Position numbers and translations under genes: made by a program. From Mucilaginibacter sp. MD40 (GTDB lineage: Bacteria; Bacteroidota; Bacteroidia; Sphingobacteriales; Sphingobacteriaceae): a stretch of DNA of 64,000 nt. Every line of letters starts with the position of its first letter. Positions within the stretch are counted from its first letter, which is position 1. Below, in pieces: positions 1-64,000 of the stretch. Where the stretch lies: assembly GCF_002288635.1 (NCBI RefSeq), contig NZ_NRSW01000001.1, positions 4,109,004 through 4,173,003 of the forward strand, written 5' to 3'. Under the pieces are notes generated by a model. The model worked only from the letters and a program-made list of their open reading frames with translations. It ran no database searches and had not been told where the DNA came from.

Positions 1-370
1 AGATACCGGCTATACTGTCGGTTATATAAGCTGAGGCATCCGGTGACCAGAAAAGCAACGGGGCGAATAAGAGCCATAAACCAACCATCGTAGAAGCCCA
101 GGGTGCCCAAAGCCGGAAAGGGTTGGCCGACAATAAACTAAATACAACCAATAACACGCCGCTCAGGAGATCGCTATAGGTCATCGCGATACTTTGATAG
201 CCAAAGGTAAAGGGTGCTGCAATAAGAAAAAAACCGAGCAGTATGTTCGTAGCATGCGTCCAGTACAGGCCATTGTAATGCTCAATGATCATTTTTCTTT
301 GATCTGCCACTTGTTTTTTGGAGGATGGTTCACCTTGCGGTGACATAGAAGAGTGATCGTGCTGATTCAT
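1..370 (-). CDS. SPW-repeat membrane protein, N-terminal part (cut by window edge)
   Basis: An ATG at 370 opens a frame that runs off the left edge of the window, giving about 123 residues. The N-terminus is hydrophilic and His/Ser-rich (MNQHDHSSMSPQGE). After it come hydrophobic segments with the repeated pattern W-x6-G-x-x-L-x-x-P seen twice (near WTHATNILLGFFLIAAPF and WASTMVGLWLLFAPLLF), which is the signature of SPW-repeat inner-membrane proteins. It lies 35 bp downstream of the epimerase gene on the same strand, so the two are probably co-transcribed. The family has no established biochemical function. The His-rich start may simply reflect the copper island. Confidence 0.75.
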   Translation of the reverse strand, partial: MNQHDHSSMSPQGEPSSKKQVADQRKMIIEHYNGLYWTHATNILLGFFLIAAPFTFGYQSIAMTYSDLLSGVLLVVFSLLSANPFRLWAPWASTMVGLWLLFAPLLFWSPDASAYITDSIAGI

Positions 371-405
371 ATAAATTGGATTTGGTTATAACATTTGACC
401 CGCTA

Positions 406-1473
406 TTATTTAAGTTTATTCACCTTATAGAATTTCTCAGGATTCGCTTTCAGGTTTTTGACGATTTCAGGTAAAGTTTCCCTTAGTCCATGTCTGGGCT
501 TCCAGCCGAGTAATTTTTTTGCTTTGTCACTGTCCAGCTCAAAATGATCGTCGGCTAAATCGATCATCCAGGGTTTGATAAATGCTTTACCAAAAAGATT
601 TAACATAAATGCCCCGGCTTTGGCAAACCACTTTGGTATCGGGATAATCTCCGCTATTTTTCCGCTAAGCTGTTTACTGATGATATCCTGCAATTCCTGG
701 TAGGACAAGGTTTCATCATCACCGATATTTAAGGTAAGCTCCGCAGGCAATTCTTTCCTGTTGCCAATCGTATGAACAATAGCATTTACCAGATCGTCAA
801 GGTGAACATATGTACTTCCGTGTGTAATATCACCGGGATACAGCCTTGCGGTAATTTGCTTCTCATAAATGCGCTGTATCTGGTTGACTACAGGTATAGA
901 ATTACCTTGTCCATTGTATACACCCGCAATACGCATAGTCACGACCGGGATTGTACCTCTCTTGTCATGCAGTATTTTTTCCGTGGCTACTTTCGATTTT
1001 GGATAGTCCCACTTGGGTTCCAGCGGCCATTCTTCATCTATCTTTACCCCCGGTGACGAGGGTTTGTAGACAAGCATGCTGCTTGAAAATATAAACTGGT
1101 CTACCTTAAACTTTTGCAGGTTCTTTAATAACCTTTCCGTCCCCTTAACCGTTATTTGATCATATAAATCGGAAGGTTTTCCTAAAAAATCGTAGTACGC
1201 AGCCAGGTGTACTACAGAGGCGATCCGGTTTCCATAGGCATAGCGGATCCGATCCAAAGCAAACTCAACACTATTGTCGCTGGTCAGGTCCACACAAATA
1301 CATTCCGCTTCAGCAGGGGGAAAAGGATAACCCGCATTATCCAGTCCTGCAATAAGAAATTTGGACGCCAGCTTTTCAATCAGCGCAGTCCCTATCAAGC
1401 CGCTGGCACCTGTTACCACGACCAGCTCTTTTTGTGCTCCGCGGGATCTGCTTTCGGGTTCTCTTTTTTCCAT
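406..1473 (-). CDS. NAD(P)-dependent epimerase/dehydratase (extended SDR)
   Basis: This 355-aa protein is an extended short-chain dehydrogenase/reductase. The Rossmann dinucleotide motif TGASGLIG is at residues 21-28, the HLAA segment near 89-92, and the catalytic YxxxK pair is Y157/K161 with an upstream Ser cluster (FSSSM, about 129-133). The length is usual for NAD-dependent epimerase/dehydratases acting on nucleotide sugars or related carbonyl compounds, but the substrate cannot be read from sequence. The first 16 residues are charged and precede the fold, so an internal start is possible. It sits downstream of the two Csp-type copper proteins and just upstream of the SPW-repeat gene. A copper role is only inferred from location. 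Confidence 0.88.
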   Translation of the reverse strand: MEKREPESRSRGAQKELVVVTGASGLIGTALIEKLASKFLIAGLDNAGYPFPPAEAECICVDLTSDNSVEFALDRIRYAYGNRIASVVHLAAYYDFLGKPSDLYDQITVKGTERLLKNLQKFKVDQFIFSSSMLVYKPSSPGVKIDEEWPLEPKWDYPKSKVATEKILHDKRGTIPVVTMRIAGVYNGQGNSIPVVNQIQRIYEKQITARLYPGDITHGSTYVHLDDLVNAIVHTIGNRKELPAELTLNIGDDETLSYQELQDIISKQLSGKIAEIIPIPKWFAKAGAFMLNLFGKAFIKPWMIDLADDHFELDSDKAKKLLGWKPRHGLRETLPEIVKNLKANPEKFYKVNKLK

Positions 1474-1527
1474 TTTTAGATGATTTATTACCTTACATCC
1501 TTTATAAACAGTTCTTTACCTAATGCA

Positions 1528-1881
1528 TCAAGTCAATGTGGCCATCTGCTGACAGGCTTCTGCGCATTCATAACAAACCTCACTGCATTCACCGCAATGT
1601 GCTACGCCGATACCGGCAAGTCTTTCAAATTCTTCCCCGCAGGACCTGCAAATAAACATACATACCGGTCGCAAATAAATAGCATAAATGTCGTCTGACG
1701 TCAATTCTGCCGCCATTGCGCGGCATACCGATACACACTCCAGGGCCAACCGGATGCTTCTTTCAGTAAGGCCATTAAAATTGTGTTTTAGATTTTCAAC
1801 AGCACAGTATTCGCAAGCCGTTGCACACTTTTCAAGTTCCTGAACTAATTCATGGTCATATATATTTTCCATCGTTTGCAT
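1528..1881 (-). CDS. Four-helix-bundle Cys-rich copper-storage protein (Csp/DUF326-like)
   Basis: The 117-aa protein carries about 13 cysteines in CxxxC and CxxC spacings along predicted helices, for example CATACEYC near residues 19-26 and CGECSEVCYECAEAC near 95-109. This matches the Csp/DUF326 four-helix bundles, whose core cysteines bind many Cu(I) ions. No signal peptide is visible, suggesting a cytosolic store. It is the second of two adjacent paralogues, and the other (2046-2390) is richer in cysteine. The pair follows DUF305 and multicopper oxidase genes on the same strand, which supports a copper-sequestration role in this island. Confidence 0.85.
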   Translation of the reverse strand: MQTMENIYDHELVQELEKCATACEYCAVENLKHNFNGLTERSIRLALECVSVCRAMAAELTSDDIYAIYLRPVCMFICRSCGEEFERLAGIGVAHCGECSEVCYECAEACQQMATLT

Positions 1882-2004
1882 CTAAAACATTAAAAATTGC
1901 AGCTGAACAATGTCACTTTTGCTGCGTATTCGTAAATATGACTACTTGTCTTTAGCAGATAGATTTCGTCTTTTAATAGTAGGGAATGCGGAGAATTAAC
2001 ACTG

Positions 2005-2043
2005 TGTTGCAAAGGCCTGCGTCTTCAGCAGGCCTTTGCAACA
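2005..2043 (-). terminator. Perfect 16-bp inverted repeat hairpin
   Basis: A perfect inverted repeat pairs 2005-2020 with 2028-2043 around a 7-nt loop (gtcttca). It begins 2 nt past the stop codon of the upstream Csp gene, reading on the minus strand. No U-tract follows on either strand, so it may act as an mRNA stabiliser or attenuator between the two Csp genes rather than a classical intrinsic terminator. Confidence 0.6.
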
Positions 2044-2045
2044 AA

Positions 2046-2390
2046 TCAAACGGCAGTAGCCATCTGTTCACAAGCTTCCGCGCATCTGCGGCAAGCGTCC
2101 GCACATTCTTTACAGTGCTCCATACCCATCTGCGCATGTTTCTCGCATTCTTCTGCACAGGCCTTACAGGCATCTGCACAAACACGGCAAAGATGCTCAC
2201 TATATTCACTGCCTAAACTCATGAGTTCGGTGGCCGCTCGGCAAACGGCTGCACATTCCAGGTCCAGTTGAATACACCTGCTCATCATTTTTACATTTTC
2301 CTCTTTTAAACATTCAGTAGCACAATGGCTACAGGCAACTGCACAGGCCACGCAGGCATCGATGCAATCTTTAAATTTTTGATGTGACAT
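2046..2390 (-). CDS. Four-helix-bundle Cys-rich copper-storage protein (Csp/DUF326-like)
   Basis: The 114-aa protein has about 19 cysteines, mostly as CxxxC or CxxC, for example CIDACVACAVACSHC near residues 9-23 and CKECADACRRCAEAC near 93-107. This is the classic Csp/DUF326 pattern in which cysteines line the core of a four-helix bundle and bind Cu(I). There is no export signal. It is a paralogue of the gene at 1528-1881, with the same C-terminal AEACxQMAT ending, consistent with tandem duplication followed by divergence. A strong hairpin follows its stop codon. Copper storage is inferred from the family and from its neighbours. Confidence 0.9.
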   Translation of the reverse strand: MSHQKFKDCIDACVACAVACSHCATECLKEENVKMMSRCIQLDLECAAVCRAATELMSLGSEYSEHLCRVCADACKACAEECEKHAQMGMEHCKECADACRRCAEACEQMATAV

Positions 2391-2424
2391 AATTTACTTT
2401 TAATAGTTAACGTTCGGTGATTTT

Positions 2425-3042
2425 CTATTTATTGCCATTAGCAAGCAACCAATCCTGGAACTGGCCTATCTCTTTGGTTTGGCTGTCAATGATACTTTGC
2501 GCCATGGTTTTCATGGCAGGTTCCGAGCCTTTTAGCAGTTCCAACCTGGCGTTTTCTGTCGCGGTCTGATGATGGCCGATCATCAGTATAGCGAAGTCAT
2601 GGTCAATTCGCCCATTAATGATTTGAAGATCAGCTTGTTTCATCCCTTTTTGCATAGCCATCATTTGTTGCATATCAAAATCTGGGTCGTTCCCATGAGC
2701 GGGATGAGCCTTTAAAAACGCGTTTAACTGGGCGATCTCCGCCTGTTGTGCTGTAATAATGGACTGTGCCATTTGTTTCATGGTTGCATCACTTCCGCTT
2801 TGCAGTTCCAGGTTGGCCATATCAATAGCGCCCTGGTGATGAATGCGCATCATTAAAGCAAAATCATTATCAGGGTCTTTGGTCATTTTCAGGGTGTCCA
2901 TTTTCGCCATCGTGGCGTGCATAATAGCCATCATCTGGTTTTGATCATGTGCCTGCAATTGTAATTGGCTGCTGTCTTTTTTGCATGCGCTGAATATGGC
3001 CACAAAGGCCGTTAATACAGTAATTTTTAACACATTTTTCAT
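2425..3042 (-). CDS. DUF305 lipoprotein (tandem ferritin-like domains)
   Basis: The 205-aa protein begins with a lipoprotein signal peptide ending in FSAC, with the acylated Cys at about residue 20. Two DUF305 repeats follow, each with the hallmark His pair: MRIHHQGAIDMA near 66-75 and LMIGHHQTATENA near 153-163. DUF305 domains are His/Met-rich helical bundles common in copper-resistance loci, and metal binding is suspected rather than proven. The product is probably membrane-anchored in the periplasm. It lies 28 bp downstream of a second DUF305 gene, so the two are probably co-transcribed. Confidence 0.88.
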   Translation of the reverse strand: MKNVLKITVLTAFVAIFSACKKDSSQLQLQAHDQNQMMAIMHATMAKMDTLKMTKDPDNDFALMMRIHHQGAIDMANLELQSGSDATMKQMAQSIITAQQAEIAQLNAFLKAHPAHGNDPDFDMQQMMAMQKGMKQADLQIINGRIDHDFAILMIGHHQTATENARLELLKGSEPAMKTMAQSIIDSQTKEIGQFQDWLLANGNK

Positions 3043-3070
3043 GGTAGTCTATTTTTTGTTTATGTATTTA

Positions 3071-3748
3071 TTAGCCTTTGTGTTGGCTCGTCCATTGTTT
3101 AAATTCCCTAATTTGAGTGCCTTGTTCAGGAATCGATTTCTGCGCCATCGACCGTAGTTTAACGGCCTTGCTGTAGGTGATGATACTTTTGGCCATTATA
3201 ATCCCATCGCTATGATGTTTGATCATCATATCTGCAAATTCATGGTCGACTGAGCCCATGGACATATGCCCCATTTTTTTCATGGTCATCATATTATCCG
3301 CCATCGCTTTCGCCGGCCCCGCAGTTTTATTCATCGGGTCATAATTTTTAGGGGCACTTTGCAAAGAAGCGATCAGTTGATCCAGGTTGGCAACCTCTTT
3401 GGTCTGCATATCAATGATTTTTTGGGCCATCTTTTTCATCGACCCATCCTTGCCATCCTGCAGTTCAAATTTTGCCATATCTATAGCGCCCTGATGATGA
3501 AGCTTTAGCATAGAGGCAAAGTCAAGATCCACATTGCCTTTCATGGGTTGTGCTTCCATGTCCTTCATCATTTTATTCATGATCTCCATGAGCTCGTCCC
3601 CATGAAAAAAATCACTCCTTACCGGGTTTGTAAAAGCAATAGCGGATACGCTGTTTGAAATTTCGGAATGCCTGGCCATCCCGGTGCTGTTGTTGATGCC
3701 GGTCGCACCCAGTGCGATCAGCGGGATCATTAAAATTGTTGTTTTCAT
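3071..3748 (-). CDS. Secreted DUF305 protein, Met/His-rich
   Basis: The 225-aa protein has a hydrophobic N-terminal segment (MKTTILMIPLIALGATG) likely to be a signal peptide. Two DUF305 units follow, with LKLHHQGAIDMA in the first half and MIKHHSDGIIMA in the second. The linker is unusually Met-rich (MTMKKMGHMSMG), a soft-metal ligand pattern. It sits between the multicopper oxidase gene (30 bp upstream) and a lipoprotein DUF305 paralogue, supporting a periplasmic copper-handling role. Function is inferred, since no member of the family has a firm reaction. Confidence 0.87.
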   Translation of the reverse strand: MKTTILMIPLIALGATGINNSTGMARHSEISNSVSAIAFTNPVRSDFFHGDELMEIMNKMMKDMEAQPMKGNVDLDFASMLKLHHQGAIDMAKFELQDGKDGSMKKMAQKIIDMQTKEVANLDQLIASLQSAPKNYDPMNKTAGPAKAMADNMMTMKKMGHMSMGSVDHEFADMMIKHHSDGIIMAKSIITYSKAVKLRSMAQKSIPEQGTQIREFKQWTSQHKG

Positions 3749-3778
3749 AGATTCATTGATTATTATTTATAATTTATT

Positions 3779-6670
3779 TTAGTAAATGATGGTCAGTCCG
3801 CCGCCGAAACCATACTGGTTGTCATAACTTGCGGAAACAGCAAAGTATTTCGTAAGAATATAACGCGTATCCACCTGGAATTCATTATCCGTATTGTACG
3901 ATGCCCCCATATATAACCTGGTAGAAAGCGGGATATCTTCGCGGCTGACCGTCAACCGAAATTGCCCTTTACTGCTGATCCTGGCATCGGTTTGCACAAA
4001 GAGCGGAAGAAGGTAACGCAGCCCGACTACGGCACTATTATCTCCCTTTCGGCTAAAGAGCCGTCCCTTTTCGGTTTGCTCAAAATTTCCGCCGACATAA
4101 GCTGCCAAATATTGATTGTTGTCCAGGTAGCGCTGAAAGCGGGGATCAATTTCATACCGCCCGTCATAGCTGAACCTGTAATTGGCATTGAACTCATACC
4201 GAGTATTGGATATAAAAACAGAACCTACACTTGTTTGTGAATGAAAAGCCGCCATTCCCCAAGTGTACCATTGGCGGTCATCTTTTAATAAAGGATTGTT
4301 TTTTTGATATGGTGCGACCTGCGGATTGCTTGGAGCATCCTCATACCGTACGACCCTTGCCATTCCGGACATCATATGGTATAAGGTATGGCAATGGAAA
4401 AACCAGTCATGCGCTTCATCGGCTAAAAACTCGATTGTTTTTACCTGCATGGGTTCGATGCTGACCGTGTGCTTTAAAGGCGCAGAATCGCCTTTTGCGT
4501 TTAATACCCTGAAAAAATGGCCATGTAAGTGCATAGGATGCTCCATCATGGTCGTATTATGTAAAACGAAACGGACAATTTCGCCTTTTTTAATCAGCAG
4601 TTTATCGGCTTCTGATAACGCTTTATTGTTAATCAGCCAGGTATAACGGATCATGCTTCCCGTCAGGTAAAGGTGATAAGTTCTGACCGTGTGTGTGCCT
4701 TCAATCGCCGTCGAACTATTGGCCTGAAGCATATCGTACGTTAGTATTTTGCCTTCACCGCCTAATCCCAGCAACATGGAACCTCCGGGCCCCATTTTCG
4801 TGCCCCTACCGTCATCTGTCATATTCATTCTCCCCATGCCACCCATATCCATATTGCCCATATCTTTTTGCTGGTCAGCCATATCAGGATTCATTCCCTT
4901 CATGGACATTTTTTTTGATTTGCTGCCGCTCATTTTCATACTGGAATCGCCTTTCATGTCCATTCCCGCCATTTTCATGTCTCCTTTATCCGGTACAGGT
5001 TTATTTTCTTTCCCATCCATTTTCATCCCGCCCATATCCATGCCATCCATTTTCATTTTACCCGTACTTTTGCTGAATTCCAAACCATCGTTCTTCACTT
5101 TCGAGCTGGGCACTGCATTCATGGGCATATTCATCTGGCCCATCATCCGGTTAAAAGTATGGGTCAGTTTATAATAGGGGACGGGGGGAATGTCTTTAGC
5201 TTTGACCTCGGCACCTGAACCCAGCCAAGCCGACACTTTCCCGGATACATCCTGATAGGTCGCCCGGAATTCATATTTGCCTTTTAAGGGTATTTTGACG
5301 AGAACATCATAAGTTTCTGCTGTGCCAATCAGGATCTTGTCAACTGTTACCGGCTTTACTTCCAGGCCATCTGCCGCGATTACCGTCATTTGACTTCCGG
5401 CGTAGTTTAACCAAAAATAGCTTGATGATGAACCATTAATGATTCGCAGTTTTACTGTCTGCCCCGGCTTAAATTTCGATAGTTGCTGATCCGTATAACC
5501 GTTGACCAAAAAACGGTCATATTTAACATCCGCCAGGTCCATGGCCGGCATCCGCCTCCAGTCCAGCTTTAATTTATCGCCCAAATAGCCTTTTGAAATA
5601 GCTCCGCCATAACTGAGCACGCTTCCCTTTTGTATGGAAAACCAGTCTGTACCACGCTTTAGCATCCGCTGCACCTCTTTCGGTTTATAATCGGTCCAGT
5701 CAGAAAAAAGCATCACTTGCTCCGGATAGTCATTTTTCTTGATCTGCGGGTTGATTACAATTGATCCATAAAGCCCCGACTGTTCATCCAGTTCGGTATG
5801 GGAGTGATACCAGAACGTTCCGGTTTGCCTCAGCGGAATGATAAATAGGTGAGTTGAATCAGGCAGGATAGGCACGGTAGTCAGATAGGGCACGCCATCG
5901 TACTGATTGGGTACCAGAACACCATGCCAGTGGATGGATGTTTCGGTATTCATCCTGTTATGAACTTTTATATATGCCGTGTCGCCCTCAGTGAACGTAA
6001 GCGTAGGGCCCGGTATATGGCCGTTGATCGCCATCGCTTTTACCGGTTTGCCCGTATAATTCGCTACGGTATCCGTTATATAGAGATTATAGGTTACCCG
6101 TTTGCCCGCATGTATAAAATGATCATTAAGCGTTGAGGACGTGCTGGCAATGGTGTCTTTCCCGCTTTTCGCCATTCCGCTCATATTCATCCCGGGCATC
6201 ATACCTTCCTTGTTCATATCCATTTTCATCCCGCCCTGCTTTTGCATGTCCATAGGTTTCGTGCCCGTATCCGGCATTTTCATTCCGGGCATAGCATCCT
6301 TTTTTCCATTCATATCCATTCCCTGCATCTTCCCCTTGTCCATTTTCATTCCTGGCATGGCCGAATTGCCCTTTTTTTTCATCGGCATTTTTTTAACAGC
6401 CTTGCCTTTCATTTTCATTCCGCTCATTCCCGAAGCAGCTGTAGCGGGCATTCCCTGTTTGGTTCCCTCTTTTATAACCATGGGTGAGGTTTTCTTTTGG
6501 TTTAAATGGTCAGGTGAAGTTGCTTTTTTATTTTTAACCAAAGGTTTCTTCGTGGCGGGCATTTTCATTGGCATGGTGGTATCGCCCATTTTCATTTCTT
6601 TCTGCTGGCCATAAGCTGAAAGGCCCCATCCGAGCAGCATGATCATTATTATGGTGATGATGTTTTTCAT
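3779..6670 (-). CDS. Met-rich multicopper oxidase (CopA/PcoA-type) with C-terminal CopB-like barrel region
   Basis: From the ATG at 6670 the protein is 963 aa. An in-frame start at 6715 lies inside the regulator upstream and precedes a good signal peptide (MKNIITIIMIMLLGWG), so 6670 is preferred. A first Met/Lys-rich stretch (roughly residues 25-180, MPGMKM-type repeats) precedes the oxidase. Copper ligands are clear: HWHG, WYHSHTE, HPMHLHG and HCHTLYHMMSGM. A second Met-rich insert (GGMKMDG, DMGGMG) lies between cupredoxin domains. The last 150 or so residues resemble CopB: repeated beta-strands with a terminal aromatic, outer-membrane-barrel-like. It probably oxidises Cu(I) in the periplasm. 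PcoA/CopA and PcoB/CopB are usually separate proteins, so the fused tail is notable. Confidence 0.9.
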   Translation of the reverse strand: MKNIITIIMIMLLGWGLSAYGQQKEMKMGDTTMPMKMPATKKPLVKNKKATSPDHLNQKKTSPMVIKEGTKQGMPATAASGMSGMKMKGKAVKKMPMKKKGNSAMPGMKMDKGKMQGMDMNGKKDAMPGMKMPDTGTKPMDMQKQGGMKMDMNKEGMMPGMNMSGMAKSGKDTIASTSSTLNDHFIHAGKRVTYNLYITDTVANYTGKPVKAMAINGHIPGPTLTFTEGDTAYIKVHNRMNTETSIHWHGVLVPNQYDGVPYLTTVPILPDSTHLFIIPLRQTGTFWYHSHTELDEQSGLYGSIVINPQIKKNDYPEQVMLFSDWTDYKPKEVQRMLKRGTDWFSIQKGSVLSYGGAISKGYLGDKLKLDWRRMPAMDLADVKYDRFLVNGYTDQQLSKFKPGQTVKLRIINGSSSSYFWLNYAGSQMTVIAADGLEVKPVTVDKILIGTAETYDVLVKIPLKGKYEFRATYQDVSGKVSAWLGSGAEVKAKDIPPVPYYKLTHTFNRMMGQMNMPMNAVPSSKVKNDGLEFSKSTGKMKMDGMDMGGMKMDGKENKPVPDKGDMKMAGMDMKGDSSMKMSGSKSKKMSMKGMNPDMADQQKDMGNMDMGGMGRMNMTDDGRGTKMGPGGSMLLGLGGEGKILTYDMLQANSSTAIEGTHTVRTYHLYLTGSMIRYTWLINNKALSEADKLLIKKGEIVRFVLHNTTMMEHPMHLHGHFFRVLNAKGDSAPLKHTVSIEPMQVKTIEFLADEAHDWFFHCHTLYHMMSGMARVVRYEDAPSNPQVAPYQKNNPLLKDDRQWYTWGMAAFHSQTSVGSVFISNTRYEFNANYRFSYDGRYEIDPRFQRYLDNNQYLAAYVGGNFEQTEKGRLFSRKGDNSAVVGLRYLLPLFVQTDARISSKGQFRLTVSREDIPLSTRLYMGASYNTDNEFQVDTRYILTKYFAVSASYDNQYGFGGGLTIIY

Positions 6671-6677
6671 AGTTGAT

Positions 6678-7241
6678 TTATATTTTATCCAGCGGCCTCC
6701 TGCCATTTTTATCAATCAGTTTATATTGACTTGGGGTGAAACCGGTCACACTCTTAAATTGATTAGTCAGATGGGCGTTGCTGCTATATCCCATAGCATA
6801 CGCGATCTCATTAACATTCAATTCACCATACTGAAGGAACTCCTTTACCTTTTCTATCTTCTGCTGTATGATGAATTTTTCGATGGTCATATCCTCGTGA
6901 TCGGAGAATATTCGGCTGAGATAAGTATAATCCTTTTGCAGGTACTCGGCCACCAGGCTGCTAAGGGTCTGACGAAGGTCCGTTAGGTCCGAATGATGAA
7001 TTAACTGAATCACCGTTGCTTTGATCTGTTCTACAAGCCGGTCACGTTCTTTATCGATAATTTCAAATCCCAGTATTTTTAAAGAGGAAGAAACTTCCTG
7101 CAACTGTTCCGGGGTTGGTTCAGGATGAAATTGAACAGTGCCGAGCGTGATATCAGAGACGAGAAAATTATGGTTATCTATCTGTTGTTTCACAACCATA
7201 ATGCAACGGTCGCAAACCATATTTTTTATATGAAGGATCAT
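6678..7241 (-). CDS. AraC-family regulator with N-terminal CxxC metal-site-like domain
   Basis: The 187-aa protein has an N-terminal segment resembling a heavy-metal-associated domain (KNMVCDRCIMVV, C10 and C13). The C-terminal third is an AraC helix-turn-helix with the signature NEIAYAMGYSSNAHLTNQFK and a FTPSQYK ending. It is shorter than classic AraC proteins because it lacks the cupin. The arrangement suggests a Cu(I)-sensing transcription activator. Its gene lies directly upstream of the multicopper oxidase (8 bp between its stop and the 6670 start). The paired direct repeats upstream of copA are a plausible binding site. Metal sensing is inferred and not demonstrated here. Confidence 0.85.
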   Translation of the reverse strand: MILHIKNMVCDRCIMVVKQQIDNHNFLVSDITLGTVQFHPEPTPEQLQEVSSSLKILGFEIIDKERDRLVEQIKATVIQLIHHSDLTDLRQTLSSLVAEYLQKDYTYLSRIFSDHEDMTIEKFIIQQKIEKVKEFLQYGELNVNEIAYAMGYSSNAHLTNQFKSVTGFTPSQYKLIDKNGRRPLDKI

Positions 7242-7304
7242 AAGTAAATTTTAAGCTGTTGATTAATAAAAGAGCAATCCGTCCGCAGGTTGCGGCAGCT
7301 TAAA

Positions 7305-7736
7305 TCAGATAAGGAAAGAATTATTTAAAATGTATAAAAATGGTTTTGAAACACCAGGCGGTCCTTTAGCTATAGGCCATTTGAATTGATCTGTGCCTAC
7401 CTGGATAGCAAAATCCTCGTAATATGCAAGCCGATGAAGTGGAGGTTGGTGTGCCTCTAACTGGAACTCTGACGATGCGGCAATATTTTCCTTGATCACC
7501 GATAAGTTCTGCTGGTTGCAGCAAGAACAATGTTGACTTTTTATTTGATAAGCGGAATCTTCCGAAGACTCGTTACAGCAATGATCGTCGTCACAAGAAT
7601 CTGTTTTAGACAAAGCGGACCCATAGTTAACATGGCCGGCTTCGGCATCAGTACAACAATGAAAAAAGCAGGCTGATACCCCTGATGTTAACATCAGGTA
7701 TAAGGCCGCCAAAATCAATGCACTAAACTTTTTCAT
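7305..7736 (-). CDS. Secreted Cys-rich small protein (HYC_CC_PP-like)
   Basis: The 143-aa protein has an N-terminal signal sequence (MKKFSALILAALYLMLTSGV). Cysteine pairs follow: FFHCC, DDHCC and HCSCC, then a C-terminal GPPG segment. This layout resembles the small exported Bacteroidota family nicknamed HYC_CC_PP, often found near copper or cation-efflux genes. It is upstream of the AraC regulator and multicopper oxidase, on the same strand. Periplasmic metal binding through the CC and HC motifs is an inference. The protein at 12165-12605 looks like a diverged relative. Confidence 0.65.
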   Translation of the reverse strand: MKKFSALILAALYLMLTSGVSACFFHCCTDAEAGHVNYGSALSKTDSCDDDHCCNESSEDSAYQIKSQHCSCCNQQNLSVIKENIAASSEFQLEAHQPPLHRLAYYEDFAIQVGTDQFKWPIAKGPPGVSKPFLYILNNSFLI

Positions 7737-7794
7737 TCATTATTACTACATAAAAAAGTTACAATTGTTCTTGAGTATATATTTTTCCTTAAAA

Positions 7795-7825
7795 TTAAAA
7801 TCCTGCTGACATCGCAGCAGGATTT
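7795..7825 (-). terminator. Intrinsic terminator after the CopZ-like gene
   Basis: An 11-bp perfect stem pairs 7798-7808 with 7815-7825 around a 6-nt loop. On the minus strand it is followed by a T-rich run (TTTTAATTTT). It begins 15 nt past the stop codon of the 70-aa HMA protein, so it should end the copA-copZ transcript and separate it from the Cys-rich/araC/oxidase unit. Confidence 0.85.
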
Positions 7826-7840
7826 CTGTCTATAAATTTG

Positions 7841-8053
7841 CTAATCAATTCTTTGTGCAAAATAGCCTTTTGCCGTCACGCTTTCGATGATCTGTTCGGC
7901 AGTCAAACCCTCTGCCTGTACGGTAAGCACCTTGTCGCGGTTTTTCGTATCTACCTCCCATTTATCTATGCCCTTTAAATTGTCTAATGACGGGGTTACA
8001 GCTGCTATGCAGCCACCACAGTTGATATTGGTTTTGAATTTGAAAGTTTCCAT
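7841..8053 (-). CDS. CopZ-like heavy-metal-associated domain protein
   Basis: The 70-aa protein is a single HMA domain. The metal-binding loop is NINCGGCIAAV near residues 10-20, where the usual MxCxxC is NxCxxC. It would act as a cytosolic Cu(I) chaperone delivering to the P-type ATPase. The gene is 15 bp downstream of copA and is closed by a strong terminator, so the two form a compact unit. Length and fold order fit the CopZ/Atx1 family. Confidence 0.88.
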   Translation of the reverse strand: METFKFKTNINCGGCIAAVTPSLDNLKGIDKWEVDTKNRDKVLTVQAEGLTAEQIIESVTAKGYFAQRID

Positions 8054-8068
8054 GTTGTTTGATTTATA

Positions 8069-10300
8069 CTAAATATTAATTTTTGATAATTTCAGCCTAA
8101 GGCTATTGCTCACCACAGATACGGAGCTTAGTGCCATAGCCGCCCCGGCGATCATTGGATTCAATAAAAATCCGTTGATAGGATATAGCAGTCCCGCCGC
8201 GATAGGTATGCCGATCAGGTTGTAAACAAATGCCCAAAACAAATTTTGTCTTATCGTACGTACTGTCAGCCGCGAAAGCTTCAACGCTTTTGCGATCTGT
8301 GTAAGGTCCGGGGATATCAGTGTGATCTTAGCAACATCCATTGCGATATCTGAACCGTGCCCCATCGCGATGGAAAGATTAGCTTGGGCGAGTGCCTGGC
8401 TATCATTGATACCATCGCCGACCATTGCTACGACCTTTCCGCTGGCTTGCAATTGTTTCACAAAGTCTGCCTTATCTGAAGGTAATGCTTCTGCTATGAC
8501 ATGATCGATTCCTGCTACAGCTGCAATGTGGTTCGCCGTTTGCCGGTTGTCACCCGTGACCATATAGACTTCAATGCCTTGTTTTTTCAACTCTTCTACT
8601 GCCTGTGCAGAATTGCTTTTAAGCTTGTCCTGAATGCCGATAATACCCAGTACCGACGTATGATCTGCAAAATAGATAACAGTTTTAGCGGAATTCAGCC
8701 ACAAATCCTGTTGCTTTTTCAAATCATTTGGTATTTTGATGTTAACGCTGTTAACCAGTTTGGGGCTCCCGGCCAAATAAGGCTTTCCATCCCGCAAGCC
8801 TTCTACTCCGCGTCCGGTAAGACTTTTAAAATAACTCAAGGAAACAGGCTTTACGTCAAGTTCTTTAAGGTGTTCAACAATAGCCGCCGCCAAAGGATGT
8901 TCTGATTCCTGTTCTAATGACAGCAAAATTCCTGCAAGAAATGACTTGTTCTCTTCAGCCTGTTTTGTCCAGAGCAGATCTGTTACTTTTGGTTTGCCCT
9001 CTGTTAATGTTCCGGTTTTATCAAGAATAACAGCGTTCACACGGTAACCAAGTTCCAGTGCTTCAGCATCTTTAACAAGGATGCCGTTTTCCGCTCCTTT
9101 ACCGATCCCTACCATAACAGCGGTAGGTGTCGCCAGTCCTAAAGCGCAAGGGCAGGCGATCACCATCACCGTTACCATAGCTAATAGGCCCTGGGTAAGG
9201 GCGTGCTGCCCGCCAAACAAGAGCCATGTTCCGAAACTCAGCAGCGCAATTAACATGACAACCGGCACAAACACCCCGGCAATTTTATCGACAAGTTTTT
9301 GAACCGGCGCTTTTGATCCTTGCGCCTCCTGAACCAATTGAATGATCTGGGCCAACATAGTGGCGCTTCCCACTTTTTCAGCCGTAAAACGAAAACTGCC
9401 TTTTTGATTTATTGTTCCTGCAAATACTTTATCACCTGCTTTTTTTTCAACCGGAACAGGTTCACCGCTGATCATACTTTCATCAACAAAAGAGTTCCCT
9501 TCAAATAAGGTGCCGTCAACGGGAATTTTTTCGCCTGGACGAACCAGCAAACGGTTACTTACCTGAACTGCTGCAATCGGCGTTTCTATTTCTCCCCTTT
9601 CAGTGATCAATAAAACGGTTTTTGGTTGCAACCCGATCAATTTTTTGATAGCTGAAGATGTATTCGATTTTGCCCGCTCTTCCAGTAGCTTGCCCAGCAT
9701 AATAAAGACGATCACTACAGCGGCGGCTTCGAAATAAACATGGGGCATCAGCCCCTGACGATACCAAAATTCGGGATATACCGTATTGAAAAAGCTAAAC
9801 GCAAAAGCGATTCCCGTGCTCATCGCGACAAGCGTATCCATATTGGCCCTGCCGTGCCAGGCCTGTCTCCAGGCATTGCTAAAAAAACTCCTGCCTGCTA
9901 TGAATAAAACGGGCGCTGTCAGTATTAGCATGATGTAATTTCCATAAGGTACATTCATGAACAACATCCCAATCAATACAACCGGAACTGTTAATATCCC
10001 GGCCCAGATGATATTCTTCTTTAATTTTTTCAAATGGCTTTGCTGGGCGTCTTCTTGTTTTTTTCGGCCGTTGACCGTATCAATAATTAAATCATACCCT
10101 ACAGATTGTACAGCCTGTTGCAAGCTTGATGGTTGTACCAAAGCTGGATGAAAGGCTACTTTTACCGACTGTGTAGCATAATTAACTTCCGCCTTTTCTA
10201 CACCTTTCTGTGCATTGATCATTGATTCTACACTAGCTGCGCATCCGGCGCAGGTCATGCCGGTCACTGGGAAAATAAGTGTTTGGGTTGATGCCGTCAT
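8069..10300 (-). CDS. copA: Cu(I)-translocating P1B-type ATPase
   Basis: The 743-aa membrane ATPase has one N-terminal HMA domain ([12 protein letters not shown], starting near residue 14), transmembrane pairs, the actuator motif SGEPVPVEK, the intramembrane CPCALG copper motif, the phosphorylation site DKTGTLTEG, the SEHPLAAAI motif of P1B pumps, MVTGDN and the hinge [10 protein letters not shown]. All catalytic motifs are intact. It exports Cu(I) from cytosol to periplasm using ATP. It is followed by its likely chaperone gene. A -7 box and paired direct repeats upstream suggest activator-dependent expression. Confidence 0.97.
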
Positions 10301-10322
10301 TCTTAAATTAAATATATTGTTA

Positions 10323-10382
10323 CAAAGCTACGCCTCATTATTTTATCACGATTACATAATTCCGGGAAAGAATTACATAATT
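10323..10382 (-). promoter_or_regulatory. copA promoter with paired direct repeats (AraC-type operator candidate)
   Basis: On the minus strand a perfect Bacteroidota -7 box TAGCTTTG occupies 10330-10323, 22 bp before the copA ATG. No TTG is seen at the -33 position. Upstream, an 11-bp sequence (attacataatt on the plus strand) occurs exactly twice, at 10351-10361 and 10372-10382, spaced 21 bp (two helical turns). That geometry fits an AraC-family activator bound next to RNA polymerase. The regulator at 6678-7241 is the obvious candidate. Confidence 0.6.
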
Positions 10383-10456
10383 AGTTAAGTCCAACTCACT
10401 ACTTTTGTCATAACGGCCTAAAGGAATTGGTATCGTCCCGCCATAATTAGTTCTCT

Positions 10457-10624
10457 TTAACGCAAGTGCGTATGGAATGCCGCCCATAAAACAGCAATAA
10501 CACCCGCCAGGCTTAACAAGAATACAAGCGTATAGATAACTTCTTTAAATATTCTGCCGGCCGTCCAGGGCCTTTTCTTTTTAGGGGCAGACTTTTTAAG
10601 TCTTTGCTTTTTAGGAATTGGCAT
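10457..10624 (-). CDS. Small basic single-span membrane protein upstream of copA
   Basis: A 55-aa frame runs from ATG 10624 to TAA 10457. The N-terminus is strongly basic (MPIPKKQRLKKSAPKKKRP). One hydrophobic span follows (near residues 29-49, containing LVFLLSLAGVIAVLW) and a short tail ends HTHLR. The basic side would stay in the cytoplasm. It sits between the degenerate DUF305 gene and copA, upstream of the copA promoter element. I do not recognise the family. Composition and topology are those of a real small membrane protein, and the C-terminal His residues could bind metal. Confidence 0.6.
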   Translation of the reverse strand: MPIPKKQRLKKSAPKKKRPWTAGRIFKEVIYTLVFLLSLAGVIAVLWAAFHTHLR

Positions 10625-10692
10625 AAACAGTAATTAACAGGGTAGTGTAATTGAATTGTCCTTGTCTGTCACTTTAACGAATTATGCATCAA

Positions 10693-11358
10693 TCAAAAAT
10701 GTTCCGGTCTGGTTACGGCAGGTCTGCCGCTACGATGATAATAACCTAATAATTCAACCATTTCGGCACGTAGTCGCTTTCTAATTATTTTGGAAAAAGC
10801 GACCAGTTCCTTATCAGTCCCATACTTCGATAATGCCTTTGCCATTTTTAAGCCTTGTTGGTCTAGATCAATCATCTGCAGCACAAATTCCTCGTCGGTT
10901 GTTGACCTACTTGGGAAAGTCGTTTTTTTATGTTGGGACAACAAAGCAATTTGACGGCTTACACCGGTTTCTTTATGTATGAGATCATAGTTTACAGGGA
11001 AATTCACTTTGACCAGGAAATTATTTAACTCTAAAGTTTCATGGATACGGACAGTTATCATTTTTCGGACATTCCGGGCCAACCGGTTATGTTTTCCCTT
11101 TTGCATCTCCAGCATTTCCATGTCCACAGCACCAAGATTGTTCACGATAATTAACATGACGATATCCCGGTCAGTATTACCCGTCATGAGCAACTGACCG
11201 AGTTGCACATTCATCTTATCAATAATACTATTGAAACTAACCGTGGTATCCTGATTGTCGAAAAAATTGGACGAAACGTATATATTCCTGCCATGACCAT
11301 GAACGGTCACGGCAAAAAATAAATATAACGCATAAAGTCCAAGTGTCTTGCGCATCAT
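10693..11358 (-). CDS. Degenerate DUF305-like secreted protein
   Basis: The 221-aa protein has a signal peptide (MMRKTLGLYALYLFFAVTVHG). The helical repeats align with the two DUF305 proteins nearby: IVNNLGAVDMEMLEMQKGK corresponds to MRIHHQGAIDMANLEL, and IDLDQQGLKMAKAL to the second repeat. The His pairs that define DUF305 are replaced by NN and LD. The fold may be kept while the metal site is lost. It lies between a DUF2231 gene and the 55-aa membrane protein on the copper-island strand. DUF305 ancestry is read from alignment by eye. Confidence 0.7.
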   Translation of the reverse strand: MMRKTLGLYALYLFFAVTVHGHGRNIYVSSNFFDNQDTTVSFNSIIDKMNVQLGQLLMTGNTDRDIVMLIIVNNLGAVDMEMLEMQKGKHNRLARNVRKMITVRIHETLELNNFLVKVNFPVNYDLIHKETGVSRQIALLSQHKKTTFPSRSTTDEEFVLQMIDLDQQGLKMAKALSKYGTDKELVAFSKIIRKRLRAEMVELLGYYHRSGRPAVTRPEHF

Positions 11359-11409
11359 GGGAATTGATATAGTTAGTTAGAGATTCTGCATAATTACCGG
11401 AAAAGCCGG

Positions 11410-11940
11410 TTATTTCATGGTGGAATCCATTTTCATCAGGCTATCTGGTTTGCCAGGTTTAGCATGCTCTTTACCCATATCATCCTCTTTCATCAAATAT
11501 CTGCCCATTGGCCCTACGCCGGCGATGTGCGTTAACCGTGCGCCGTGATGACCGGCAATTGATAAACAGACGGCAGCAAGCGTAGCGGACACCAAAACTA
11601 AAGCATTATATGACCTGGAATAAAATTTTGCAAAAACGCCTATTGCTTTTAAAAGCAACGTGATGCCCGATAACCATAAGGTATACCGTGCATACTTCTC
11701 GTGCTCTGCAAATATCGCCATAGCAGCCTTAGGCGTGTTGTCTGCCGGATCAGCATGAAACAAAGTGCTGGCCGCTAATGCGGAAAGAAAAGCGGCGGCC
11801 ATAATGGCCAATGTGGCCCATCTTATTTGATGCCATTGCGGTTTGGCTACGATAATTACCTGGAAAGCAAATGCCATTAAAATCAATACAATAGGAAAAT
11901 GTATAATTAATGGGTGTAAAGAGGGAAATCCTGAAAGCAT
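11410..11940 (-). CDS. DUF2231 inner-membrane protein
   Basis: The 176-aa protein begins MLSGFPSLHPLIIHFPIVL, the LHPxxVHFP signature of DUF2231 membrane proteins. About four hydrophobic segments follow, separated by short loops with His residues (FHADPADN, GHHGARLTH). The C-terminal tail is Lys/Met-rich (MKMDSTMK). DUF2231 proteins are common beside copper and heavy-metal genes, but their activity is unknown. As the first gene upstream of the degenerate DUF305 protein and copA, it may head the minus-strand copper unit. Confidence 0.82.
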   Translation of the reverse strand: MLSGFPSLHPLIIHFPIVLILMAFAFQVIIVAKPQWHQIRWATLAIMAAAFLSALAASTLFHADPADNTPKAAMAIFAEHEKYARYTLWLSGITLLLKAIGVFAKFYSRSYNALVLVSATLAAVCLSIAGHHGARLTHIAGVGPMGRYLMKEDDMGKEHAKPGKPDSLMKMDSTMK

Positions 11941-12164
11941 AGTCTTAATATTAAAGATTTGATATTTGACCGGTACAAAACCATACTAAATTTCATAATA
12001 AAACAAGCAATGCATTTTTAAATACAATGATGGTTTACTAATACCCTTCTCGGCATTCTATTAAAAATCAACTGTAACCTAATGGACCGTAAAATGGTCA
12101 AAAATGTCACGCGTCAATTATTCCTTTGAATGATGAAAAGGAAGAAAAAAAATATTGGAATTGA

Positions 12165-12605
12165 TCAAATCTGGAAACGTTGAATAGCTATGCGCATCGT
12201 CCAGGATGGTGGCCACTGGGAAACCTTTTTACTATTCTTAATCCCGGTCAAAAAATGGGTAAACTTGACGATATGTGGATTACAAGAAAAAAATATATTT
12301 TGAGGTGCCTCTAATGAAACCCTGTTACCTTGGGGTGTTTCTTTGGCCAGGGAATTAAAATGAGTTGTACTGTTCTGACAGCATGCCTCATCCTCGTTTT
12401 GCAGAATAGAGTGATTGTTGTTTTTTTCGGTAAAAGAGGGGGTGGCATCATCATAATTAACCAAGGTATGAGTTATAAATTGATGTTCATTATGATGAGA
12501 TAGAATATTAGGTTGGTCTTGAAAACTCTCGTGCAAAGCACAACCGAGCCCGATCAAAGAGTTGAGCAAAAAGATAAATAACAGAAATACCGCTTTTTTT
12601 CTCAT
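12165..12605 (-). CDS. Secreted small protein, diverged relative of the HYC_CC_PP-like family
   Basis: The 146-aa protein has a signal sequence (MRKKAVFLLFIFLLNSLIG) and several His-rich patches (HESFQDQ, SHHNEHQF). It has one CC pair (DEACCQN) and a C-terminal WPPSWTMRIAIQRFQI segment. The CC and PP features and the general layout recall the protein at 7305-7736, but the similarity is weak. A possible -7 box TAACTTTG lies just upstream (12620-12613), which would give a very short leader. No function can be assigned. A metal-related periplasmic role is suggested by location only. Confidence 0.6.
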   Translation of the reverse strand: MRKKAVFLLFIFLLNSLIGLGCALHESFQDQPNILSHHNEHQFITHTLVNYDDATPSFTEKNNNHSILQNEDEACCQNSTTHFNSLAKETPQGNRVSLEAPQNIFFSCNPHIVKFTHFLTGIKNSKKVSQWPPSWTMRIAIQRFQI

Positions 12606-12944
12606 TGAATATCAAAGTTAACATTTTTATTATTATTTTGTTTCGTGAACCTATATTATATCGGTATTTGCTGTAGCTGCTGATTATCAGTTGTTAAAGG
12701 TCGGGCAATTCACACTCATGTTAACACTTATTACTGCTCACAAATTAGCCTCATTTCAGCCAAGCATCTAAAGGCCTGCTTGGTTAATTTAAAGCATTAG
12801 AGCGCAGTACTGCAAATTATTATATTAAGCTAATGCTGGCATTGTAAATCGGCAGATAGTTGTTACTTTACATACAGCGAGTAATACAGGTGCACTTTAG
12901 CGAATAAATAAATATATTTACATTTAACGTTTATTTTACGAAGC
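12606..12944. other. Intergenic region between divergent genes
   Basis: This AT-rich spacer separates the minus-strand secreted protein and the plus-strand receiver protein, and so must hold both promoters. A 7-bp hairpin (CCAAGCA, 12760-12766, with TGCTTGG, 12777-12783) lies in the middle. I see no gene in it. Confidence 0.5.
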
Positions 12945-13304
12945 ATGAAGAAAAAAATCCTTGTGATGGAGAATGACCAGGCCATAATCGAAATTGTGTC
13001 CCTGATACTGGAAGATGAAGGCTATGAAGTTAAAGCATTAAACACGGAGAGCCGGATATTAGATGTGATTAATGAGTATAAACCGAATGTCATTATACTG
13101 GATATCATCAGGCCGAGTGAAGCAGGTACACTTTTATGCCTTACGCTAAAGGAAAACCCCAAAACAAAACACATCCCCGTAATCGTATTTTCGACCCATC
13201 CCAAAGTCCTGACCGCCCTTAAAGAAGTTTGCGCAGATGACGTTGTACCAAAGCCCTTTGATGTTGCTGAATTGATAAACGCGGTTGAAACGCAATTACA
13301 TTGA
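12945..13304 (+). CDS. Single-domain response regulator (receiver only)
   Basis: The 119-aa protein is one CheY-like receiver domain. An acidic pair after strand 1 (MENDQ) is followed by the phospho-acceptor Asp in VIILDIIRP (about residue 53), the Ser/Thr switch in VIVFSTH and the conserved Lys in PKPF near residue 106. There is no output domain, so it would act by protein contact or in a phosphorelay. The broken histidine kinase at 17.3-18.3 kb is a possible but distant partner. Confidence 0.88.
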   Translation: MKKKILVMENDQAIIEIVSLILEDEGYEVKALNTESRILDVINEYKPNVIILDIIRPSEAGTLLCLTLKENPKTKHIPVIVFSTHPKVLTALKEVCADDVVPKPFDVAELINAVETQLH

Positions 13305-13368
13305 TAACACCAGGGATAGGCTGATTTTACAGACACGAACTTATTAACCTGTCTGGCAGCTCAATAAG

Positions 13369-14421
13369 TTATATATTCTTAAACTTGATCATATTATCCT
13401 GCTCCCAGACACAGATGACTTTGTTGTTTGGCAGGATGGCAGATTTCAAGAAGCTGCCATTTCCTACTATTTGTGTTTTTTTAGTTTGTAGCGACACTAA
13501 TTTTACGGTATCACTGTTTTGGTAAGTAATAAAGCTGCTGGTACCGCTTATGGCGATAGCGCAGCTTCTGCCGTTGCCGACATACATTTCAGGCTGGCCC
13601 GGCTGGCAATAATATACCGCACCCTTTCTCTGCCAGGTGGTTTGAACAGTATTTGAAGTGTCGATGACAAGTCCGCCGCCATCCATCGGGCAGCCGTTCA
13701 ACTTCCAGGTATCCAGTCCTAACTTTTGTGCGGCTGAAAATGTCTGCCCGCTGTTTGATGATCTGGTTACATACAGATCCCTGGAACCATTCAGCCAATT
13801 CCTGAACATGATAGCGACTGAAGAACCATGTACCGCTATGCTTGGTTTACAGCATTCGCAAACATGCTGATCAGGTGACTGGTAGGCCAAGCTATTTTTT
13901 GACCACTTAAGGGACTTGCCTGATAAGGAGGAAAAATAGATCTGGTTATGTTTGCCGGTTCTGATGTCCAGCCAGGCTGCATAAAAATGATCCTCATCAT
14001 CAGCCGCGATACTCATCAGCCCCTCTGGAGCGGAACCTTTCAGATCATTGATAATCCCCATATCCTGCCATTTCTGGCTGGTGTTACGAAGTTTAAACCA
14101 ATGGATATTCCCTGCCTTGTCCATAGCGGAGATCACCGAATAGTTTTTAGAGCTGGCTAATTGAGGGCCTCTTGACATCCCCAGGTGCATGTCCTTTACT
14201 TCAGCGACCATAACCGGTTTGGAAAAGGTCAGGCCATGGTCATTTGAGGTAACACACCATATTTTATCGGCCGTACCATAGACGATCCGCGCTACCCCGC
14301 TTTTGTCCACGCTGATCTGTGGCTGCGCTCCTGCACCAATTACGCCCGTGACGCTATTCGATAGCGAGGTCAAAGAAAAAAAAATAAGGGTCAATAGCAG
14401 AACGGGTAGTATGCGCTTCAT
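13369..14421 (-). CDS. Secreted sialidase-superfamily (BNR-like) beta-propeller protein
   Basis: The 350-aa protein has a signal peptide (MKRILPVLLLTLIFFSL) and repeated beta-propeller blades with Asp-box-like elements such as SNDHGLTFS and SSNSGQTFS, typical of exo-alpha-sialidase-like folds. A cysteine cluster (HVCECCKPS) in the middle is unusual and could hold metal or a disulfide. Catalytic sialidase residues cannot be identified with confidence, so a binding or structural role is equally possible. It converges with the receiver gene. The 65-bp gap holds an AT-rich inverted repeat but no clear terminator. Confidence 0.7.
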   Translation of the reverse strand: MKRILPVLLLTLIFFSLTSLSNSVTGVIGAGAQPQISVDKSGVARIVYGTADKIWCVTSNDHGLTFSKPVMVAEVKDMHLGMSRGPQLASSKNYSVISAMDKAGNIHWFKLRNTSQKWQDMGIINDLKGSAPEGLMSIAADDEDHFYAAWLDIRTGKHNQIYFSSLSGKSLKWSKNSLAYQSPDQHVCECCKPSIAVHGSSVAIMFRNWLNGSRDLYVTRSSNSGQTFSAAQKLGLDTWKLNGCPMDGGGLVIDTSNTVQTTWQRKGAVYYCQPGQPEMYVGNGRSCAIAISGTSSFITYQNSDTVKLVSLQTKKTQIVGNGSFLKSAILPNNKVICVWEQDNMIKFKNI

Positions 14422-14648
14422 GTTTATGATTTTTTAATGCTTGAAAATTAACAAAATTAAATGATAATCATTTCAAAAGTTGCCTGTCAGCCATTGTTAC
14501 AAAGAAACTTTCCCTTTATCGGGTGATGTTTATGCCCGATTTGGCACATCAGTGAACCGATCACTGCGTTACTACAATTTGTAGCCGGCAGATAATTTTT
14601 ATACTTCCAATAATTATAAAGACCTTTAAATAAATAGGCAGTTAAAAG

Positions 14649-15275
14649 ATGAAAGAAAATAAAAAAGCACATTGGGACCAAGTTTACCGGAATAAAACTG
14701 AGGAGCAGTTAAGCTGGACACAATTCATTCCCCGAACATCGCTTAACTTCATCAACAGCTGTAATGTATCAAGAAACGCCAGGATCATCGATGTCGGTGG
14801 CGGTGACAGCAACTTGGTGGATTTTCTTTTAGCCGATGGTTACCGGAATATAACCGTCCTTGATATATCGGAAGCGGCTTTGGAAAAAGCAAAAAAAAGA
14901 TTAGGCAGAAAGTGTAAACAAGTTAAGTGGATCGTTTCAGATGTTACGGAATTTCAGCCTGCAAATCAATACGATATCTGGCATGACCGGGCCACCTTTC
15001 ATTTTTTAACTACGCAGCATCAAGTCTCTGCTTACCTTCATATTGCAGCGGGGGCAATTGCGAACTATATGATCATTGGAACCTTTTCAGAAAACGGGCC
15101 GCAGCAATGCAGTGGCTTACCCGTGAAACAATATTCGGAAAAGGAATTACAAAGCCGGTTCGACAATGGTTTTAGAAAGATTCGCTGTGTCAATGAGGAT
15201 CATTTAACGCCTTCTCAAACTAAACAGAATTTCCTCTTTTGCAGCTTTCAAAAACTTTCTGTCAGCCAAGTTTAA
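14649..15275 (+). CDS. Class I SAM-dependent methyltransferase
   Basis: The 208-aa protein shows the Rossmann SAM-binding motif I as IIDVGGGDSNLVDFLL (about residues 48-63), the acidic residue ending strand 2 in VLDIS, and the motif around WHDRATFHFL. This subgroup resembles thiopurine/tellurite-type small-molecule methyltransferases. The substrate is unknown. It stands alone on the plus strand, with its stop 4 bp into a doubtful antisense frame. Confidence 0.87.
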   Translation: MKENKKAHWDQVYRNKTEEQLSWTQFIPRTSLNFINSCNVSRNARIIDVGGGDSNLVDFLLADGYRNITVLDISEAALEKAKKRLGRKCKQVKWIVSDVTEFQPANQYDIWHDRATFHFLTTQHQVSAYLHIAAGAIANYMIIGTFSENGPQQCSGLPVKQYSEKELQSRFDNGFRKIRCVNEDHLTPSQTKQNFLFCSFQKLSVSQV

Positions 15276-15472
15276 CTCGGTGAATTAAAGCGTGAAATGA
15301 ATGGAAACATAGCCGACGAGCCGGTTAATTTTAGCACGTCTTGTAGCGGTTTTTGCAACTCCTGTCCTTTGGCCCCCGCCCAATAAAAAAATGCAGTAAG
15401 CGCCGGGTACTCCTGGTAAGATCGCCGGAACTTACTGCCCACATATTTTCGATACATCCATAGATTTCCTGA

Positions 15473-15901
15473 TCAGTCTTTTTTCAGAAAACTACCGTTT
15501 TCATCAAAGATCAGGTCACCACCTTTTATTTCAGCTTCGTACATGGTCTTACCGGCCGCATCTGTCACCCTTCCTGCTTCTTTGATCCTGGCGCCTTTAT
15601 AATGTGCCGCGACATACGGAGCGATGTTTTTGGGAAGGTCGCTCACAGCGATAGCCTTTACGATTTCTACAAATGTTCCCGAGGGAGTAAACACCACTGA
15701 ATTGTCCTCCCCGGACTTTCCGCCCCAGTTGGCTTCATAATTTCCTTTTTCTTTCTCCCAGCTAACTTTAGCAGCTTCCGGATATTTTTTTTCCAACGCG
15801 GTTTTAACCACCGAAGGTACAGCGGAACTTTTTAAGTCCTGTGCCATGACATTGCCGGTGACCACCAGCGCAATGCCTGCAAATACTAATTTCTTCATCA
15901 T
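15473..15901 (-). CDS. Periplasmic PepSY-like domain protein
   Basis: The 142-aa protein starts with a signal peptide (MMKKLVFAGIALVVTGNVMA). It continues as a PepSY-like (DUF2874-type) domain: KTALEKKYPEAAKVSWEKE, GNYEANW, then a second half ending in LIFDENGSFLKKD. Proteins of this type are small periplasmic beta/alpha folds of unknown role, abundant in Sphingobacteriaceae. The two start Met codons are adjacent and either may be used. Confidence 0.82.
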   Translation of the reverse strand: MMKKLVFAGIALVVTGNVMAQDLKSSAVPSVVKTALEKKYPEAAKVSWEKEKGNYEANWGGKSGEDNSVVFTPSGTFVEIVKAIAVSDLPKNIAPYVAAHYKGARIKEAGRVTDAAGKTMYEAEIKGGDLIFDENGSFLKKD

Positions 15902-15931
15902 GATTTCTATTTTTTTACCAACGTTAAAAAA

Positions 15932-16180
15932 TCATTCTGTAGGAAAATGGTGCGATAAAGCGTTCAGAAAAAAATGGTATTGCAGCCGGATGCCGTGGCC
16001 CTGTTCCTGCCAAAAGATCAGTTCTATGTATATTTTATTAGAAATGGCCAGGCCTGCTCTTTTCTTTTCCAGCTGTTGGTTTTATTCTTCTTTACCCAGA
16101 TCCGCTTTTAAGGACAGATAAGCGATAATATTGCCTGTTTGGGAGTTAACAAATTCGTAATAAATAAATTCCTTTTTCAT
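15932..16180 (-). pseudogene. Small gene with in-frame ochre stop (or 32-aa ORF)
   Basis: An ATG at 16180 overlaps the stop codon of the upstream gene (ATGA), a typical coupled start. It encodes 32 residues (MKKEFIYYEFVNSQ..., ending LGKEE), then TAA at 16084-16082. The same frame stays open for another 49 codons with protein-like composition (for example IFWQEQGHGIRLQYHF) to TGA at 15934-15932. The whole looks like an 82-codon gene interrupted by one nonsense codon. Forty-nine open codons can occur by chance, so this is tentative. Confidence 0.4.
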
Positions 16181-16626
16181 GAACTTGTCTTATAAAAGGA
16201 GCATTTAGCGGATTCGATACCCGAAGTAATGACGGCTAATAGTTTTTCATCCATAACTTCACCCAAAATCAGCCGCCAGCCCTGCGGCGAGGGCATTAGC
16301 CAGTACATGCAGCATTGATCGGGGAGCATCACTTTATAGAGGCAGCTTTGGTCCCTGTAGGTAATTTTCAATACTTTGATGCACCAGGATCGCTGCGAAT
16401 AGTGAATAGTTATAGCGAATATCTCCGGCAAGCAAAAAGAGTTGGCGTTTTTTACCCGTGCGTTTTCCGGCATTAAAGCATGTTCCGTTTCTATGACAGG
16501 TTTTGTAAATGCGCCATTACCAGAAGATGCGAACTTCTTTTGATGACTTGCCGACCGCGCCATAGGTGGTTTGCGGGCTATTTTAAGCGGGGTGGTAATT
16601 TCTTTTTCAGAAATGGCAGTTGACAT
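16177..16626 (-). CDS. Hypothetical protein
   Basis: The frame from ATG 16626 gives 149 aa. An upstream in-frame start at 16722 would add 32 residues of poor composition. The N-terminal third is basic and Ser/Ala-rich, likely disordered. The rest looks globular, with SWCIKVLKITYRDQSC and MPSPQGWRLILGEVM. I do not recognise the family. It is translationally coupled by an ATGA overlap to the small interrupted frame downstream, so the two may have formed a unit. Confidence 0.5.
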   Translation of the reverse strand: MSTAISEKEITTPLKIARKPPMARSASHQKKFASSGNGAFTKPVIETEHALMPENARVKNANSFCLPEIFAITIHYSQRSWCIKVLKITYRDQSCLYKVMLPDQCCMYWLMPSPQGWRLILGEVMDEKLLAVITSGIESAKCSFYKTSS

Positions 16627-16794
16627 TTTAAGATAATTTAGTTTACCAGCCGGGACCAACGGAATGACCTGATTGTAAATTTCCAATATGGCCACAGAAC
16701 CTCCATAACGTCGATGCCCCACTATAAATTAAGAACTCATTTTTTTTCAATTGGTTTTCTGAGGAGTTAAATAATTGCCGGGCCTGAAAAACAC

Positions 16795-16830
16795 AAGCCG
16801 TCTGCAGATATTTGTTTAGACGGCCTTTTT
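16795..16830 (-). terminator. Hairpin with T-tracts on both sides
   Basis: A 7-bp stem (gccgtct 16797-16803 with agacggc 16818-16824) is flanked by cttttta on the plus strand and by TTGTGTTTTT on the minus strand. On the minus strand it lies about 50 bp downstream of the small membrane-protein frame at 16877-17038, so it probably ends that transcript. Confidence 0.6.
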
Positions 16831-16876
16831 ATCTATATATCGGATCGCGAAGGCGATATAAAAAATCTTATTGCGG

Positions 16877-17038
16877 TTAACTGCGGATTTTTATACTCCT
16901 GTACTTTTTTCTGGAACTTCCGGTCTGATAAAGGCAAAATAATAAATAAACAAATGCTGCAAGTGACAGAAGTCCCATCAGTATCGATGCGGGTAGATAC
17001 AATACTATTTTGCGGGATAATTGTGTAACCCGCATCAT
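16877..17038 (-). CDS. Small single-span membrane protein
   Basis: A 53-aa frame from ATG 17038 to TAA 16877 reads as a short polar start (MMRVTQLSRK), one long hydrophobic helix (containing SILMGLLSLAAFVYLLF) and a basic tail (SSRKKYRSIKIRS). This is better protein-like content than the overlapping 70-codon frame at 16833-17045. A terminator-like hairpin follows. Family not recognised. Confidence 0.45.
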   Translation of the reverse strand: MMRVTQLSRKIVLYLPASILMGLLSLAAFVYLLFCLYQTGSSRKKYRSIKIRS

Positions 17039-17304
17039 AATTCAAAAATTTGAAATAAACAGCAAAAACAATTTGCTGTTTATTAGCTTTTAACTTGATT
17101 TTAAAGTATTTATATATTTGAAGTCAAATTGAATGTTCTAATTGACTTTATACTACAGTTTTATTAAAATTATTATTTCATCATTGATCACACGAACGGC
17201 TGTGATTTAATGATTTTGGAAGGCGAAAACGGTTACAGGAATGGATATGTTTTCTTCCCATTTTTAGCAACGAAATACCTAATTCTTCCTGTTAAACCTA
17301 AAGA

Positions 17305-18329
17305 ATGACCATACAGCAATACATAGAAACAGACTACCAGCTTGTGTCTCTCCATGACAAGGTAGAACAGATCCGCGCAAGGTTGAACCTTTGCGGGTTT
17401 TTGCTTGTGTTAAACTTACAGGCTATTCCTGTTGGCCTGATCACTTGCCATGATATTCCGGGTGGTGCTATTATAGTCGGCGATTGCCAGTACCAAAAAC
17501 CATTTGTAGCCCCTGGGCAAAAGATAATTGACATTGCTAACCTCATGCAAAAGAATGGTTTTGAAGCGTTGCCGGTAAAAGAAAATGACAAGGTCATCGG
17601 GGTAATTCGATCCAAAGATCTGCTATATGCCCTTGCTAAAGAAGTAAAAAAATACCGGTTACTGTTTCAGCATGTCGTCCATGACCTGAGAAACCCTGTC
17701 GGTAACATTTCCGGGATACTGACATTATTGAAGGAAACGCTGACTGATGCGGAAAACCTGGAAATCGTTGGTTTTGGGCATGAGTCCTGTAACCAGGCGA
17801 TGGATATGCTCAATGAACTTCTACTGATCGAAAAAAAGGAAAATCACCACACTGGCTTCCAAATTATTGAATTATCGCATTTTATACCCAAATGCATCAA
17901 TTTATTGAAAGGTACAATTGCCATTAAAAATATCAGCTTTCAATGTGATCTATCTCCGCTTGAATTTTTCGCAAAAATCGATCAGAACCATTTCAAAGGG
18001 TATTGCACAATATCCTGTCAAATGCTGTAAAATTCTCACCGAAGAACGGATTGATAAGAATTTCCAGCAAGATTGTAAAAGGTGAGTTTCACAAGCCTCA
18101 GTGGCTTCTAGCTATCAAGGACGAGGGGATTGGCATCCCGTTTGAAATTCAGGGTTTCGTTTTTGACCAGTTTTCAGAAGCGCAGCGGCCAGGTACTGAA
18201 GGCGAAACGCCGACCGGCCTTGGTTTATATTTCGCAAAGAAAACTATCGAACAGCATGCCGGCAGGATCTGGTTTGAAAGCGTTGAAAATAAAGGCACCA
18301 CTTTTTTTATCGAACTCCCATCTTATTAA
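17305..18329 (+). pseudogene. CBS-domain sensor histidine kinase broken by a 1-nt frameshift
   Basis: The first frame (17305-18030) encodes a CBS-like pair (KNGFEALPVKENDKVIGVIR) and a HisKA domain with the phospho-acceptor box HVVHDLRNPVGN. It then runs out of frame after DQNHFK. A second frame continues exactly where expected, with the N box LHNILSNAVKFSP, the G1 box DEGIGIP and the G2 box GLGLYFAKK, to 18329. One missing base near 17995-18000 (cAAAGGG, probably once cAAAAGGG) restores a single protein of about 340 aa. The ATPase domain is therefore not made, unless this is a sequencing error. Confidence 0.85.
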
Positions 18330-18341
18330 GTCGTCTATTTC

Positions 18342-18788
18342 TTAATGGTCAAGCTCATCCAGCTTTTTTTGCTCTTCAGGTGAAAATTGAACATGTTCGG
18401 ACAAGTCTTTAACCATTTTCCTGGCAAAAATGGCACCTTCTGAATTACTTTTCATGACGTCATCGTCCCCTAAATCAACGTTTTCTCCATATATCGCTTG
18501 CTTTAACTCTTTCCGGTTATTGAGTTCGTCCATCTTTCCCCTTAATTTTTCGACCATGGCGAAATCCGGCTGACCATGCGCCATCAAATCCGCAAAATCC
18601 TTATAAGGCGCAAGATTGACTTTGATCACTTTTTGCATCACTTCTCCCCATTGCAATACCTCCCGCACTGAAAATTCCTTGTTATTTCTCGATTGCATTT
18701 CCATAACCATCGCCAGGAACATCTCCGGCGTTCCGTTCCATATTGGCTTAAACTTGAACAGCTTTATAAAAAATGACAGTAATCCCAT
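18342..18788 (-). CDS. Hypothetical protein
   Basis: The 148-aa protein is mostly alpha-helical and charged, with a hydrophobic N-terminal stretch (MGLLSFFIKLFKFKPIW) and an acidic middle (NVDLGDDDVMKSN). Composition is normal and the frame is full-length with no competing frame. It converges with the broken kinase, with 12 bp between the two stop codons. I do not recognise the family, and no motif suggests an enzyme. Confidence 0.6.
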   Translation of the reverse strand: MGLLSFFIKLFKFKPIWNGTPEMFLAMVMEMQSRNNKEFSVREVLQWGEVMQKVIKVNLAPYKDFADLMAHGQPDFAMVEKLRGKMDELNNRKELKQAIYGENVDLGDDDVMKSNSEGAIFARKMVKDLSEHVQFSPEEQKKLDELDH

Positions 18789-19339
18789 CGCTTGCTTAAT
18801 TGCATTCGTCCCACTTATGGTAAATATAAAGAATGCCCGCGCTTTTTGTCAACCTCAATACTAAAATCTCACGCTAAATGGCATCCCCTGCGGGCCGGGC
18901 TTTCCGCTGTATCTTCTATCGAAGGATGCCGCTGCAATCCCATGATGCGGAAAAGTGGATGGTGATCATTTGGTTATTGTCGGAGATCATTTTACTTGTT
19001 GATTTTTTACTCCTTCCTGTTGCCGGAGGTCTTTATCGCCTGCGGCTCCAATGGCATTTTTTTATTTAATCAATGAATATTTTTAGGCGAAACGGGTAAA
19101 AAGCGCAGCTAAAATCAATCCCGGAGTTGTCGTGGGATTTGCAAAAGACTACGGCATAAACGGTTTCCTCCCCGCCTCCTGGGCGGGTCCCCTCCAATTA
19201 TTCCGTTTCCTTTTGCCCGCTGCCGGGCTTTACGATTTGCTTTCTTTTTTCCCTTTTTCTTTTAAAAATAATCAATCAGGGCAAGGCGGCGAAAGGAAAA
19301 GCAAACAACAAAATTATTCATTATTAAACATTTAAAATT
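18789..19339. other. GC-rich intergenic leader before ssb
   Basis: This 550-bp spacer precedes the ssb/DUF932/PRTRC operon. Its first part (about 18880-18935) is GC-rich, with an imperfect hairpin around atcttc-tatc-gaaggat. I recall a similar non-coding block (gggctttccgc...gccgctgcaatccc) upstream of mobile-element genes in other Bacteroidota, from memory only. Short open frames at 18878-19069 and 19132-19335 have poor codon character. It probably holds the operon promoter and perhaps a replication or regulatory site. Confidence 0.45.
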
Positions 19340-19735
19340 ATGCTATTCACAGGAAGATTAACCGCAAACGCAACAGTAAATGCGATCAAAGGGGACAAAC
19401 AGGTAATCAATTTCACCGTGGCCATTAACCAAAAATGGAAAAACAAGGCGGGCGAAAAAAAGGAAAAAACAGCGTTCGTTGACTGCGCTTACTGGCGCAA
19501 TTCCGGCATTGCCGAATACCTTACCAAAGGCGCAGTAGTGGAAATTTCGGGTTGGATGGAAGCGCAGGGCTACCAAAGCAAAAAGGACGGAATCCGTGCA
19601 AGGCTGATTTGCACCTGCGACACCATCAAGCTTTTTTCATTGGTCGCAAAGGCAGCCGACCCCACCGACAGCGCAGAGAAAAGAGCAGTAACCGCAGGAG
19701 CAAACGCAAAGGATGACGACGACCTGCCATTCTAA
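19340..19735 (+). CDS. ssb: Single-stranded DNA-binding protein
   Basis: The 131-aa protein has the OB-fold of bacterial SSB (MLFTGRLTANATVNAI, FVDCAYWRNSGIAEYL, VEISGWMEAQGYQ) and ends in the acidic tip DDDDLPF used to recruit partner proteins. It would protect ssDNA made during conjugation or element replication. It is the first gene of a long plus-strand operon with DUF932 and PRTRC genes, the usual arrangement on Bacteroidota ICEs, and is therefore probably an element-borne copy. Confidence 0.93.
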   Translation: MLFTGRLTANATVNAIKGDKQVINFTVAINQKWKNKAGEKKEKTAFVDCAYWRNSGIAEYLTKGAVVEISGWMEAQGYQSKKDGIRARLICTCDTIKLFSLVAKAADPTDSAEKRAVTAGANAKDDDDLPF

Positions 19736-19782
19736 GCAAACCCATTCATTAACAAATTTCAAAACACTTAAAAATTACCATC

Positions 19783-20811
19783 ATGGCACATAATATCAAT
19801 TTCAACGAGCAAACAGGACAACACAGTTTCTTCAGCGTAAAGCAAAAGGCATGGCACGGATTAGGACAAATCGTAGAAGATTACCCCACCAGTAAAGAAG
19901 CATTGCAATTTGCAGGGCTTGACTTCAATGTAGTAAAAATGCCGAATATCCACCGCTTGCAGGATGGCACAGAAACCATATCAAAAAGTTCATTTTTTAC
20001 CTACCGTACCGATAACGGCGCAATATTAGGCGATAAAGTAGGCACTGATTATAACATCGTTCAGAATGCTGATGCATTCGGCTTTTTTGATGCCATCGTA
20101 GGCGGGGACGGGATGCAGTACGAAACTGCAGGGGCTTTAGGCAATGGCGAAAAGATTTTCATCACCGCAAAACTCCCCGGCTATATCAAAGTTGGCAACG
20201 ATGATTATATCGAAAAATACCTTTTCCTGACCACCTCGCACGATGGTTCGGGCAGTATCACCGCAGCATTTACCCCCATCAGAATTGTTTGCCAGAATAC
20301 ACTAAGCGCTGCACTCCGTAACAGCTCCAATACGATTAAAATACGCCATACTGCAAGCGCAGAGGACAGGTTAAAGGAAGCCCACAAGGTAATGGGTATA
20401 TCCAACAAAATGGCTGATGAACTGGACGGCATCTTTAACCAATGGACAAAAGTGCGCATCACCGATAAGGACGTCATGAAGCTGATACAACAGGCAATGG
20501 CACCGAGCAAAGAAGTTTTAAAGAGCCTGAAAACTGGCGAAGAACTGTCAACCGTGTTCAAAAACATCTGCGATAACGCCTTTATGTACGCCATGTCAAG
20601 CCCGACCCAACAGACCGAAACCACCAAAGGCACTTTGTTCGGAGCGTTCAACGCCATAACAGGCTATTTCCAGAATGTAAAGGAATACAAGGACGATGAA
20701 GCCAAAGTAAAATCCATTATAGGCGGTACTGGACAGTTACGCACACAGGCTGCATTTGATTTATGCCTCGGCTATGCCAAAAACGGAACAGAAGCATTAA
20801 CCCTCAATTAA
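19783..20811 (+). CDS. DUF932 phage/plasmid-related protein
   Basis: The 342-aa protein matches the DUF932 family (phage/plasmid-like protein): an N-terminal WHGLGQ motif near residue 25, the repeated GDG/GNGEKIF segment and the central FTPIRIVCQNTLSAAL motif. These proteins are carried by many ICEs, plasmids and phages, and no activity is established. It follows ssb by 47 bp and is followed by a 7-bp hairpin, so it sits in the PRTRC operon. Confidence 0.88.
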   Translation: MAHNINFNEQTGQHSFFSVKQKAWHGLGQIVEDYPTSKEALQFAGLDFNVVKMPNIHRLQDGTETISKSSFFTYRTDNGAILGDKVGTDYNIVQNADAFGFFDAIVGGDGMQYETAGALGNGEKIFITAKLPGYIKVGNDDYIEKYLFLTTSHDGSGSITAAFTPIRIVCQNTLSAALRNSSNTIKIRHTASAEDRLKEAHKVMGISNKMADELDGIFNQWTKVRITDKDVMKLIQQAMAPSKEVLKSLKTGEELSTVFKNICDNAFMYAMSSPTQQTETTKGTLFGAFNAITGYFQNVKEYKDDEAKVKSIIGGTGQLRTQAAFDLCLGYAKNGTEALTLN

Positions 20812-20819
20812 TCACCAAC

Positions 20820-20842
20820 GGGGGGAGCAATCCCCCCTTAAA
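20820..20842 (+). terminator. GC-rich hairpin with GCAA tetraloop inside the operon
   Basis: A perfect 7-bp stem (GGGGGGA 20820-20826, TCCCCCC 20831-20837) closes a GCAA tetraloop and is followed by ttaaatt. It lies between the DUF932 stop and the next start. The T-tract is short, so partial termination or mRNA protection is more likely than full termination. Confidence 0.55.
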
Positions 20843-20857
20843 TTAAAATCAAAGAAT

Positions 20858-21202
20858 ATGACACGCTCAAATCTTTATATCACCCTATCCAATGGCGAGG
20901 CCATTATCTGCGTTTCCGACAGCAGTAGCTCACCTGAACAAGGCTACATTGTAGAAGAACTATTGCTCCCGCTTTTAACGCTGAACGATGCGGATGAGGA
21001 ACTGGCGTTATTAGGAGCGCATTGCGCCATGAATGAACTGCGCACCAATGCGACCTATCGCTATGAGATTGATCTCCAAACCAAAACGGTAGGCTTTTTT
21101 GACGAGATATATTTCTATAAAACGGACATTTTCCGTAAAGGCGAAAACCTTACCCGCAGGTACACCGCCTATCTATCGTCAATTGAAAATAAAACCCTTT
21201 GA
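20858..21202 (+). CDS. Hypothetical ICE protein
   Basis: The 114-aa acidic protein shows no motif I recognise. It has a beta-rich N-terminus (LYITLSNGEAIICVSD), an LLLPLLTLNDADEEL helix and a KTVGFFDEIYFYK segment. Genes in this position between DUF932 and PRTRC E are regular members of Bacteroidota element operons. Its stop is 4 bp before the next start, which implies co-translation. Function unknown. Confidence 0.72.
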   Translation: MTRSNLYITLSNGEAIICVSDSSSSPEQGYIVEELLLPLLTLNDADEELALLGAHCAMNELRTNATYRYEIDLQTKTVGFFDEIYFYKTDIFRKGENLTRRYTAYLSSIENKTL

Positions 21203-21206
21203 AGCC

Positions 21207-21881
21207 ATGAAAACGATAACACTCAAATTGTACAGTTTTAACGAACTGGAAAAAACAGCCAAAGAAAAAGCCCTGACAACGTATCGGGATTTGAATGTGA
21301 ATTTTGATTGGTGGGACGATGAATTTGAAGACTTTATAGAACTGTGTTCCTATTTAGGTATAGCGGTAATAAAAGACAGTATCAAATTCAGCGGGTTTTA
21401 CTCACAAGGGGACGGTAGCGGTTTTTCCGCCACGGTTGACCTACCCAAACTGCTTATCGCAGTTGCCAACCAGTCATGGAAAGACTATGCCCCGATGCAG
21501 GAATTTCAATTCAGCGTCCCGCCGATTGACCGCAAGGTAATAGCATTGGTTGCGGACGGAACGTTGCCCGCCGAACCGCAAATTATCAGCAGGTCAAGGC
21601 AATTCGGCATAGTGACCGATTTGGGCATTTCGGAAGTTATCAAAAACGGCAAAACGCACGATAACATCTTTGAAGAACTGGACAAACTCGAAGAATGGCT
21701 ACGCTCGGTTGCTGAAATTCTAAACCGCCACCTGTACAAATCCCTCGAAAATCAATACGAATTTCTGACCAGTGATACCGCTATCAAGGAAAGCATTTTA
21801 ACCAATGAATACTTGTTTACCGCAGACGGCAGGTCGGCGAACCACTTAATTGAATTGAACAAACGCACATCAAAAAAATAA
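21207..21881 (+). CDS. Hypothetical phage/ICE-type protein
   Basis: ATG 21207 is chosen over an in-frame start at 21099 because it follows the upstream stop by 4 bp and the extra residues are not protein-like. The resulting 224-aa protein has the N-terminal pattern FNELEKTAKEKALTTYR and the segment FSGFYSQGDGSGFSATV, which recurs in phage and plasmid hypothetical proteins. No catalytic motif is visible. It ends 5 bp before PRTRC E. Confidence 0.75.
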   Translation: MKTITLKLYSFNELEKTAKEKALTTYRDLNVNFDWWDDEFEDFIELCSYLGIAVIKDSIKFSGFYSQGDGSGFSATVDLPKLLIAVANQSWKDYAPMQEFQFSVPPIDRKVIALVADGTLPAEPQIISRSRQFGIVTDLGISEVIKNGKTHDNIFEELDKLEEWLRSVAEILNRHLYKSLENQYEFLTSDTAIKESILTNEYLFTADGRSANHLIELNKRTSKK

Positions 21882-21886
21882 ACATC

Positions 21887-22477
21887 ATGACAACGAACTT
21901 TTTTCAAAATATAGCAAGCCTTAATCTTCCCGGTACGTGGAAGTTAGTGATACAAACTGATGCAGACGGCAATATGACCGTTTCCGAATTATTTAACGCC
22001 ACCTGCGGGGACAAAGCGGTAAAGCTGATTATTCCTTATACCCTTACTGGCACGGCGCAGGATTTAGATGAAGCTTTTTTTACGAAGATTACCGAGCCTG
22101 TAGCAAAAACCGCAGAACTGCAAACCAATTTGGAAGCCCACTTAAAGAGTGTGGAACAGGCAAAAGCAGCTTCTAAAATGGAACAGGACAAAAAGAACAA
22201 AGAAAAACTGCAAGCCACAGCCACGCCCAAAAAGACCGAAGATGCGGAAATACCTGAACCAAAAATCAGTAAGGAGGACAAGAAAAAAGCCTACGATACC
22301 GCAATGGAAAATGTAACCGAACTGATTAAAAAGTTGAAGTTTTCCGAAGCCCTTGCCATCCTGCCCGATGTTGCCGAATATCCCAACAAGGAAAACGAAC
22401 TGAAAAAGAAGCGCCAGTATTTGGAACAGCAAGCCAACTTCTATGAAAAAGCACTTCAGAATTTTAACGCAGAATAA
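21887..22477 (+). CDS. PRTRC system protein E
   Basis: The 196-aa protein fits PRTRC protein E. The N-terminal domain contains FFQNIASLNLPGTWKLVIQ and a LIIPYTLTGTAQDLDEAFF block, then a long Lys/Glu/Ala-rich linker, then a helical C-terminal part (FSEALAILPDVAEYP, YLEQQANFYEKAL). PRTRC is a cassette named for ParB- and ThiF-related members found on plasmids and ICEs. Its role is unknown and may concern element maintenance. It is immediately followed by PRTRC C. Confidence 0.88.
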   Translation: MTTNFFQNIASLNLPGTWKLVIQTDADGNMTVSELFNATCGDKAVKLIIPYTLTGTAQDLDEAFFTKITEPVAKTAELQTNLEAHLKSVEQAKAASKMEQDKKNKEKLQATATPKKTEDAEIPEPKISKEDKKKAYDTAMENVTELIKKLKFSEALAILPDVAEYPNKENELKKKRQYLEQQANFYEKALQNFNAE

Positions 22478-22488
22478 AACATAAAGCC

Positions 22489-22707
22489 ATGTTAGAAACG
22501 AAATTATTACCAAGAGTTTTTGTCCATACCGAGAACGGACAAAAGATACGCCTTACCGACCCCAACGAGGATTTTAGCCCCGAAGCGGTATGCAACTATT
22601 ACAGCAACCTGTACGCCATATTGACCACCGCCAAAATCACAGGGCCGGAGTTTGTAGACGACCATAGGGAATATGAATTTGTATCCACCATAGGAGTGAA
22701 AGGTTAA
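22489..22707 (+). CDS. PRTRC system protein C
   Basis: The 72-aa protein has the PRTRC C pattern: PRVFVHTENGQKIRL, then DPNEDFSPEAVCNYYSNLY, and a C-terminal REYEFVSTIGVKG. It is 11 bp downstream of PRTRC E. Small size and position fit the family exactly. Function unknown. Confidence 0.9.
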   Translation: MLETKLLPRVFVHTENGQKIRLTDPNEDFSPEAVCNYYSNLYAILTTAKITGPEFVDDHREYEFVSTIGVKG

Positions 22708-22710
22708 GTT

Positions 22711-22884
22711 ATGAAAGCGAATAAGGAAAAAGGATTAATCAAAGAACGAAATCAACAGCAATGGAAACTACATCAGCAACTCGCACACTTTATAAAAGAC
22801 CTCGACAGGCTACCCGATGCACAGGAAGCAAGGCTCAACCGCCCCAAGTCATCACCACAGAGCCTGTTACCAATGATTTTTTAA
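22711..22884 (+). CDS. Possible 57-aa protein overlapping the next gene
   Basis: An ATG 3 bp after the PRTRC C stop opens a 57-codon frame to TAA 22884. The peptide is charged and helical (for example KERNQQQWKLHQQLAHFIK and LDRLPDAQEARLNR) and looks more natural than the first 45 residues of the 366-aa frame that it overlaps out of frame. Either it is a real small gene and the larger gene starts at 22896, or both are used. Unrecognised family. Confidence 0.4.
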   Translation: MKANKEKGLIKERNQQQWKLHQQLAHFIKDLDRLPDAQEARLNRPKSSPQSLLPMIF

Positions 22885-23861
22885 GGCACAGCTTTATGCC
22901 CATGTACCAGCCTGCAACAGAATTGCCAAAGCGGTCATCGGTAGAGGGGGATTTTTTTAAATCCCTCTCCCACCTGACGAAACACTATGGTTTAACCCTG
23001 ACCAATTACCGCTCCCTGCCATACCCCTACAATATCCTCATGGCGGAAAGGGAAGCGAACCGCAAGCTGAAAAAAAAGGGCAGGTACAGGGAACTGCTGA
23101 TTGTTGAACAGGAAGATAATCATACCTGTCTGACCGTTAAGGAAACGTTTAAAAACGACTTCGGGCTGTACTATATCCCTGTAATGCCGATTTATGACCT
23201 GTGGCAAAGGCCGGATTTTGCGCATTGCGCCGAATTGATTACCGCTGTTTGTGCTTACCTGTATATCGAAGCGGATGTAACCTATTACCGTGATGAAGAA
23301 ACCTATATGTTTTATAACTATGAGATTTTGGAAGAATGGATAACCGAGGGCAGGGACGACATGGACGAAGAAGATTATACGAGGCAAAAAGCCGCTTATG
23401 ATAACGCCCTGTCACAGGGTGACTTTATACAGGAAAAAATGATGGCGACAGGTTTTCGGCAACGCTTGGATAGCCTCATAGCCAATTTTAATGCGAAAAG
23501 CGATTTTGAAAAGGAATGTCTCAGCGTAGCCCAAGACTGTTGGGGATTATGGCAAGCTTTTCCCGGTATGAACCTGTTTAAACACGCCAGTTTGCAGGAT
23601 TACGAAGTGGAGGACTACGAAGATAATTATGTGGCCATGCACGAGTATTTTTCTTTTGTCGGGAGCGTAAACGACAGCGTTAGCGACACGTTGCGGGATA
23701 TGGTGAACAACGATTTTAACGAACGTGCCCGTTATCAGGAGCCGGAAGTCATTACCTTTTTTAATGAAGCCAAACCACCCTATGCCGATGAACTGGCCTA
23801 TGAACACAGGCTGTTCGCCCTGATAGATGATTTATGTACCCTTTTATACCACAAGCCATGA
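22761..23861 (+). CDS. PRTRC-cassette hypothetical protein (position of PRTRC F)
   Basis: The frame from 22761 gives 366 aa. The first 45 residues are basic and low in structure, and ATG 22896 (FMPMYQPATELPK) is an alternative start. The protein is acidic and alpha-rich with SLPYPYNILMAEREANRKL, VTYYRDEETYMFYNYEILE and a D/E-rich DDMDEEDY segment. Lying between PRTRC C and PRTRC B, it occupies the place of the highly divergent protein F, but sequence alone does not prove this. Its stop overlaps the start of PRTRC B (ATGA). Confidence 0.7.
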   Translation: METTSATRTLYKRPRQATRCTGSKAQPPQVITTEPVTNDFLRHSFMPMYQPATELPKRSSVEGDFFKSLSHLTKHYGLTLTNYRSLPYPYNILMAEREANRKLKKKGRYRELLIVEQEDNHTCLTVKETFKNDFGLYYIPVMPIYDLWQRPDFAHCAELITAVCAYLYIEADVTYYRDEETYMFYNYEILEEWITEGRDDMDEEDYTRQKAAYDNALSQGDFIQEKMMATGFRQRLDSLIANFNAKSDFEKECLSVAQDCWGLWQAFPGMNLFKHASLQDYEVEDYEDNYVAMHEYFSFVGSVNDSVSDTLRDMVNNDFNERARYQEPEVITFFNEAKPPYADELAYEHRLFALIDDLCTLLYHKP

Positions 23862-24577
23862 AAGACTTAACCACCACTTTTGGGAATTTATACCAGCCTG
23901 TAAAAGCCCTGCTTATCCTGCAAAAAACGGGAAGCGACTATCAATCCGATTTTTACATCGAAAGCTATGATATGGATAGTACGGGTTGCCCCATCAATGG
24001 CCATCCCTTGTCCATTACCGAAAGCCATAAGTTAGCCAAAGCATTGCAGGTGAATGAAAAAAAGGCGCAGGGGTTTTTAAATCCAAAGGGCTTAATGCCG
24101 CCCAATGTTTTAACCATTAACAGTGGTTCATCAGGCTATGCGATATGGCATACGCCACCGCAACAAATCAAATTGTTATTTACGGAGAACCTCGGTATTC
24201 CATCAGGCATAGCTGCTATTCCTGCAATGGTTTGGAAAGCAGGGAAAAACAGTATTCAGGTTTTTGCGGTGGCCGATAATAATTTTTCCGAAAATACGCC
24301 CTTGTATCATGCGCCGTTTTTTAATGTCTATCCTGACGGCAGGGTATGTATGGGCAACGTGCGTATCAGCATACCCAAAGATTGCGGACTGGAGCAGTTT
24401 ATGGAACTATGGCAAACCTATTTTTTTAACAGCTATTTCAGTCACCTGTTTGGCGGTCATCAGCCCGTTAAAGGAGATATCGTTCAGCTATGGCAGCACC
24501 TGACCGTCAGCGGGGAGCAATTCCCAACCGATGTATTAATTCCCAACAACTATCAAATTAAAAATCTACTCAAATGA
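23858..24577 (+). CDS. PRTRC system protein B
   Basis: ATG 23858 overlaps the preceding stop (ATGA) and is preferred to 23834. The 239-aa protein matches PRTRC B: FLNPKGLMPPNVLTI, the WHTPPQQIKLLF segment, then NTPLYHAPFFNVYPDGRVCMG and YFFNSYFSHLFGG. The family has no proven activity. It usually precedes the ThiF-related gene, as here with another ATGA overlap. Confidence 0.88.
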   Translation: MKDLTTTFGNLYQPVKALLILQKTGSDYQSDFYIESYDMDSTGCPINGHPLSITESHKLAKALQVNEKKAQGFLNPKGLMPPNVLTINSGSSGYAIWHTPPQQIKLLFTENLGIPSGIAAIPAMVWKAGKNSIQVFAVADNNFSENTPLYHAPFFNVYPDGRVCMGNVRISIPKDCGLEQFMELWQTYFFNSYFSHLFGGHQPVKGDIVQLWQHLTVSGEQFPTDVLIPNNYQIKNLLK

Positions 24578-25380
24578 AAACGCTCACCCCCATACATATC
24601 ACAGACAATTACCTGATCAATCCGACCAATCCCATTACGGTTAACCTCATTGGCTGCGGTGGAACGGGTAGCCAGATGCTCACCAACCTTGCCCGGATGA
24701 ACCAGGCTATGCTTGCGCTTAATCATCCGGGCTTAATGGTTATGGCCTACGATGATGATACGGTAAGCGAAGCCAACCTCGGCAGGCAGTTGTTTGCCGA
24801 AGCAGAAATAGGGCTGCACAAGAGTGTCGTACTGATTAACCGCATCAACCGTTTTTTTGGTACGAACTGGAAAGCGGTCACCCAACGTTATGATACCGAC
24901 TATGCAGAGGCACAGCCGAACGATGGAAAAGCCAATCTGTTTATCACCTGCGTGGACAATGCTGTTTCAAGATTTGAAATTGGTACGATACTGGCAGATT
25001 TTAGGGACTATCGTAGTTACGAACGTAACCGCCCCTTATACTGGATGGATTTAGGCAACAGCAAGGACACCGGGCAGGTGGTTTTATCAACTATTGGCGA
25101 CCACAAACAGCCGGAATCCAAAAAGTATGCGCCCGTAGGAAACCTGCCCTTTGTTACCGAAACTTTTAAGGAACTATTGGAAACGGCAGACGCCACCGAC
25201 AATACGCCAAGTTGTTCATTAGCCGAGGCCCTGACCAAACAGGATTTATTTATCAATTCCACCTTAGCCAACATGGGTTCATCCCTGCTATGGCAACTGT
25301 TTAAGGAGGGCTTATTGTTTCACCGTGGTTTTTTTATGAACCTGCATGATTTTCGGACACAGCCCTTAAAAGTAGCGTAA
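24574..25380 (+). CDS. PRTRC system ThiF-family protein
   Basis: The 268-aa protein has the adenylate-forming E1/ThiF nucleotide site NLIGCGGTGSQMLTNLAR (about residues 26-43), the downstream acidic YDDDTVSEANLGRQ motif and a CVDNAVSRFEIG loop. ThiF-like enzymes adenylate a C-terminal carboxylate. The partner in PRTRC cassettes is not known. The start overlaps the PRTRC B stop, so translation is coupled. The zinc-binding CxxC pairs of canonical ThiF are not evident. Confidence 0.92.
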   Translation: MKTLTPIHITDNYLINPTNPITVNLIGCGGTGSQMLTNLARMNQAMLALNHPGLMVMAYDDDTVSEANLGRQLFAEAEIGLHKSVVLINRINRFFGTNWKAVTQRYDTDYAEAQPNDGKANLFITCVDNAVSRFEIGTILADFRDYRSYERNRPLYWMDLGNSKDTGQVVLSTIGDHKQPESKKYAPVGNLPFVTETFKELLETADATDNTPSCSLAEALTKQDLFINSTLANMGSSLLWQLFKEGLLFHRGFFMNLHDFRTQPLKVA

Positions 25381-25386
25381 ACAACC

Positions 25387-25569
25387 ATGACAATAACAGA
25401 TCAAAACGGTAAAATAATTACCATCGAAAATTTGGAGTTGGCAATTCTGCAAGCAGATGATTACCGCCATTACAGGCACATTGACCCCTCATTAAAACTA
25501 TTGGATGAGGGCTTGCAAGCCTATTGGGAAGATGTCTATCAAAAATTATTGGAGTTAAGAAGCGAATAA
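25387..25569 (+). CDS. Small conserved-looking PRTRC-operon protein
   Basis: The 60-aa acidic helical protein begins MTITDQNGKIITIENLE and ends YWEDVYQKLLELRSE, with an aromatic/His-rich middle (YRHYRHIDPSL). It follows the ThiF gene by 6 bp and closes the coupled operon before a structured 140-bp leader. Not recognised by family. Confidence 0.7.
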   Translation: MTITDQNGKIITIENLELAILQADDYRHYRHIDPSLKLLDEGLQAYWEDVYQKLLELRSE

Positions 25570-25711
25570 AAATTCGCGCCAGCCGGCCACTTGCTGCTTT
25601 CATCCGCAACAGGCCGTCTGGCGTGTTGGGTCGCCTGACTTTCCTAAAATCAACGCCTGTCTCCGGCCACTGTTGCTTTTAGGAAAAACAGGCCTGTTTC
25701 AAATCAAGATT
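25570..25711 (+). promoter_or_regulatory. Structured leader with nested inverted and direct repeats
   Basis: Between two genes lie a 6-bp inverted repeat (25577-25582/25618-25623), a perfect 10-bp inverted repeat (tttcctaaaa 25640-25649 / 25677-25686) and two imperfect copies of a ~32-bp unit (ccggccac...acaggcc, 25583-25615 and 25663-25694, offset about 80 bp). The layout suggests an operator or RNA leader for the gene starting at 25712. Confidence 0.5.
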
Positions 25712-26848
25712 ATGGTAAAGATCAAAGAGGGCTATGTGATGAACGCCCGTGAAAAAGCTGAATTTGACAGAGTCAATGCACTGTCACGCAAAACATCCGG
25801 GGTGGTGGCTTATTACTTCAAACCGCAAACGAAATACCCGCCACGCATTTATGTTTTTATGCACGCTGAAATTTGGTGTGACCGTAACCGCCGCCCAATG
25901 GGGTTGTTTCACGCTATTTCGTTTTTATCCCGGCCAATGAACCGCGAGGAAATAGAATACCATCATTTTGACATCCGGCTTTGCTACCACCAATATGAGG
26001 ATTGGGATAAGCTCATTTATGCTGAGGAACAGGAAGCGGAAGAACTGGATAAGGAAAATCCCGGTACAGGGAGCGCTTTTTTGGAGAAGCTAAAAAGTTA
26101 CAGGAATGATTACCCCGTAGGACAGCCTAAAAATTCGCAACCCCGAATTAAAGAGCAGTTAACGGAAAGCGGGGAAAATATTTTAATGGCAGAACTGATT
26201 ACCAACGGGCAGCACTATTCCGTTCAGCAAATCAGCGAATTATTGAATATAGAGCAGCAGGGTGAAAAAAGGATGACCATTCTTATTCTTTTGCGGGAGC
26301 TCTACAAAAGCAAGGCAACAGGGCAAACTGGAGGCTTTAATGTTACCATTGCGCAAATAGAACGTAAGGCGTTGATGTCACAGCAACTTACCCGCAGGAA
26401 TTATGTTAGGAGGGTTTACCGAAAAAACAAACTATTTGCGTTGGAAGAGGTAAGCGCCAAATATCCTGACTATACCGAAGCGATGCTTCAAGCCGACCTT
26501 TTGGTAACGAAAACAAAATTACGGAAGAAAAAACGTAAGCCAATTGTGGATTTGCGCCGCTGTCAGTTGGAGAAACTGGCTCGAAAACTTAGCCTTGAAG
26601 ATTTAACCGAACAGGACTATCAAAGTACCTGTTGCCGGATAGTAATGCTGCAAAACGCCCACAATCTGAGATTACCGATCCCGTTAACCGTGACCTTAAA
26701 CAAGAAAACACTTGTCTACTCCTTTGGTTGGCGCACCAGGGAAAGCGTGGTGAAGTCCTTTGTCGACCTGGCCAATACACCGGGAATTACCCATGAATGG
26801 TTAGGGCAACGTTATAAAGAAATGTGTTCCTCAAATTATAGTTTTTGA
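25712..26848 (+). CDS. Hypothetical ICE protein
   Basis: From ATG 25712 the protein is 378 aa. Starts at 25673 and 25739 are in the same frame. The N-terminal half is acidic and mixed (VVAYYFKPQTKYPPRIYVF, HHFDIRLCYHQYEDW). The C-terminal half is basic, with KTKLRKKKRKPIVDLRR and a predicted DNA- or RNA-binding character. I do not recognise the family. It follows the structured leader and precedes an imperfect GC-rich hairpin (26864-26882). It probably belongs to element maintenance. Confidence 0.65.
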   Translation: MVKIKEGYVMNAREKAEFDRVNALSRKTSGVVAYYFKPQTKYPPRIYVFMHAEIWCDRNRRPMGLFHAISFLSRPMNREEIEYHHFDIRLCYHQYEDWDKLIYAEEQEAEELDKENPGTGSAFLEKLKSYRNDYPVGQPKNSQPRIKEQLTESGENILMAELITNGQHYSVQQISELLNIEQQGEKRMTILILLRELYKSKATGQTGGFNVTIAQIERKALMSQQLTRRNYVRRVYRKNKLFALEEVSAKYPDYTEAMLQADLLVTKTKLRKKKRKPIVDLRRCQLEKLARKLSLEDLTEQDYQSTCCRIVMLQNAHNLRLPIPLTVTLNKKTLVYSFGWRTRESVVKSFVDLANTPGITHEWLGQRYKEMCSSNYSF

Positions 26849-27008
26849 AAATCCTTTGGGACGGCCCGGGCTTTGCCGGGGCTCATATTGCCGACTGTTT
26901 ATTTATCCTTTAGGATTTTTTGAACAGCCGGTATTTTTATAGTGAAAAGTAAAATTACTTTTAGAGCCGAAAAAAATTCCCTACATTAAATAAATTCATA
27001 TAAATATT

Positions 27009-27224
27009 ATGTTCAAAGAGATTCAACAGCAATCTGTACTAACCTGCCCGAAATGCGGCCATCAGAAAGAAGAAACAATGCCTACAGATGCTTGTCAGTT
27101 CTTTTATGAATGTGAAAAGTGTCATATCAACTTGAAACCACTCGCTGGTGATTGCTGTGTATTTTGTAGTTATGGAACGGTAAAATGTCCTCCTATACAA
27201 CAGGGAACTTCTTGCTGTAGCTAA
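27009..27224 (+). CDS. Cys-rich zinc-ribbon-like small protein (GDCCVFCSYG family)
   Basis: The 71-aa protein has two CxxC pairs (CPKCGHQK and CEKCH) and the strongly conserved segment GDCCVFCSYGTVKCPPIQ near residues 47-64, then a CC terminus. This family is frequent in Bacteroidota beside mercury or other metal-resistance genes. Ten cysteines suggest metal binding, but the role is unknown. It stands alone between the ICE operon and the AbiEi-like gene. Confidence 0.8.
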   Translation: MFKEIQQQSVLTCPKCGHQKEETMPTDACQFFYECEKCHINLKPLAGDCCVFCSYGTVKCPPIQQGTSCCS

Positions 27225-27426
27225 CTTTGTGCTGTAATTTTGTAAAATTGCGTAGGTGATAATAATATAAAATATCTTCCCGGCCTTTTACGGGACAAGC
27301 CTGGTTTGTTTCTTAATCTAATTCATAATTAAATTCCTGTTCCTTTTTAGGCGTAATTTATGCTGTAATAAGTGTATATCTTGTTTTTTTTAAGATCAAA
27401 TTTGCATGAATTTTAAATAAATATTC

Positions 27427-27454
27427 TTGCATTTTATAATAATTTTATACCTTG
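27427..27454 (+). promoter_or_regulatory. Candidate promoter of the AbiEi-like gene
   Basis: TTG at 27427-27429 is followed after 18 bp by TACCTTG at 27448-27454, close to the Bacteroidota TTG-N19-TAnnTTTG pattern. It is 17 bp upstream of the ATG at 27471. The match is one base short of the -7 consensus. Confidence 0.35.
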
Positions 27455-27470
27455 ATTTAATCAATGTGTT

Positions 27471-28070
27471 ATGGCCAAGCTGGATGAACTAAAGAAACAC
27501 CTGAAAAGAGGAAAAGTATATCGCCGGACGGACTTAGTCGAATGGTCTAAATCGGTTGACCGGCATTTGGATATATTGACCAAAGACGGAACGCTGCAAA
27601 AACTTTCGCAAGGGGTATATTACTTTCCGAAGGAATCCGCATTTGGTAAAACGCCGCCAAAAGAAGAAGACCTGGTGCGCACTTTCCTGAAAGACGACCG
27701 CTTCTTGCTCACTTCACCGAATGCGTATAACAGCCTCGGGGTAGGTGCTACCCAACTCTATAACAAGAGAGTGGTTTATAACCATAAACGGCATGGTGAA
27801 TTTAAACTGGGCAACCGCAAGTTCGATTTTCAGATCAAACACCATTTTCCTGAAAAACTGACTGAGGAATTTCTGCTGGTGGACATGGTGAATAACCTTG
27901 ATAAAGTAGCAGAAGACCAGGACTGCCTTTTGAAAAATATAATGTCTAAAGCGTTTTCCATGAACAGGAAAAAACTCCAACAGTCTTTGGTTGCCTATGG
28001 CAATGCTAAAGCCAAAAAAATGCTCAGTTCCATATTAGCACCTAATATGTTAAATGATTATGCCGGATAA
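27471..28070 (+). CDS. AbiEi-like antitoxin (DUF6088 family)
   Basis: The 199-aa protein has an N-terminal winged-helix region (YRRTDLVEWSKSVDRHLDIL) followed by KLSQGVYYFPKESAFG, the hallmark of AbiEi/DUF6088 type IV antitoxins and repressors. It would repress its own promoter and counteract a nucleotidyltransferase toxin. Its partner downstream is broken (28054-28200), so this looks like an orphan antitoxin. The 17-bp overlap with the partner start shows the original pairing. Confidence 0.85.
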   Translation: MAKLDELKKHLKRGKVYRRTDLVEWSKSVDRHLDILTKDGTLQKLSQGVYYFPKESAFGKTPPKEEDLVRTFLKDDRFLLTSPNAYNSLGVGATQLYNKRVVYNHKRHGEFKLGNRKFDFQIKHHFPEKLTEEFLLVDMVNNLDKVAEDQDCLLKNIMSKAFSMNRKKLQQSLVAYGNAKAKKMLSSILAPNMLNDYAG

Positions 28071-28200
28071 ATATCTTCATGACCATAAAGATTTTCCTGA
28101 CCTGCTGCGTATTTTGGAAGCAGAAAAAAGCATACGCAGGACTAATTGAAAAAGATTACCGGATCATGTACATTTATTGCACAGTAATTAAAGAGTTGCA
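28054..28200 (+). pseudogene. Frameshifted remnant of AbiEii-like nucleotidyltransferase toxin
   Basis: ATG 28054 overlaps the antitoxin end and encodes KYLHDHKDFPDLLRILEAEK, the N-terminus typical of AbiEii/AbiGii toxins, then stops at TGA 28147-28149. In another frame the expected continuation LIEKDYRIMY (usually VEKDYWIMH) follows and ends soon after. The nucleotidyltransferase core (GGTxL) is absent. The toxin is therefore lost by frameshift and deletion. Confidence 0.75.
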
Positions 28201-28368
28201 ATGGATAATAGGCAAATAAAGAACAGGAAAATCAGCCCTGAAGAGGCGGTTCGGATTCTTGCACAAAGTGGGATGGAAGTGAGTATAGAAGAAGCTAAAA
28301 ACATCTTGGAACTGCTATATATTTTTGCTAAATTAGAGGTGGATCATTATGTAACACAACGGGAATAG
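28201..28368 (+). CDS. Small helical protein, conserved-looking
   Basis: ATG 28201 to TAG 28368 gives 55 aa: a basic start (MDNRQIKNRKISPEEAV), then helices with RILAQSGMEVSIEEAKNILE and a C-terminal HYVTQRE. Similar short proteins of the form 'SPEEAxxILxxxGxxVxxEEAxxIL' are known to me from many Bacteroidota mobile elements, without a function. The compositional quality and independent start support a real gene. Confidence 0.65.
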   Translation: MDNRQIKNRKISPEEAVRILAQSGMEVSIEEAKNILELLYIFAKLEVDHYVTQRE

Positions 28369-29064
28369 CCGATTTATTATCAGGGTGAGTGGGACCGCTT
28401 CAGCAGGAATGCCGGTGATGCCTAAAAGATGAGTAGTATACTGGCTGATTTAAGGATTGAAGCGCAAGCCATCTTATAGCCACTTGATATTACTATACCG
28501 GAAAATAAATTAATGCGGGCTATTTATCTTACGCAGGCGGAAGTAGAAAATGACCGCAGGGCGTTAAATCCGCGCCCTAACCATCTGAGCTACCCCGACG
28601 TATATGTTCTGCTTTATTTCGGTTATATTTTTATGGTTCCCAAAAGAGGTTTGCAAAAACAGTAGAAATTCGTTTCCTTTAAAAAATGTTAACTTTTACA
28701 CCCTGATGGTTGCTAACGATTCAAAATAAAAAAGCGATTTAGTTAATAAAGTTATGAAGAAACCGGCCATTGATTACCTGAGATATCTGACTGAAGTTAG
28801 GATCAAAGGAAAATTTTCAGTCCAGCAAATCTATGCAGCCCTGCTTCTGTTATTGTGGCTTTTGGTTTTTTTAGTAAAGAGTTAAAAGCAATTATTACAA
28901 CTGACAGCAAAGTCCGCTATACCTGATTAGTTGGATACTCAGTTACTGCCATATTTTCTGTCGAGCCACTTTATAAAAATCAAAGCCCTTACTGGGATTG
29001 AAAACCCTTGAACGCCTATTAAAAAATTACAACAATAAATTAAATGAAGAACCGCGCCGATAAC
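28369..29064. other. Decayed intergenic region
   Basis: About 700 bp without a convincing intact gene. It holds a tRNA-like fragment (28559-28599) and a 39-codon frame at 28754-28873 (MKKPAIDYLRYL start, hydrophobic end) that could be a tiny membrane protein. The rest is AT-rich with many stops. Together with the flanking pseudogenes this looks like an insertion/deletion hot spot. Confidence 0.5.
28559..28599 (-). pseudogene. tRNA 5'-half fragment
   Basis: On the minus strand from 28599 there is a 7-nt acceptor-like strand (GTCGGGG), TA, a D-arm (GCTC ... GGGC, with loop AGATGGTTA containing the invariant GG) and the start of an anticodon arm. No T-arm or matching acceptor 3' strand follows. 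It looks like a truncated tRNA gene, possibly left by recombination at a tRNA attachment site. Confidence 0.6.
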
Positions 29065-29285
29065 TTAAGGGACTTTTATCTCTTCACCCTTCTTTTTGTC
29101 TTTGACCCACTGTAAAGCCCTGTCATAGTTTTTCTAAAGTAAATGTCATGACCGGGTTAGTCGTAAGGCTTTTCACTTAACTGGGTAGTATTAGCGCTGT
29201 TAATGAGCTTGTTCTTGACCTCTTCTTCGCACCCATGAAAACCAATGATCAGATTTGGCCTGGAATCATAATTAGGTGGATTTAA
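29065..29285 (-). pseudogene. Decayed FHGC-type (ADP-ribosyltransferase-like?) toxin gene
   Basis: Downstream of the small gene at 29272 the minus strand encodes NYDSRPNLIIGFHGCEEEV. It continues to SEKPYD, where TAA replaces an expected Trp, then PGHDIYF and, after a frameshift, YDRALQWVKDKKKGEE and a stop at 29067-29065. I recall an intact Bacteroidota family with GFHGCD...YDWLGxGIYFWE...RALxWA, which I suspect is ADP-ribosyltransferase-like, though that link is uncertain. At least one nonsense codon and one frameshift inactivate it. Confidence 0.6.
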
Positions 29286-29442
29286 CAAGTTTATTTAAGA
29301 TGGCATAAGGTTCGGTGAACTCCCCTTTGTCGTTCTTGATGCCTGCCGAAATAAAGGATTGAAGCGCCTGTTCCTTTGTAGGAATGGTTTTAAGTTCTTC
29401 TTTAACTAAGTCGGTCAATTTTTTTAAATTTTTAGCGCTCAT
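29272..29442 (-). CDS. Small partner protein of the decayed toxin-like gene
   Basis: ATG 29442 gives 56 aa (MSAKNLKKLTDLVKEELKTI, then ALQSFISAGIKNDKGEFTEP). A longer in-frame start at 29577 adds hydrophobic, unconvincing residues. Short proteins with the pattern 'AGIxxxxGxFTEPY' precede the FHGC-type genes in other Bacteroidota, as I recall, and may be antitoxins or chaperones. Here it is intact while its partner downstream is broken. Confidence 0.6.
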   Translation of the reverse strand: MSAKNLKKLTDLVKEELKTIPTKEQALQSFISAGIKNDKGEFTEPYAILNKLVKST

Positions 29443-29665
29443 GATTGCAATAACTGATAATAAATATCGAAAAATTATTTTAATAACCCAATGATTATAA
29501 CACATACACCAAGCCTGGTAATATTTATCGACATATATAATGGTAAATAACCAACTAACCTTAATGGTTAGCAACATTGTTAATTAGCAACGTTATTTGT
29601 AGGAAGAAGACCCTTATTGCTTCTCGGGCGTTTAAATATTTAATACAAATCCTCCAAGTTAAAGG

Positions 29666-29944
29666 TCATGTTTCCGAATTAAATGGACGGTACAGATACC
29701 GCTTAAATTGGCAGTATCTAATCAATTCTTTTTTTTGATGCTCGTCAATTCCCCGGTATATTTCTTTTGCATTAGCCCTGAAATCTTTGACATTGACGTA
29801 AAACCCGTTTCGCTCGTCCTGATCTGTTAAGCCTTCGTCAATCAACAATTGTATCAGTCCAATAATTGTCTGATAAGAGAGCGTACTAAATATAGCTAGG
29901 TGATCATGAACGCCACCGCTATCCTTGTCGATTTTCTTTTGCAT
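29666..29944 (-). CDS. Hypothetical small protein
   Basis: The 92-aa protein begins MQKKIDKDSGGVHDHLAIFS and contains TIIGLIQLLIDEGLTDQDERN and a basic C-terminus (KKELIRYCQFKRYLYRPF). It looks like a compact helical domain. No motif is recognised. It lies on the same strand as the toxin-partner relic, about 220 bp upstream of it, in the region of decayed loci. Confidence 0.55.
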   Translation of the reverse strand: MQKKIDKDSGGVHDHLAIFSTLSYQTIIGLIQLLIDEGLTDQDERNGFYVNVKDFRANAKEIYRGIDEHQKKELIRYCQFKRYLYRPFNSET

Positions 29945-30225
29945 CGCTGAAATTAAAATTACTTATAAAATCACTTCTTGTTGTGCTATCAGACAACAGA
30001 TTTTTTTATACTAACTGGGGTATAGGGGTAGTAGTAAATTACGCCGAAAGAATTATTTAATAAGCAATATAACGTACGGCTTCGGTTCACTGCTTGCTTG
30101 CATCGATCTATTTTTCTGATAAACGGTTTAATTCTTAAGAAAAAAGTTACTATCCTTTTACTACTGTTTTAGAGCTGCTGGTTGTGTTTACTTTGCTGGT
30201 GTATTCCCATAATAATACGATTACC

Positions 30226-30705
30226 ATGAAAATGATTCTGACCCAAATTTGTCTATTGCTTCTTTGTCTGCTTTTTGTCTATACATCGGCCAGTAAATTT
30301 TTAGATTATGATAAGTTTGTCTTTCAAATGCGTCTCGCCCCTGTGCCGCTGGTGAAAATAGTGGCACCCGTTTTAGGGTGGCTGGTACCTGCGGTCGAAT
30401 TTACTCTTTCCATAGTATTAGCTGTAGGAATGTTTGTTCCATCGATAAAAATTAAAGCGCTTAAGGCATCTGCTTTCCTGCTGGTTGCTTTTGAAATTTA
30501 CATAATTATTTTGTTGTTGTCCGGATCTCATCTTCCCTGTACCTGTGGAGGTATAATCTCTACAATGGGCTGGAAGCAGCATTTATTCTTTAATGCATTT
30601 TTTATTCTGGCAGCTTACTTTTCAATCAAATATTTAAAAAAACATAAAACATCCCCGGCCATTGACCGCGGCGATGATGAATATAAAATACTTTCACGCG
30701 CGTAA
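30226..30705 (+). CDS. MauE/DoxX-family redox-associated membrane protein
   Basis: ATG 30226 gives 159 aa and starts at a hydrophobic segment. The in-frame start at 30184 only adds polar residues. About four transmembrane spans are visible. The signature YTSASKFLDYDKFVFQM and the dithiol HLPCTCGGI are typical of MauE-like proteins of Bacteroidota, thought to pass electrons or assist disulfide chemistry. It is followed 68 bp later by DUF6520, and the pair converges on a TlpA-type thioredoxin gene, which suggests a shared redox role. Confidence 0.85.
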   Translation: MKMILTQICLLLLCLLFVYTSASKFLDYDKFVFQMRLAPVPLVKIVAPVLGWLVPAVEFTLSIVLAVGMFVPSIKIKALKASAFLLVAFEIYIIILLLSGSHLPCTCGGIISTMGWKQHLFFNAFFILAAYFSIKYLKKHKTSPAIDRGDDEYKILSRA

Positions 30706-30773
30706 GAACAGGTAGTGCCGTTGCCTGTAATTTTAATCAATGGCGTAACTATTAAACTTAATACATTAATATC

Positions 30774-31031
30774 ATGAAAAAATTAAAAATTAGTATGTTA
30801 GCCTTAGTCTTCGCCGTTGGTGTTGGCGGAGCGTTTGTTCAAAAAATCCAGGCCGCGCCTAAGGCTAATGATCCAACTTATAATTGGACACACTTTAACC
30901 AATCTGGATCTCCAATAGGAAGCCTTCCAAATGCAACAGTGGATCAGGCAAGAGATGATTTGGGTTGTCCTGGTTCAACTTCTGTTAAATGTGCCACCGC
31001 AACAGGTGCTCCTACTATTTACTACAATTAA
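30774..31031 (+). CDS. Secreted DUF6520-family protein
   Basis: The 85-aa protein has a signal peptide (MKKLKISMLALVFAVGVGGA) ending near KIQAAP, then a short polar domain with two cysteines (LGCPGSTSVKCATA), the pattern of DUF6520. These small exported proteins are regular neighbours of MauE/TlpA genes in Sphingobacteriaceae. The Cys pair could be a substrate of the thiol machinery. A strong terminator follows. Confidence 0.85.
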   Translation: MKKLKISMLALVFAVGVGGAFVQKIQAAPKANDPTYNWTHFNQSGSPIGSLPNATVDQARDDLGCPGSTSVKCATATGAPTIYYN

Positions 31032-31041
31032 CACAGTATAA

Positions 31042-31079
31042 GCAACAATCAGAATTAACATCTGATTGTTGCCTTTTTA
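31042..31079 (+). terminator. Intrinsic terminator after DUF6520
   Basis: A perfect 12-bp stem (31042-31053 with 31061-31072, 7-nt loop attaaca) is followed by cttttta. It ends the MauE-DUF6520 transcript. Its 3' end touches the stop codon of the convergent TlpA gene. Confidence 0.9.
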
Positions 31080-32399
31080 TTGGTCGGCAAGAATCAAAAA
31101 TGGATAATTGTATTTATTTAAATTTATATCAAGGCCTATGCGGTTAAAATAATCTTTTAACATGGACACTTTCAATCCTTCACTTAGATCGGCAAAATCT
31201 TTCTTCAAACTTATCCTTTCTTTAATTCCGGTTAAATTTATAAACGGGGGCTCGTTACCGTACATTTCTGAAAGTTGCTCCGCAATTTCCTTTAATGTCT
31301 GATTTTTTACAACCATCGAAGTTCCAACAATCTGTAAAGGTTCTCGATTCGTTTCTTTAAAATCACTCCCTTTAAATTTCGATGGCAATTGAGTAATGAT
31401 CCAACAATCCGTTGGTTTCATTTCGACCCTTGCTTTAACATTAAAATATAGCGATAGTTCATTTGCCATTAGAAGATAGAACTGTGATATATTAATTTTT
31501 TTTGAAAATGATAATTCATAGCACAATAGATTCCTTTCAGACCATTCATTAAACATTGTCATCCCATATCTTTTCGTCCAATTGAGCTCGTTAGTATAAG
31601 CCGGGTAGAAGAAACTAGAAGAATCTTTCGTGTGAATTTCTACAAAATTCCAATCTCTTTTTTGCATTGGTTTTTTCATGTATGCAGCCCAAAATAAGTC
31701 TGTTTTACTTCTGTTCCATGCAAGAAACCTGGTTGAATTCGCATTGCTGTCAGGCAGCAATACTCCGCCATTACCTATACTGCCTTTTTGCGGTGTAATT
31801 ATTGATCGATGAACAAATTCTGTATCCGCCACTTTTAAGGGCTTTCTCCAATCAAATTCCAAATCGTCATGCTTGGTAGCCAGACTTGTGTTACCATTAA
31901 TAAAGGAAAGAATGTTTTTTTCATTGAGTTGTTCATCATCAGTTATTGCTTGAACTATTCCATTTTTATCTATCCAAATATTGTGCGGCACAATGGTATG
32001 AGGAAAGTATTTTTTAAGTAAAGTGTCACGTGCCGAAAAAGTCAGATAGGCAAGTTCCTTATGATTTCCCAAAAATGTAGTCAAAACCATATCTGATTGA
32101 TTAGTGATGCTAATAATATGTAACTTATCGCCATATTTCTTTTGGAGCTCATCCAAACTAGGCATTTCTCTGACACATGGGACACACCACGTTGCCCAAA
32201 AATTAATGATCAATAGGCCGGAACGATACAAATCAGATGCCTGTTGAGTAGACTTAGCAGTGTTTTTTAGGTTTTGGAAAAGAAAGTCTGGTACATGGTC
32301 CCCGATCTTTAGAGGTTTAACAGTTTTTTGCTGACCAATAACCAAAAAATGATTGCCGGCAAAAAGATATATTATTATTATAATTATTTTAAGTTTCAT
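31077..32399 (-). CDS. TlpA-type thioredoxin fused to a DUF3738-like domain
   Basis: The 440-aa protein has an N-terminal signal (MKLKIIIIIIYLFAGNHFLVIG) and a thioredoxin domain with the active site FWATWCVPCVREMPSLDEL near residues 68-86. The second half is not thioredoxin. It contains VVKNQTLKEIAEQLSEMYG and FINLTGIKERISL, which resemble DUF3738 (soil-associated TIGR03435-type) proteins. It would act as a periplasmic thiol:disulfide oxidoreductase. It is the last gene of the SusC-SusD operon. Confidence 0.85.
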   Translation of the reverse strand: MKLKIIIIIIYLFAGNHFLVIGQQKTVKPLKIGDHVPDFLFQNLKNTAKSTQQASDLYRSGLLIINFWATWCVPCVREMPSLDELQKKYGDKLHIISITNQSDMVLTTFLGNHKELAYLTFSARDTLLKKYFPHTIVPHNIWIDKNGIVQAITDDEQLNEKNILSFINGNTSLATKHDDLEFDWRKPLKVADTEFVHRSIITPQKGSIGNGGVLLPDSNANSTRFLAWNRSKTDLFWAAYMKKPMQKRDWNFVEIHTKDSSSFFYPAYTNELNWTKRYGMTMFNEWSERNLLCYELSFSKKINISQFYLLMANELSLYFNVKARVEMKPTDCWIITQLPSKFKGSDFKETNREPLQIVGTSMVVKNQTLKEIAEQLSEMYGNEPPFINLTGIKERISLKKDFADLSEGLKVSMLKDYFNRIGLDINLNKYNYPFLILADQ

Positions 32400-32420
32400 A
32401 CTAATTGTTTTAAAAAAGGA

Positions 32421-33788
32421 TTAATGATACCCCGGATTTTGCACAAGGTTGTGATCGTATGTTAGTTCGTTAAGAGGAATTGGTAACAGCGCGGCAGTGG
32501 ACAGCCATGTAGTTTTATACATTCCAATCACCGGGTTTAATTGTCCGGTCCGTTTTAAGTCGAGAAAACGACTTCCCCATTCGTCGAACAATTCAACTCG
32601 TCGTTCTTGTAATATGGCAGTGAGCATTCCACTTTGAGTAGTAGCAGTGGTATTTGCTATTCCTGCGCGTTTTCTGATAAGATTTAAATCATCCGCCGCG
32701 CTTCCTACTCCTGTGACTTTTGCTTGCTGCGATCTTGCTTCAGCTCTGATCAGGTAGGTTTCTGCCAAGCGCAGCGCCATTAGATATTCAGGGCTGGTGG
32801 TATTTGGTACACGGTTTTTATATTTGGATAAATAGTGATAAGTTGTTGTAAGACTTCCTGATTTCACATTGCTGGTGCCGATCCAGGCATTTTTTCTTAG
32901 ATCACCACTTTCGAAGGCATTAAATAAATTTGTGGACATCGGATATCTCGGTAATGAAGTATTTGACGATGGAACGAGATTTGTTGCACTGGTAACAAAC
33001 CCGTTTTGTGTCCAGACCTGCAATATTGCCTCGTCACTCCCTGCTAAAAAAACATTATTGGGCGTACTTAATAAGCTATAAAGGCCGCTGTTTATTACCT
33101 CGGTAGCTTCAGTTTCTGCGGCGGGCCAGTTTTTTTGAAAAAGATAAACCCTTGATAACAGGGCGGCAGCAGCCCACTTATTTGCTCTTACCTTGCCATT
33201 CCCTGGATAGTTAGCAGGTAATCCCTGTTTGGCATCGGCTAAATCTTTGATGATCTGCTGGTAAATGGCTGAGATCTCACTTTGCGGCGCTTGTGAGCTT
33301 AAGTTAATATCCGTGCTCAATACTAGTGTAACCTTGCCGTATAGGTTAATCAGGTAGAAATAAGCATAAGCTCTTAGAAACTTGGCTTCGTTGCTTAATA
33401 GGTTAATATTAGCCACAGGCAGTTTAGTGGATTTTGGCAGGTGTTCTATAAGGTCGTTGCATTGGTAAATAATAAAGTAAAAGTTTTTCCAGATCGCCAG
33501 ATCTGTTGAATTGCTGACAGAAATAGTACTTTTAAAAAATTCAAGATCTTGTGGAGTGGAGCCTGTGTAATCCAGATTATCAGTATACATATCCAAATAT
33601 TTTGAATAATTGACCTCAATTGTTCTGTCCAGTTGCGCATAGATATTACCCAATGCAGCAACTGCCGATGTTGTATCCGAAAATACATCAACCGTGGTTA
33701 ATTGATTTTTAGGACTATTCACCTCGATTAGCTTTTTACAACTGGAATAGACCAGTGTAATAAATAGCAGAATTATAATTTTTTTCAT
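32421..33788 (-). CDS. SusD/RagB-family outer-membrane lipoprotein
   Basis: The 455-aa protein has a lipoprotein signal (ITLVYSSCKK, acylated Cys near 17) and the SusD TPR-like fold: AALGNIYAQLDRTIEV, EAKFLRAYAYFYLINLYGKV, AETYLIRAEARSQQAK and the C-terminal ERRVELFDEWGSRFLDLKRTG. SusD binds ligand at the cell surface and delivers it to its SusC partner. It is directly coupled to SusC (9 bp gap) and to the TlpA gene (21 bp). The substrate is unknown. Confidence 0.95.
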   Translation of the reverse strand: MKKIIILLFITLVYSSCKKLIEVNSPKNQLTTVDVFSDTTSAVAALGNIYAQLDRTIEVNYSKYLDMYTDNLDYTGSTPQDLEFFKSTISVSNSTDLAIWKNFYFIIYQCNDLIEHLPKSTKLPVANINLLSNEAKFLRAYAYFYLINLYGKVTLVLSTDINLSSQAPQSEISAIYQQIIKDLADAKQGLPANYPGNGKVRANKWAAAALLSRVYLFQKNWPAAETEATEVINSGLYSLLSTPNNVFLAGSDEAILQVWTQNGFVTSATNLVPSSNTSLPRYPMSTNLFNAFESGDLRKNAWIGTSNVKSGSLTTTYHYLSKYKNRVPNTTSPEYLMALRLAETYLIRAEARSQQAKVTGVGSAADDLNLIRKRAGIANTTATTQSGMLTAILQERRVELFDEWGSRFLDLKRTGQLNPVIGMYKTTWLSTAALLPIPLNELTYDHNLVQNPGYH

Positions 33789-33797
33789 TTTTTCGAT

Positions 33798-36785
33798 CTA
33801 AAGGGTAATTTGAAAGCCGATAGTTATTATTCTTAGTGGTGGCACATTAGCAGATGCGCCACTTTCTGGATCATATAATGCTGTATTATTGCTCCACCAT
33901 GTTGCTATATTCTCTCCCTGGGCATATATCCTTAATCTGTCGATCTTTCTATATTTTGTCCAGCTCTCAGGGAACGTATAGGAAAGCGAAACATTTTTTA
34001 ACCGGATATACGAGGCATTAAAGAAATTAGCAGAAGAAAGTGTATAGTAATAATCGTCTGTCCCGGTTGTAGCTTTAGGTATGTTGGTGCTGTTGCCGGG
34101 CGTTTGCCAACGGTTTGAAGCAACGGCGAAATTGTTGGACAAGGAACCTGGTGGAATAAGACTACCTGGTAAAGATTGTCTGGAGAACTGCGCAAACAGG
34201 TCCAACTGAAAATTCTTATAGGCGATAGCATTATTCATTCCTCCATAATAGCTGGGGTTTGTATCGCCCATAGTATAATAGAAGTTTTCGAATGCCGGAG
34301 AAGAACTCGTTCCTCCCGTTTTAACCTGATATAAAGATGCCCCTGTTTGTGGATCGGCACCAGCGAATCTGAAACCGTATGCCCTTGATATACTTTCACC
34401 AATAATATAAACGTTCGCATAGCTGGACGTGGCCAGGTTAGGAAAGCTTTTTAGTATATTTTTACTGGTGGTAATATTAAAATTAGTGGACCAAGTAAAA
34501 TTTGGCTTTTGAATATTTCTCGTGCTTATTTCCACTTCCCAACCCTGATTTTGGATTAAGGCAGGTAAGTTTGCCTGGTAACTGTCAAAGCCCGTAATAA
34601 ACGGAATAGCGTAATTCACCAGTTGGCTGCCACTGCGATTTTGAAAGCGGTTTATGGTGAGAAGTACCCTATCCCCAGCCAGTCCAATATCTAGACCGAT
34701 TTCAAATTTCTTATTTGATTCCCAATGAAAATTATCGTTCGCAATTCTTGCAGGAGTTAGACCTGTGATATTCTGATATACATAATTTGAGGCCTTATAG
34801 GTTGAAAGGTATTGATAATCTGCTATCTGATCATTTCCTGTTATGCCATAGCTTGATCTGATCTTACCAAAACTAAGCCAGTTTAAATTACTTTTAATCC
34901 AACCTTCATTACTAAAGATCCAGGCCGCACCAACGGCACCAAAATTTCCAAATTGGTTCCCTGGCCCGAACCGCGATGATCCGTCCCTGCGGACACTCGC
35001 GTTGATCAGGTATTTTTCATCCCAGTTATAAGTTACTCTTCCAAAAATAGATACGTATTTATAATCAATATAGGAGTTTGACGGTCTTAGCGTCGCGGCA
35101 GAAGCAAGATTTTCGAGTTGGCTTTCGCTATTGAAGTTGGTCGCATAAATGATCTCGCTCTTATTTTCTGTTTTTTGAAATGTCCCGCCTAAAAGCACAT
35201 CAAAATTTGATTTATTCTTCTTTAAAGAATAATTGATCTGAGGCTCGACAATGAAGGATTTGGTGGAGTTATTGCCAAAGTAGGTAAAACTTTGCGGAGA
35301 GGTACTTGGGTCCTGAGCTGATTTTGGATTAACCATTACTTGATTCATATTTAAATAATTCATTCCAGCGCTGGTTTTGATCTGTAGGCCGGGAAGAATT
35401 TTATAACTGACAACCGCGTTAGTAATAATGTTATTAGTTTGAATATCTGACGTGTTCTGCACAGATGCCGTCGGATTAATCCCATTTAAAAAGTTGAAGT
35501 TTCCATTTTGGTAATAAATAGGAAAATTGGGAGGCAACAAAATATTACTGGACAATGCTATTGCCGGGTTAACAAGCTTATTATTATCCTGGGTATATGA
35601 AGTTGACATCAGGACATTAAACTTACGGTTTGAGGAAATATGTTGGACATTCATATGTATACCACCGCGTGTATAGCGGTTATTTCCGGGTAACACACTA
35701 GTCTCCGTTCTGTAATTAGTTCCTAAAGCAAAAGTAGTTTGCTCGCTCCCGCCGGAAACATTTGCCTGGAAATTGGTTACATGTCCGGTACCCCCTAAAA
35801 TATATTTTGCCCAATCTGTTGATTTGTTGGGGTCCCACACTGTTAAGTCAGGCGCATAGCTTGGTGATGTTGGATCTGATGATGGAATCAGTCCGTCATT
35901 TTTAAAGGCTTCTTTGCGGATCGTTAAATAATCCTGCAAATTTAAAAGCTTTGGCAGGTTAGCTACTTGCGATATACCCTGATATAAATTAATGTCTGTT
36001 TTAACTTTTCCAGATTTGCCTTTTTTAGTGGTGATGAGCACGACTCCGTTTGCGCCGCGACTACCGTAAATTGCGGTTGCGTCAGCATCTTTTAAGATAC
36101 TTATATTTTCAATGTCATTAGGATTTAAAGAGTTCAGGGGACTAATTGCTCCGTTAATACCTGCCGCAAGTGCTGTGTTATATACTAATGAGGTAGACGC
36201 AAATGGAACGCCATCAATGATGTATAAAGGATTCGTACCCGCTGTTAGAGAGCCTTTACCACGAATCTGGATGCTAACATCACCTCCGGGAAGCCCGTTT
36301 GTGCTTTGCACATTAACACCAGCAGCCTTACCAGAGAGAGCCGATAAAATATTAGTAACAGGTTGTTTCTCAATATCCGTAGCAGTTATTGTTGATACGC
36401 TACCGGTGTTAAGCCGTTTAGTTGTCGTTCCATAGCCAATAACCTGCACCTCATTTAATGAATTAGCATCTGCTTTTAATTGGATGATAAACTCGTTATC
36501 TAAATTGAGTGGTATGGGAATATTAGTTGTTTGAAAACCAATAAAACTTACCGTTATTACACCATTTTTGGGGGTATTGGTCAGCGTAAATTTGCCATCT
36601 TTATCAGTAATACTTATACTGCTTTCGTTTTGAATTTTAACTGTTGCACCTGGCAACGGTAATCCTTGTTCATCGGTTACTTTCCCGGTAATTTTGATGT
36701 TAGGTGGCCGTGAATTAATTTGAGCCGAAGCATTAAAAAAAAAGCAAAGTGCGGCCAGCACTATAAAAAGTATAGTTTTTTTCAT
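33798..36785 (-). CDS. SusC/RagA-family TonB-dependent transporter
   Basis: The 995-aa protein has a signal peptide, an N-terminal carboxypeptidase-regulatory-like domain (ITGKVTDEQGLPLPGATV), the plug domain with NPLYIIDGVPF and the SusC signature DATAIYGSRGANGVVLITT, then a beta-barrel ending GFQITL. It is an outer-membrane importer energised by TonB. With SusD it forms one uptake pair. No glycosidase or sulfatase lies nearby; TlpA and MauE neighbours point to a redox or metal-linked substrate rather than a polysaccharide, which is inference. Confidence 0.96.
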   Translation of the reverse strand: MKKTILFIVLAALCFFFNASAQINSRPPNIKITGKVTDEQGLPLPGATVKIQNESSISITDKDGKFTLTNTPKNGVITVSFIGFQTTNIPIPLNLDNEFIIQLKADANSLNEVQVIGYGTTTKRLNTGSVSTITATDIEKQPVTNILSALSGKAAGVNVQSTNGLPGGDVSIQIRGKGSLTAGTNPLYIIDGVPFASTSLVYNTALAAGINGAISPLNSLNPNDIENISILKDADATAIYGSRGANGVVLITTKKGKSGKVKTDINLYQGISQVANLPKLLNLQDYLTIRKEAFKNDGLIPSSDPTSPSYAPDLTVWDPNKSTDWAKYILGGTGHVTNFQANVSGGSEQTTFALGTNYRTETSVLPGNNRYTRGGIHMNVQHISSNRKFNVLMSTSYTQDNNKLVNPAIALSSNILLPPNFPIYYQNGNFNFLNGINPTASVQNTSDIQTNNIITNAVVSYKILPGLQIKTSAGMNYLNMNQVMVNPKSAQDPSTSPQSFTYFGNNSTKSFIVEPQINYSLKKNKSNFDVLLGGTFQKTENKSEIIYATNFNSESQLENLASAATLRPSNSYIDYKYVSIFGRVTYNWDEKYLINASVRRDGSSRFGPGNQFGNFGAVGAAWIFSNEGWIKSNLNWLSFGKIRSSYGITGNDQIADYQYLSTYKASNYVYQNITGLTPARIANDNFHWESNKKFEIGLDIGLAGDRVLLTINRFQNRSGSQLVNYAIPFITGFDSYQANLPALIQNQGWEVEISTRNIQKPNFTWSTNFNITTSKNILKSFPNLATSSYANVYIIGESISRAYGFRFAGADPQTGASLYQVKTGGTSSSPAFENFYYTMGDTNPSYYGGMNNAIAYKNFQLDLFAQFSRQSLPGSLIPPGSLSNNFAVASNRWQTPGNSTNIPKATTGTDDYYYTLSSANFFNASYIRLKNVSLSYTFPESWTKYRKIDRLRIYAQGENIATWWSNNTALYDPESGASANVPPLRIITIGFQITL

Positions 36786-36840
36786 TTAAAATCTAATTAA
36801 GTATTCGTTAAAAGACCAGTTAGTAAGAACTAAAATGGAA

Positions 36841-36889
36841 AACGGCAACCGAAAATAAAATTAACTACAACTGATCTTGGGTTGCCGTT
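36841..36889 (-). terminator. 10-bp inverted repeat between small ORF and susC-like gene
   Basis: AACGGCAACC (36841-36850) pairs perfectly with GGTTGCCGTT (36880-36889) around a 29-nt loop. On the minus strand it is followed by TTTTCCATTTTAG, and it lies 11 bp after the stop of the 36900-37124 frame and 55 bp before the SusC start. It can be a terminator or an attenuator of the SusC operon. Confidence 0.55.
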
Positions 36890-36899
36890 CCATTAGCAA

Positions 36900-37124
36900 T
36901 CAATCGGGGGACTTAATAATGTTTTTAAAGCGATTTTTGAAATTGAAAAACCAACCGAAAGTATAAAGATCATAGTATGCCGAGTCTGTTGGAAAAACAG
37001 TTTGGGATGCTATACTGATTATATTATTTTTTCGCGGTTTCATTACTTGTTCTATAAAACAAGTCTTGGGAGGGATGAGCTTTTTATATTCAATAAGTGT
37101 GGGAGCTGCATCACGTGACCCCAT
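36900..37124 (-). CDS. Possible small leader protein upstream of the SusC operon
   Basis: The frame gives 74 aa from 37124, or 47 aa from ATG 37043 (MKPRKNNIISIASQTVFPTD...). The second start directly follows a 7-bp hairpin (ACTTGTT 37045-37051 / AACAAGT 37058-37064), which could gate its translation. The C-terminus is aromatic and basic (LYTFGWFFNFKNRFKN). I do not recognise it. Position and the terminator-like repeat after it suggest a leader peptide or a small transcribed gene. Confidence 0.4.
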   Translation of the reverse strand: MGSRDAAPTLIEYKKLIPPKTCFIEQVMKPRKNNIISIASQTVFPTDSAYYDLYTFGWFFNFKNRFKNIIKSPD

Positions 37125-37406
37125 ATTGGTTCTCAGGCCTTATGTTACCACGTGTAAACAGCAGCGCCCCACACTTATCAAATTAATGCTAATGTAGCAC
37201 TTTTTTGAAAGTGATGGGGTATCAATCTGCTGCCCTGCGGTAACGGCCTGAGATGGGTCGCAAGACTTTTTATTAATACCTTTTAAATATTTTTTATTCT
37301 ATAATTTATTAATTGAACGACTTTACTATCACAAATATAATAAATCACTTCAAAAAAAGCAAATACTTATTGAAAATGTCACGATTTGTCGGTGTCCATT
37401 TGTTTT
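37125..37406. other. Intergenic region between divergent units
   Basis: This spacer separates the minus-strand SusC unit and the plus-strand HTH gene and should contain both promoters. It is AT-rich from about 37260 on. I see no further gene and no clear promoter match. Confidence 0.4.
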
Positions 37407-37913
37407 ATGGACAAATCAAGTTTAATTATTAGTGCCAACATTATTGAAATTAGGGATGCATTGGGGCTTTCACAAAAAGATTTTGCATTGTTAGCGCACC
37501 TGTCTACATCGACTTTAGTTAACATTGAGTCTGGAAAAAAATCGTTTAGAATTAAGTCCTTAGATGGGATTATCAATTTTACGACAATTAAATTAGAGGA
37601 TTTGAGTAAAAGTAATTTTGCCCCTCCTAATAATTTGCGTGAAATACTTACCAAAAAATACAAGGCGGTAACTTCGGTATATGTTCTTTTACGACAGGAA
37701 CCTTCAATTCCATATTGCATTAAGTACAAAATGTTACCCACTAATTTTCTCAATACTCCTAAAGAAACAAATGAGGTTAAGCGTTTCTTTTTAGATATGG
37801 GCTGGAATTTCAAGGCTAATTCACTTCATACGGCTTTAAAAAGGATGTCCCATTTAATTAAAATCAGCCCTCATCCGGAAAAGAATGGTACAAATTTGTA
37901 TTCTAAAAAATAA
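37407..37913 (+). CDS. XRE-type helix-turn-helix regulator
   Basis: ATG 37407 (168 aa) is preferred to the in-frame 37386 start. The N-terminal third is a Cro/CI-type HTH: IIEIRDALGLSQKDFALLAH, then LSTSTLVNIESGKKSFRIKS. The remaining 100 residues form a separate domain with KRFFLDMGWNFKANSLHTALKR. This second half could bind a partner or DNA. It is divergent from the SusC unit and may regulate it. Confidence 0.78.
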   Translation: MDKSSLIISANIIEIRDALGLSQKDFALLAHLSTSTLVNIESGKKSFRIKSLDGIINFTTIKLEDLSKSNFAPPNNLREILTKKYKAVTSVYVLLRQEPSIPYCIKYKMLPTNFLNTPKETNEVKRFFLDMGWNFKANSLHTALKRMSHLIKISPHPEKNGTNLYSKK

Positions 37914-38029
37914 TAATATTACCGTAAGGCTTGCGGAATACCAAGTCATTATTATTCCCAAAACCGAGTGGGATGAATTTCTTAACGCCACTATTATGGC
38001 CCGCCACTCCATCAACAGATCCACTCTAT

Positions 38030-38602
38030 TTATGATTTGATAGGATAGTCGCCTTCTACTTTTAGTCGTTGGTAGTCCCAGGCATTGTTTTCGTCTTCCT
38101 TTGCCAATTCATCATAGTATTTGTTTGCCAGGTCTTTATAGGTATTATACAATGTTTTTCGATCAGCAACCTGCTTTTTATTAAACATCCATGATTCATC
38201 GCCGGTATATCTATAGGCAATATCACTATATATTTGAGCACGTAAGACTCTTGTTTTGAAACTCGACATGCCCAGACTGATCGCTTTTTCAATTTGACCT
38301 TTCCCAATGAGTAGATTTTCCAGGGGGGCGTTTTCTTTTTGGTAGGGTTTAGCCATTAAATTATTACTATGTGAATAAAATAAAGCGCGATAGAACAAAC
38401 TGGTGGTGTCATTGGGATTAATTTTAAGAATTTTATCCAGGCTATTTATCGTGGATTTATATTTTGAGGCCGTAAATATCATGCTCCCATCATTAATCAA
38501 TACTTTTCCGGCAATAATCCTGATCGGTGGTTGAGCCATCACGGAAACTTTTACAAAAAATAAAGATGCAAGTATAAATAAGGAGGTTACAAATGCTTTC
38601 AT
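38030..38602 (-). CDS. Secreted TPR-like protein
   Basis: The 190-aa protein has a signal peptide (MKAFVTSLFILASLFFVKVSVMA) and a helical-repeat body with TPR-like elements (SLDKILKINPNDTTSLFYRALFY, GQIEKAISLGMSSFKTRVLRA). It would be periplasmic. Such proteins serve as interaction scaffolds, and no specific function is visible. It stands alone on the minus strand. Confidence 0.7.
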   Translation of the reverse strand: MKAFVTSLFILASLFFVKVSVMAQPPIRIIAGKVLINDGSMIFTASKYKSTINSLDKILKINPNDTTSLFYRALFYSHSNNLMAKPYQKENAPLENLLIGKGQIEKAISLGMSSFKTRVLRAQIYSDIAYRYTGDESWMFNKKQVADRKTLYNTYKDLANKYYDELAKEDENNAWDYQRLKVEGDYPIKS

Positions 38603-38801
38603 AATTGGTAATGTTATAAAAAGTTAAACGCCCATCGTTGATAATAATTATCAATTGTTCCTTAAAATTTATTCAATTGATGATTCGACAATGTTACGCT
38701 TAATGTGCCTGATTTTGCCAGGTATCTAATAATGCCTAAGTTTGTCGCTTTGCCGTAGATGAAAACCAATATAAAACAAAATATTGTAAATTAACTTATA
38801 A

Positions 38802-39332
38802 GTGAATATCTTTGCATTGGAAATTTGGGATGATGAAGGAAAAAAGTGTACTTTTTATACAGTACGCTGGGAAGATGCCAGGGAAAGTGAAACAGATAAG
38901 TTCTTTAATAAATACGATGCCATCCCTGAACTAAAAACAGCAACCCAGCAAATGTTAAGTTTTGTGCTGGATAGCTTGGGGGATGATCACGGGGCTATTG
39001 ACGCTTTGTTTAACCGGCCGGAAAATGCGGTGACCGGTTTGCCTAACACCGGTAAGGTAAAGGTGAAACAAGTAATGTTTACTTATCCTAATTTTCCGCT
39101 TCGCTTATATGCGTTGCGAATTAATAACCGGAACGATATCGTTATATTATTTAACGGAGGTGTTAAATCCTCCTGGACAAATCAGGAAAGTAAAGATATT
39201 CATCTTAAATGGGTGGAAGCCTGCCAGTTTGCAAAGCGTATTGAAGAAGCACTACGAGATGGTGAAATCATAATTGATGAGGGTAAAAGAAAAATGCTGT
39301 CGGCTAATAACGGCGAAGAAATTTTTCTATAA
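38802..39332 (+). CDS. Putative type II toxin
   Basis: The 176-aa protein starts with GTG (MNIFALEIWDDEGKKCTFYT). It contains AIDALFNRPENAVTGLPNTG and the RelE/HigB-like core FPLRLYALRINNRNDIVILFNGGVK, followed by AKRIEEALRDGEIIID. It lies 12 bp upstream of an HTH protein whose sequence is typical of an antitoxin, so the pair is a toxin-antitoxin module, probably acting on translation. The toxin class is inferred. A GTG start and a promoter-like sequence inside the first codons make the true start uncertain. Confidence 0.7.
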   Translation: MNIFALEIWDDEGKKCTFYTVRWEDARESETDKFFNKYDAIPELKTATQQMLSFVLDSLGDDHGAIDALFNRPENAVTGLPNTGKVKVKQVMFTYPNFPLRLYALRINNRNDIVILFNGGVKSSWTNQESKDIHLKWVEACQFAKRIEEALRDGEIIIDEGKRKMLSANNGEEIFL

Positions 39333-39344
39333 ATAAGTACGGTC

Positions 39345-39623
39345 ATGAGAAGTAAAGTTGCACAAAGGATACAGGATGAAACGCCGCAAGAGGTTCGCAT
39401 TTTCGTTCGCCAGTACACCGATATCGTAGTTCGGATTAACGAGCTTATGCAGGAGAAGGGTTATAGCCAGAAAGACCTGGCAGCGAAAATGAATAAAAAA
39501 CCTTCCGAAATTAACAAATGGCTAAAAGGAAATCATAATTTAACCCTTAAAACATTGGCAAAACTGGAAGCGGAATTAGGTGCTCCATTAATTTATACCG
39601 CCCGTGAGCATGCACATGCATAA
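39345..39623 (+). CDS. HTH antitoxin of the module
   Basis: The 92-aa protein has an XRE helix-turn-helix: MQEKGYSQKDLAAKMNKKPS, EINKWLKGNHNLTLKTLAKL, EAELGAPLIY. Such antitoxins bind the toxin and repress the operon. It is the second gene of the pair that starts at 38802. The longer N-terminal helix (QDETPQEVRIFVRQYTDIV) is a likely toxin-contact region. Confidence 0.82.
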   Translation: MRSKVAQRIQDETPQEVRIFVRQYTDIVVRINELMQEKGYSQKDLAAKMNKKPSEINKWLKGNHNLTLKTLAKLEAELGAPLIYTAREHAHA

Positions 39624-39652
39624 CATTCCCACTTTTAATCTATATATAGATC

Positions 39653-39982
39653 ATGATGCAAGAAGTCTTTAACGAACATTATATTATAGGCAACGATACT
39701 TTTAAAGTGGTATTCCTGATCAAAGAGGGAGATAAATTGGACGGAGGTATGATGCCTTACCATGTTTTTGAAATACAAAAGCTGGGTGACAGCGTTAAAT
39801 TCTCCTTTCACAAGGCCGAAGTGGGTTTTGCGGGGAAATACGGCCTAGTCAAAGCCGATGATAAGCAACAGTTAACCTGGTCTTCAGAAATTCATAAAGA
39901 GCTGTTGAACAAAATTTCACATCAAAAAATTCCAAATAGTTTCTATCTCTGGCCTGAATTGGGAAGCCGTTTTATTGAATAG
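39653..39982 (+). CDS. Hypothetical protein
   Basis: The 109-aa protein begins MMQEVFNEHYIIGNDTFKVV and is beta-rich, with DGGMMPYHVFEIQKLGDSVK and an aromatic C-terminus (NSFYLWPELGSRFIE). No family recognised. It follows the antitoxin by 29 bp on the same strand and may be a third gene of that unit. Confidence 0.6.
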   Translation: MMQEVFNEHYIIGNDTFKVVFLIKEGDKLDGGMMPYHVFEIQKLGDSVKFSFHKAEVGFAGKYGLVKADDKQQLTWSSEIHKELLNKISHQKIPNSFYLWPELGSRFIE

Positions 39983-40037
39983 CAATAGGATTGATAATAA
40001 GTATTACTGCCAAAATCCAATACGTTTGGATATAAAA

Positions 40038-40274
40038 CTATCGCGAATAGATATCATTCTTTTTTAATGAATCATCACGTTTAGTAATAATCGTAAAATA
40101 CTCCTTTTTTGCGTCCAATAGTGTCAGGATCATGTAACCAGGCCTCCAATAGCCAATGCCAAATATTTTGACTGGTTGAGAATGTGCTTGAATCACCGAG
40201 GAATCTGTGACGATAGATTTTTGTGTCGAACAGCCAAACGGAAGAAAACAAAGAAATAACAGTAATCTTCTCAT
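40038..40274 (-). CDS. Small lipoprotein
   Basis: ATG 40274 gives 78 aa. An extra in-frame Met lies at 40286. The N-terminus is a lipoprotein signal (RLLLFLCFLPFGCSTQ). The mature part is short, with VKIFGIGYWRPGYMILTLLD. Function unknown. Confidence 0.6.
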   Translation of the reverse strand: MRRLLLFLCFLPFGCSTQKSIVTDSSVIQAHSQPVKIFGIGYWRPGYMILTLLDAKKEYFTIITKRDDSLKKNDIYSR

Positions 40275-40286
40275 CTCATGACGCAA

Positions 40287-40732
40287 TTGTATGACTTTGT
40301 TGATAAATCAACACGCTTTAAAATTATATATTATTCTGCTCCTTTACCTGAAAAACTTTTAAATTAAATATATTAATTTCAATTAAACATTATTGGCAAA
40401 GCATAATCCTAAATCGGTGGAGAATTCTCGTTTCCTTTCTTAGAGGATAGTAATTATTAAGGATCAGGATTTAGAATGGACTTAATTACAATCAGATCTA
40501 TTAAACTAATACTATATTTGATAGTTAATAACGCTATAATTTACCCCCCTCTTATTAACTGAATTTGCAATTTTAACAATTACCCCATTAATTTGACCAA
40601 CAATAAACAGGTCTTCACCGTAGTTTTGTTTTTTGATCAACAGTTGTTTTAACTTAAATTTAATGGTATAATCTACAATTTGATTTCGCGGTACCCATTG
40701 GAATATTTTTATTTACCTAAATACCTACCGCG
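40287..40732. other. AT-rich intergenic region before lanB
   Basis: About 445 bp without a convincing frame. It must hold the promoter for the LanB gene. TATATTTG at 40513-40520 and TAGTTTTG at 40621-40628 match the -7 consensus, but neither has TTG at the right distance. I see no repeats that stand out. Confidence 0.4.
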
Positions 40733-43700
40733 ATGAATGATTATGATTTTTTAAATGATCTGTTACTCAGGTGCCCGCTTTATGATTATGATCAATACTC
40801 GCCTGATCAACGTGCGAAGATTCTGCTCGATTCCTATTTTCAGGTTGCATTGTATCTGGCCAGTCCTCAATTGTTCGAAATAGTAGCAGCAAAAGGGTTT
40901 GATTTTAAAGCGCTTAATTCACGTGAGCGGTTAAGCTTCATGCGGTACTACAACCGCATGAGTTTCCGGCCGACACCCTTTGGAAGCTTCTCTTCTTTTT
41001 CTATGGCTGTATGGGGGGGAGCGGCGGCAATTATCTTAGGCAATAAAAAGGATGCAAAGTTACATTTGAACATTGACCAGGAAGTTACCTTACGTTTATC
41101 CGAGGGTTTAATGGGCAATAAAAAAGAAGATTACACTTATATCTGTAACCCGGCATTATATAAATCTGGCAAAGACTTCCGATTTATTAAAACATCTTAT
41201 TCGCAAAATAAAAAAAACATCTTTTTTGACCTGGAATCTATCGAAGGAAATACGTTAACCAACGCATTATTCGGTTACTGTGCGGGAGAAATCAAGCAAG
41301 GAAAAGAAATTATTTCCTATATGGTAAAAAAAACAGGATGTGACTGGGAAACCGCCAGTGACTATCTGAATTTCCTGATAGATGCGAATATTGTTATACC
41401 GCACACGAACACAAACATCATTGGGGAAGATTATCTGCAAAGACTTTTGCATCACCCTGAAACGCCATTGACTGCAATTCGGCAGGACCTGTCGGCGATT
41501 CAGGATCAACTGATAGCCTACAATTTCCCTGATGCAAGCCAATTGGTCAAAATTTCCGGGCAGGTAAATAATTTATTATTTTCCTTGAAACATGAAATAG
41601 AAAAACAGGTATTTTATGCTGGATTGGAAAGAAAAGCTGTTAATGGTAATCTTTCAATACAGCGCCAGCAGCAAATTAAGGAGGGGCTCAGGGTTTTGGA
41701 ATTGCTTGTCACGCCTGTGCAAACATCACTACTACAGCAATTTATTTATGATTTCAAAGCGAGGTATGATTTGCGAAAAGTTCTCCTTTTAGAGGCTGTT
41801 GATCCAGAGATCGGCATAGGATATGGCCCCTTGGTCTCTACAGCTGCTGAAACCGATTTGTTGCGTCATGTGAAATTTGCAGATCAGCAGAACAAGAAGG
41901 TAAACCTGGAATGGTCAATGGTTCACCGGTTATTATTTAAAAAATGGAATGAAAATTTTAAAAGTACTGCCCCGATCCAATTGAATGACTCCGATTTATC
42001 ACAACTTTCACCCGACCAAACTTTCACATCCCCGCCTACGTTACCTGTCGTTTTTCGAGTACTTGGTGATCATATCTATTTGGAAACCATTGGAGGAGCT
42101 TCAGCAACAGCCTTAATAGGGCGCTTTACAGCCTGGAGTAATAAGGTCCATGAGCTTGGTCGTGAACTTGCTTCAAAAGAACAATTAGCAAATCCAAACG
42201 TTATTTTCGCTGATATCGGGCAGTTGTCCGACACACATGCAGATAATATCAATAGAAGGCAGCATATCTATGATTATGAAATACCTATAAATTCAATCTC
42301 TACCTTTCCGGTTGAACAACAGATTGCCCTTTCTGATCTTTGGATTTCAGTAGTTGGGAATGAATTGGTATTGGAATCGAAGTCACACGACAGAGTAATA
42401 GTACCCCGCTTGACCTCTGCTTATAATTTCAGCCGCAACAATCTGGCACTTTTTCGCCTGCTTTGCGATTTACAATACCAGGGTTTAAACGGGAATTATT
42501 CCTTTGATTTGGAACAATACTTTCCGGGTATGGCCCACTACCCCCGTGTGGTTTATAAAAACACTATCCTGTCTGCGGCAAAATGGTATCTATCCGCTCA
42601 GAATTTAAAGGAATTAAAAGAAGCAGCTGAAAGTGAAGCTATTATTCGATTTAAAATAATGCGGGAAACGTTACAGCTTCCGTCACTTATTGCACTAAGC
42701 CAATTCGATCAACAACTCATTTTCAATATCGATAAAGAAAATGAGATCGTCTTTTTATTGGATTGTCTGAAATCTATGGTAACCGCGGTTTTCCAGGAGT
42801 TTTTTTTACCCGCTGAACCAATTGTCACCAGTGAAGGAAAACCGTTGGTCAATCAGTTCATTGCTTTTTTATATAAAAATCAGGAGGTTTATAAAGGCAA
42901 CCGAATACCAGATGTGATGATTAGGCCCAAGGTTCAGCAGGATTATATCTTAGGCGGCAAATGGCTTTATTTAAAATTGTATTGTGCCCCTGCTATTGCT
43001 AATGACCTGCTCGTTAAAAAGCTGCTTCCTCTGTTAAACCAGTTAGGCGAAACAGAATTATTATTATGGTTTTTTATTCGTTATAGGGATTCCGGCTATC
43101 ACATTCGTTTGCGCCTAAAAATCAACGAATCCGCTGTTGGTAATATTTTAGCACGCTTGAAAAAGCGCCTTGCTGATACTGTGCATTATCATTTGATCAG
43201 GGAATACCAGGCAGATACCTATCGTAGGGAGATGGAAAGATACGGTCCGGACATCATCACATTAGTAGAATCCTTTTTTTGTGGTAGCAGTGAACTTGTC
43301 TTGCGGTATATTAGAATAGCAACCCTGAAATCCCTACCCTACAGTTATCATAGCCTGGCCTTTGTTTCAGTTGCCTGTTTGTTAAACTGTTTTATACCGG
43401 AAATTAATGATCAGTTAATTTTTCTTGAACAGATGGTCAATACGTTTTATGCTGAATTTTCAACTGATAAATCGTTAAAAATAGACCTCGACCAGAAATT
43501 CAGGGAGTTGAAAACAGAGATAAGCAGCCTGCTCACCAACGAGGAGTATTATTTGTCTTTAAAATTGACTGTATGGGCAAATCTTTATAAAATGAGAATT
43601 GATGCGCTACAAAAAAAAACAATCCCTTTTCCAACTAAACGTCGGAATCAGCTCCTCGCTGACTTAATACATATGCATTTGAACCGTTTATTCATTGACC

Positions 43701-43786
43701 GGCAACGCAATCAGGAACTGATAATTTATTATTGTTTTTATAAATACCAGCTATCGGTGAAAGCTAAAAAGAAAATGAGTGGTTAA
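40733..43786 (+). CDS. Full-length class I lantibiotic dehydratase (LanB)
   Basis: The 1017-aa protein joins both LanB parts. The N-terminal glutamylation domain starts PLYDYDQYSPDQ and has the family signature MSFRPTPFGSFSSFS near residues 80-95. The C-terminal elimination (SpaB-C, 'thiopeptide-type') domain from about residue 730 contains GGKWLYLKLYC, LWFFIRYRDSGYHIRLRLKI and the C-terminal helical region. LanB dehydrates Ser/Thr of a precursor peptide using glutamyl-tRNA. Its stop overlaps that of the convergent LytTR gene by 4 bp. The precursor candidate is at 45701. No LanC gene is seen. Confidence 0.93.
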   Translation: MNDYDFLNDLLLRCPLYDYDQYSPDQRAKILLDSYFQVALYLASPQLFEIVAAKGFDFKALNSRERLSFMRYYNRMSFRPTPFGSFSSFSMAVWGGAAAIILGNKKDAKLHLNIDQEVTLRLSEGLMGNKKEDYTYICNPALYKSGKDFRFIKTSYSQNKKNIFFDLESIEGNTLTNALFGYCAGEIKQGKEIISYMVKKTGCDWETASDYLNFLIDANIVIPHTNTNIIGEDYLQRLLHHPETPLTAIRQDLSAIQDQLIAYNFPDASQLVKISGQVNNLLFSLKHEIEKQVFYAGLERKAVNGNLSIQRQQQIKEGLRVLELLVTPVQTSLLQQFIYDFKARYDLRKVLLLEAVDPEIGIGYGPLVSTAAETDLLRHVKFADQQNKKVNLEWSMVHRLLFKKWNENFKSTAPIQLNDSDLSQLSPDQTFTSPPTLPVVFRVLGDHIYLETIGGASATALIGRFTAWSNKVHELGRELASKEQLANPNVIFADIGQLSDTHADNINRRQHIYDYEIPINSISTFPVEQQIALSDLWISVVGNELVLESKSHDRVIVPRLTSAYNFSRNNLALFRLLCDLQYQGLNGNYSFDLEQYFPGMAHYPRVVYKNTILSAAKWYLSAQNLKELKEAAESEAIIRFKIMRETLQLPSLIALSQFDQQLIFNIDKENEIVFLLDCLKSMVTAVFQEFFLPAEPIVTSEGKPLVNQFIAFLYKNQEVYKGNRIPDVMIRPKVQQDYILGGKWLYLKLYCAPAIANDLLVKKLLPLLNQLGETELLLWFFIRYRDSGYHIRLRLKINESAVGNILARLKKRLADTVHYHLIREYQADTYRREMERYGPDIITLVESFFCGSSELVLRYIRIATLKSLPYSYHSLAFVSVACLLNCFIPEINDQLIFLEQMVNTFYAEFSTDKSLKIDLDQKFRELKTEISSLLTNEEYYLSLKLTVWANLYKMRIDALQKKTIPFPTKRRNQLLADLIHMHLNRLFIDRQRNQELIIYYCFYKYQLSVKAKKKMSG

Positions 43787-44514
43787 AACTTTCTTCTCGA
43801 CCTCAACAACAATTCATTCATTTTTTCAAGAAAAGCGTCCTTGTAAAACCGGCCTAAGTTTAAAGTAATATCTTTTTCTAAGGTAACCCGTGTTTGCTCA
43901 ACAGATTTAATCCGGTCATTGTTAATGATGAAGGATTGATGAATTCTCGAAAACTGGTCCATCGGAAGATATTGTTCTGTTTCATTAATGGTCAAATAAG
44001 GCATAATATCACCGGAGGTCAAATGGATCTTGATGTAATTTTGAGCACCTTCTACATAAAGAATTTCATTAATAATCACTTTGACCATCTTGCCTCTGCT
44101 TTCTGTTTTCACAAAAAAGAAATCTCTTTTTTCTTTTTGAGCCGGCCGAGCTGCAATTCCCGTCCGTTGTATGTGCTGAATACATTTGCGAAACCGTGCA
44201 TAGCTGATCGGTTTTAAAAGAAAATCGAATGCCTCCTTTTCAAATGCTTCAAGTGCAAATTCCTGGAAAGAGGTGGTAAATACAATCGTAGTATGCAGGT
44301 TTACTAATCCGGCAAACGCCATGCCTGATAATTCAGGCATTTCTACGTCTAAAAAAGTAATATCGGGCGGATTAGGTCCGGTCACTTCGTTAAGCGCTGT
44401 AAGCGGATTGGTAGAAAATCCCTGTAATTCAAGTCCATCAGTCCGTTCTATATATTCAATCAGCATTTCTATAGAATGATATTCATCATCTACAATATAA
44501 CATCTTAAATTCAT
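43783..44514 (-). CDS. LytTR-family response regulator
   Basis: The 243-aa protein has a CheY receiver (phospho-Asp in PDITFLDVEMPELSG, Lys in FLLKPISY) and a C-terminal LytTR DNA-binding domain (EILYVEGAQNYIKIHL, FSRIHQSFIINNDRIKSV). It is the output of the two-component system with the kinase at 44511-45608, whose stop overlaps its start (ATGA). Position inside the lanthipeptide locus suggests it controls that locus. Confidence 0.93.
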   Translation of the reverse strand: MNLRCYIVDDEYHSIEMLIEYIERTDGLELQGFSTNPLTALNEVTGPNPPDITFLDVEMPELSGMAFAGLVNLHTTIVFTTSFQEFALEAFEKEAFDFLLKPISYARFRKCIQHIQRTGIAARPAQKEKRDFFFVKTESRGKMVKVIINEILYVEGAQNYIKIHLTSGDIMPYLTINETEQYLPMDQFSRIHQSFIINNDRIKSVEQTRVTLEKDITLNLGRFYKDAFLEKMNELLLRSRRKF

Positions 44515-45608
44515 AATTTCACCCTCAGTTCCAATCCGTAACTTTCTTTCTCGTCTTTGATAATTAAATTATATTGATCTTTGTAGCTGAATTCTAAACG
44601 TTTGATTACATTTTTTATTCCAATTGACCTCGTTCGTTTGTAATCTGGTTGATCTCCTTTTAAATTCCAGCTTATAAAACTTAACTCATTTTGGTCGTTG
44701 AGCGTAATATGCAATTTGGCCGCGCCCTGCTTTTTTTTAAGGTAACCATGTTTAAAAATATTTTCGGTAAGCGTTAACAGCACCAAGGGAATAATTTGAT
44801 AAGCTTCAAAATCACCTTCAGCTTCAAAATCAATAAACAATGCGTAGTCATAGCGAAGCTGGTTGATTTCAATGTAATTTTGGATTTGTTCGATTTCCTT
44901 ATCCAATGATGTTTTGCCATTAATACTGACCTCGTTTAACGAAAAACGCATTATATCAACCAATAGTAATACACATTGAGAGGCCTCGCGTGAATGTTTA
45001 GCATAAGTATTGTGAATAAAGCTTAGCGTATTAAAAAGCAAATGTGGATTGATCTGTTGCTGTAAATAAGCATTCATAGCTTCGGCCAGGTTTCTTTCTA
45101 ACTCCGCCTTTTCCTTGAGTGTTACTAACTGCACCGTTTCTGTTTCATGCACACGTTTCCTGAACGAAATAACACGTAGAACAGACCAATAAAGGGTGCT
45201 AAAGCCTATAAAAGAAACTCCTCTATAAATATTCGGTACAAGCAGCTTTTTAACGTATACAATTTGGCTTGGAACAGCATTTTGGGGAAATGCCAGAAAA
45301 AAATCAAGTAAATATTTCAAAATTAAATATACCAGCACTTCGAATAACATCAATACAGGAATCACCAGGTATGATCTGTCCGATTTAATTGCTGATGCAA
45401 GCAATACATGCGCATTGAAATAAAATAGTAAAATATTTAATCCATAATAACAAATGTAATTCTCTAATGAAGCGAAAGTGTCAATGCTAAACCATACAAA
45501 GCTAATTTCATAGGCTATAAAAATAGCCCAGCCCGCAAAATGCTTAAAAAGCAATTTGCCATCCAACTTGCTGAAAAATGCGAATTTGGATTGTAATCCC
45601 ATTGTCAT
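44511..45608 (-). CDS. LytS-type sensor histidine kinase
   Basis: The 365-aa protein has about four transmembrane spans, then the His_kinase domain with the H-box QQINPHLLFNTLSFIHNTY and an ATPase region (NIFKHGYL, GIKNVIKRLEFSY). There is no extracellular sensor, so it may sense a membrane ligand, such as a peptide. The start is at 45608 with a weak leader. It pairs with the LytTR regulator by an ATGA overlap and diverges from the precursor gene. Confidence 0.92.
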   Translation of the reverse strand: MTMGLQSKFAFFSKLDGKLLFKHFAGWAIFIAYEISFVWFSIDTFASLENYICYYGLNILLFYFNAHVLLASAIKSDRSYLVIPVLMLFEVLVYLILKYLLDFFLAFPQNAVPSQIVYVKKLLVPNIYRGVSFIGFSTLYWSVLRVISFRKRVHETETVQLVTLKEKAELERNLAEAMNAYLQQQINPHLLFNTLSFIHNTYAKHSREASQCVLLLVDIMRFSLNEVSINGKTSLDKEIEQIQNYIEINQLRYDYALFIDFEAEGDFEAYQIIPLVLLTLTENIFKHGYLKKKQGAAKLHITLNDQNELSFISWNLKGDQPDYKRTRSIGIKNVIKRLEFSYKDQYNLIIKDEKESYGLELRVKL

Positions 45609-45655
45609 AGCCGGTTATCTTTCTACCGCAAACTGTCGTGCGTGTAACAAAGTTG

Positions 45656-45683
45656 TTGTGTACCCTTTTGTACTCCTAATTTG
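45656..45683 (+). promoter_or_regulatory. Candidate promoter of the precursor peptide gene
   Basis: TTG (45656-45658) is followed after 18 bp by TAATTTG (45677-45683), one base short of TAnnTTTG. It lies 17 bp before the precursor ATG at 45701. Confidence 0.35.
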
Positions 45684-45700
45684 ACTGAAAAGTTATCGCT

Positions 45701-45904
45701 ATGAAAAATTTAATTGTAAAAAACTTCAAAAAGAAAACAAATAAGCTATACAGCTTTACTCATTTGTCGGGTATCAATTCAACCGGTACTCCAACTGATA
45801 CCATAATTGGAGATCCTACCAATACGACAATCACGGTACTGACTACTGTCAGCGGGCCAACACATTTTAATAACCGACAAAATGGGGATAAGCTAAGAGT
45901 GTAA
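45701..45904 (+). CDS. Ser/Thr-rich, Cys-free RiPP precursor peptide candidate
   Basis: The 67-aa peptide has a basic leader-like start (MKNLIVKNFKKKTNKLYSF), then a segment very rich in Thr (residues 25-56 contain 11 Thr and 2 Ser in 32 residues: INSTGTPTDTIIGD, NTTITVLTTVSGPTHF) and a polar tail. There is no Cys anywhere. It lies beside LanB, the LytTR pair, a GNAT and a LuxR gene, so it is the likely LanB substrate. Dehydration without lanthionine closure is implied. The leader matches no published LanB leader that I recognise. Confidence 0.75.
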   Translation: MKNLIVKNFKKKTNKLYSFTHLSGINSTGTPTDTIIGDPTNTTITVLTTVSGPTHFNNRQNGDKLRV

Positions 45905-45935
45905 AGGATGATATTTTTTAGATAATCAAAGTAAT

Positions 45936-47108
45936 ATGCTAAAGGATGAAATGAAGCTCTTGGCGCAATTGGCGGCTGAGTATCTATTGGAGATGGAAAA
46001 TGGAAGCGGACGGTCTTTGGAATACGAGAATGAGCAGAAAGCTCGCATAAGTACGGAATGCTTTCGGATAAAAAAAAGCTGGACTGACCTGTTGTTTAGT
46101 CCGGTTAAAGATCATGTCATGAGACGCTATATCGGGTTTCAACAACAGATCATATTGGAACTAGCAGACAGCCTGTATCAGCAGATTGAAAACAGCAGAA
46201 AAACATCAGCGCAGGAAATTTATCCTTTACTAAATGTTTCTGCTTTTATGCTGGAATGCCTGTTGGGATTAAAAGATTTTCAGCTCCAATATTTTAATAA
46301 TTATATTGATGATGAGGGAAAATTACCTGACGCAGCTATTCCCACCGAAAGAAAGAGAATGACCGAAGCCGCAGAAAAGGTCAGCGCCACACTGCAAAAT
46401 GTGGAATTGGATGTTAAATTAAGGGCTTGCATCTGCGATTATTTAGGGGACATTATTATGATGGAGCCTGATTCTCGCCTTAGGTACCGATCTGTCGAAT
46501 ATCTCATTTCTTTTACCGAAACGATAGCGGTAATGGCTAATTTTTCAGACAACCGGGATCTAACCCAAATTGTTACAGAAGCGCTATTCTATATGAATTT
46601 CAATCATCACAATTTTTGTCAGTGGTACCAGGAAACTATTGAAGTGATAAAATCATCACTTCGGCCAAAGGATCAGCTGCCCATGCTAATGAAACAATTG
46701 CTGGTCCTTAAATCCATGCCGGTAATGACATCTATGAGTTTCGATCCGAAGGTGCAACCGATAAATAGCCAATTGGAAAGCTGGCTAAGTGAATATATCA
46801 GGCACGAAACGGTCCATCTTGAGATGTGTGAGATTGAGCCACCAGATAAAATCGAGTTAAAGCTGACGGTAGCCCAACTGGCATTACTAGTAAGACTTTT
46901 GTATGAAGAGGATGTTTTTGCTATGAAAAACATTGCCGCGTTACTAAGGTTTTTTTCAAATCACTTTATGAGCAAAAAACAAGAACATATTTCCTATGGA
47001 AGTATGAACAAGTTATATTACAGTGGAGATCAATTTACAGGCTATGCAGTCCGGGAACTTTTATTAAAAATGGTCGCAAAAGTCAACAAGATGTTTTTCC
47101 CAACGTAA
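45936..47108 (+). CDS. Large helical protein sharing a C-terminal domain with 48756-49436
   Basis: The 390-aa protein has a long helical N-terminal region (EMKLLAQLAAEYLLEMENG, RTEIS-like charged runs) and a C-terminal domain: KIELKLTVAQLALLVRLLYE, then ISYGSMNKLYYSGDQFTGYA and LLLKMVAKVNKMF. The same C-terminal pattern (KLSVDQ, ISWNSMRKSTY, LEKLIATI) occurs in the 226-aa protein at 48756. It recalls RteC-type regulators of Bacteroides conjugative elements, but I am not sure. It starts 31 bp after the precursor stop with no terminator between, so co-transcription is likely. Confidence 0.7.
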   Translation: MLKDEMKLLAQLAAEYLLEMENGSGRSLEYENEQKARISTECFRIKKSWTDLLFSPVKDHVMRRYIGFQQQIILELADSLYQQIENSRKTSAQEIYPLLNVSAFMLECLLGLKDFQLQYFNNYIDDEGKLPDAAIPTERKRMTEAAEKVSATLQNVELDVKLRACICDYLGDIIMMEPDSRLRYRSVEYLISFTETIAVMANFSDNRDLTQIVTEALFYMNFNHHNFCQWYQETIEVIKSSLRPKDQLPMLMKQLLVLKSMPVMTSMSFDPKVQPINSQLESWLSEYIRHETVHLEMCEIEPPDKIELKLTVAQLALLVRLLYEEDVFAMKNIAALLRFFSNHFMSKKQEHISYGSMNKLYYSGDQFTGYAVRELLLKMVAKVNKMFFPT

Positions 47109-47133
47109 TATAGAATAATAAAACAAATCAGCT

Positions 47134-47709
47134 ATGATTAAAGCAACAAGCAAGGAAAAATCTTTGGTCGTTCGATTACTGACACAATCTTTCATAGACA
47201 ACCAAAGTGTAAATTATATCATACAGCAAGATGATTATAAAATAAAACGCGTTCGTGCGCTTATGGAATATTCTTTTGAAATGTGTTTAAAGTTTGGAGA
47301 CATTTGGATAACTGAACAAGAAAATGGCTGCGCTTTAGTTTTATACCCGCATTTAAAGAAATTCTCTCTTTTAGCGATTTGGTTAGATGTTAAACTAATC
47401 TTCCAGGCTATTGGCATCGCTGACATTTTCAAAGCGCTGAAACGTGAAAGCCTGATCAAAAAGGTCCAGCCAAAAGAGCCCATGGCTTATTTGTGGTTTA
47501 TTGGCGTTGATCCAAGGGCACAGCATGCGGGGCAAGGGAGCCTGCTTTTAGATGATATTATCGAATCGGCAACAAAAAACGGTCTGCCTTTATTTCTGGA
47601 AACGTCCACAACTAGCAATCTTGCCTGGTATAAAAAATTCGCTTTTGAGATTTATGACCAATTGGATTTAGGTTACACGCTGTATTTTCTTAAGCGAACA
47701 ATCCAATAA
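47134..47709 (+). CDS. GNAT-family N-acetyltransferase
   Basis: The 191-aa protein has the GNAT acetyl-CoA site motif A as IGVDPRAQHAGQGSLLLDDI near residues 125-145, preceded by LWF and followed by LETSTTSNLAWYKKFAF. Substrate unknown. Between the precursor unit and the LuxR gene it may acetylate the peptide or protect the host, both inferences. The next gene starts 7 bp after its stop. Confidence 0.88.
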   Translation: MIKATSKEKSLVVRLLTQSFIDNQSVNYIIQQDDYKIKRVRALMEYSFEMCLKFGDIWITEQENGCALVLYPHLKKFSLLAIWLDVKLIFQAIGIADIFKALKRESLIKKVQPKEPMAYLWFIGVDPRAQHAGQGSLLLDDIIESATKNGLPLFLETSTTSNLAWYKKFAFEIYDQLDLGYTLYFLKRTIQ

Positions 47710-47716
47710 TATTGAC

Positions 47717-48631
47717 ATGCTGGTATTCGGGACGCAAATTCATATTGTTACTTTCCTATTTATCGTCCTGGAAACGGGCATGTTCTTTTTTCAACTGTTT
47801 TATTATCTCTTCCGTCCGCAGGACGAGCAGCGCAAATGGTACCTGATCTTGCTTTTCCTCATGCTGTTTTATAATATCACAGGCGGATTGTTTCCTGACC
47901 CTAACATCGGTTTTCCGGTAAGCGTACAACTCATGATAGCTTACGGCAGTGGGTTCCTGATGGCCTCTTATTTCCCTTTTTACTTTTACAAGGCCTTTGC
48001 ATTGCCTTCCCTTCGCTGGCATGCTTATTTTGGAGTGCCCCTGTTTCTTTTTTTGCCTTATATTATTTTTTTTATCGTTGACTTCGCCATAAAAGGCCAT
48101 CTTAACCTAAAATATGGGATGATCGTACCTTTCATTTATGCCATGGTTCTGCTATATGTCATGTTTTGGGCGATCAGGCGTAAATACAATCAGGAACGCA
48201 ACGCGCATCAATACCTGGAAGAAATAGCCATGTATTGCGCCATAACACCATGGGCATCGTTATCGTTTTTTGGCCTGGTCGAAAGCAGTCAGTTGGTAGA
48301 AGTCGTGTGTACCAATACAGGAATAATCGGTATAACCATCCTGGTCATCTGGCGTTCTATTAAAAATGCCCGTCTGGAATATACTCGTTTGTTAGAACTG
48401 GTGAGGGTTGGTGAGGGCACACAGGTTTTTGAGGAAATGTGCTGCTATTATAAATTGACCAGCCGGGAGATCGAGATTGTGCTGCTCGTTCGTCAGGGAC
48501 TAACCTACAAAGAGATTTCCACCAAGCTCTTCATCGCAGGCAAAACAGTTGAAAACCATATCCAACACATCTTCGAAAAGACAGAGGCTAATAACAAGAT
48601 AGCGCTGCTGCATAAACTATTTAATGCCTGA
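47717..48631 (+). CDS. Membrane-bound LuxR-type regulator
   Basis: The 304-aa protein has an N-terminal part with about six or seven transmembrane spans (residues 1-210) and a C-terminal LuxR HTH: YKLTSREIEIVLLVRQGLTY, KEISTKLFIAGKTVENHIQH, IFEKTEANNK. A membrane-anchored HTH protein of this type could sense an extracellular signal such as the peptide product. It is coupled to the GNAT gene. Confidence 0.88.
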   Translation: MLVFGTQIHIVTFLFIVLETGMFFFQLFYYLFRPQDEQRKWYLILLFLMLFYNITGGLFPDPNIGFPVSVQLMIAYGSGFLMASYFPFYFYKAFALPSLRWHAYFGVPLFLFLPYIIFFIVDFAIKGHLNLKYGMIVPFIYAMVLLYVMFWAIRRKYNQERNAHQYLEEIAMYCAITPWASLSFFGLVESSQLVEVVCTNTGIIGITILVIWRSIKNARLEYTRLLELVRVGEGTQVFEEMCCYYKLTSREIEIVLLVRQGLTYKEISTKLFIAGKTVENHIQHIFEKTEANNKIALLHKLFNA

Positions 48632-48755
48632 TATTTTAGTATAGTGGTTTCTACTTATTATGCCAAATGAGGGAATTTACCTATTGTTAGCCAGCCACTT
48701 TTCTGCCCAAATTTGCGGAACAAATAATAATTTTTGCAATGAGCTAGAATAGAGC

Positions 48756-49436
48756 GTGGTTATGGAAAAGGCATTATTTACAAATAAATACCCATATGCG
48801 TGGTTAGACGAGATCATCGATTTTACCCTCAACCCGCAGCAAACTGATGTTGCTGCTTTACAGGTTCAGCAATTGATCACGATAGAATTGCGATTCCGGG
48901 AAGATCTCCAGGAAGTGTTTCGCCAATTAAAAGCGGGCACATTTTTCCTTTTATCTTCCAAAAAATTAAACGTTGTTGTCAACCATTATTATGATGCGCT
49001 CCTCTTACTGGAACGCCAGGCAATGGTTAACCTCGCCGCCTATCCGGGCGATCAGCCCTTAACGGTTACCGGCGAAAATATCCTGATGGCTATACAGGAT
49101 TTGAAAGCTGCCATTATCAAGCGCTTTGGCTTGATTGTTACTGGCGATGGAAAAGATAGCCCTGCCGCTGAGGGCAATGTGCTAACTAAAATATTCTGTA
49201 AGTTGAGCGTCGACCAGATCGGCATCATTTTAAAAGCTGCCGACGACACCCGGCTGATTATTGCAAGCTCGCTAAGTCTGATCTTCCGTTCAATTGTTCC
49301 CTTTCTCTCCACCGAGAAGTCCAAACGTATCTCCTGGAACAGCATGCGAAAAAGCACCTACCACATGGAACAGCATGATAAAGATGTTGCCATCGAAGCC
49401 CTTGAAAAATTGATTGCCACAATCAGGGGGTATTAA
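48756..49436 (+). CDS. Helical protein with the same C-terminal domain as 45936-47108
   Basis: The 226-aa protein has a helical N-terminal part (YPYAWLDEIIDFTLNPQQ) and ends in KLSVDQIGIILKAADDTRL, ISWNSMRKSTYHMEQHDKDV, ALEKLIATIRGY, aligning with the tail of the 390-aa protein upstream. The N-terminal parts do not look related. It is the last gene of the lanthipeptide side and is followed by a strong terminator. A regulatory (RteC-like) role is a guess. Confidence 0.7.
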   Translation: MVMEKALFTNKYPYAWLDEIIDFTLNPQQTDVAALQVQQLITIELRFREDLQEVFRQLKAGTFFLLSSKKLNVVVNHYYDALLLLERQAMVNLAAYPGDQPLTVTGENILMAIQDLKAAIIKRFGLIVTGDGKDSPAAEGNVLTKIFCKLSVDQIGIILKAADDTRLIIASSLSLIFRSIVPFLSTEKSKRISWNSMRKSTYHMEQHDKDVAIEALEKLIATIRGY

Positions 49437-49459
49437 TTAACCACTACATTGACAGGATA

Positions 49460-49488
49460 GGTCAGCGAGAAATCGCTGGCCTTTTTTT
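49460..49488 (+). terminator. Intrinsic terminator with GAAA tetraloop
   Basis: A 9-bp stem (49460-49468 with 49473-49481, one G-U pair) closes a GAAA loop and is followed by seven T. It ends the 48756 gene and separates the lanthipeptide side from the transfer region. Confidence 0.92.
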
Positions 49489-49968
49489 GTAAAATATACA
49501 TTGGTAAATATCTGATTATCAATAGAGTGCAAGGGGTGCAACAGGGGTGCAATAAAAAGTTGAACTTTTTGGCCATCCCAAAACGCTGTTGTTTTGCTCT
49601 CACCAAATCATTGATACTATAATCAAAATGAGATGGCACGAACGTTATTTGACATACAGGAATGAAACATTATCCGGCCAACAACCGGAAATTTCGCGAA
49701 GGTGAGCGTAAAGCCGCAATACCCGAAAGCGCGAAGGCAGGCGAGGGCCCGGATCGTAGGATCCGACGCGAGTAATTCCGACTCTTTACATATATCGGCA
49801 GAAATGAATTATCGGGATCGATACCCGCTGCCGGTACTCAGAAAAATTATTCCTGGACTATTTTCATGATTTTTTTGTAATCGTCTTTTATTTTTTGCCG
49901 GCAAGTGTGATTTTTTTCTAAAGCACCGCTTACCTCCGGCTACTTTTTTTACTTCAAAATAATCATTT
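49489..49968. other. Intergenic region before the transfer module
   Basis: About 480 bp without a convincing gene. The middle (49680-49790) is GC-rich, with repeated gcgaagg units and a 6-bp inverted repeat (cggatc 49750-49755 / gatccg 49760-49765). The end is T-rich before the primase gene. It could hold an origin or a promoter for the mob/tra genes. Confidence 0.45.
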
Positions 49969-50910
49969 ATGGCTAATTTATTAACAGCGAAAGAGCTCAA
50001 AGAGCAGGCCTCCCTGGTTGACCTGCTAAGCCGTTTGGGCTACCAGCCCGTTCCCAAACGCGGGCGGGAAAAAATGTACATCAGCATGCTCAGGGACAAC
50101 GATACCCAGCCATCTTTTAGTGTAAATGACGACCTGGGCGTATGGTTTGACCATGGCGCAGGGAAAGGCGGCAACATCATTGATTTCGGCCTGGCCTACT
50201 GGAAAAACCTGGGGTTTAACGAGGTCGTTAAAAAGATACAGCAGGTTTGTTTACTGGAACAGGTTCAGCATAGATTGCCACGTCCACGAAAACCAATGAA
50301 AGTTCATCATGTCGTCGAACGGGTAAAACCTCTAGGTGTTCATCCGGCCATAACAGATTACCTGAAAAGCCGTGGTGTTTACGATGTAGCAAAATTCTAC
50401 CTGAGCGAAGTATATTACTACATAGAAGATGATAGCGATGTCCGCAAGCATTATTTCGCAGCGGGCTGGCTCAACGAAAATAACGCATGGGAAGTGCGGA
50501 ACCGCTACTTTAAAGGGTGCATGGGCCACAAAGGAATAACTATTATACCCGGTCACCCCAAAAAGGCAGCTGTTTTTGAAGGTTTTATAGATTTCCTAAG
50601 CTGGCGTTTTGAAAACCCGGACGCTGACCACAGCATTATTGTGCTTAACACCTTAACTTTATTACAGCAAGGGATCGTCAGGGCAAAAGCCTTTTCATCG
50701 CTTGATATCTATTTTGACCGGGATAAGGCGGGTAAAGCGGCCAGCCGTGATTTTATCAAAGCACTGCCTTATGCGACTGACCGTTCGGCGATTTATGAGG
50801 GCTTTAATGATTATAACGATAAGATCAAGGCACAGCTAAAAGTGTCTGAAATGCCGCAAAGAACTCAAGTAGATTTCTTTGCAAACGTTAGAGTTCCTTT
50901 TGAAAGGTAA
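49969..50910 (+). CDS. CHC2/Toprim-type primase-like protein
   Basis: The 313-aa protein resembles the mobile-element primases that head mob regions. The N-terminal CHC2-like part has KMYISMLRDNDTQPSFSV and WFDHGAGKGGNIIDF. The C-terminal Toprim-like part has AAVFEGFIDFLSW and the acidic pair in IYFDRDKAGKAASRDFI. It may prime the transferred strand. No zinc Cys/His set is clear. The truncated methylase gene follows 5 bp later. Confidence 0.85.
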   Translation: MANLLTAKELKEQASLVDLLSRLGYQPVPKRGREKMYISMLRDNDTQPSFSVNDDLGVWFDHGAGKGGNIIDFGLAYWKNLGFNEVVKKIQQVCLLEQVQHRLPRPRKPMKVHHVVERVKPLGVHPAITDYLKSRGVYDVAKFYLSEVYYYIEDDSDVRKHYFAAGWLNENNAWEVRNRYFKGCMGHKGITIIPGHPKKAAVFEGFIDFLSWRFENPDADHSIIVLNTLTLLQQGIVRAKAFSSLDIYFDRDKAGKAASRDFIKALPYATDRSAIYEGFNDYNDKIKAQLKVSEMPQRTQVDFFANVRVPFER

Positions 50911-50915
50911 GTTTC

Positions 50916-51167
50916 ATGAGTTTAACGCTTGACCAATACCTGAATACTGTAATTGAGGGCGATTGCCTGGAGGTCATGGGTTGGTTTCCCGATAATTCCA
51001 TCGATCTGATATTATGTCACCTACCATATGGAACAACTATTAATCCCTGGAATGTCTCGATTAATTTTGATCGTCTATGGCAACGTTATCGGCGCATCAT
51101 CAAATCTAATGATCTTATCGCAGCATTGACCGGGGCAGAGCTACCCAATCTACGGTGTCATGGGTGA
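50916..51167 (+). pseudogene. Truncated, mutated DNA adenine methylase (N4/N6 class)
   Basis: The 83-aa frame is the N-terminal part of a type II-style DNA methyltransferase: VIEGDCLEVMGWFPDNSIDL (motif X-like), then ILCHLPYGTT. The catalytic motif should be DLPYG or DPPY. Here His replaces Asp (GAC to CAC). It then ends early, lacking the rest of the SAM-binding and target regions. It lies directly before the oriT-like hairpins and is non-functional. Confidence 0.75.
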
Positions 51168-51192
51168 ATCACCGATTTGCTTATGGATAATT

Positions 51193-51259
51193 CCGTTGCT
51201 TTTGCAACGGCAAGATGTCTTTTTGTTTCACAAAAAGTCTCTTGCCCTCCCGGGGGGAG
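51193..51259 (+). other. oriT candidate: three consecutive hairpins
   Basis: Upstream of mobC lie, in order, CCGTTGC-tttt-GCAACGG (51193-51199/51204-51210), GGCAAGA ... TCTTGCC (51209-51215/51240-51246) with an inner stem CTTTTTG/CAAAAAG (51219-51225/51231-51237), and CTCCC/GGGAG (51247-51251/51255-51259). The first two share GG 51209-51210, so they can be alternative folds. Such hairpins next to mob genes mark transfer origins. The nick site cannot be placed. Confidence 0.65.
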
Positions 51260-51286
51260 TTAAAAAAATTCGCAACTCATTTTTTC

Positions 51287-51697
51287 ATGGAACGCAAAAA
51301 GAAATTGATGGGCAGGCCACAATTGGCGGCAGGTAAGCGAACTAAGTTCATCAATGTCAGGTTCACCGAAGGCGAGTTCAGGGAGGTAACTGCACTGGAA
51401 AAAGAGTTGGGTGTCTCCAAAACCGAATTGATCCGTATGCGGGTCCTGTCTAATGCGAAAAAAGCGGTAATAAATGCCAGGGAATTGATCAAAAATATGG
51501 ACGGGGTCGGCGCCGAGATGGGTCGAATCGGCAACAATATCAATCAATTAGCCAAGCATGCCAATACTTTGAAACTAAAAGGCCAGCTATCACCACAGGT
51601 CATCCAAAACTTTAACGACCTGTTTGAAGAATATATCCAAATCCAGCAATCCCTGGAAGCCGCACTTCGAAAAATCATCAGAGCTATGGCAATTTGA
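51287..51697 (+). CDS. mobC: MobC-type relaxosome accessory protein
   Basis: ATG 51287 gives 136 aa (an earlier in-frame ATG at 51215 lies in the hairpin region). A basic N-terminus (MERKKKLMGRPQLAAGKR) is followed by a ribbon-helix-helix-like part and the MobC signature MGRIGNNINQLAKHANTLK near residues 90-110. MobC opens DNA at oriT and helps the relaxase. It lies between the oriT candidate and the relaxase. Confidence 0.9.
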   Translation: MERKKKLMGRPQLAAGKRTKFINVRFTEGEFREVTALEKELGVSKTELIRMRVLSNAKKAVINARELIKNMDGVGAEMGRIGNNINQLAKHANTLKLKGQLSPQVIQNFNDLFEEYIQIQQSLEAALRKIIRAMAI

Positions 51698-51706
51698 TGG
51701 GACGGT

Positions 51707-52000
51707 GATATAGGGGTAGCGTGTTATAGTGTTATAAAGAACTAAAGATATCGGGTTATGAGGTTACCGTGTTAAGCCGGTATAAAGTTATTCAGTTAGA
51801 ACGGTACATCGTTATCTTGTTCAGGTGGTGTTATAATGTTACCGTGATATCATGTTACGTCGTTATAATGTTACAACGTTAGCGCGTTATCCGGATCGGT
51901 CGATCCTTTGGTATTGCGTTATACAGCCCGGCTGATATCGCGTTATCCAGTTCCCCGGTAATAGCGTTATACTGCTAGCCGTTCAGCCGTTACAGCGTTA
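51707..52000 (+). repeat. 8-bp-periodic GTTA array, 37 units
   Basis: From 51707 to 52000 a unit starting with G recurs every 8 bp: 15 units (51707-51819), a +3 slip, 19 units (51830-51974), a -1 slip, then 3 units (51981-51997). Position 1 is G in all 37 units. GTTA is exact in 20. Four are GATA, four GGTA, three GTTC, two GATC, and the other four are GAAC, GCCC, GTAA and GCTA. Bases 5-8 vary, with T common after GTTA. The spacer between mobC and the relaxase is filled by it. No known CRISPR, iteron or coding pattern fits an 8-bp period. Confidence 0.85.
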
Positions 52001-52015
52001 TAAATGCCCGCAGCC

Positions 52016-53008
52016 ATGATCGCTCATATTTTTAAAAAACCTTCCAGGGTATTTGCCGGCGTAAAATACAATACGAATAAAGTTGACCGGAATACCGGGG
52101 AGCTGATGCTGATCGCTAACTTCGGAATACTTCAGGCGCTAAACAACCCGCGGCCGCAGGACCTGGTCAACTACCTGCTCATGGTATCCGCGCAAAAAAA
52201 AGGCATTAAAAACACGCAGTTTCATGCAACGATCTCCGCCCGTGGCCGCAATTATAACAAGCAGGAATTAACAAAAGCTGCTGTAATGTGGTTAAAGGAA
52301 ATGAAATATGGCGATCAGCCTTATCTCATCGTCTTTCACAAAGATACGGATAACAATCACGTGCATATTGTGAGTTCGCGTGTCGGAAAGGATGGCAAAC
52401 AGGTAGACCGGGATTATGAACAGGTCAGAGCGGTCAGAAATATCAACAAGGTATTGGGCTACACTTTCGCCATGCAGTACCGCTTTAGTACCAAAGCACA
52501 GTTTTATCTCATCCTGGAGAACCAGGGTTATCTCGGCAGGGATTACGTCGAGGAAGAAAAATTACAGAAAAAGCTTAATGCCTTTATGCCTGATAAGGTA
52601 AGGATAGCCGAGATTCGAGACCTTTTCAATGACCTCAAGTCTGACCCGAACTTTGTGAAAATGATGCGGGTAAACTATCAGCTTGATCTTGTTTTTCATT
52701 CCTCCGAAGGTAAAAAGCCTTACGGTTATTCGGTCATAGATCATGCCACCAAACAGGTATTCAAAGGAAGCGAGATCCTCAACCTCAAGTACCTGCTTAA
52801 TGAAAACATCAAAACTGAAAATAATTACCAACCTCGAAGCATCGAACTGAATGATTATTTAGCCGAAAATGCGATCACTTATTATTCAGAATACGCGCCG
52901 GAGCCCGTGCATATAAGCCCTGTGATGATCGCCGACGATGTCGATGACCAGCAGGTACTGGGGATGAAACGCCGCCGGCAAAAGAAGGCCAGGACAAATA
53001 CCCGTTAA
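52016..53008 (+). CDS. MobA/VirD2-type relaxase
   Basis: ATG 52016 gives 330 aa (52004 is an alternative). The HUH-type nuclease core is clear: N-terminal AGVKYNTNK, then the three-His motif LIVFHKDTDNNHVHIVSSRV near residues 100-120. The protein nicks one strand at oriT and stays attached to its 5' end. Helical and basic C-terminal parts end in KRRRQKKAR. It follows the 8-bp array directly and precedes TraA by 78 bp. Confidence 0.93.
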   Translation: MIAHIFKKPSRVFAGVKYNTNKVDRNTGELMLIANFGILQALNNPRPQDLVNYLLMVSAQKKGIKNTQFHATISARGRNYNKQELTKAAVMWLKEMKYGDQPYLIVFHKDTDNNHVHIVSSRVGKDGKQVDRDYEQVRAVRNINKVLGYTFAMQYRFSTKAQFYLILENQGYLGRDYVEEEKLQKKLNAFMPDKVRIAEIRDLFNDLKSDPNFVKMMRVNYQLDLVFHSSEGKKPYGYSVIDHATKQVFKGSEILNLKYLLNENIKTENNYQPRSIELNDYLAENAITYYSEYAPEPVHISPVMIADDVDDQQVLGMKRRRQKKARTNTR

Positions 53009-53086
53009 GAAGCTGGCAATACGGTTTGGTTCGCCATTCATAATGGCTCTCTATCATCTTTAAACTAATAACTCCATTGCAAAATT

Positions 53087-53713
53087 ATGATCTGTTTATA
53101 TGGCAACCAAAAAGGCGGCGTCGGAAAAAGTACGCTCACCGTTTTATCCGCGAATTACCTGAGCCTGGCTAAAGATTGGCCCGTGACCATCATTGACATG
53201 GATTACCAGCAATCCATTTCACAGAAATTTGAAAAGGCCAAGGTGCTTGAAAATGATGAGCCCTATGATGTATTACCGGCAACCCTGGAAAACTTCCCGA
53301 TGCTGGCCAATGTCCTGACCAAAAATAAGAAGGATGTTGTACTTATCGACCTGCCGGGTAAATTGGATGATGACGGGTTGATCCCCGTCTTTAGATACGC
53401 CGACCTGGTGATTTGTCCTTTTGCCTATGATGAATTCACTTTTGAATCGACGGTATTGTTTACGGTGGTTCTTGAAAAGGTAAACCCAAACGTGCAGGTG
53501 TTTTTTATCCCTAATCGGATCAAAGCCAATGTAAAATTTGAGATCATGAGTGAGGTCAACGAACAGCTGTCAAAATTTGGCACCATCACCGCAGCCATCC
53601 CGGACCGCATCGACTTTCAACGGATCACCACCTTTCAAACGCCCTTATCGCTTTACGGCGTGATCACCCCGGTATTCGAACAAATATTTGCCGACCGCTT
53701 ATGGAAAAAATGA
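53087..53713 (+). CDS. traA: ParA-family ATPase, conjugation protein TraA
   Basis: The 208-aa protein has the deviant Walker A motif GNQKGGVGKSTLTV near residues 6-19, the Asp of Walker A' in IIDMDYQQS and the Walker B DLPGK. In Bacteroides-type elements this ParA-like gene heads the tra operon. It may position the relaxosome or the element. Its stop overlaps the next start (ATGA). Confidence 0.92.
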   Translation: MICLYGNQKGGVGKSTLTVLSANYLSLAKDWPVTIIDMDYQQSISQKFEKAKVLENDEPYDVLPATLENFPMLANVLTKNKKDVVLIDLPGKLDDDGLIPVFRYADLVICPFAYDEFTFESTVLFTVVLEKVNPNVQVFFIPNRIKANVKFEIMSEVNEQLSKFGTITAAIPDRIDFQRITTFQTPLSLYGVITPVFEQIFADRLWKK

Positions 53714-54060
53714 AAACCTTAGCCGACCAGCTGCGCGAGCAAATGAGCAAGCCTGCCGACAAGTTGACAAAAGAAGTCAGGATTACCGGGTCAAAGAAAT
53801 CAAAAACGACGGCCAAGAAAGCGGCAAAAACAACAGAGGTCGCCATTCTCACCGCTTTGATCGGCTATGATAACAGCGGCAACAAAAGCATGGTGCACGC
53901 CAGGTTCGATAAGCAGACGGTAGATGTCATGAATAAATTCAAAATGGCTACGGGTATCGAGGTCACGAAGTTCGTCTCGTTTGCGGTTAAACATTTTCTG
54001 GAAACCTATCCTGAACTCAAAACGATTATCAAAGAATACATTCAAAATACTGACTTATGA
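53710..54060 (+). CDS. TraB-like protein, copy 1
   Basis: From ATG 53710 (overlapping the TraA stop) the protein is 116 aa (an in-frame start at 53701 adds three residues). A basic linker precedes a C-terminal domain MVHARFDKQTVDVMNKFKMA, VTKFVSFAVKHFLETYPELK, the ribbon-helix-helix-like fold of DUF3408/TraB proteins. It is paralogous to the next gene. It probably binds DNA with TraA. Confidence 0.82.
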   Translation: MKTLADQLREQMSKPADKLTKEVRITGSKKSKTTAKKAAKTTEVAILTALIGYDNSGNKSMVHARFDKQTVDVMNKFKMATGIEVTKFVSFAVKHFLETYPELKTIIKEYIQNTDL

Positions 54061-54461
54061 ATTTAACAAAAGTCTCTGCTTTACTGGTTGGCGGCTTACT
54101 GACCCGCTATGCGTTCCGCAGGTGGCAAGACCATTTGAACCGGACTCAAAAGACCGTTGGGTCAACCTGCTTTATGTTGAATAAGTCGGTGGCACCTGTG
54201 CAATCAATCCATAAAAGTGCTAATGATCAGGTGCCTGATCGCGGCATCAAAAAAGCACTTTTTGCCTATGACACCAGCGATCACAAAACGCTGATGCATG
54301 TAAGGTTCGACCGGCAAACGGTCGATACGCTTAACAAGTTCAAACTGGCTACCGGTGTGGACATGTCCAAGTTTGTGGCTTTTTCCGTCAGGCATCTTTT
54401 GGATACCAATCCCGATTTTAAAAACATCATTAATAACTATTTAAACAGAACCCAATTATGA
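54057..54461 (+). CDS. TraB-like protein, copy 2
   Basis: The 134-aa protein has the same C-terminal domain as the previous gene: LMHVRFDRQTVDTLNKFKLA, MSKFVAFSVRHLLDTNPDFK. The N-terminal half is different and longer, with a basic RYAFRRWQDHLNRTQK. Start and stop overlap both neighbours (ATGA), so translation is coupled. The two copies suggest a duplicated partitioning or DNA-binding function. Confidence 0.82.
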   Translation: MNLTKVSALLVGGLLTRYAFRRWQDHLNRTQKTVGSTCFMLNKSVAPVQSIHKSANDQVPDRGIKKALFAYDTSDHKTLMHVRFDRQTVDTLNKFKLATGVDMSKFVAFSVRHLLDTNPDFKNIINNYLNRTQL

Positions 54462-54742
54462 CCTGGATGAAATTCGCCTTGTGGCTGCTTGGAATTTATA
54501 GTACCTATTATGCTGCCCTGATCCTTTGGGACTACCTGCGACTAAGTCGCGGCGAACCCGCAAACGATAAACATGAACTCACCTTTGTGGAGGACATTGA
54601 GCCCGTAAAATCATATTTCGAAGAAATAGTCGGGTCCGGCAAGGAATCGCCGGTCGCCTTTTCGGGGGGTGTCAGCCTTAAGCAGCTTTTTAATCTCGCC
54701 CGTGAAGAATCGGTCGAGTACATCAAATCTGTAAGCTTTTAA
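54458..54742 (+). CDS. Small membrane protein, TraD-like position
   Basis: The 94-aa protein has an N-terminal transmembrane helix (MTWMKFALWLLGIYSTYYAA) and a short cytoplasmic or periplasmic acidic part. It occupies the slot of TraD in Bacteroides-type operons. Sequence alone does not prove this. It ends 4 bp before the first DUF4134 gene. Confidence 0.65.
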   Translation: MTWMKFALWLLGIYSTYYAALILWDYLRLSRGEPANDKHELTFVEDIEPVKSYFEEIVGSGKESPVAFSGGVSLKQLFNLAREESVEYIKSVSF

Positions 54743-54746
54743 AAGC

Positions 54747-55037
54747 ATGAAATTTTTACTGTCTGTTGGTTGCTGCCTGTTAACGGAGGTAACTTTTGCC
54801 CAACCCGGCATTGCCGAAATGCAGCAGGCCAAGCAAGACCTTTCAAGGTCGTTCTTTTCCGCCTTTGACTGTTGCATGGTGCTGGCCGTCCTTTTCGGCC
54901 TCTTTGGCGGACTGAGGATATACCACAACTGGCAAATGGGCAAAGACCATATCGATTCGGCCGTTGCCGGCTGGTTCTTTGCTTCGTTTTTTATGATCCT
55001 TGCGGGTCCTTTCCTGCGGGCATTGTTCGGAATCTGA
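54747..55037 (+). CDS. DUF4134 (TraE-like) pilin-like membrane protein, copy 1
   Basis: The 96-aa protein has a signal-like start (MKFLLSVGCCLLTEVTFAQ) and two hydrophobic segments with VLAVLFGLFGGLRIYHNW and FMILAGPFLRALFGI. That is the DUF4134/TraE pattern of Bacteroides conjugation, small VirB2-like inner-membrane proteins. A second copy follows after 228 bp. Confidence 0.82.
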   Translation: MKFLLSVGCCLLTEVTFAQPGIAEMQQAKQDLSRSFFSAFDCCMVLAVLFGLFGGLRIYHNWQMGKDHIDSAVAGWFFASFFMILAGPFLRALFGI

Positions 55038-55264
55038 ATGCCTGTTTTTTATTGTTGCTTCCTCCCGGAAGCCATAAAAGATTCCTGTCTTAACCTTCTT
55101 CAATTTACACATCCTTATAGGATTTGTCAGGCAGTCTTTAAACTGCCACCCTAATGGGTGAAATAATCGGGGCGTTGTTCGTGATCTGAACGCTCTTTTA
55201 GCATAACCGGCCTGCACTCAGCAGGCTCTAAAAGATCTCCGCCTTTATTTTTTCTCCAAAATTA

Positions 55265-55570
55265 ATGTTCTCAAAAACAAAAAAGTTATGGGCTTCAGCC
55301 GTATTGCTGGCGCTATCCATTCCTGTGTTCGCTCAAAGCGGGGTTAACGGCCTGAACACAGCAACCTCCACCTTAAAAACCTATGTGGCACCCGTAACCA
55401 ATATTACATTGGTGATCGGTGGCATCGTTGGTATCGTAGGTGCCATCCGGGTCTACTCCAAGTGGAATTCGGGTGACCAAGATATCAATAAAGAATTGAT
55501 GGGCTGGGGCGGCTCCTGCGTCTTCCTTGTCGTTTCCGCGTTGATCATCAAAGCGTTCTTCGGCTTGTAA
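55265..55570 (+). CDS. traE: DUF4134 (TraE) membrane protein, copy 2
   Basis: The 101-aa protein has a signal peptide (LWASAVLLALSIPVFAQSG) and the DUF4134 core ITLVIGGIVGIVGAIRVYSK, DINKELMGWGGSCVFLVV, ending AFFGL. It is the better family match of the two copies and directly precedes TraF (2 bp gap). It likely forms part of the mating-pair channel or pilus. Confidence 0.9.
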   Translation: MFSKTKKLWASAVLLALSIPVFAQSGVNGLNTATSTLKTYVAPVTNITLVIGGIVGIVGAIRVYSKWNSGDQDINKELMGWGGSCVFLVVSALIIKAFFGL

Positions 55571-55572
55571 TT

Positions 55573-55860
55573 ATGGCCAGGAAGTATCCTGTTTATAAGG
55601 GGCTCCAACGGCCCCTTATATTCAAGGGGTTTAAAGGCAAGTTCATCTATTGGGGAATTGCCTCCCTCTTAACCGGTCTGGTTTTCGGCGCGTTGACGAT
55701 GTCATTAGTCAATATGTGGCTTGGCGCCATGGTATTGATCGGCTTTATTGTCGGTGGTTTGCTTTTTACCGCCAGCAAACAAAAAGGCGGCCTGCATTCT
55801 AAAAGCCGCACCTCAAACATTTACATCCTTAATCATTATGGCCGTAAAAACCTTGTTTAA
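55573..55860 (+). CDS. traF: DUF4133 (TraF) membrane protein
   Basis: The 95-aa protein has the DUF4133 pattern: YKGLQRPLIFKGFKGKFIYW, two transmembrane helices and a basic tail (SKSRTSNIYILNHYGRK). This corresponds to VirB3-like proteins in type IV secretion. Its last 23 bp overlap the TraG start, showing coupled translation. Confidence 0.9.
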   Translation: MARKYPVYKGLQRPLIFKGFKGKFIYWGIASLLTGLVFGALTMSLVNMWLGAMVLIGFIVGGLLFTASKQKGGLHSKSRTSNIYILNHYGRKNLV

Positions 55861-58261
55861 CATTCCCTATGCGGGCGTGGATAAAGATGGGGAATACGAC
55901 CTGCTCATCGGACTGAATGGCGAATGCTCCGTGGTCATCCAATTGATAAACCCGGTCATCCGTTATTCCGCTTATCCTGCAGGCTACGAAGAATTTCACC
56001 ATCTGCTCAATAATGTAATCAAGATCCTAGGTGATGGTTATCTTCTGCAAAAACAAGATATCATTAGCCGATCACCTTATAAAGGTCCACCTGCCAGCGA
56101 ATATCTCCAAAAGAAGTATAATGCCCACTTCAATGGACGGGAATGCCTGCAGGTTGTCACTTATTTAACTGTTACACGCCAAGTAAAGAAAGGGGCATTT
56201 TATGTATACGATGCCCGGATACTGCGGGATTTCAGGCAAGCGATCGGCAAGGTATTAGACGTGCTTCCTTCAGCAAGCACACTAAGCGAGGGGCAGCTCA
56301 ACCGCTTGATCTTACAGCTGCTCAGTATGGACTTTGGCAGGTCCAATATCGTTTTGAACAACCTGTCCCCATCCGATACAGAGATCAGGATCGGTGACCG
56401 ATCGATACGCAATATCAGCCTGGTCAATATTGACAGCATCGATCTTCCCGCCGATGTTTCTACCCATATAGAATTGAACGACAAGGAAAGTATGCGTGGG
56501 TTCCCGGTTGATTTCCTGTCCTTTCTCTTTAAGGTACCCGGCGTGGAGGTAATCGTTTATAACCAGGTCATTGAAATACCAAATCAGGTCGTAACACTCC
56601 GCAAGCTGGAGCAGAAAAAGAAACGGCATGCAGGTATCCCTGATCCGGCAAACCAACTATGTGTCGAAGACATCGACCAGCTTTTGAATGACGTCGCCCG
56701 TGAGAACCAGTTACTGGTTAATTGCCACTTTAATATTCTGGTATCAGCACCGCATAACGCGATTCAAAAGGCGGTCAATTTTATAGAAAGCTCCCTCTTT
56801 CAGTTAGGGATTATCCCGAGCAAAAACGCTTATAACCAACTGGAGCTATTTCGCACAGCCTTACCCGGCAATGGTGTAGAATTAAAAGAATACGATTGGT
56901 TCCTGACCACCTGTGATGCCGCGATCTGCTTTTTTTTTAAGGAGTCTCTGCCAAGGGATGAACCCTCCGATTTTTTGCTGCGGTTTACCGACCGCCAGGG
57001 CATTCCAGTTGGCATGGATCCCGCTGACCTGCCGCTTCGAACAGGTCGCATCAATAACCGGAATAAGTTTGTTTTAGGACCCAGCGGTTCGGGGAAAAGT
57101 TTCTTTATGAATGCCATGATCGAGCAATACATGCTCTACAATATGGATATGGTCATCGTAGACACGGGGCACTCATACTCAGGACTTTGTTCTTATTACC
57201 AGGGAAAATACATCACCTACACGGACAAAAACCCGATCACGATGAACCCTTTCCGTATTACCGAAGCGGAATACAACATTGAAAAAAAGGACTTCCTCTG
57301 CACGCTGATCGGTGTGACCTGGAAGGGTGCCGAAGGAACGCTAAGCCCCGTTGAACGGGATGTGGTCGCCAATGTAATCTCGGCTTATTACAGCAAATTC
57401 TTCGCTGAAGATGGTGATTTAAGCTTCAATAGCTTTTATGAATTCGCTTTGGAGAAGATCCCTGAAATCAAGGTCGAAGAAAAGATCATGTTTGATTTCG
57501 ACGAGTTCCGTTATGTTCTGAAAAAGTTCTATAAGGGCGGTGAGTTTGCCCCCATTTTAAATAAGGACGCTGATAAATCTTTATTCTCGGAACGCTTCAT
57601 CGTCTTTGAAATTGATTCCATCAAGGAGAACAGGACCCTCTTTCCAATTACGACCCTAATTATTATGGATGTATTCATCCAAAAGATGCGGTACCGGTCC
57701 GACAGGCGAAAAGCCCTGGTGGTCGAGGAAGCATGGAAGGCCATTGCCAGCCCATTGATGGCCGGTTATCTTTTGTACCTCTACAAAACTGTTAGAAAAT
57801 TTTGGGGTGAGGCAATTGTAGTTACCCAGGAACTCGGGGATATTATTGGAAATGCGGTAGTTAAAGATAGTATCATTAACAACTCGGATACCATCTGCCT
57901 GCTTGACCAAACCAAGTTCAAAGACAACTATAATGATATAGCCGCATTGCTTTCCATCAATGAAACCGAGCGAAGAAAGATATTTACGATCAACCAGCTG
58001 GATAATACCGAAAATCGCGGCCGGTTTAAGGAGGTGTATATCCGTCGCGGGGCAGTTGGTGAAGTTTACGGTGTTGAAGTTTCGCTTCAGCAATACCTTA
58101 CTTACACCACCGAAAAACCGGAAAAAACTGCGGTAGAAAGTTATACGGATCGCTTCGGTTCTTACCAGGACGGTCTGGATGCCTTTGTCCGGGATTTTGA
58201 CGAAAGCGGCAAGTCTTTGCCTGCTTTTATTTCACAGGTTAATCAAAACCAGCAATCATGA
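55838..58261 (+). CDS. traG: VirB4-type conjugation ATPase TraG
   Basis: ATG 55838 is preferred to the 55748 start in TraF; the protein is then 807 aa. The N-terminal domain begins NIPYAGVDKDGEYDL. The AAA core has Walker A FVLGPSGSGKSFFMNAM near residue 410, the Walker B-like hydrophobic strand followed by VVEEAWKAIASP and the QELGDI motif. It powers DNA and pilus assembly through the T4SS. It overlaps TraF and the next gene. Confidence 0.94.
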   Translation: MAVKTLFNIPYAGVDKDGEYDLLIGLNGECSVVIQLINPVIRYSAYPAGYEEFHHLLNNVIKILGDGYLLQKQDIISRSPYKGPPASEYLQKKYNAHFNGRECLQVVTYLTVTRQVKKGAFYVYDARILRDFRQAIGKVLDVLPSASTLSEGQLNRLILQLLSMDFGRSNIVLNNLSPSDTEIRIGDRSIRNISLVNIDSIDLPADVSTHIELNDKESMRGFPVDFLSFLFKVPGVEVIVYNQVIEIPNQVVTLRKLEQKKKRHAGIPDPANQLCVEDIDQLLNDVARENQLLVNCHFNILVSAPHNAIQKAVNFIESSLFQLGIIPSKNAYNQLELFRTALPGNGVELKEYDWFLTTCDAAICFFFKESLPRDEPSDFLLRFTDRQGIPVGMDPADLPLRTGRINNRNKFVLGPSGSGKSFFMNAMIEQYMLYNMDMVIVDTGHSYSGLCSYYQGKYITYTDKNPITMNPFRITEAEYNIEKKDFLCTLIGVTWKGAEGTLSPVERDVVANVISAYYSKFFAEDGDLSFNSFYEFALEKIPEIKVEEKIMFDFDEFRYVLKKFYKGGEFAPILNKDADKSLFSERFIVFEIDSIKENRTLFPITTLIIMDVFIQKMRYRSDRRKALVVEEAWKAIASPLMAGYLLYLYKTVRKFWGEAIVVTQELGDIIGNAVVKDSIINNSDTICLLDQTKFKDNYNDIAALLSINETERRKIFTINQLDNTENRGRFKEVYIRRGAVGEVYGVEVSLQQYLTYTTEKPEKTAVESYTDRFGSYQDGLDAFVRDFDESGKSLPAFISQVNQNQQS

Positions 58262-58941
58262 ATATCAAATTTATCGCAAGATCTCTATTCCTTTACATGT
58301 TTCTGACCCTAACCGTTGGTCATTCCTTCGCACAGACGTTAACTGTTGATCCACTCGTATCTGGTGCGATCGCCATCAATGCCGGCGTTATCAACGGTCA
58401 GCTGAATACCACTAATAATAAACTGGACCTGATACAAAAAGGCCAGCTCGCCGTTACCGGCCAGCTCGTTATCGTCAATAACCTGCAAAATAAGATCTAT
58501 CAAGGCCTGAGTCAGGTCGCATCCGTGATCAATAACCTGAACACGGTAAAGGAGATCGCACAATGCGGCGTCGATATTATAGGCGACGTCGAGGAATCTG
58601 TCAGGCTGGCTAAATCCAACCCGGCACTGTTACTGTTTGCAGAGCGAGGCGCAAGGGATTTTCAAACAAGGGCGACAACCCTCGCCGCCGAGGTCAGCGC
58701 CTTTGTCCTGCAAGGGGGAACCAAAAATCTCATGGATTCCGGCGAGCGGGGCAAGCTGCTCAATCATATTGCCGATGAGATGCGTATCCTGCGTGGAATC
58801 GCCTATGGCATGAGCCGGGCCATGTACTGGGCAAAGATCAACGGCATTTTTCGTTCGCTCAATCCCTGGGCAGAATGGCAAAACCAGGATGTCAGGATCG
58901 CCAATGATGTAATAACGAATGCTAAATACCTGAGACAATGA
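58258..58941 (+). CDS. Secreted conjugation protein, paralogue 1 of 3
   Basis: The 227-aa protein has a signal peptide (LFLYMFLTLTVGHSFAQ), a helical body (NAGVINGQLNTTNNKLDLIQ, LSQVASVINNLNTVKEI) and the end IANDVITNAKYLRQ. The two proteins at 59470 and 60132 share the ending 'EIIQNAKYL' and the general layout, so all three are paralogues. It is probably a periplasmic component of the mating apparatus, akin to TraI/DUF4141-type proteins. It overlaps TraG. Confidence 0.75.
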   Translation: MNIKFIARSLFLYMFLTLTVGHSFAQTLTVDPLVSGAIAINAGVINGQLNTTNNKLDLIQKGQLAVTGQLVIVNNLQNKIYQGLSQVASVINNLNTVKEIAQCGVDIIGDVEESVRLAKSNPALLLFAERGARDFQTRATTLAAEVSAFVLQGGTKNLMDSGERGKLLNHIADEMRILRGIAYGMSRAMYWAKINGIFRSLNPWAEWQNQDVRIANDVITNAKYLRQ

Positions 58942-59459
58942 AGTATGAACTATTCATGATCTGTCCGCCTTGGAGACAATACAGAACTTATAAAAGATAT
59001 CAACAGGTACTGACCGATAGTATTCCTGCCCGGATGTGGCGGGCATTGCGGGCCTTTAACTTTATGGAATCATGTTTGGCCGAACTGGCCTCAAAAGAAC
59101 ATGTTATTGTGGTTTGGGTCACTGATAAATTTACCGAAGAATGCCGGGAATACCTGGCAGGCCTAGGTTATCAGTATGACACCTTTCTTCTATGGAAACG
59201 GGCAAAATGGAAGCGAGGCGATACAAAGGCGGTTTTTGAATATCTGATGGTGTTTCAAAAAGATGGGTACAAAGTACCTGCTACTGATTTTCCAGCCCCT
59301 TTAAAAGCACCCTTTTTAGGCAAAGTAAAGTTTCGGGGCCAAAAGCCGGATGACGCATATGCCATGATCGAAGCATTATATCCCACCCGGTCGAAGGTAC
59401 AGATATTCGGCACCTGCCATCGTCCGGGCTGGGACATTTTTCAACGTAATGACACTTAA
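58938..59459 (+). CDS. MT-A70-like methyltransferase with altered DPPW motif
   Basis: The 173-aa protein resembles the MT-A70 adenine N6-methyltransferases. The family catalytic DPPW is CPPW here (MICPPWRQ, residues 8-15). Further on it has VIVVWVTDKFTEECREYL, TFLLWKRAKWKRGD and the C-terminal KPDDAYAMIEALYP, HRPGWD. The Cys substitution questions catalysis. It lies between two tra paralogues with an ATGA overlap at its start, so it is built into the operon rather than inserted at random. It may modify element DNA to evade restriction. Confidence 0.78.
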   Translation: MKYELFMICPPWRQYRTYKRYQQVLTDSIPARMWRALRAFNFMESCLAELASKEHVIVVWVTDKFTEECREYLAGLGYQYDTFLLWKRAKWKRGDTKAVFEYLMVFQKDGYKVPATDFPAPLKAPFLGKVKFRGQKPDDAYAMIEALYPTRSKVQIFGTCHRPGWDIFQRNDT

Positions 59460-59469
59460 TCTATTATTT

Positions 59470-60135
59470 ATGAAAAATATTATTGCCATTTTTCTCATAT
59501 GGGCAGGCTTCAGCTTTTCCGCTTTCGCCCAGCAAAAAATACTGAATATTCCGGCACTGCATCAATTGGTGAACGAATCGGAATCAGAAAACAAACTACA
59601 GGTGAAAGCTAAAAACCAACAGGGTCTGGCTACCTCGAATGAACAGGCGAACCTGACCTTACTGGAAAAGACGAAATCGATGTACCGGACCTTGCAGCAG
59701 AGATACAATACTTTAGGAGCCGCTATCAATATCGCGGAGATAGGCATCTATGCGACACCGATGGTAGAACGTATCGTGAGCAACCAGGCGCAGATCGTTC
59801 AGTTGGCTCAGAAAAATCCCGCATTAATTGCGATTGGTTATCAGTCTGCGTTGCAATTCACTTCCCAGGCAAAAAGCCTCGTAGCTTATGTAACAGGACT
59901 CACGCTTTCGCTTGGCGATATAAACCAGATGAGGGCATCCGACCGGAAAATGCTGTTCGACTACGTGATCTCCGAATTAAGTAGCATCCAGGATCTGTCG
60001 GGAAATATGCTGAACATGATGCAATATTCCAGCCTGGGTTCACTGTTAAAGGCGGCAAACCCCTTTCAGAATTTTATTGACGCCGATAAGGCTATCGGTC
60101 GCGAGATCATTCAAAACGCAAAATATTTAAAATGA
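59470..60135 (+). CDS. Secreted conjugation protein, paralogue 2 of 3
   Basis: ATG 59470 gives a clean signal peptide (MKNIIAIFLIWAGFSFSAFA) and a 221-aa protein; ATG 59449 lies in the previous gene. The body is helical, with LLEKTKSMYRTLQQRYNTLG and IAIGYQSALQFTSQAKSLVA, and the end REIIQNAKYLK matches the other two paralogues. Its stop overlaps the start of the third (ATGA). Confidence 0.75.
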   Translation: MKNIIAIFLIWAGFSFSAFAQQKILNIPALHQLVNESESENKLQVKAKNQQGLATSNEQANLTLLEKTKSMYRTLQQRYNTLGAAINIAEIGIYATPMVERIVSNQAQIVQLAQKNPALIAIGYQSALQFTSQAKSLVAYVTGLTLSLGDINQMRASDRKMLFDYVISELSSIQDLSGNMLNMMQYSSLGSLLKAANPFQNFIDADKAIGREIIQNAKYLK

Positions 60136-60797
60136 AATGGATTTTTATTATTCCGCTATTGCTCATACAATGTTACCGGGCAAAAGCACAGCAATATGTG
60201 ATCGACTACCAACACCTCATCGCGGTTTCACAGAATGCCGCTGTCAGGAGCAGTGCGGAGCTGACCCATGACCAATACCTGGGTAAGATCAATTCCAATA
60301 TCAATGACCTCAACACCAATGTTGGTTCCGTGGTATTGGCACAGACAATGATCTATGAAGGGCTTTCCAATGTGAACTCTGCTTTAAAGGATGGGTTGGC
60401 TGTTAAAAACATGGCAGTCATTATCGCTGATATGACCGGTTATATTAACCAGGCACTTGCCATGGCGAAGAACCAGCCCTACTTGTTATTATTTGCTGAA
60501 AGTATCGCTTCTGAAATGCGGGAGCGCTCGCTTGCTTTGGTTTCGGATGTGTCCGGTTATGTGCTTAAAGAAGGCAATAATGTATTAGCCGACTATAATG
60601 CGCGGGACCAGTTACTGCGCAAAGTCATCACGCAATTGCACATACTGGATGGGTTAGCCTATGGCACCTGGAAAGCGATGTATTGGGCGAAGGAACGCGG
60701 AGTGATTGCCTCGCTAAACCCCTTTGCAAATTTTATCAGTCAGGATACCCGCCTGGTCGGCGAGATCATTCAAAACGCAAAGTACTTACGACAATGA
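60132..60797 (+). CDS. Secreted conjugation protein, paralogue 3 of 3
   Basis: The 221-aa protein has a signal peptide (MKWIFIIPLLLIQCYRAKA) and a body close to that of paralogue 1: YLGKINSNINDLNTNVGSVV, LLFAESIASEMRERSLALVS, MYWAKERGVIASLNPFANF. It ends EIIQNAKYLRQ. Role as for its paralogues. Overlaps the next gene by ATGA. Confidence 0.75.
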   Translation: MKWIFIIPLLLIQCYRAKAQQYVIDYQHLIAVSQNAAVRSSAELTHDQYLGKINSNINDLNTNVGSVVLAQTMIYEGLSNVNSALKDGLAVKNMAVIIADMTGYINQALAMAKNQPYLLLFAESIASEMRERSLALVSDVSGYVLKEGNNVLADYNARDQLLRKVITQLHILDGLAYGTWKAMYWAKERGVIASLNPFANFISQDTRLVGEIIQNAKYLRQ

Positions 60798-61573
60798 AAT
60801 TTCTAATTCCGCTACCATTTATATGGTTCTCCCTGATGCAGCAATGTTTTAGCCAGAGCCTCGCACAGGATAAAGCTGTTAGATATCAACAGGAACGTAT
60901 GGTTTACCTCCAATGGGATAAAAATAAATTTGAACCCAAAGCCGGCTTTCTTAGCCTCAATCCCTATTACTGGCTAACCTGGGGTTTGTTTCACCCCAGT
61001 TATCACAAAAATGATCTACGGCCGCTTAGTGCAACCGGGCCGCAGACACAGCGTCTGGCATTGGTTGGTGTGATGAACAACACGGATAATAAATACAAGC
61101 TTCAGTCCGATACAGTACGCAATACAGCATTATCTGAAATAGCCAATCAATCCGGTTTTGTTTCCGTATTAGACCCTTTATGGCAGCTCTATTACAGTAA
61201 GGAACTGAACCCAGTACTTGATCATTCTATGTCCTCTATTCTGGCAGGGTTATCACCACAGGTGAGCGCCAGGCTAGTTAACGAAGGTTTGTACAGTTGG
61301 TACAAAAACGAGTTGGACATGCTCAAGGAGCGGCTCGATGCCGCGCTTAACACGACAATGGACAGGGGCTCGCGTATTATCGCTTATCACCGTTTGCTGA
61401 TGGAATACCGAACCCTTGCCAGTGTTTGGGCGATCAGGACCTCTTCAGCAAAAGCCACCATAGATATGACTGCCCGGCAGCAGAGATTAAAGGCTGGCGA
61501 AGTAACGGTCAGCAACTGGACACCTCAGTCGGATATCCAGATCGCCAAAGACGTTTTAAAAAATCTGCAATGA
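60794..61573 (+). CDS. Conjugation-associated secreted protein
   Basis: ATG 60794 overlaps the upstream stop; the frame extends farther upstream without a good start. The 259-aa protein has a signal peptide (MKFLIPLPFIWFSLMQQCFS) and a mixed body (WLTWGLFHPSYHKNDLRPL, LVNEGLYSWYKNELDMLKER). No family recognised. Its stop overlaps the TraJ start (ATGA), so it is part of the coupled operon. Confidence 0.72.
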   Translation: MKFLIPLPFIWFSLMQQCFSQSLAQDKAVRYQQERMVYLQWDKNKFEPKAGFLSLNPYYWLTWGLFHPSYHKNDLRPLSATGPQTQRLALVGVMNNTDNKYKLQSDTVRNTALSEIANQSGFVSVLDPLWQLYYSKELNPVLDHSMSSILAGLSPQVSARLVNEGLYSWYKNELDMLKERLDAALNTTMDRGSRIIAYHRLLMEYRTLASVWAIRTSSAKATIDMTARQQRLKAGEVTVSNWTPQSDIQIAKDVLKNLQ

Positions 61574-62727
61574 AAAAGAAATTCATATTAGTCATATTGT
61601 TGTGCTTTTGTTTAAGCAACTTATTCGCCCAAACGGCACCCGCACCTGACAATGGAAAAACTTTGCAGTTTCTACAGGGTGACGGCGTTTACGAAACTGG
61701 CGTGATGGTGTTTTTAAAAGAGCTGAAAGGGTCGGTATGGACACACTTTGACATGTTTATCAATGATGCGAAGGCGCTTGCTGCCATTTTTATGATCATC
61801 TTCTTCGCGATCAAGTCGTACGAAATGATGGTCGGCGACAAGCAGCTGGAGATCATGCCGTTGCTGCGTCCCTTTGGTTTGGCCATGGTGATTCTCTGGT
61901 GGGGTGTTTTCGTACAAATGATCGCATTTCCAACGGAGGTAGTGGCTAACCGTACCGAGCAGATGTTTAAGAGTGAGCAGACCATCGTTAACAACTTACG
62001 GCTGAACAGGTCCAGCCTGATGCTGGCTGTTGCCAATTCGTTATACACTTACCAGGCACAGGCGGAAGTCGCAGAAAAGGAAAGCGATACATGGTACGGG
62101 CAAGCCTGGGATTCTGTAACCAGCACCGTTAAGGAGGGGATCAGCTCGGTAGTCTCGCCATTGCTGGAATTAAAAAACCGGCTGACCGTGGGCATGCAAC
62201 TGCTATTTACGCAGTTGCTGGAATTGTTAGGGATCTGGATTCTGCGCATAGCCGTTTATATTATCTTTATGATTCAAATCATCTATTCCACCATACTGAT
62301 CATTCTCGGGCCTTTCGCCGTTGCCGCGAGTATTTTACCGGCCTTCCGTGATAGCTTCAGTACCTGGATCGCCCGGTTTATTTCCGTTAATCTCTACAGC
62401 GGCATCGCTTACCTCATCATGTACCTGTGCGGTTTGATGCAGGAATATGCATTAAAGTCGGAGATCAGTAAATACAAGGAGCTAGTCGGTGAGAACGGCT
62501 TGAGCGCCAATTTAGAAAAAATGGCCTGGTTTGCAGGCAATGGTGTCCTGTCCTTTGGTACCGTCATCATTGTATTCCTGATCGGTGCCATCTGTATGTT
62601 CACCGTGCCCAGCATCTCCACCTGGATCATCTCAACTTCCGGTATCAGTTCGGCAACATCAACGTTTGGCCGCAGCGCCGGAACAGTGACCAGTATGGCC
62701 CGGAAAGCAGCCGGAAGCTTCTTTTAG
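61570..62727 (+). CDS. traJ: VirB6-like membrane protein TraJ
   Basis: ATG 61570 gives 385 aa with a signal peptide (KKFILVILLCFCLSNLFAQ) and five or more transmembrane helices, including FMIIFFAIKSYEMMVGDKQL and IIYSTILIILGPFAVAASIL. The family of TraJ/VirB6 inner-membrane channel proteins fits length and topology. A hairpin with T-run follows before TraK. Confidence 0.9.
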   Translation: MKKKFILVILLCFCLSNLFAQTAPAPDNGKTLQFLQGDGVYETGVMVFLKELKGSVWTHFDMFINDAKALAAIFMIIFFAIKSYEMMVGDKQLEIMPLLRPFGLAMVILWWGVFVQMIAFPTEVVANRTEQMFKSEQTIVNNLRLNRSSLMLAVANSLYTYQAQAEVAEKESDTWYGQAWDSVTSTVKEGISSVVSPLLELKNRLTVGMQLLFTQLLELLGIWILRIAVYIIFMIQIIYSTILIILGPFAVAASILPAFRDSFSTWIARFISVNLYSGIAYLIMYLCGLMQEYALKSEISKYKELVGENGLSANLEKMAWFAGNGVLSFGTVIIVFLIGAICMFTVPSISTWIISTSGISSATSTFGRSAGTVTSMARKAAGSFF

Positions 62728-62757
62728 TTCCTTTTTCTTTTCTTCCTTTTTATGTCA

Positions 62758-62790
62758 GGCTGACCCGTAAATGCGGGCCGGCCATTTTTA
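62758..62790 (+). terminator. Imperfect hairpin with T-run between traJ and traK
   Basis: GGCTGACCCG (62758-62767) pairs imperfectly with CGGGCCGGCC (62774-62783; one G-U pair and one mismatch) and is followed by atttttattt. It may attenuate transcription into the downstream tra genes. Confidence 0.6.
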
Positions 62791-62804
62791 TTTAATCGAT
62801 AACC

Positions 62805-63419
62805 ATGATCATCAAAAATATTGAAGCAAAGGTCAGGCTGGCAACATTTATCGCGGCCGGTAGCCTGCTGACATCGCTGGTCATCGTAGGCATGAATTGC
62901 CTGTATGCTTTTAAGCTGGTATCCAATGCCCAGAAAAACATTTATATCCTGGATAACAATGTTCCCATACTGGCCAGGCAGACGGACGTGCAGATCAACC
63001 GGCCGGCCGAGTACCGGGCCGATGTCAACCTCTTTCATTCACTTTTTTTCTCCCTCACACCCGATGATAATTACATGGAGTATCAGATGAAAAAAGCCAT
63101 GTATCTGGTAGACGAATCGGGCATGCAGCAATATAATAACCTCAAGGAAAATGGCTTTTTTAATTCCATTTTATCCTCCAGTTCTGTGCTAACACTGCAA
63201 ACCGATTCCATTTCGGTAGACGTCCCCAAACATTATTTCCGTTATTACGGAAAACTGAAAATCGACCGGCGTAGCTCAACTGTCGTCCGCTCCCTCATTA
63301 CCGAAGGTTACCTGAAAGACATCCCCCGAAGTGATAATAACCCGCACGGCGTATTAATCTGTGCCTGGAAAACCCTTGAAAATAAAGACCTCCAAGATGT
63401 GGAAAAGAATTCATTCTAA
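62805..63419 (+). CDS. traK: VirB8-like conjugation protein TraK
   Basis: The 204-aa protein has a short cytoplasmic start, one transmembrane helix (LATFIAAGSLLTSLVIVGMN) and a periplasmic part with FHSLFFSLTPDDNYMEYQMK and DVPKHYFRYYGKLKIDRRSS, characteristic of TraK of Bacteroides-type systems. VirB8-like proteins assemble the T4SS channel. It overlaps the next gene. Confidence 0.92.
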   Translation: MIIKNIEAKVRLATFIAAGSLLTSLVIVGMNCLYAFKLVSNAQKNIYILDNNVPILARQTDVQINRPAEYRADVNLFHSLFFSLTPDDNYMEYQMKKAMYLVDESGMQQYNNLKENGFFNSILSSSSVLTLQTDSISVDVPKHYFRYYGKLKIDRRSSTVVRSLITEGYLKDIPRSDNNPHGVLICAWKTLENKDLQDVEKNSF

Positions 63420-63810
63420 CAGGGATCCCAGGGATACCCTGTACAGCGAGATACAAAAGGAGTTTAGTAGCTATTTCACTGTTGCCGGTAACGCCTTTAA
63501 GAACCTGGCATCGGCATATCCAAAATTCTTGTTCGGGTGCATGATCTTCTTAATGGCACTTTCGATCGTACTGTCGTTCACCATTTTTCGCCACCCGGAT
63601 AAGAAACAGCCTGCCGAGGTTAAAAAGGTCAGCCCGGTGGAAGATGGCTTCAGCCAAATATTGCAAGCTGCCGGCAATATCCGTGCAACGATGCAACTCA
63701 AACAAATGGTAGACAGCCTCACAGCTAAAAAACAGCTATCAGGCCGGGACAGTATCCTGCTGGACAGCGCGCTCAGTCGCCTAGCGAAAATCCATCAAAC
63801 ATTAAAGTAA
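63397..63810 (+). CDS. TraL-like small membrane protein
   Basis: ATG 63397 gives 137 aa (63361 is an alternative upstream). A basic N-terminus (MWKRIHSNRDPRDTLYSEIQ), one transmembrane helix (FLFGCMIFLMALSIVLSFTIF) and a helical C-terminal part follow. Its slot between TraK and TraM is that of TraL. Sequence support is only topological. Confidence 0.7.
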   Translation: MWKRIHSNRDPRDTLYSEIQKEFSSYFTVAGNAFKNLASAYPKFLFGCMIFLMALSIVLSFTIFRHPDKKQPAEVKKVSPVEDGFSQILQAAGNIRATMQLKQMVDSLTAKKQLSGRDSILLDSALSRLAKIHQTLK

Positions 63811-63817
63811 ATATGCT

Positions 63818-64000
63818 ATGAAAATTGATTTTAAACAGCCAAAATATGTGCTGCCGGTCATCCTATTGCCGTTTTTGTGCCTGTTCTTTTATGCCTGGCA
63901 AAGCGGGTTTTCTTCCAAGCCAAAGGAAACGGTCAAGGAAACAGTAGGTCTCAATGGTTCGGTTGGGCAGGTTTCCGCCGATGTACGAAAAAAACAGCTT
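63818..64000 (+). CDS. traM: TraM (VirB10-like), N-terminal part
   Basis: The frame from ATG 63818 runs off the window edge after 61 residues. It begins MKIDFKQPKYVLPVILLPFL, with one transmembrane helix and a Lys/Thr-rich start of the periplasmic part, exactly as in TraM of Bacteroides-type elements. The rest of the gene is outside the window. Confidence 0.88.
   Translation, partial: MKIDFKQPKYVLPVILLPFLCLFFYAWQSGFSSKPKETVKETVGLNGSVGQVSADVRKKQL

Follow-up and report, generated by a model that had tools for sequence, protein, structure and literature searches.

A conserved 8-bp-period array at the mob locus of Bacteroidota transfer elements is a candidate centromere-like lattice for a ParA-linked, predicted ribbon-helix-helix protein

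The gap between the mobC and relaxase genes of a transfer element in Mucilaginibacter sp. MD40 is filled by an array of short degenerate units with an 8-bp period, which probably (we put this at roughly 70%) acts as a centromere-like lattice, placed at the transfer locus, for a ribbon-helix-helix (RHH)-like protein encoded next to parA (positions 53701 to 54060); both the binding and the role are inferred. The array is conserved among related elements, its pitch stays constant while its motif changes, the motif covaries with the RHH gene, and the synteny with parA is kept. Positions refer to a stretch of 64,000 nucleotides (nt) that was analyzed as a whole (termed the window herein), and positions in other elements carry the handle of the respective locus. 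The window lies within a 4.28-Mb contig, and the element is therefore presumably integrated in the chromosome. In Bacteroidota, such ICEs and their relatives in Bacteroidales are major vehicles for the transfer of genes. To our knowledge, the first genes of their transfer operon, which encode ParA and the next small protein, have no assigned function, and the array offers the two proteins a specific DNA target and a job that can be tested.

The array is located on the forward strand (51699 to 52002) and comprises about 37 to 39 units of the form GNTA(T)NNN, mostly GTTA in the window, as delimited by autocorrelation, shuffles, and a cyclic hidden Markov model (HMM). In the 306-bp spacer (51698 to 52003), 153 positions were identical at lag 8, compared to 77.4 ± 7.8 in dinucleotide-preserving shuffles, and none of 2,000 shuffles scored as high; the preliminary description had proposed this lag-8 comparison for G and GTTA, and the excess is far past chance. 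Identity was also raised at lags 16, 24, and 32 (0.46 to 0.48), with the remaining lags from 2 to 33 at 0.16 to 0.29. GTTA occurs 20 times in the spacer (mean of 4.2 and maximum of 10 in 2,000 shuffles), 10 pairs of GTTA are 8 bp apart (shuffle maximum of 2), and a scan of the whole 64 kb in steps of 10 ranked the spacer as the top 8-bp-periodic segment of 306 bp. An 8-state cyclic HMM placed 39 unit starts from 51699 to 51997 (log-likelihood ratio [LLR], 125 to 126), each of them a G, just as the preliminary description had G recurring at regular 8-bp steps. Exact GTTA was found in 20 of the 39 units, the number given before, and 13, 4, and 2 units deviate by one, two, and three mismatches, respectively. 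The model also agrees on the positions of the two phase slips (51827 to 51830, +3; 51974 to 51981, 7 bp for 8). Bases 5 to 8 had been said to drift; this is true of bases 6 to 8, which are loose, but not of base 5, which is T in 21 of 39 units.

Two other kinds of element were considered and rejected. A CRISPR is ruled out, as had been stated from the start, since the units are degenerate and only 8 bp long rather than long and nearly identical. An RNA element was dismissed because folding of the spacer is ordinary (z of −1.04) and no Rfam family reached its gathering score between 51500 and 52200. A three-unit GTTA pattern with at most one mismatch matched 27 and 27 times in the element's own genome, versus 24 and 29 times in the reversed control, so that the motif alone constitutes no chromosome-wide signal.

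The genes around the array identify its setting. A primase-like gene (49969 to 50910) and a short open reading frame (ORF; 50916 to 51167) are followed on the forward strand by the gene for a MobC/NikA-like relaxosome accessory protein (51287 to 51697; Pfam NikA-like, 5.2e−11; MobC, 5e−8; both above cut-off), by the array, and, directly 3′ of it, by the gene for a MOBP relaxase resembling Bacteroides MobB (52004 to 53008, with a start at 52004 or 52016; Pfam Relaxase, 6.9e−17; NCBIfam Bacteroid_MobB, 89.8 bits, below its cut-off of 400). By eye, the short ORF between the primase gene and mobC resembles the N terminus of a DNA methyltransferase and is apparently truncated. Farther downstream on the same strand lies the gene for a small ParA-family ATPase of 208 amino acids (aa) (53087 to 53713; Pfam CbiA, 4.3e−10; AAA_31, 1.1e−8; both above cut-off) with a Walker A motif of the deviant form, GNQKGGVGKST, and an NCBIfam ParA_partition match of 65 bits, below its cut-off of 180. 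In the same operon, parA is directly upstream of the gene for RHH-like protein 1 (119 aa; 53701 to 54060, forward strand), which was assigned by alignment, AF2 model, structure matches, and motif covariation. It is followed by a second paralogue of the same HMM family (134 aa; 54057 to 54461, forward strand), found in only some relatives. Two DUF4134-like genes, a TraF-like gene, and the gene for the TraG ATPase lie 3′ of the two small paralogues.

Conservation of the array was examined in elements that were chosen by their relaxase or RHH protein and never by the array. Among 30 relaxase loci from related genomes, 23 of 28 testable mobC-relaxase spacers had a lag-8 z of >4, often with few or no GTTA. 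In a second set of 80 loci from Mucilaginibacter, Pedobacter, Sphingobacterium, Parapedobacter, and metagenome-assembled genomes, period 8 was outstanding, with 782 windows of S > 0.42, compared to 165 for period 12, the best period unrelated to 8. With 84 further stretches (80 chosen among the matches listed, plus 4), the total was 165 sequences. Relaxase, ParA, and RHH protein were all present in 162 of them, one of the three missing from the stretch in L097, L107, and L112, and 131 elements were distinct, meaning not identical at the ends of the RHH protein and relaxase, so that near-duplicates stay in the set. A member of the RHH-like family was found in 78 of 81 relaxase-selected sequences; its gene is located next to parA.

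Arrays were present in 127 of the 131 distinct elements: 106 were of type A, with the 8-bp period, 21 were of type B, with palindromic units and a 15-bp period, and 4 had neither. One shuffle per element gave LLRs of at most 22.0 for period 8 and at most 45.5 for period 15, under the thresholds used. One element, L065, was classed as "none" by the first rule (LLR of 46 for period 8 and 49 for period 15) and was counted as type A in the final tally. The array is thus conserved in related elements, as had been surmised, and the pitch is constant among them while the variable bases drift. Conservation does not extend to GTTAT, which the preliminary description named for spacers of related elements, for the motif differs between elements. 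Of the four elements without either array, L077, L078, and L096 show by eye a small number of related units, short and mixed in L078 and L096, within gaps that measure about 60 to 100 bp, and L120 has only an AT-rich stretch. The interval between relaxase and parA in L078 (9044 to 9656) and L096 (9005 to 9747) holds an ORF that by eye looks like a PAPS reductase or DndC-type protein. L039 has two arrays of similar motif (7113 to 7296 and 7665 to 8000), about 370 bp apart, as if one array had been interrupted by an insertion. A decayed minisatellite without function would accord with the report of part of the array as a 16-bp tandem repeat, but the units drift at an unchanged pitch, the motif changes along with the RHH gene, and arrays recur in nearly all elements and in other families; we therefore give this explanation almost no credence.

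The location of the array is less fixed than its pitch. Type A arrays (median length of 296 bp; range, 98 to 518 bp; 106 elements) occupy the mobC-relaxase gap in 63 elements and lie upstream of mobC in the other 43; among the 80 loci, the latter position was seen in many elements in which mobC touches the relaxase gene. All 21 type B arrays (median length, 247 bp) are in the gap, which holds an array of either type in 84 of 127 elements. The tie to the mobC-relaxase gap that had been noted for the window is therefore correct there but does not hold for these 43 type A elements or for nine DUF3408 elements described below, in which the array is beside parA. The distance from array to relaxase ranges from 0 to about 2 kb in the 127 elements (2.6 kb upstream were fitted), and because of this variation, an earlier suggestion that the array is a spacing ruler for the relaxosome appears unlikely. 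In L080, the interval between array and mobC contains an ORF (6593 to 7603) that by eye looks like a cytosine methyltransferase.

At constant pitch, the 8-bp form occurs with GTTA, GATA/GATC, and GATAT motifs, and the 15-bp form has palindromic units, TATCnnGATA or GAACnnGTTC. In 14 type B loci, palindromes of the kinds TATCnnGATA, TAACnnGTTA, or GAACnnGTTC are about 5 bp apart. The spacings seen in type B are 7, 8, 15, 22, 23, and 30 bp, suggesting an underlying step near 7.5 bp, and the putative type B half-site, GNT(A/C), is similar to the one in type A.

An 8-bp pitch had been regarded as odd. It is instead a spacing expected for adjacent RHH dimers, which a 7- to 8-bp pitch suits (ParG-parH, omega, and MetJ), and the small protein encoded after ParA is predicted to have an RHH fold. 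It has a conserved N-terminal tail (MxxIKSLADQLR), a variable linker, and a strand-helix-helix domain (alignment and AF2 model), with the strand at S63 to F69 and helices at residues 71 to 84 and 88 to 102 in the AF2 model. L7, A8, D9, and R12 of the tail are nearly invariant in the alignment, and the tail is a low-confidence region of the model. Sequence searches of Pfam, NCBIfam, PHROGs, and PDB revealed no known family; RHH_3 matched 3 of 65 family members weakly (best E value, 0.016). Foldseek returned 13 weak matches, of which the first three were Arc, MatP, and NikA and none had an E value up to 0.001. Structure matches found with VIA included Arc, CopG, KacTA, and AtaTR at Z scores of 4.3 to 4.9; the best ten entries, headed by StnY, had Z scores of 4.3 to 5.0 over 42 to 61 residues, a range described by the tool as common. 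The 11 highest entries include Arc, CopG, KacTA, AtaTR, and SO_1444-1445, which we take to be RHH proteins. Since such Z scores are common, the fold assignment rests on the order of the elements and the consistency of the structure list.

We then asked which protein tracks the motif. From 62 elements with an array LLR of ≥40, 3 near-duplicates and 3 lacking genes were removed, and in the resulting 56 elements the Mantel correlation between motif and protein distances was highest for the RHH protein (r of 0.49), followed by ParA (0.43), a 94-aa protein (0.41), TraF (0.38), MobC and relaxase (0.32 each), and TraG (0.26). The RHH correlation stayed significant with each other protein controlled, whereas MobC, relaxase, and ParA, those tested, lost significance with the RHH protein controlled (MobC partial r of −0.12). 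A scan of 1,525 columns in 7 proteins singled out RHH residue S63. Phylogenetic regression on 126 elements with 733 columns of 4 proteins (L174, with a broken RHH alignment, was left out) again gave S63 as the best column for base 4 of the unit (Akaike information criterion [AIC] gain of 31.0) and RHH residue A67 for base 2 (21.5), both within the predicted strand. The best gains for MobC were 11.4 at base 4 and 5.5 at base 2; relaxase N117 (18.6) and G41 (16.0) also scored for base 4, and MobC L78 and ParA P100 were the best columns for the nearly constant base 1.

The regression was repeated on proteins with H66 because the motif register is ambiguous in EKLLIR-type proteins (Sphingobacterium and many Pedobacter). 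In this H66 set (n = 84), RHH M77 was first, ParA L107 second, and S63 fourth for base 4, and ParA A74 preceded RHH A67 for base 2. Within its type A part (n = 64; 687 columns), RHH columns filled the first six ranks for base 4, with S63 outside them, and the first four ranks for base 2. Among the type B members alone (n = 20), ParA L107 led for base 4 and relaxase S162 for base 2, and the RHH protein was not singled out. MobC F137 led for base 1 and MobC L31 for base 3 in the H66 set and in its type A part.

Residue 63, whose numbering differs between the two alignments for the EKLLIR-type group, was also followed on its own. S63 goes with A at base 4 (0.65 in type A and 0.68 in type B), and T63 is tied to more C in both geometries, with A, C, and T at 0.34, 0.39, and 0.24 in type A (n = 12) and at 0.11, 0.66, and 0.18 in type B (n = 8); A is still the commonest base in 4 of the 12 type A elements with T63 (L040, L141, L144, and L150). 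The base 4 C fraction of T63 or A63 clades was above that of the sister in 11 of 12 comparisons and below it in 1, comparisons that are not independent because several share the sister L045. Parsimony counted eight changes, and a hold-out test of 7 versus 29 gave a P value of 1.4e−6 with kinship ignored. Taken together, the covariation results make the RHH gene the best-supported reader of the array, and the exact residues with which its product might read the DNA are tentative; MobC might also contribute.

The main competitor for the role of reader is MobC, itself an RHH protein that matches the NikA-like family. NikA-type proteins bind oriT, and the array could accordingly be an enlarged oriT accessory region of the relaxosome; the fact that 63 of 106 type A elements and all type B elements have it between mobC and the relaxase gene, and the lead of MobC columns at the nearly constant bases 1 and 3 of the H66 set, would fit. 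MobC distances do not, however, predict motif distances once the RHH protein is controlled, its gains at bases 2 and 4 stay well short of those of the RHH protein, and the array lies upstream of mobC or abuts parA in the elements named above, which makes MobC an improbable principal ligand. The array does look protein bound at regular intervals, as the preliminary description had suggested, the motif covarying with the gene of the putative binding protein.

We propose that each 8-bp unit would be one binding step for a dimer of the RHH-like protein, whose two-stranded ribbon would fit into the major groove at the GNTA core, and that side-by-side packing of neighboring dimers could coat about 300 bp; the sister subfamily would use the same half-site as palindromes every 15 bp (about 7 plus 8). 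The conserved N-terminal tail may in that case contact the ParA ATPase, as the tails of type Ib partition proteins do. ParA could in turn position the element or bring the relaxosome to the secretion channel, as in the VirC1-VirC2-overdrive system, with segregation of the excised circle as a close alternative or second use of the lattice. Because the lattice is at the mob locus and the genes are in the transfer operon, ParA-driven positioning or relaxosome delivery is the most likely job.

Several described systems share parts of this arrangement. parH has a pitch of 8 bp. Type Ib partition systems combine ParA with a small RHH protein bearing a flexible tail with an arginine finger, and their centromeres consist of direct and inverted repeats (PMC5016525, which also cites work on the omega heptads); in parH, the boxes are degenerate tetramers separated by AT-rich spacers (PMC7308502). 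Like ParF-ParG-parH of TP228 and delta-omega-parS of pSM19035, the window encodes a small ParA and a predicted RHH partner with a putatively flexible N-terminal tail, and it has a long array of short degenerate boxes; coating by an RHH protein is a type Ib feature that we infer here. Unlike in type Ib, the array lies in a conjugation operon beside mobC and the relaxase gene and not upstream of a par operon, the RHH-like protein is not recognizable by sequence as ParG or omega, and the family also has a 15-bp palindromic geometry. VirC1 binds overdrive, promotes assembly of the relaxosome, and recruits the substrate to the channel, as stated in PMC4285021, PMC4949242, and PMC8406263. The window resembles VirC1-VirC2-overdrive in its ParA-like ATPase, predicted RHH protein, and DNA site, that of the VirC system being near the oriT-like border and serving transfer; overdrive, by contrast, is a short enhancer and the window site an array of 37 units, and the VirC1 Pfam model (PF07015) is not among the matches of the window ParA at an E value of 0.001. 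The ParA of relative L203 (6533 to 7105) matched VirC1 with an E value of 0.013, below the cut-off. An ATPase like ParA with a partner is also found in StbA-StbB of R388, a pair that balances plasmid positioning and conjugation. StbA of R388 and its repeats are of another kind, and the overdrive equivalent of the Ri plasmid has an 8-bp repeat. MetJ places RHH dimers on tandem 8-bp met boxes; in contrast to the window system, it is a metabolic repressor, its boxes are few, and it works without a ParA.

Besides delivery of the relaxosome, the array could be a pure partition site of the parS or parH kind that stabilizes the excised circle and is unrelated to transfer. This reading is kept in play by two complete Bacteroidales plasmids, pBFY46 and pBACSA01, for which the PLSDB gene tables, themselves incomplete, annotate no other ParA, and ParA, RHH protein, and repeat array correspond to the type Ib layout. 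Against it, the genes sit inside the transfer operon, from the relaxase to the TraG-side genes, the array is within about 2 kb of the relaxase gene in 127 elements within the stretch fitted, and a second ParA module is also encoded on three plasmids of Sphingobacteriaceae that share this transfer operon. The place of the system at the mob locus, inside the transfer operon, together with these second modules leads us to favor a role in transfer and to consider partition alone unlikely, if a serious contender. An operator, on which RHH dimers would autoregulate the relaxase-parA-RHH operon, would suit the 84 of 127 elements whose array is in the mobC-relaxase gap, and type Ib binding proteins double as repressors (PMC5016525). 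About 300 bp and 37 units nevertheless seem beyond what an operator would need, and hundreds of bases separate array and relaxase gene in many elements, with other ORFs filling the interval in L080; a mainly regulatory function is thus rather improbable, and the transfer-linked lattice remains our preferred reading.

Arrays also occur on plasmids and in a second type of element. Eight plasmids were taken from 52 records with a relaxase match. Three of them (L203, L204, and L205) carry clear 8-bp arrays; these are B. fragilis pBFY46, with the array in its own mobC-relaxase gap, and plasmids of M. robiniae and Mucilaginibacter sp. The Pedobacter plasmid L207 had a weaker period of 8 (LLR of 35 versus a shuffle maximum of 21). 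Adhaeribacter and Pontibacter plasmids (L206 and L209) carry 7-bp arrays (LLRs of 92 and 161, compared to at most 15 and 11, respectively, over 10 shuffles), pBACSA01 (L208) gave a tentative period-15 signal in AT-rich sequence, and L210 had no periodic array signal. In the mobC-relaxase gap of the Pontibacter plasmid, from 4645 onward, there are perfect 14-bp repeats with a 7-bp subperiod, much less diverged than the 8-bp arrays. On pBACSA01, 22-bp repeats from 3397 onward, just 3′ of the rep gene, are probably replication iterons, distinct from the mob-locus arrays. The second ParA modules (L203, 126 to 1619; L205, 173 to 1665; L207, 402 to 1866) comprise a divergent ParA, a protein of 86 to 87 aa, and an HTH gene and adjoin GNAT and HTH regulators; the small protein of L203, the one tested, has a weak RHH-antitoxin match. 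Similar-looking ORFs are seen by eye 5′ of mobC in the window (47134 to 48631).

Eleven stretches around DUF3408 genes were drawn from the whole phylum; the elements resemble, we presume, those of the CTnDOT type. Nine of the stretches contain parA and a relaxase gene, and in all nine an 8-bp array separates parA from the divergent mob genes (LLRs of 28 to 119 versus a shuffle maximum of 24, 20 shuffles each); the two without these genes had no raised 8-bp score, the HMM being fitted on the other nine only. On pBFY46, DUF3408 follows ParA as annotated, its own DUF3408 match being below cut-off, and hhalign of the RHH-like protein against DUF3408 gave a probability of 3.4%, too low to support homology. 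It is possible, though we hold this only tentatively, that Bacteroidota conjugative elements share a "transfer centromere," a 7-, 8-, or 15-bp lattice read by an RHH protein (of this family and probably the DUF3408 proteins) that is paired with the ParA of the transfer operon. Lattice and protein would form a coevolving code in which dimer packing sets the pitch and a few ribbon and helix residues set the core bases; ParA would both locate the excised element and pass the relaxosome on to the channel, and different motif classes would prevent interference between co-resident elements.

The array had been suggested to be conserved yet undescribed, and searches of open-licence papers yielded no description of such arrays in Bacteroidota elements; the accessible parts of PMC10954446, PMC5729914, PMC10865816, and PMC10782964 do not mention them. 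The elements also provide about a hundred natural pairs of protein and DNA in which the pitch is fixed and the core bases change, a data set on how RHH ribbons may read DNA, and the array may possibly be an incompatibility system between elements. The genome of the window contains a second element (L119; G000:C1:3798500-3806500) with its own relaxase, ParA, RHH protein, and type A array of somewhat different motif (GtT...tt), and the two elements are a natural pair for cross-talk testing.
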